Shown piece by piece: positions 1 through 7,312 of a stretch of DNA of 7,312 bases. The notes under the pieces were generated by a model. That model made no database searches. It saw only the letters and a list, made by a program, of their open reading frames with translations, and was not told the origin of the DNA. The position numbers and the translations under genes are program-made. Location of the stretch: the NCBI GenBank assembly GCA_040756715.1, contig JBFLYE010000043.1, forward strand, positions 1-7,312, written 5' to 3'. Each line of letters begins with the position of its first letter. The stretch's first letter is position 1. Origin of the DNA: JBFLYE01 sp040756715 [NCBI: bacterium] (GTDB lineage Bacteria; UBA9089; UBA9088).

Positions 1-490
1 ACTCGGCAACGAGCTTTGCAAAGTCATAGCCCCTAATTCTACTATCATAGCCAATTACAATCTTGGCAAATCCCTTGTTTAGCCCAAATTTGGCAACCCC
101 AGCCGAGGTGATTAAAAGGGTTATGTTATTAAGGGTGTTTGGGCCCTTAAGGATGCAAGCATCAATTCCATCATTTTTAAGCTTTATGATCTCTTCTTTA
201 TTACCTGCCATCAAGCCCCTTATCCCACCGGTTCCAAAATCTAGCTTTTTTCTAAATGCATTAACCAGGTCTTCCCATCTTTTGTTTATAATTGCATTTT
301 GTATTCCCGCCTTAAGATTGGGAGAAACCTCATCAATCTTTTTATCTTTCAGCCATTCCTCAAGATATGGCAGGGTATTTTTCTTTGCAGAATTGTAAAG
401 CCCTATATCTATCTTACCATTTTCAAGGCTTTTCTTTAGATATTCATCAATGCCTTTTTCTGCTTCAGAAATCAATCTTTCAACCTCCAT
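1..490 (-). CDS. Phosphoglucomutase/phosphomannomutase family protein, N-terminal part (runs off window)
   Basis: This is the first 163 residues of an alpha-D-phosphohexomutase, which interconverts hexose-6-phosphate and hexose-1-phosphate in the cytoplasm. The reading frame is open to the window edge. It contains FGTGGIRG at residues 85-92, the family's conserved start of domain 1 (compare FGTAGLRG), and GYDSR at 147-151 after a beta strand. The catalytic phosphoserine loop (TASHNP type) would lie beyond the window and cannot be checked. The roughly 80-residue lead before FGTGGIRG, with the WEDLVNAFRKKLDFG context, resembles the longer PGM2-like branch rather than short GlmM. The ATG at 490 lies inside the end of the upstream GlmU-like gene (11-base overlap), and no clear Shine-Dalgarno sequence precedes it, so translation is probably coupled. 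Substrate specificity (glucose, mannose or glucosamine) is not decidable. Confidence 0.88.
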   Translation of the reverse strand, partial: MEVERLISEAEKGIDEYLKKSLENGKIDIGLYNSAKKNTLPYLEEWLKDKKIDEVSPNLKAGIQNAIINKRWEDLVNAFRKKLDFGTGGIRGLMAGNKEEIIKLKNDGIDACILKGPNTLNNITLLITSAGVAKFGLNKGFAKIVIGYDSRIRGYDFAKLVAE

Positions 491-1709
491 TTTTTAACCA
501 CGCCTTCCTTTGCATTTTTGATTCATCAAATATATATTTGAACAATTGCAAAGCTTTATTGTCAAATGTGAAATTCCTTCGTTCTAGGACAATTTTGGCT
601 GTTTTTATGGCATTTTCTAAAGAGAAACAGCGACGAAGGAAATCATTTCCCCAAGCAAAGCTTGGAATCTCCTTTTCCATAATTAAGCCTCCTCCAAATA
701 GGTTGCAGGAAAAGCCAATTACCACCCCAGTGTTTAAACAAACGCCAATTCCAATTTTGCTATGGTCTCCAATAAAGCAGCCAATTTTTATCCTTTTTGT
801 TTTTGTAATAATGCCATTTTGTTGGACGCTAATTTCAGAATAATTATTCTTAAGGTCAGAATTTGTGGCTAATGCTCCTAAATTTACCCATTCTCCGATA
901 TAGGAGTGTCCGATAAAACCCTCATGGTATTTATTGCTATTTCCCATAATAATACTATTTTCTACCTCCCCTCCAATTCGACATCCACTTCCAAAGGAAG
1001 AACCACTTATCTTACCACCCACCAATTTGCATTCATCTCCTATAAAGGCTGGACCCTTAAGATATGTGAATGGTTTTATGGAACCCCCTTTTCCTATTAT
1101 TACCGGACCTTCTCTGCTATCAATAACAGAAAAGGTATCGGCAGAAATATTGTTGTCTGCAAATATCTCCTTTCCATAAATAAAGGAGTCTCCTATATTG
1201 CCTTGCAAGCCTTTGTCCTTAAAATATTCATCAAAATCTGAAATTATCAATTCTTGGTTATGAAAGATTAAATCCCAGATATATGAGAATGTTAAGATAT
1301 CAATTTCAATCGTTTTTAGCCCTTCTGTTATTTTTTTAGAGAAATCTTCTGAGCTATCTTTAAGCCTCTTTCTGAATTCTTCCTGTGACAAGACAATGGC
1401 TATGGGTATGCCATTTTTGACATAAGCAATAGAGGGATTGCTATTTTTAAGCTCCTTAATGAATCCTAAATCCTTTTTTTGAAATACACAAGAGCCATTG
1501 ATAAGAATAGCTTTATCAAAATGAGGAATTTCAGAGTGATTAGCTAAATATGGCCTGCAAATGGTGAATATTTCAAAATCGCTGAAATGGTGTTTTATGC
1601 GTTCTAAATTTGTTTTTGCACCTGAAAGGAGGCTATAGGTAGGCCTTGATAGGGAAATTGGATAAAACCTTGAATAATTTTCATCCTCAAATACAATAAT
1701 ACAATCCAT
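480..1709 (-). CDS. GlmU-like sugar nucleotidyltransferase / left-handed beta-helix acyltransferase-type protein
   Basis: This 409-residue protein belongs to the putative sugar nucleotidyltransferase family (NTP_transf_4-like N-terminus followed by a hexapeptide beta-helix). The N-terminus with ISLSRPTYSLLSGAKTNLER (residues 18-37) matches the family's PLTFTRP...G..T..EK pattern. Residues about 175-350 form hexapeptide repeats, and NKYHEGFIGHSYIGEWVNLG (259-278) followed by NSDLKNNY (283-290) is highly characteristic of this family. Its presumed role is to make a nucleotide sugar from a sugar-1-phosphate, possibly with an acyl transfer, but the reaction of the family is poorly established and it is not canonical GlmU. 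The following phosphohexomutase overlaps it by 11 bases and could supply the sugar-1-phosphate. The ATG at 1709 fits the family N-terminus, yet lies only five bases after the tRNA-fMet 3' end and has no Shine-Dalgarno sequence. Confidence 0.85.
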   Translation of the reverse strand: MDCIIVFEDENYSRFYPISLSRPTYSLLSGAKTNLERIKHHFSDFEIFTICRPYLANHSEIPHFDKAILINGSCVFQKKDLGFIKELKNSNPSIAYVKNGIPIAIVLSQEEFRKRLKDSSEDFSKKITEGLKTIEIDILTFSYIWDLIFHNQELIISDFDEYFKDKGLQGNIGDSFIYGKEIFADNNISADTFSVIDSREGPVIIGKGGSIKPFTYLKGPAFIGDECKLVGGKISGSSFGSGCRIGGEVENSIIMGNSNKYHEGFIGHSYIGEWVNLGALATNSDLKNNYSEISVQQNGIITKTKRIKIGCFIGDHSKIGIGVCLNTGVVIGFSCNLFGGGLIMEKEIPSFAWGNDFLRRCFSLENAIKTAKIVLERRNFTFDNKALQLFKYIFDESKMQRKAWLKNGG

Positions 1710-1714
1710 TTTTC

Positions 1715-1786
<72 letters not shown>

Positions 1787-1801
1787 ATTATTTCTATTTT
1801 T

Positions 1802-1823
1802 CTGCCGGGGGTCGGACTCGAAC
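1802..1823 (-). repeat. 22-bp duplicate of the tRNA-Leu 3' end
   Basis: Positions 1802-1823 are identical to 2005-2026, which form the 3' acceptor strand, the discriminator base and most of the T arm of tRNA-Leu(UAA). The duplicate cannot belong to a working tRNA: the bases that should close the T stem (CGAAG in RNA sense) do not pair with CCGAC, and no matching 5' acceptor strand follows within a tRNA-sized distance. Perfect direct repeats of a tRNA 3' end are the usual footprint of site-specific integration or of a broken duplicated tRNA. Here the two copies are only 203 bases apart. Confidence 0.8.
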
Positions 1824-1943
1824 TTCGGATTTTCTAAGATTCTTCATTCGCTTCGCTCATTCAGAACCTAACAAAATCTCTTGTTCTAAGGCCAGCCTCA
1901 CTTCATCCTCCCATAAGGTCGGCGTTCGGCTGGCTTCGAGTCC
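1814..1943 (-). other. Inverted-repeat element, possible structured RNA or small mobile remnant
   Basis: This gene-free spacer between two tRNAs is unusually structured. The outer ends form a perfect 9-bp inverted repeat, GGACTCGAA at 1814-1822 against TTCGAGTCC at 1935-1943. Inside are two further hairpins. One pairs 1829-1843 with 1863-1877 (15 positions: 12 Watson-Crick, one G.U in the minus-strand RNA, two mismatches), and its loop holds GAATGA repeated around GCGAAGC. The other pairs GCCAGCC (1891-1897) with GGCTGGC (1928-1934). Together they can be drawn as a three-way junction that would be transcribed with the tRNAs. The outer repeat uses T-arm sequence of the tRNA-Leu duplicate. No coding frame is convincing. 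It could be a spacer RNA, a palindromic mobile element inserted at a tRNA T-loop sequence, or a decayed tRNA; function is unknown. Confidence 0.5.
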
Positions 1944-2005
1944 TCTTACCCATCTTTCATTTTTCTTTCCTGTATCCTAAATACTGTCTTCTGTATTCTT
2001 GCTCC

Positions 2006-2090
2006 TGCCGGGGGTCGGACTCGAACCGACACGGAAAAAATTTCCAGTGGATTTTAAGTCCACTGCGTCTGCCAATTCCGCCACCTCGGC
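2006..2090 (-). tRNA. tRNA-Leu (UAA)
   Basis: An 85-base class II tRNA folds here. The acceptor is GCCGAGG/CCCCGGC with A73, the D stem is GCG/CGC, and the anticodon stem is GTGGA/TCCAC around loop CTTAAAA (anticodon UAA, reading UUA and UUG). The long variable arm has a GGAAA/TTTCC stem, and the T arm is GTCGG-TTCGAGT-CCGAC. CCA is not encoded. The acceptor contains an A5/C68 mismatch; related bacterial tRNA-Leu genes usually have a T in the 3' strand that would pair with A5. The 3' end is repeated at 1802-1823. The gene begins almost exactly at the predicted transcription start of the upstream promoter. Confidence 0.95.
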
Positions 2091-2098
2091 TTTTTTAT

Positions 2099-2127
2099 AT
2101 TTTACCAGCCAAAATTGTTTATGTCAA
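2099..2127 (-). promoter_or_regulatory. Strong sigma70-type promoter for the tRNA cluster
   Basis: On the minus strand a perfect -35 box TTGACA (2127-2122) is followed by a 17-base spacer and a -10 box TAAAAT (2104-2099, five of six consensus bases). The expected start, about 7 bases beyond the -10 box, falls at 2090-2093, at or within three bases of the first base of tRNA-Leu. This would give a transcript with almost no 5' leader. No other good promoter was seen between here and the GlmU-like gene, so it may also drive tRNA-fMet, the GlmU-like gene and the phosphohexomutase. Confidence 0.75.
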
Positions 2128-2231
2128 GAATAAGGTTTTTAACCTAGTTACAATATCAAAGGGAAGGTCTTATCCAATTGTGGCATACCGCCGCCAATGG
2201 AAGGTTCTTTTTCCAGCAGATATTTTTTTAA

Positions 2232-2756
2232 TCACCCTCTCAATCTCTCCTTTATTTCCTCACCTAAGAGCTCCTCAAGCTCTGAGTATTTTTGCAGCAC
2301 CCTCTTAATATCAAGTAAGTCCTTATCTCTCTTTATCTCATCACGCTCAGGGTCTTGCCAGGCCCAAACTTTACTTTTCAATAGGTCTTTCTTTTGAGCC
2401 ACCTTCATCCTATAGCCTAACACCTGGTGTAGTTCTGCGTTCTTTATGAACTCTTGGTATCTTTGGTCTCGTTGGATCTGTATCCTCACATCCGAGGCTT
2501 GATGGGTGACCTCCCATGTATGGGGATAAGTCTTTACTTTGAAGCCTCTCTCTTTCAATCTTTCTTTCAACTTCTCTATTTGCCCTGCCACCACACAATC
2601 AAAATCTAAAGTAATCATAGGTTCACAGTATGCGTTAACTGCCACACCTCCTATCACGCAGTAAGGCACTTTTTTTCTATGCAGTATCTGCAAAAATTCG
2701 CCGATTAAGTCTCTCTTAGAATTGGTAACCCTATTATAGAACTCTCGTTCGTTCAT
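2232..2756 (-). CDS. Nucleotidyltransferase-fold protein (AbiEii/MNT-like), possible toxin-like partner
   Basis: This 174-residue protein has the pol-beta type nucleotidyltransferase signature. GGVAV at residues 36-40 is followed by the acidic pair in LDFDCVV (D51 and D53), with a possible third acidic residue in SDVRIQIQ (D89). A C-terminal K122-K123-D-L-L-K and RDKDLLDI (143-150) follow the K...R.KDL.DI pattern of AbiEii-like and related minimal nucleotidyltransferases. Such proteins transfer nucleotides to RNA, tRNA or proteins, and many are toxin components or resistance-type enzymes; the target here is unknown. No Shine-Dalgarno sequence is visible. The ATG overlaps (ATGA) the stop of the preceding small gene if that gene's frameshift is repaired, so it was probably translated by coupling. 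It sits downstream of the molybdoenzyme operon in the same direction. I saw no convincing terminator in the 100 bases after it. Confidence 0.7.
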   Translation of the reverse strand: MNEREFYNRVTNSKRDLIGEFLQILHRKKVPYCVIGGVAVNAYCEPMITLDFDCVVAGQIEKLKERLKERGFKVKTYPHTWEVTHQASDVRIQIQRDQRYQEFIKNAELHQVLGYRMKVAQKKDLLKSKVWAWQDPERDEIKRDKDLLDIKRVLQKYSELEELLGEEIKERLRG

Positions 2757-2997
2757 CTCAATGAAGATGGACCTAAGCCCTTTATCTTCTCAGTCATCTC
2801 CTTGGCCACCTCGGCAAATCTTGGCCCCCCCTAGAGGAGCTCATATTATACATCTTAAGCCTCTCTCCACCAACACCAATCTCATCCAAAAGTCTTTTGG
2901 CCCGCTTTATCCTCTCAATAATGGCAGCAGAAAGCAATGATTTTGGCTCAAACCCCATATCTCTAAATATGATATGCAGGTCTTTTGCAAATCTCAA
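2753..2997 (-). pseudogene. Small unknown protein, frameshifted at a G7 run; partner of the nucleotidyltransferase
   Basis: As written, the frame starts with TTG at 2997 and gives 67 residues, ending at 2794 after an unlikely tail (GGQDLPRWPRR). If one G is added to the seven-G run at 2825-2831, the frame instead continues as GGPRFAEVAKEMTEKIKGLG and beyond, to a stop at 2755-2753. That gives 81 residues and a 4-base ATGA overlap with the nucleotidyltransferase gene. The sensible tail and the exact overlap argue that the longer frame is the ancestral or real one. The protein is charged and probably helical (EPKSLLSAAIIERIKRAKRLLDEIG) with no family that I recognise. The TTG lies seven bases after the membrane-subunit stop, with no Shine-Dalgarno sequence and no ATG or GTG nearby, so the 5' end is also uncertain. 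It could be an antitoxin-like partner; this is inference from position only. Confidence 0.55.
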
Positions 2998-3004
2998 TCT
3001 ATTT

Positions 3005-3967
3005 TTAGACTGACTGGCCTGAAAAGATGATTACATATCTTAGGATAAACCCGCCTATCAGAACTCCAAGAGAGGCAATAATAGCTGGAATGGCCTCATG
3101 GGTCTCTTTTTTCTTATAATAGACGGAAAGAAACCCATAAAGTCCCAAGAAGAATGGGATGAGCAATCCAACAAGGACCACTCCAATCCAAACCCAGAGG
3201 TAATAGCCACCAGTAAAGAATACTTCAATAGCCTTGGCTCCTACATGACCAGTGGTATGCCAGCCCAAGAAGAGAGAGCCAAGGATAAAGCATTCCAATC
3301 CTATTAAAATTAAAAGAGCATCAAGCAACCCCAAGACCCCTAAGGCATGCCTTTTTTCTCTATCTTTGGCTCTGAGGAAATAGGTGACAAGGATCAATAA
3401 GGCTATACCAGTGGAGACCGCAGATGTATGAAATAATAAAGGCATAAGAGGGCTACTCCAGACAGGATTGAAACTGCAGGCAGAAATCAGAGCCCCAGTG
3501 TATAACCCTACGGCTGCTCCAGAAAAGAGTCCCACCAGCCCTATCGGCCACCTCAGCACCCTTCCTTCTTTGATTATCCAAGAGAGAAGATCGCCAACTG
3601 GGAAGAAGAGCCTTTTGGATAGATCCTGGGCCATCTTAGTTGTATCTGCCCACCACAAAAAGGCGTAAGCAGTAGAGAGTACTCCAAATATATTTAAAAA
3701 TATTACCCCTAAAGACATTACTGAGGTTGGGTTAAAATAGATAAGTAAATGCCAAAATCGAAGAGGTCTACCCAGGTCAAAGATAAGAGATAGAATTCCT
3801 ACTAATAGAGGAAAAGGGGCAATCCAAGCCCCAAATTTAGCAATACTCTGATATGCCTCTTTACGAGATAAGTCTGCCAAGATAGAGACAATGAATGTCC
3901 CTCCCGAGAGACCACCAAGAAATAGATCAATCGGGACTAATATACTCCATGTAAATTCTTTTTCCAT
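3005..3967 (-). CDS. NrfD/PsrC-type membrane subunit of molybdoenzyme
   Basis: This 320-residue, very hydrophobic protein has about eight transmembrane segments (roughly residues 8-30, 45-63, 83-104, 141-163, 175-197, 208-231, 250-276 and 293-316). It carries the NrfD/PsrC hallmark DLGRPLRFWHLL..FNPTSVMSLG (64-87), seen in membrane anchors that exchange electrons between menaquinol and a periplasmic iron-sulfur subunit. It should anchor the catalytic and ferredoxin subunits encoded upstream and oxidise quinol. The start ATG at 3967 is five bases after the ferredoxin-subunit stop. Its Shine-Dalgarno sequence AGGAGG (3976-3981) is made of the last two Arg codons of that gene, with an eight-base spacer, so the pair is tightly coupled. 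There is no haem-binding pattern of the DmsC or cytochrome type to suggest another family. Confidence 0.9.
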   Translation of the reverse strand: MEKEFTWSILVPIDLFLGGLSGGTFIVSILADLSRKEAYQSIAKFGAWIAPFPLLVGILSLIFDLGRPLRFWHLLIYFNPTSVMSLGVIFLNIFGVLSTAYAFLWWADTTKMAQDLSKRLFFPVGDLLSWIIKEGRVLRWPIGLVGLFSGAAVGLYTGALISACSFNPVWSSPLMPLLFHTSAVSTGIALLILVTYFLRAKDREKRHALGVLGLLDALLILIGLECFILGSLFLGWHTTGHVGAKAIEVFFTGGYYLWVWIGVVLVGLLIPFFLGLYGFLSVYYKKKETHEAIPAIIASLGVLIGGFILRYVIIFSGQSV

Positions 3968-3972
3968 ATTAT

Positions 3973-4521
3973 TTACCTCCTATTTGGGATATAAGTAACT
4001 GCTGGTTTGTTGCCATACTCACAATGAAAAATAACCGCTCCAGTTGCCTTAGCTTTTGATATCGCACTTTTAGGATCATTCAGATCTCCAAAGATTAATG
4101 CTTTACCCATACAGTTTTGAACACAGGCAGGTTCAAGCCCCTTTTCCAGCCGGTGTACACAGAAGGTGCATTTATCTGCTATGCCTGTGCCTTGGTTGAG
4201 ATATCTTACTTTATATGGACAGGCCAGAATACAATATTTACAGCCAACACACCGATCTTTATTAATCAAAACAATCTCATCTTTGTTTCGATATGAAGCC
4301 TTCACTGGACAGACTCTGATACAAATAGCATTCTCACAATGCATACAGGCTACTTTTCTAAGGGTCAATGAGAAATTGGGAAAACTCCCCTCACATTCTT
4401 CCTCTACCCTTGTTCTGCTGTGCCAGTCAGGCACATCATTCTCTGCCTTGCAGGCAACTGTACAGGCATTACAGCCAATGCAGCGTGAAAGATCTATCAC
4501 CATCCCATATCTTTTAGCCAT
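3973..4521 (-). CDS. Four-cluster 4Fe-4S ferredoxin subunit (PsrB/PhsB/DmsB-like)
   Basis: This 182-residue protein is an electron-transfer subunit with sixteen cysteines in four cluster sets: 14/17/20/24, 59/62/67/71, 91/94/97/101 and 118/121/133/137. That is the standard layout of DmsB, PsrB and PhsB subunits, and the GDLNDPKSAISK stretch near the C-terminus is also typical of them. It should pass electrons from the NrfD-type membrane subunit to the molybdenum site. It has no signal peptide, as expected for a subunit exported by piggy-back on the Tat signal of the catalytic partner. The start ATG shares its first A with the TAA stop of the chaperone gene (TAATG). A GGAGG Shine-Dalgarno sequence (4529-4533) lies seven bases upstream of the ATG. 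One extra cysteine sits at 43, and the residue after Cys137 is Met rather than the common Pro. Confidence 0.93.
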   Translation of the reverse strand: MAKRYGMVIDLSRCIGCNACTVACKAENDVPDWHSRTRVEEECEGSFPNFSLTLRKVACMHCENAICIRVCPVKASYRNKDEIVLINKDRCVGCKYCILACPYKVRYLNQGTGIADKCTFCVHRLEKGLEPACVQNCMGKALIFGDLNDPKSAISKAKATGAVIFHCEYGNKPAVTYIPNRR

Positions 4522-4997
4522 TATTTATCCTCCATAAAAAAGTCTCTTGCTGTAATAGTCATATCTTTATAAAATTGTAGCTTAGTATTTTTTATTACCC
4601 GCTCAAAAAAAGTTGGAGCCCAAGATAAAAAATAACTCCTTCTAAACTCTTCTTCTTCCTGCTTTTTCCCTTGAGTCCAAAGATATGCCATAAACTCAAG
4701 CTCTGAACAGATATGGTCTGGGAGTTCTTTAAACTGAGCATTTAACCCAAGCCCTGCTTTCTCATATTCTGCTAATACCTGCATGGTTGAAGGGCCCATC
4801 AGCCTCCCATCTATATATACCGAACCATAAGGAGGAGCAATCATCTTTGGATAACTGTTAATGAAAAGCCTGGTGTATTCTATCCGGAGTTCATCCAATG
4901 AATAATCTTCACCTAAGCTCCTAAGCAAAACCTCATCTGGATACAAAAAACATTTTGAAATCCCAAGGTATATCTGGGGTCGTTCATTTGCCATCAT
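4521..4997 (-). CDS. TorD/DmsD-family molybdoenzyme maturation chaperone
   Basis: This 158-residue protein resembles cytoplasmic TorD-like chaperones, which bind the Tat signal of a molybdoenzyme and hold it for cofactor insertion before export. Supporting stretches are EYTRLFIN followed by APPYGSVYIDGRLMGPS, PDHICSELEFMAYLW, and the C-terminal FLSWAPTFFERV...FYKDMTITARDF, which together follow the family pattern. The start overlaps the catalytic-subunit stop by ATGA, with an AGAGGTGG-type Shine-Dalgarno sequence just upstream. The first two codons are both ATG, so either may be used. Its length is slightly below that of classic TorD. It sits between the catalytic and ferredoxin genes and very likely serves that catalytic subunit. 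Confidence 0.85.
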   Translation of the reverse strand: MMANERPQIYLGISKCFLYPDEVLLRSLGEDYSLDELRIEYTRLFINSYPKMIAPPYGSVYIDGRLMGPSTMQVLAEYEKAGLGLNAQFKELPDHICSELEFMAYLWTQGKKQEEEEFRRSYFLSWAPTFFERVIKNTKLQFYKDMTITARDFFMEDK

Positions 4998-6376
4998 GCC
5001 TTTACCACCTCTACAAATGTATCATGAAAGGCTGAGCCACCGGTAATGTCTGCTTTAGCACTTTCTATTAGCGCTGCTTGAGAGCCACCCTTATTATAAG
5101 CTAACCTCAAGCCGGGTGAAAAATGACCAAACCCCATCACCATATAAACACAATCCGGCCGGATGCGGTCTGTTACTTTGAGTTTGATCTTTGTGCTGCC
5201 TACCTTACTCTTTACCCATACATAATCACCATCTCTTAATCTCTTAGCCTGAGCTACCTTGGGATTCATCCATAATTCGTTCTCTGGGTAGATCTCATGC
5301 AACCATTGATTATTCTGGGTCATAGAATAGGAGTGGACAGAGTGTCTTGAAGTAATCAGCCTAAATCTTCCAGCAGGAGGTTGTAGATTAGCCTTATAAA
5401 CTGGTAATGGATGATGTCCTTTCTTTTTCAGGATATTTGAGTATAGCTCTATCTTGCCCGAAGGGGTGTTAAACTTAAGCTGCCTTCCTCTACGGTATGG
5501 AGAGAAGCCAGTTTTTGGTTTAAAAACACCATTTGCTTTAAGCCATCTATAATCAACCCCTAATGGCTCTACCTGCTGGTTTATGATATCAGTTACATCT
5601 CTATATTTAAAATACTCTCCTATCCCCAATCTTTCTGCCAGTTGCTTAAATATCCACCAACTCGGCTTAGAATCAAACATAGGTTTTATTGCTTGCTGAC
5701 GCAAGGCTACAAATGGGGTTGGGTAGGGTTCACTTGCCTGAACTGGGTCTGTCCGCTCAAGATAAGTACATTCTGGAAGCACAACATCAGAAAATAGAGC
5801 TGTCTCTGAAAGTAAGACATCTATAGTCAAGGCAAAATCAAGTTTTTTGAATACCTCTATTGTTCTGTTTGTATCTGGCATATTGAGCATGGGGTTCATC
5901 CGAATATTCACCCAGCCCTTAATGGGATATGGCTTTTCAAAATAGGCATTATCCCTGGCATTCTGGAGCAAGCCTTCTTCAGGAGTCCAGATATACTTTG
6001 AAACTTCATCTATTCTGGGAATAGATGGCATCTGCGGGTGATGTTCTGGGGTGCCTAATTCAATCTTCTCCTTAAGGAAGATTCCACCAGGTGCCCCCCA
6101 GTTACCGGCTAATACATTCAGGATATGAATTGCCCTACGGATCTGAACATCATTCTTATGCCAGGCTGTTCTCCAGCCAGGATGAACCAGAGCACTTGGG
6201 GCAGCTTGGGCAAACTCTCTTGCTACTTCTCTAATCACTCCGGCATCGATGTCGCACTCCTTCTTAGCCCATTCGGGAGTATATTTTTGAATGAATGCAC
6301 GAAGTTCCTCAAACCCAAATGTATTCTCTTGGACAAATTCCTTCTGATAAAGTTCCTCATTTATGATGACATTAAT
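4994..6376 (-). CDS. Molybdopterin oxidoreductase catalytic subunit (PsrA/PhsA-like), C-terminal portion after frameshift
   Basis: This frame encodes the last 460 residues of the catalytic subunit whose N-terminal part lies at 6372-7169. Read from 6376 it begins INVIINEELYQKEFV, which continues the N-terminal piece without a gap in sense. If translated separately, the first start after the break is the GTG at 6238. It includes the molybdopterin domain stretches NVLAGNWGAPGG, IRMNPMLNMPDTNR and SDVVLPECTYLER, the last two typical of PsrA/PhsA-like enzymes. The C-terminal dinucleotide-binding barrel carries SRHSVHSYSMTQNNQWLHEI and GFGHFSPGLR. The probable role is reduction of a sulfur compound such as polysulfide or thiosulfate at the outer membrane face; arsenic, selenium or other oxyanion substrates cannot be excluded. 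The stop overlaps the chaperone start by four bases. Confidence 0.88.
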   Translation of the reverse strand: MNVIINEELYQKEFVQENTFGFEELRAFIQKYTPEWAKKECDIDAGVIREVAREFAQAAPSALVHPGWRTAWHKNDVQIRRAIHILNVLAGNWGAPGGIFLKEKIELGTPEHHPQMPSIPRIDEVSKYIWTPEEGLLQNARDNAYFEKPYPIKGWVNIRMNPMLNMPDTNRTIEVFKKLDFALTIDVLLSETALFSDVVLPECTYLERTDPVQASEPYPTPFVALRQQAIKPMFDSKPSWWIFKQLAERLGIGEYFKYRDVTDIINQQVEPLGVDYRWLKANGVFKPKTGFSPYRRGRQLKFNTPSGKIELYSNILKKKGHHPLPVYKANLQPPAGRFRLITSRHSVHSYSMTQNNQWLHEIYPENELWMNPKVAQAKRLRDGDYVWVKSKVGSTKIKLKVTDRIRPDCVYMVMGFGHFSPGLRLAYNKGGSQAALIESAKADITGGSAFHDTFVEVVKA

Positions 6377-7169
6377 TCAGAGAAAGGAGAAGCGCTAAAT
6401 CCGTCCCGGCTTTTATGGGAAGCCATCTTCTTGCCTTTGATGAAGTTACAGTAAAACGAGGGTCTACATAGACCATTTTTGCTCCATTTGATAATGCCTC
6501 AATTAACCATTGGGTATGAATATTTTCGAGACTCTCTAAGATATTATGTCCAAGAATGATGATGTATTTACAGTTTTTAATATCAAGCCCAGGATGCAAA
6601 AATAATGGAGTACCATAGGTAACCTTTTCGGCGATGATTCTGGAGATAGCACAAAGGCTTAAGTTGGTAATCAGATTTGGGCTGCCAAACCCATAGGCCA
6701 GATTGTGATAGAGGCCACCAGTAAGCATATGGGAATAGGTAAAAAGAACAGCTTCTGGCCCGTATTTTTTCTTGATCTCAAGCAACTTTTGAGCCGAATA
6801 ATCCAATGCCTCATCCCAGGATGCCCTCTTCCATTTATTCTCGCCCCGACTACCAGCCCTTATTAGAGGGTATTTTAGCCGATCAGGATCATATACCTGC
6901 TTTATAATTGCATTCCCCTTGGCACAAATCTTTCCATAGTTAAAGGGGTGATCAGGATTCCCCTCGATCTTCTTGACCAGGCCATCTGCTACCTTGATCC
7001 TGGTCCCACACCTCCAGGCGCAGTATTCACAGATAGAATAGACCCATTCTTCCTTCTGCTTAACTGCTGCTTCAGCCAAGCTAACCAAGTGGCGAAGCTT
7101 TGGGTCAAACAGGAAGTATCCTGTTTCTGCTCCAATCAACTTGATGAAGTCTCGCCTTGATATAGACAT
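6372..7169 (-). CDS. Molybdopterin oxidoreductase catalytic subunit (PsrA/PhsA-like), N-terminal portion with Tat signal
   Basis: This 265-residue piece starts with a twin-arginine signal, SRRDFIK (residues 4-10), so the enzyme should be exported folded. A 4Fe-4S site follows: Cys47, Cys50, Cys54 and Cys82 in the C-x2-C-x3-C-x27-C pattern of this family. Cys173, in SLCAISR after GFGSPNLITN, is the candidate molybdenum ligand, which groups it with cysteine-ligated enzymes such as polysulfide, thiosulfate and periplasmic nitrate reductases. The frame ends in AGTDLALLLSLN-stop, where relatives continue with ALI.V...ELYD. Dropping one A at 6376-6377 joins it to the downstream frame, giving about 724 residues, a normal length. 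GGAAG lies ten bases before the ATG. Upstream I see only AT-rich repeats and no firm promoter. Confidence 0.9.
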   Translation of the reverse strand: MSISRRDFIKLIGAETGYFLFDPKLRHLVSLAEAAVKQKEEWVYSICEYCAWRCGTRIKVADGLVKKIEGNPDHPFNYGKICAKGNAIIKQVYDPDRLKYPLIRAGSRGENKWKRASWDEALDYSAQKLLEIKKKYGPEAVLFTYSHMLTGGLYHNLAYGFGSPNLITNLSLCAISRIIAEKVTYGTPLFLHPGLDIKNCKYIIILGHNILESLENIHTQWLIEALSNGAKMVYVDPRFTVTSSKARRWLPIKAGTDLALLLSLN

Positions 7170-7212
7170 CTTATAGTATCTTCCATCACTTAGTGCAAAA
7201 ATAGTATTTAAG

Positions 7213-7301
7213 AAATTTTGAATTCTAAATTTTGAATTTTGAATTGAAAAAGGTTAAGTTTTATAAAATTTTGAATTCTAAATTTTGAATTTTGAATTGA
7301 A
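7213..7301. repeat. Two AT-rich 36-bp repeat units in tandem arrangement
   Basis: Positions 7213-7248 are repeated exactly at 7266-7301 (period 53). The partly similar spacers contain GGTTAAGTTTT and GGTTTAAGTTT. Each unit is itself built from TTTTGAATT-type sub-repeats around a GAATTC palindrome. The array lies about 45 bases upstream of the molybdoenzyme start and runs close to the window edge, so more copies may follow. Such AT-rich intergenic repeats are common in some uncultured bacterial lineages. I see no spacers of CRISPR type and no coding frame. Confidence 0.8.
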
Positions 7302-7312
7302 GGTTTAAGTTT

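What the first reader, a model, noticed from the sequence alone, without database searches (positions are those of the whole stretch)
1802..1943. Folded inverted-repeat element between two tRNA genes, built on a copied tRNA-Leu 3' end
The 130-base spacer can form a closed three-way junction: a perfect 9-bp outer stem, a 15-position hairpin (1829-1877) and a 7-bp hairpin (1891-1934). The outer stem uses the tRNA T-loop/T-stem sequence itself. It would be transcribed with tRNA-Leu and tRNA-fMet. It might be a processing-guide spacer RNA, an unnamed small RNA, or a palindromic element that targets tRNA T-loops.
Basis: partly seen in the sequence, partly recalled or inferred. Interest (0 to 1): 0.62.

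Follow-up and report, generated by a model that had tools for sequence, protein, structure and literature searches.

The report
tRNA-tail repeat matching its tRNA
Behind about half of this uncultured bacterium's tRNA genes sits a folded repeat that carries a second copy of that very tRNA's 3' end and an antisense strand to it, the same design as a puzzling repeat long known behind an E. coli tyrosine tRNA.

Summary
The tRNA-Leu/tRNA-fMet spacer holds an insert: a linker, an antisense arm (S'), a two-hairpin body and an exact 17-nt copy (R, positions 57-73) of the tRNA-Leu 3' end. A covariance model finds 41 copies, all in 5 genomes of one order; the other 381 genomes of a wider search have none. 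A tRNA gene (20 anticodons) lies upstream on the same strand in 37 of 41; the other 4 sit at contig edges. S' is antisense to its own tRNA's T-arm in 35 of 37 as computed, 36 on inspection (12.9 with shuffled labels). Stems covary. Two syntenic empty sites in a congener show precise insertion. A second body type keeps the design.

Closest known: E. coli tyrT repeats / RtT RNA (RF00391), same S'-body-R design; sub-threshold RtT matches in two other lineages are such elements at tRNA-Ser genes. Sequence membership in RF00391 fails. I read it as a structured tRNA-trailer element that spreads among tRNA genes and is rebuilt to match each. Its RNA function is unknown.

The parts
2006..2090 (-). tRNA-Leu(UAA), the host tRNA
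   Evidence: ARAGORN; Rfam
1944..2005 (-). Linker, 62 nt, part of the insert (absent from the 11-nt Leu-Met spacer of the congener G001); linkers of the family are purine-rich
1935..1943 (-). S' GGACTCGAA: reverse complement of tRNA-Leu positions 54-62; 5' strand of outer stem P1
1891..1934 (-). Hairpin 1 (GCCAGCC...GGCTGGC, with GA/GA internal loops)
1828..1878 (-). Hairpin 2 with conserved core GATTTTGTTAG...CTTAGAAAATC and tip GAGCGAAGCGA
1820..1823 (-). GTTC before R; could pair with GAAC at the base of hairpin 2 or extend P1 (my reading)
1803..1819 (-). R: exact copy of tRNA-Leu positions 57-73 (GAGTCCGACCCCCGGCA); its first 6 nt are part of the 3' strand of P1
1788..1802 (-). 15 nt between R and tRNA-fMet; takes the place of the 11-nt spacer of the empty site in G001
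1714..1787 (-). tRNA-fMet, downstream neighbour

Best explanation
It is a tRNA-trailer repeat of the same design as E. coli RtT RNA / the tyrT repeats. It sits at the 3' end of a tRNA gene and, by position and strand, would be transcribed with it. Anatomy: purine-rich linker, antisense T-arm strand (S'), two-hairpin body, copy of the tRNA's own 3' end (R). S' and R close the body into a three-way junction. Shown here: the design, the restriction of the copies found to tRNA trailers, the match of S' and R to each host tRNA, tandem copies, presence and absence at two syntenic sites within a genus, covariation. Inferred: copies spread from tRNA gene to tRNA gene, and R (a direct repeat) and S' (an inverted repeat) are rewritten from the recipient tRNA by recombination or template switching, which leaves the tRNA intact. 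Once there, the element is kept as a structured RNA, probably released as a trailer RNA with a tRNA-like 3' end. What that RNA does is not known.
For: 41 copies in 5 of 19 genomes of the phylum; the same 5 of 386 genomes in a wider search. 37 of 41 have a tRNA gene upstream on the same strand, 33 within 12-66 nt and 4 as later units of an array; 4 of 41 are at contig edges. A core-only pattern without S' or R has 21 matches in the 5 genomes, all of them among these copies; reversed-pattern control 0. S' matches positions 57-62 of its own tRNA in 35 of 37 as computed, one more on inspection; shuffled labels mean 12.9, maximum 23 of 37 in 10,000 permutations. P1 fully Watson-Crick in 29 of 35 copies with readable S' (3 of the 35 have lost R); shuffled mean 10.8, maximum 20. 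Covariation score 0.280 against 0.122 shuffled, 0 of 500 as high. GA/GA loops in the folds of 37 of 38 distinct copies against 61 of 760 shuffled. Empty syntenic sites in G001 for Leu-Met and Gly(tcc). Bodies 99.1% identical at Tyr and Gly tRNAs with different, fitting S'. E. coli tyrT/tyrV has the same layout; RtT-like elements follow tRNA-Ser genes in G110, G386 and G150.
Against: No mobilising enzyme was found: Y1 transposase has no match in the 5 element genomes and reverse transcriptase only in G001 and G002; other enzyme families were not searched. Some copies look long inherited in place: Val(cac) in G000 and G003 before a gene 41% identical, His in G000 and G002 before histidyl-tRNA synthetase genes 54% identical. 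The Tyr site keeps its linker while its body differs between G000 and G001, so part of the spread may be gene conversion of bodies. Three further G000/G001 differences (Ser, Gln, Arg) rest on the tRNA alone; the surroundings did not align. One of five covariation measures, the number of further pair types, is no higher than in shuffles (19 against 18.8). No expression data. RtT and the window's bodies share no detectable sequence homology, so the shared design could be convergent.
Confidence: 0.57

Rival explanations
1. Not mobile: an old functional trailer RNA domain (processing, stability or small-RNA role) at many tRNA genes, kept by selection, with bodies shared by gene conversion. S' and R match the tRNA because the RNA needs it.
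For: Conserved core while hairpin tips turn over. Val(cac) elements in G000 and G003 stand before related genes (41% identity over 216 aa), both 73 nt from the tRNA, with compensatory changes in hairpin 1 and P1 and an exact R in G003. tRNA-His, element and histidyl-tRNA synthetase gene follow one another in G000 and G002, and R tracks three tRNA differences (in G002 the link across two contig ends is inferred).
Against: Present or absent within one genus at two syntenic sites; 18 of 34 tRNA genes examined in G000 lack it, so it is not required at tRNA genes in general; body type differs at the same tRNA between G000 and G001.
Confidence: 0.25
2. A pure DNA by-product: palindrome correction and slippage between short direct repeats keep S', R and the tRNA alike, with no function and no mobility.
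For: Tandem units at several loci; rtT RNA is listed as a 175-bp variable-number tandem repeat among insertions and deletions in a Salmonella comparison (PMC2658671, one table passage seen).
Against: Conserved mismatches (GA/GA in 37 of 38 copies; G.G and T.T in the core) should be erased by palindrome correction; it does not explain how one body reached tRNA genes with 20 anticodons.
Confidence: 0.1
3. Remnant attL/attR of integrative elements that use tRNA 3' ends.
For: A direct repeat from the T-loop to the 3' end, as at integrase sites (recalled).
Against: One donor site cannot carry a different 17-nt end for each tRNA; the insert is about 200 bp; antisense S' and conserved body are unexplained. 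Integrase genes in the genomes were not searched.
Confidence: 0.04
4. RNA strand-exchange switch: R replaces the tRNA's own 3' strand while S' holds the displaced one.
For: The alternative fold scored lower than the native one in 25 of 25 copies computed.
Against: The same preference appears after shuffling S' (23 of 23) or the whole insert (23 of 23); mean difference -7.0 observed, -5.2 and -5.7 kcal/mol shuffled; so it is mostly a property of the model.
Confidence: 0.04

Closest known systems
RtT RNA (Rfam RF00391) / E. coli tyrT-tyrV 178-bp repeats (rttR)
   Same: Same order of parts after a tRNA gene: spacer, S' antisense to the tRNA 3' strand (GGGGAAGGAT), hairpins, copy of the tRNA 3' end (19 of 20 nt in the three copies behind tyrV), tandem repetition at 178 bp. 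A tandem GA motif is reported in RtT (PMC7657543, one passage seen); GA/GA loops are in 37 of 38 distinct copies here.
   Different: No sequence match either way: RF00391 does not hit the window or four element loci, and R1 gives at most 6.2 bits on the E. coli locus. S' covers tRNA positions 57-62 plus 0-4 nt here, 59-68 in E. coli (read). Here tRNA genes with 20 anticodons carry it; in E. coli I looked only at tyrT/tyrV. R ends at position 73 in the window and includes CCA in E. coli, as the tRNA genes do.
Integrase attachment sites at tRNA 3' ends (recalled)
   Same: A direct repeat of the tRNA 3' end flanks an insert and the tRNA stays intact.
   Different: Insert of about 200 bp; the repeat differs with each tRNA; antisense arm.
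REP/MITE-like palindromic repeats (recalled)
   Same: Short, structured, many copies.
   Different: Only tRNA trailers, tRNA sense strand, ends that match the local tRNA; no Y1 transposase match in these genomes.
3' external transcribed spacer RNAs such as 3'ETS-leuZ (recalled)
   Same: RNA from a tRNA trailer.
   Different: No tRNA 3' copy or antisense arm that I recall; not tested here.

Membership tests
RtT RNA (RF00391) | Covariance model score at or above the gathering cut-off | tested here: not met
   No RF00391 match in the window at gathering, in L029, L093, L043, L060 at E up to 1, or in G000-G004 at E up to 0.1
RtT RNA (RF00391) | Closing stem of a strand antisense to the tRNA 3' part with a copy of that tRNA's 3' end | tested here: met
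   same feature in E. coli
RtT RNA (RF00391) | Tandem GA motif | tested here: met
   37 of 38 distinct copies have a GA/GA loop in the predicted fold, 61 of 760 shuffled; motif in RtT from PMC7657543
RtT RNA (RF00391) | Processed RNA product released from the tRNA precursor | not testable with these tools
   needs RNA data; the E. coli product is recalled, not read
Integrase attL/attR | Repeat identical to one donor end at all integration sites | tested here: not met
   R differs with each tRNA
Integrase attL/attR | Integrase gene in the element or genome | not tested
   no integrase search was run; the window's insert of about 200 bp is far too short for one
IS200/IS605 or REP elements | Y1 transposase in the genome | tested here: not met
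   PF01797 without a match in the 5 element genomes (78-97% complete), present in 10 of 19 genomes of the phylum
tRNA | Cloverleaf gene | tested here: not met
   ARAGORN and Rfam find only the two flanking tRNAs

The most novel reading that the evidence does not exclude
A class of minimal mobile RNA or single-strand DNA elements homes to tRNA T-arms and rebuilds both its ends (antisense arm and 3' copy) from whichever tRNA it lands in. E. coli's tyrT repeats and the tRNA-Ser elements of two other bacterial lineages belong to it, and the order described here is where it has spread to about half of the tRNA genes.
Probability: 0.35. Interest if true: 0.9.

Novelty: new variant of a known kind. 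Interest (0 to 1): 0.78.

Why it matters
The tyrT repeats of E. coli have been known since the 1970s (recalled) as a local oddity. These data make them one case of a wider design: at tRNA genes in unrelated bacteria the trailer carries a fold whose closing helix is written in the sequence of the tRNA in front of it. tRNA, antisense arm and copy have to change together, so what the trailer fold does, and how it gets to a new tRNA, becomes testable by comparison and by simple deletions. If the ends are copied from the target, it is a way for an element without genes to fit any tRNA.

Tried and rejected
Strand-exchange switch: the alternative fold wins in 25 of 25 copies, but also after shuffling S' or the insert (23 of 23 each), so rejected as mostly an artefact.

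Target-site duplication of 44-51 nt: suggested by flanks of Gly in G000 and His in G001, dropped because the empty Gly site of G001 joins the tRNA directly to the downstream sequence; partial tandem units explain it better.

Integron attC (recalled motif RYYYAAC...GTTRRRY): the boxes come in reverse order here; not pursued.

Chance hits: 3 of 8 stretches from the core pattern in named genomes (Phycisphaerae, Christiangramia, Clostridiales) have no tRNA gene, and the one R1 match in them scores 11.3 bits; dropped. Matches to the hairpin-2 tip in G031 (3) and G019 (1) lie away from tRNA genes where I looked.

Other families of the phylum: a scan for a 3'-end copy within 340 nt behind tRNA genes found 0 of 29 in G014, 0 of 33 in G012 and 1 of 33 in G006, the one without antisense arm (60 regions fetched, one search lists 123 tRNA matches). 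In the same scan 21 G000 tRNA genes gave 3 copies; it missed the Val(cac) element, whose R has mismatches, and the decayed Gln(ttg) one, so the scan is not fully sensitive.

The two zeros: one is an error of my script (G002 tRNA-His copy at a contig edge, which does match over 7 nt), one is a real deletion in S' (G001 Trp). MAFFT alignment A4 was shifted at the 3' end and not used for counts. Strand bias of folding is moderate: sense lower than antisense in 25 of 35 copies, mean z -4.5 and -3.6.

I therefore moved 0.03 from the best explanation to the first rival.

Full report
What is in the window. tRNA-Leu(UAA) (2006-2090) and tRNA-fMet (1714-1787) lie on the minus strand. Read along that strand, the spacer is: a 62-nt linker, GGACTCGAA, hairpin 1, hairpin 2, GTTC, then GAGTCCGACCCCCGGCA, which is tRNA-Leu from position 57 to 73, then 15 nt to tRNA-fMet. 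GGACTCGAA is the reverse complement of the T-arm sequence TTCGAGTCC. It pairs with the copy and closes a three-way junction (-51.6 kcal/mol, z -4.6; plus strand z -2.2). Rfam at its gathering thresholds names only the two tRNAs.

It is a repeat family. DNA search found relatives in the same genome and in genomes of the same genus, family and order. I built a covariance model, R1, from 12 copies. Over the 19 held genomes of the phylum it gives 41 matches in 5 genomes, all of one order: G000 13, G001 13, G002 11, G004 3, G003 1. Over 386 genomes, which include those 19, the same 5 match and the other 381 do not (stricter filters). That scan may leave out the window's own genome.

Behind tRNA genes. 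37 of the 41 copies have a tRNA gene upstream on the same strand: 33 at 12-66 nt, 4 as later units of an array. The other 4 lie at contig edges. Twenty anticodons occur among the 37. A pattern of the core alone, without S' or R, has 21 matches in the five genomes, each one of these copies, and none when read backwards. In G000, 16 of 34 tRNA genes examined carry an element: 13 by R1, 2 with a second body type, 1 decayed by my reading; 18 do not. RF00005 counts 37 tRNA matches in G000, so about three were not examined.

The ends match the host tRNA. S' equals the reverse complement of positions 57-62 of the tRNA in front of it in 35 of 37 copies as computed, 36 after correcting a reading error; the last has a deletion in S'. 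With tRNA labels shuffled the mean is 12.9 and the maximum 23 of 37 in 10,000 permutations. An unusual case fits too: tRNA-Val(gac) with AAGCCC has GGGCTT. Beyond position 62 the copy R has at most one mismatch to its own tRNA in 26 of 35 copies (17 exact); 3 of the 35 have lost R. Where no tandem unit follows, the identity stops within 5 nt of the tRNA's end. P1 is fully Watson-Crick in 29 of 35 copies with readable S'; the other six are the three without R and three with point changes. Tandem copies count separately in these numbers.

Structure. On A2 (12 copies), 97.6% of cells pair against 88.3% in shuffles, 12 pairs change on both sides against 6.8, and the covariation score is 0.280 against 0.122, each with 0 of 500 shuffles as high; the number of further pair types (19) is no higher than in shuffles (18.8). 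A2 is the alignment from which I drew the structure, so the slid controls favour it. On A1 (17 copies) RNAalifold by itself predicts P1, the base of hairpin 1 and hairpin 2, with 9 of 24 pairs changed on both sides. The core GATTTTGTTAG...CTTAGAAAATC is nearly fixed while hairpin tips differ between copies. At the base of hairpin 2 the pairs GAAC/GTTC, GAACTA/TAGTTC and CTTC/GAAG replace one another (my reading). GA/GA loops occur in the predicted folds of 37 of 38 distinct copies, against 61 of 760 shuffled ones.

Insertion. G001 has tRNA-Leu 11 nt from tRNA-fMet where the window has the insert, and an empty tRNA-Gly(tcc) site that runs straight into the sequence found after the insert in G000; both sites are syntenic. 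The inserted unit is therefore linker + S' + body + R at the tRNA's 3' end. Ser(tga), Gln(ctg) and Arg(cct) have an element in G001 and none in G000, but their surroundings did not align, so orthology of the sites is not shown. The distance from tRNA end to the body is bimodal: 28-44 nt in 19 first units, 66-72 nt in 11, 18 nt in one, none at 45-65 (two copies left out as unreadable); the three type V copies have 73. I cannot explain this. Linkers are purine-rich. The Tyr and Gly elements of G000 have bodies 99.1% identical but different, fitting S'. The Tyr element of G001 has nearly the same linker as that of G000 but another body, so bodies can also be replaced in place.

A second body type (V). 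tRNA-Val(tac) and tRNA-Val(cac) of G000 carry an unrelated body in the same frame: S' GCAGGATTT-GAAG, body, R starting at position 57. G003 has one at tRNA-Val(cac), before a gene 41% identical over 216 aa to the one in G000. There the tRNA reads AAAACC in place of AAATCC; S' reads GGTTTT, R is an exact copy (in G000 it has two mismatches), and hairpin 1 differs by compensatory changes. Similarly, tRNA-His, element and histidyl-tRNA synthetase gene stand together in G000 and, across two contig ends, in G002 (synthetases 54% identical); the tRNAs differ at three places in 57-73, and S' and R follow each.

The known relative. From memory I recalled the E. coli tyrT repeats and RtT RNA and tested them. 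Behind tyrT and tyrV of K-12 lie four units, each with GGGGAAGGAT or a one-base variant (antisense to the tRNA-Tyr 3' strand), hairpins, and the tRNA-Tyr 3' end (19 of 20 nt in the three behind tyrV, 178 bp apart). All four match RF00391, whose consensus closing stem is S' with R. RF00391 over 386 genomes gave two sub-threshold matches (27.6 and 22.7 bits, cut-off 45), and both proved to be such elements behind tRNA-Ser genes, in G110 and G150. In G110 three tRNA-Ser genes in a row each have an element with R identical over 18 nt and an S' that fits that gene (GAGGTAGGAT, AGAGAGAGGG, GGGGGGGA); G386 has one at Ser(cga). For G150 R is 18 of 18, while S' (GGGGAT) is my reading; the script picked another stretch. 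The class of G110 has 8 held genomes, 2 with matches. The window's elements share this design but not the sequence. PMC7657543 mentions a tandem GA motif in RtT (one passage). PMC2658671 lists rtT RNA as a 175-bp variable-number repeat (one table passage). My ten literature searches in the open-access library showed no account of the wider family; the original E. coli papers are recalled, not read.

Not found. Reverse transcriptase PF00078 has no match in G000, G003 and G004, one each in G001 and G002; Y1 transposase PF01797 has none in all five. The genomes are 78-97% complete, and other enzyme families were not searched. A scan of tRNA trailers in three other families of the phylum found one 3'-end copy in 95 and no antisense arm.

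Verdict. It is a new variant of a known but little understood kind, with a spread and a matching to the local tRNA that I have not seen described. Spread with ends rewritten from the recipient tRNA is my preferred reading; how it moves and what the RNA does remain open.

Noticed in passing
window 4994-7169, minus strand: A molybdopterin oxidoreductase (Molybdop_Fe4S4, Molybdopterin, Molydop_binding) is split into two reading frames around 6240-6370, next to NrfD, 4Fe-4S and nitrate-reductase-delta-like genes: a break in the gene or in the assembly.
   Followed up: no
window 480-1709, minus strand: A sugar nucleotidyl transferase gene (NTP_transf_4) starts 4 nt after the end of tRNA-fMet.
   Followed up: no
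five element genomes, tRNA trailers: Distance from tRNA end to element body falls in two classes, 28-44 and 66-72 nt (type V copies 73); unexplained.
   Followed up: partly
G031 C36:59526, G019 C1:154334 (L006, L008): A hairpin like the tip of hairpin 2 (around GAGCGAAGCGA) also occurs away from tRNA genes in unrelated bacteria.
   Followed up: partly
G000:C49 (L094): tRNA-Val(gac) is followed by one full unit and the start of a second one that runs into a reading frame.
   Followed up: no
G110:C2 (L111): Three tRNA-Ser genes in a cluster each carry an RtT-like element fitting its own tRNA; behind Ser(gga) a second unit begins.
   Followed up: partly
window 7201-7312: Short AT-rich direct repeats (AAATTTTGAATTCTAAATTTTGAATTTTGAATTG) at the contig end, seen by eye.
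   Followed up: no
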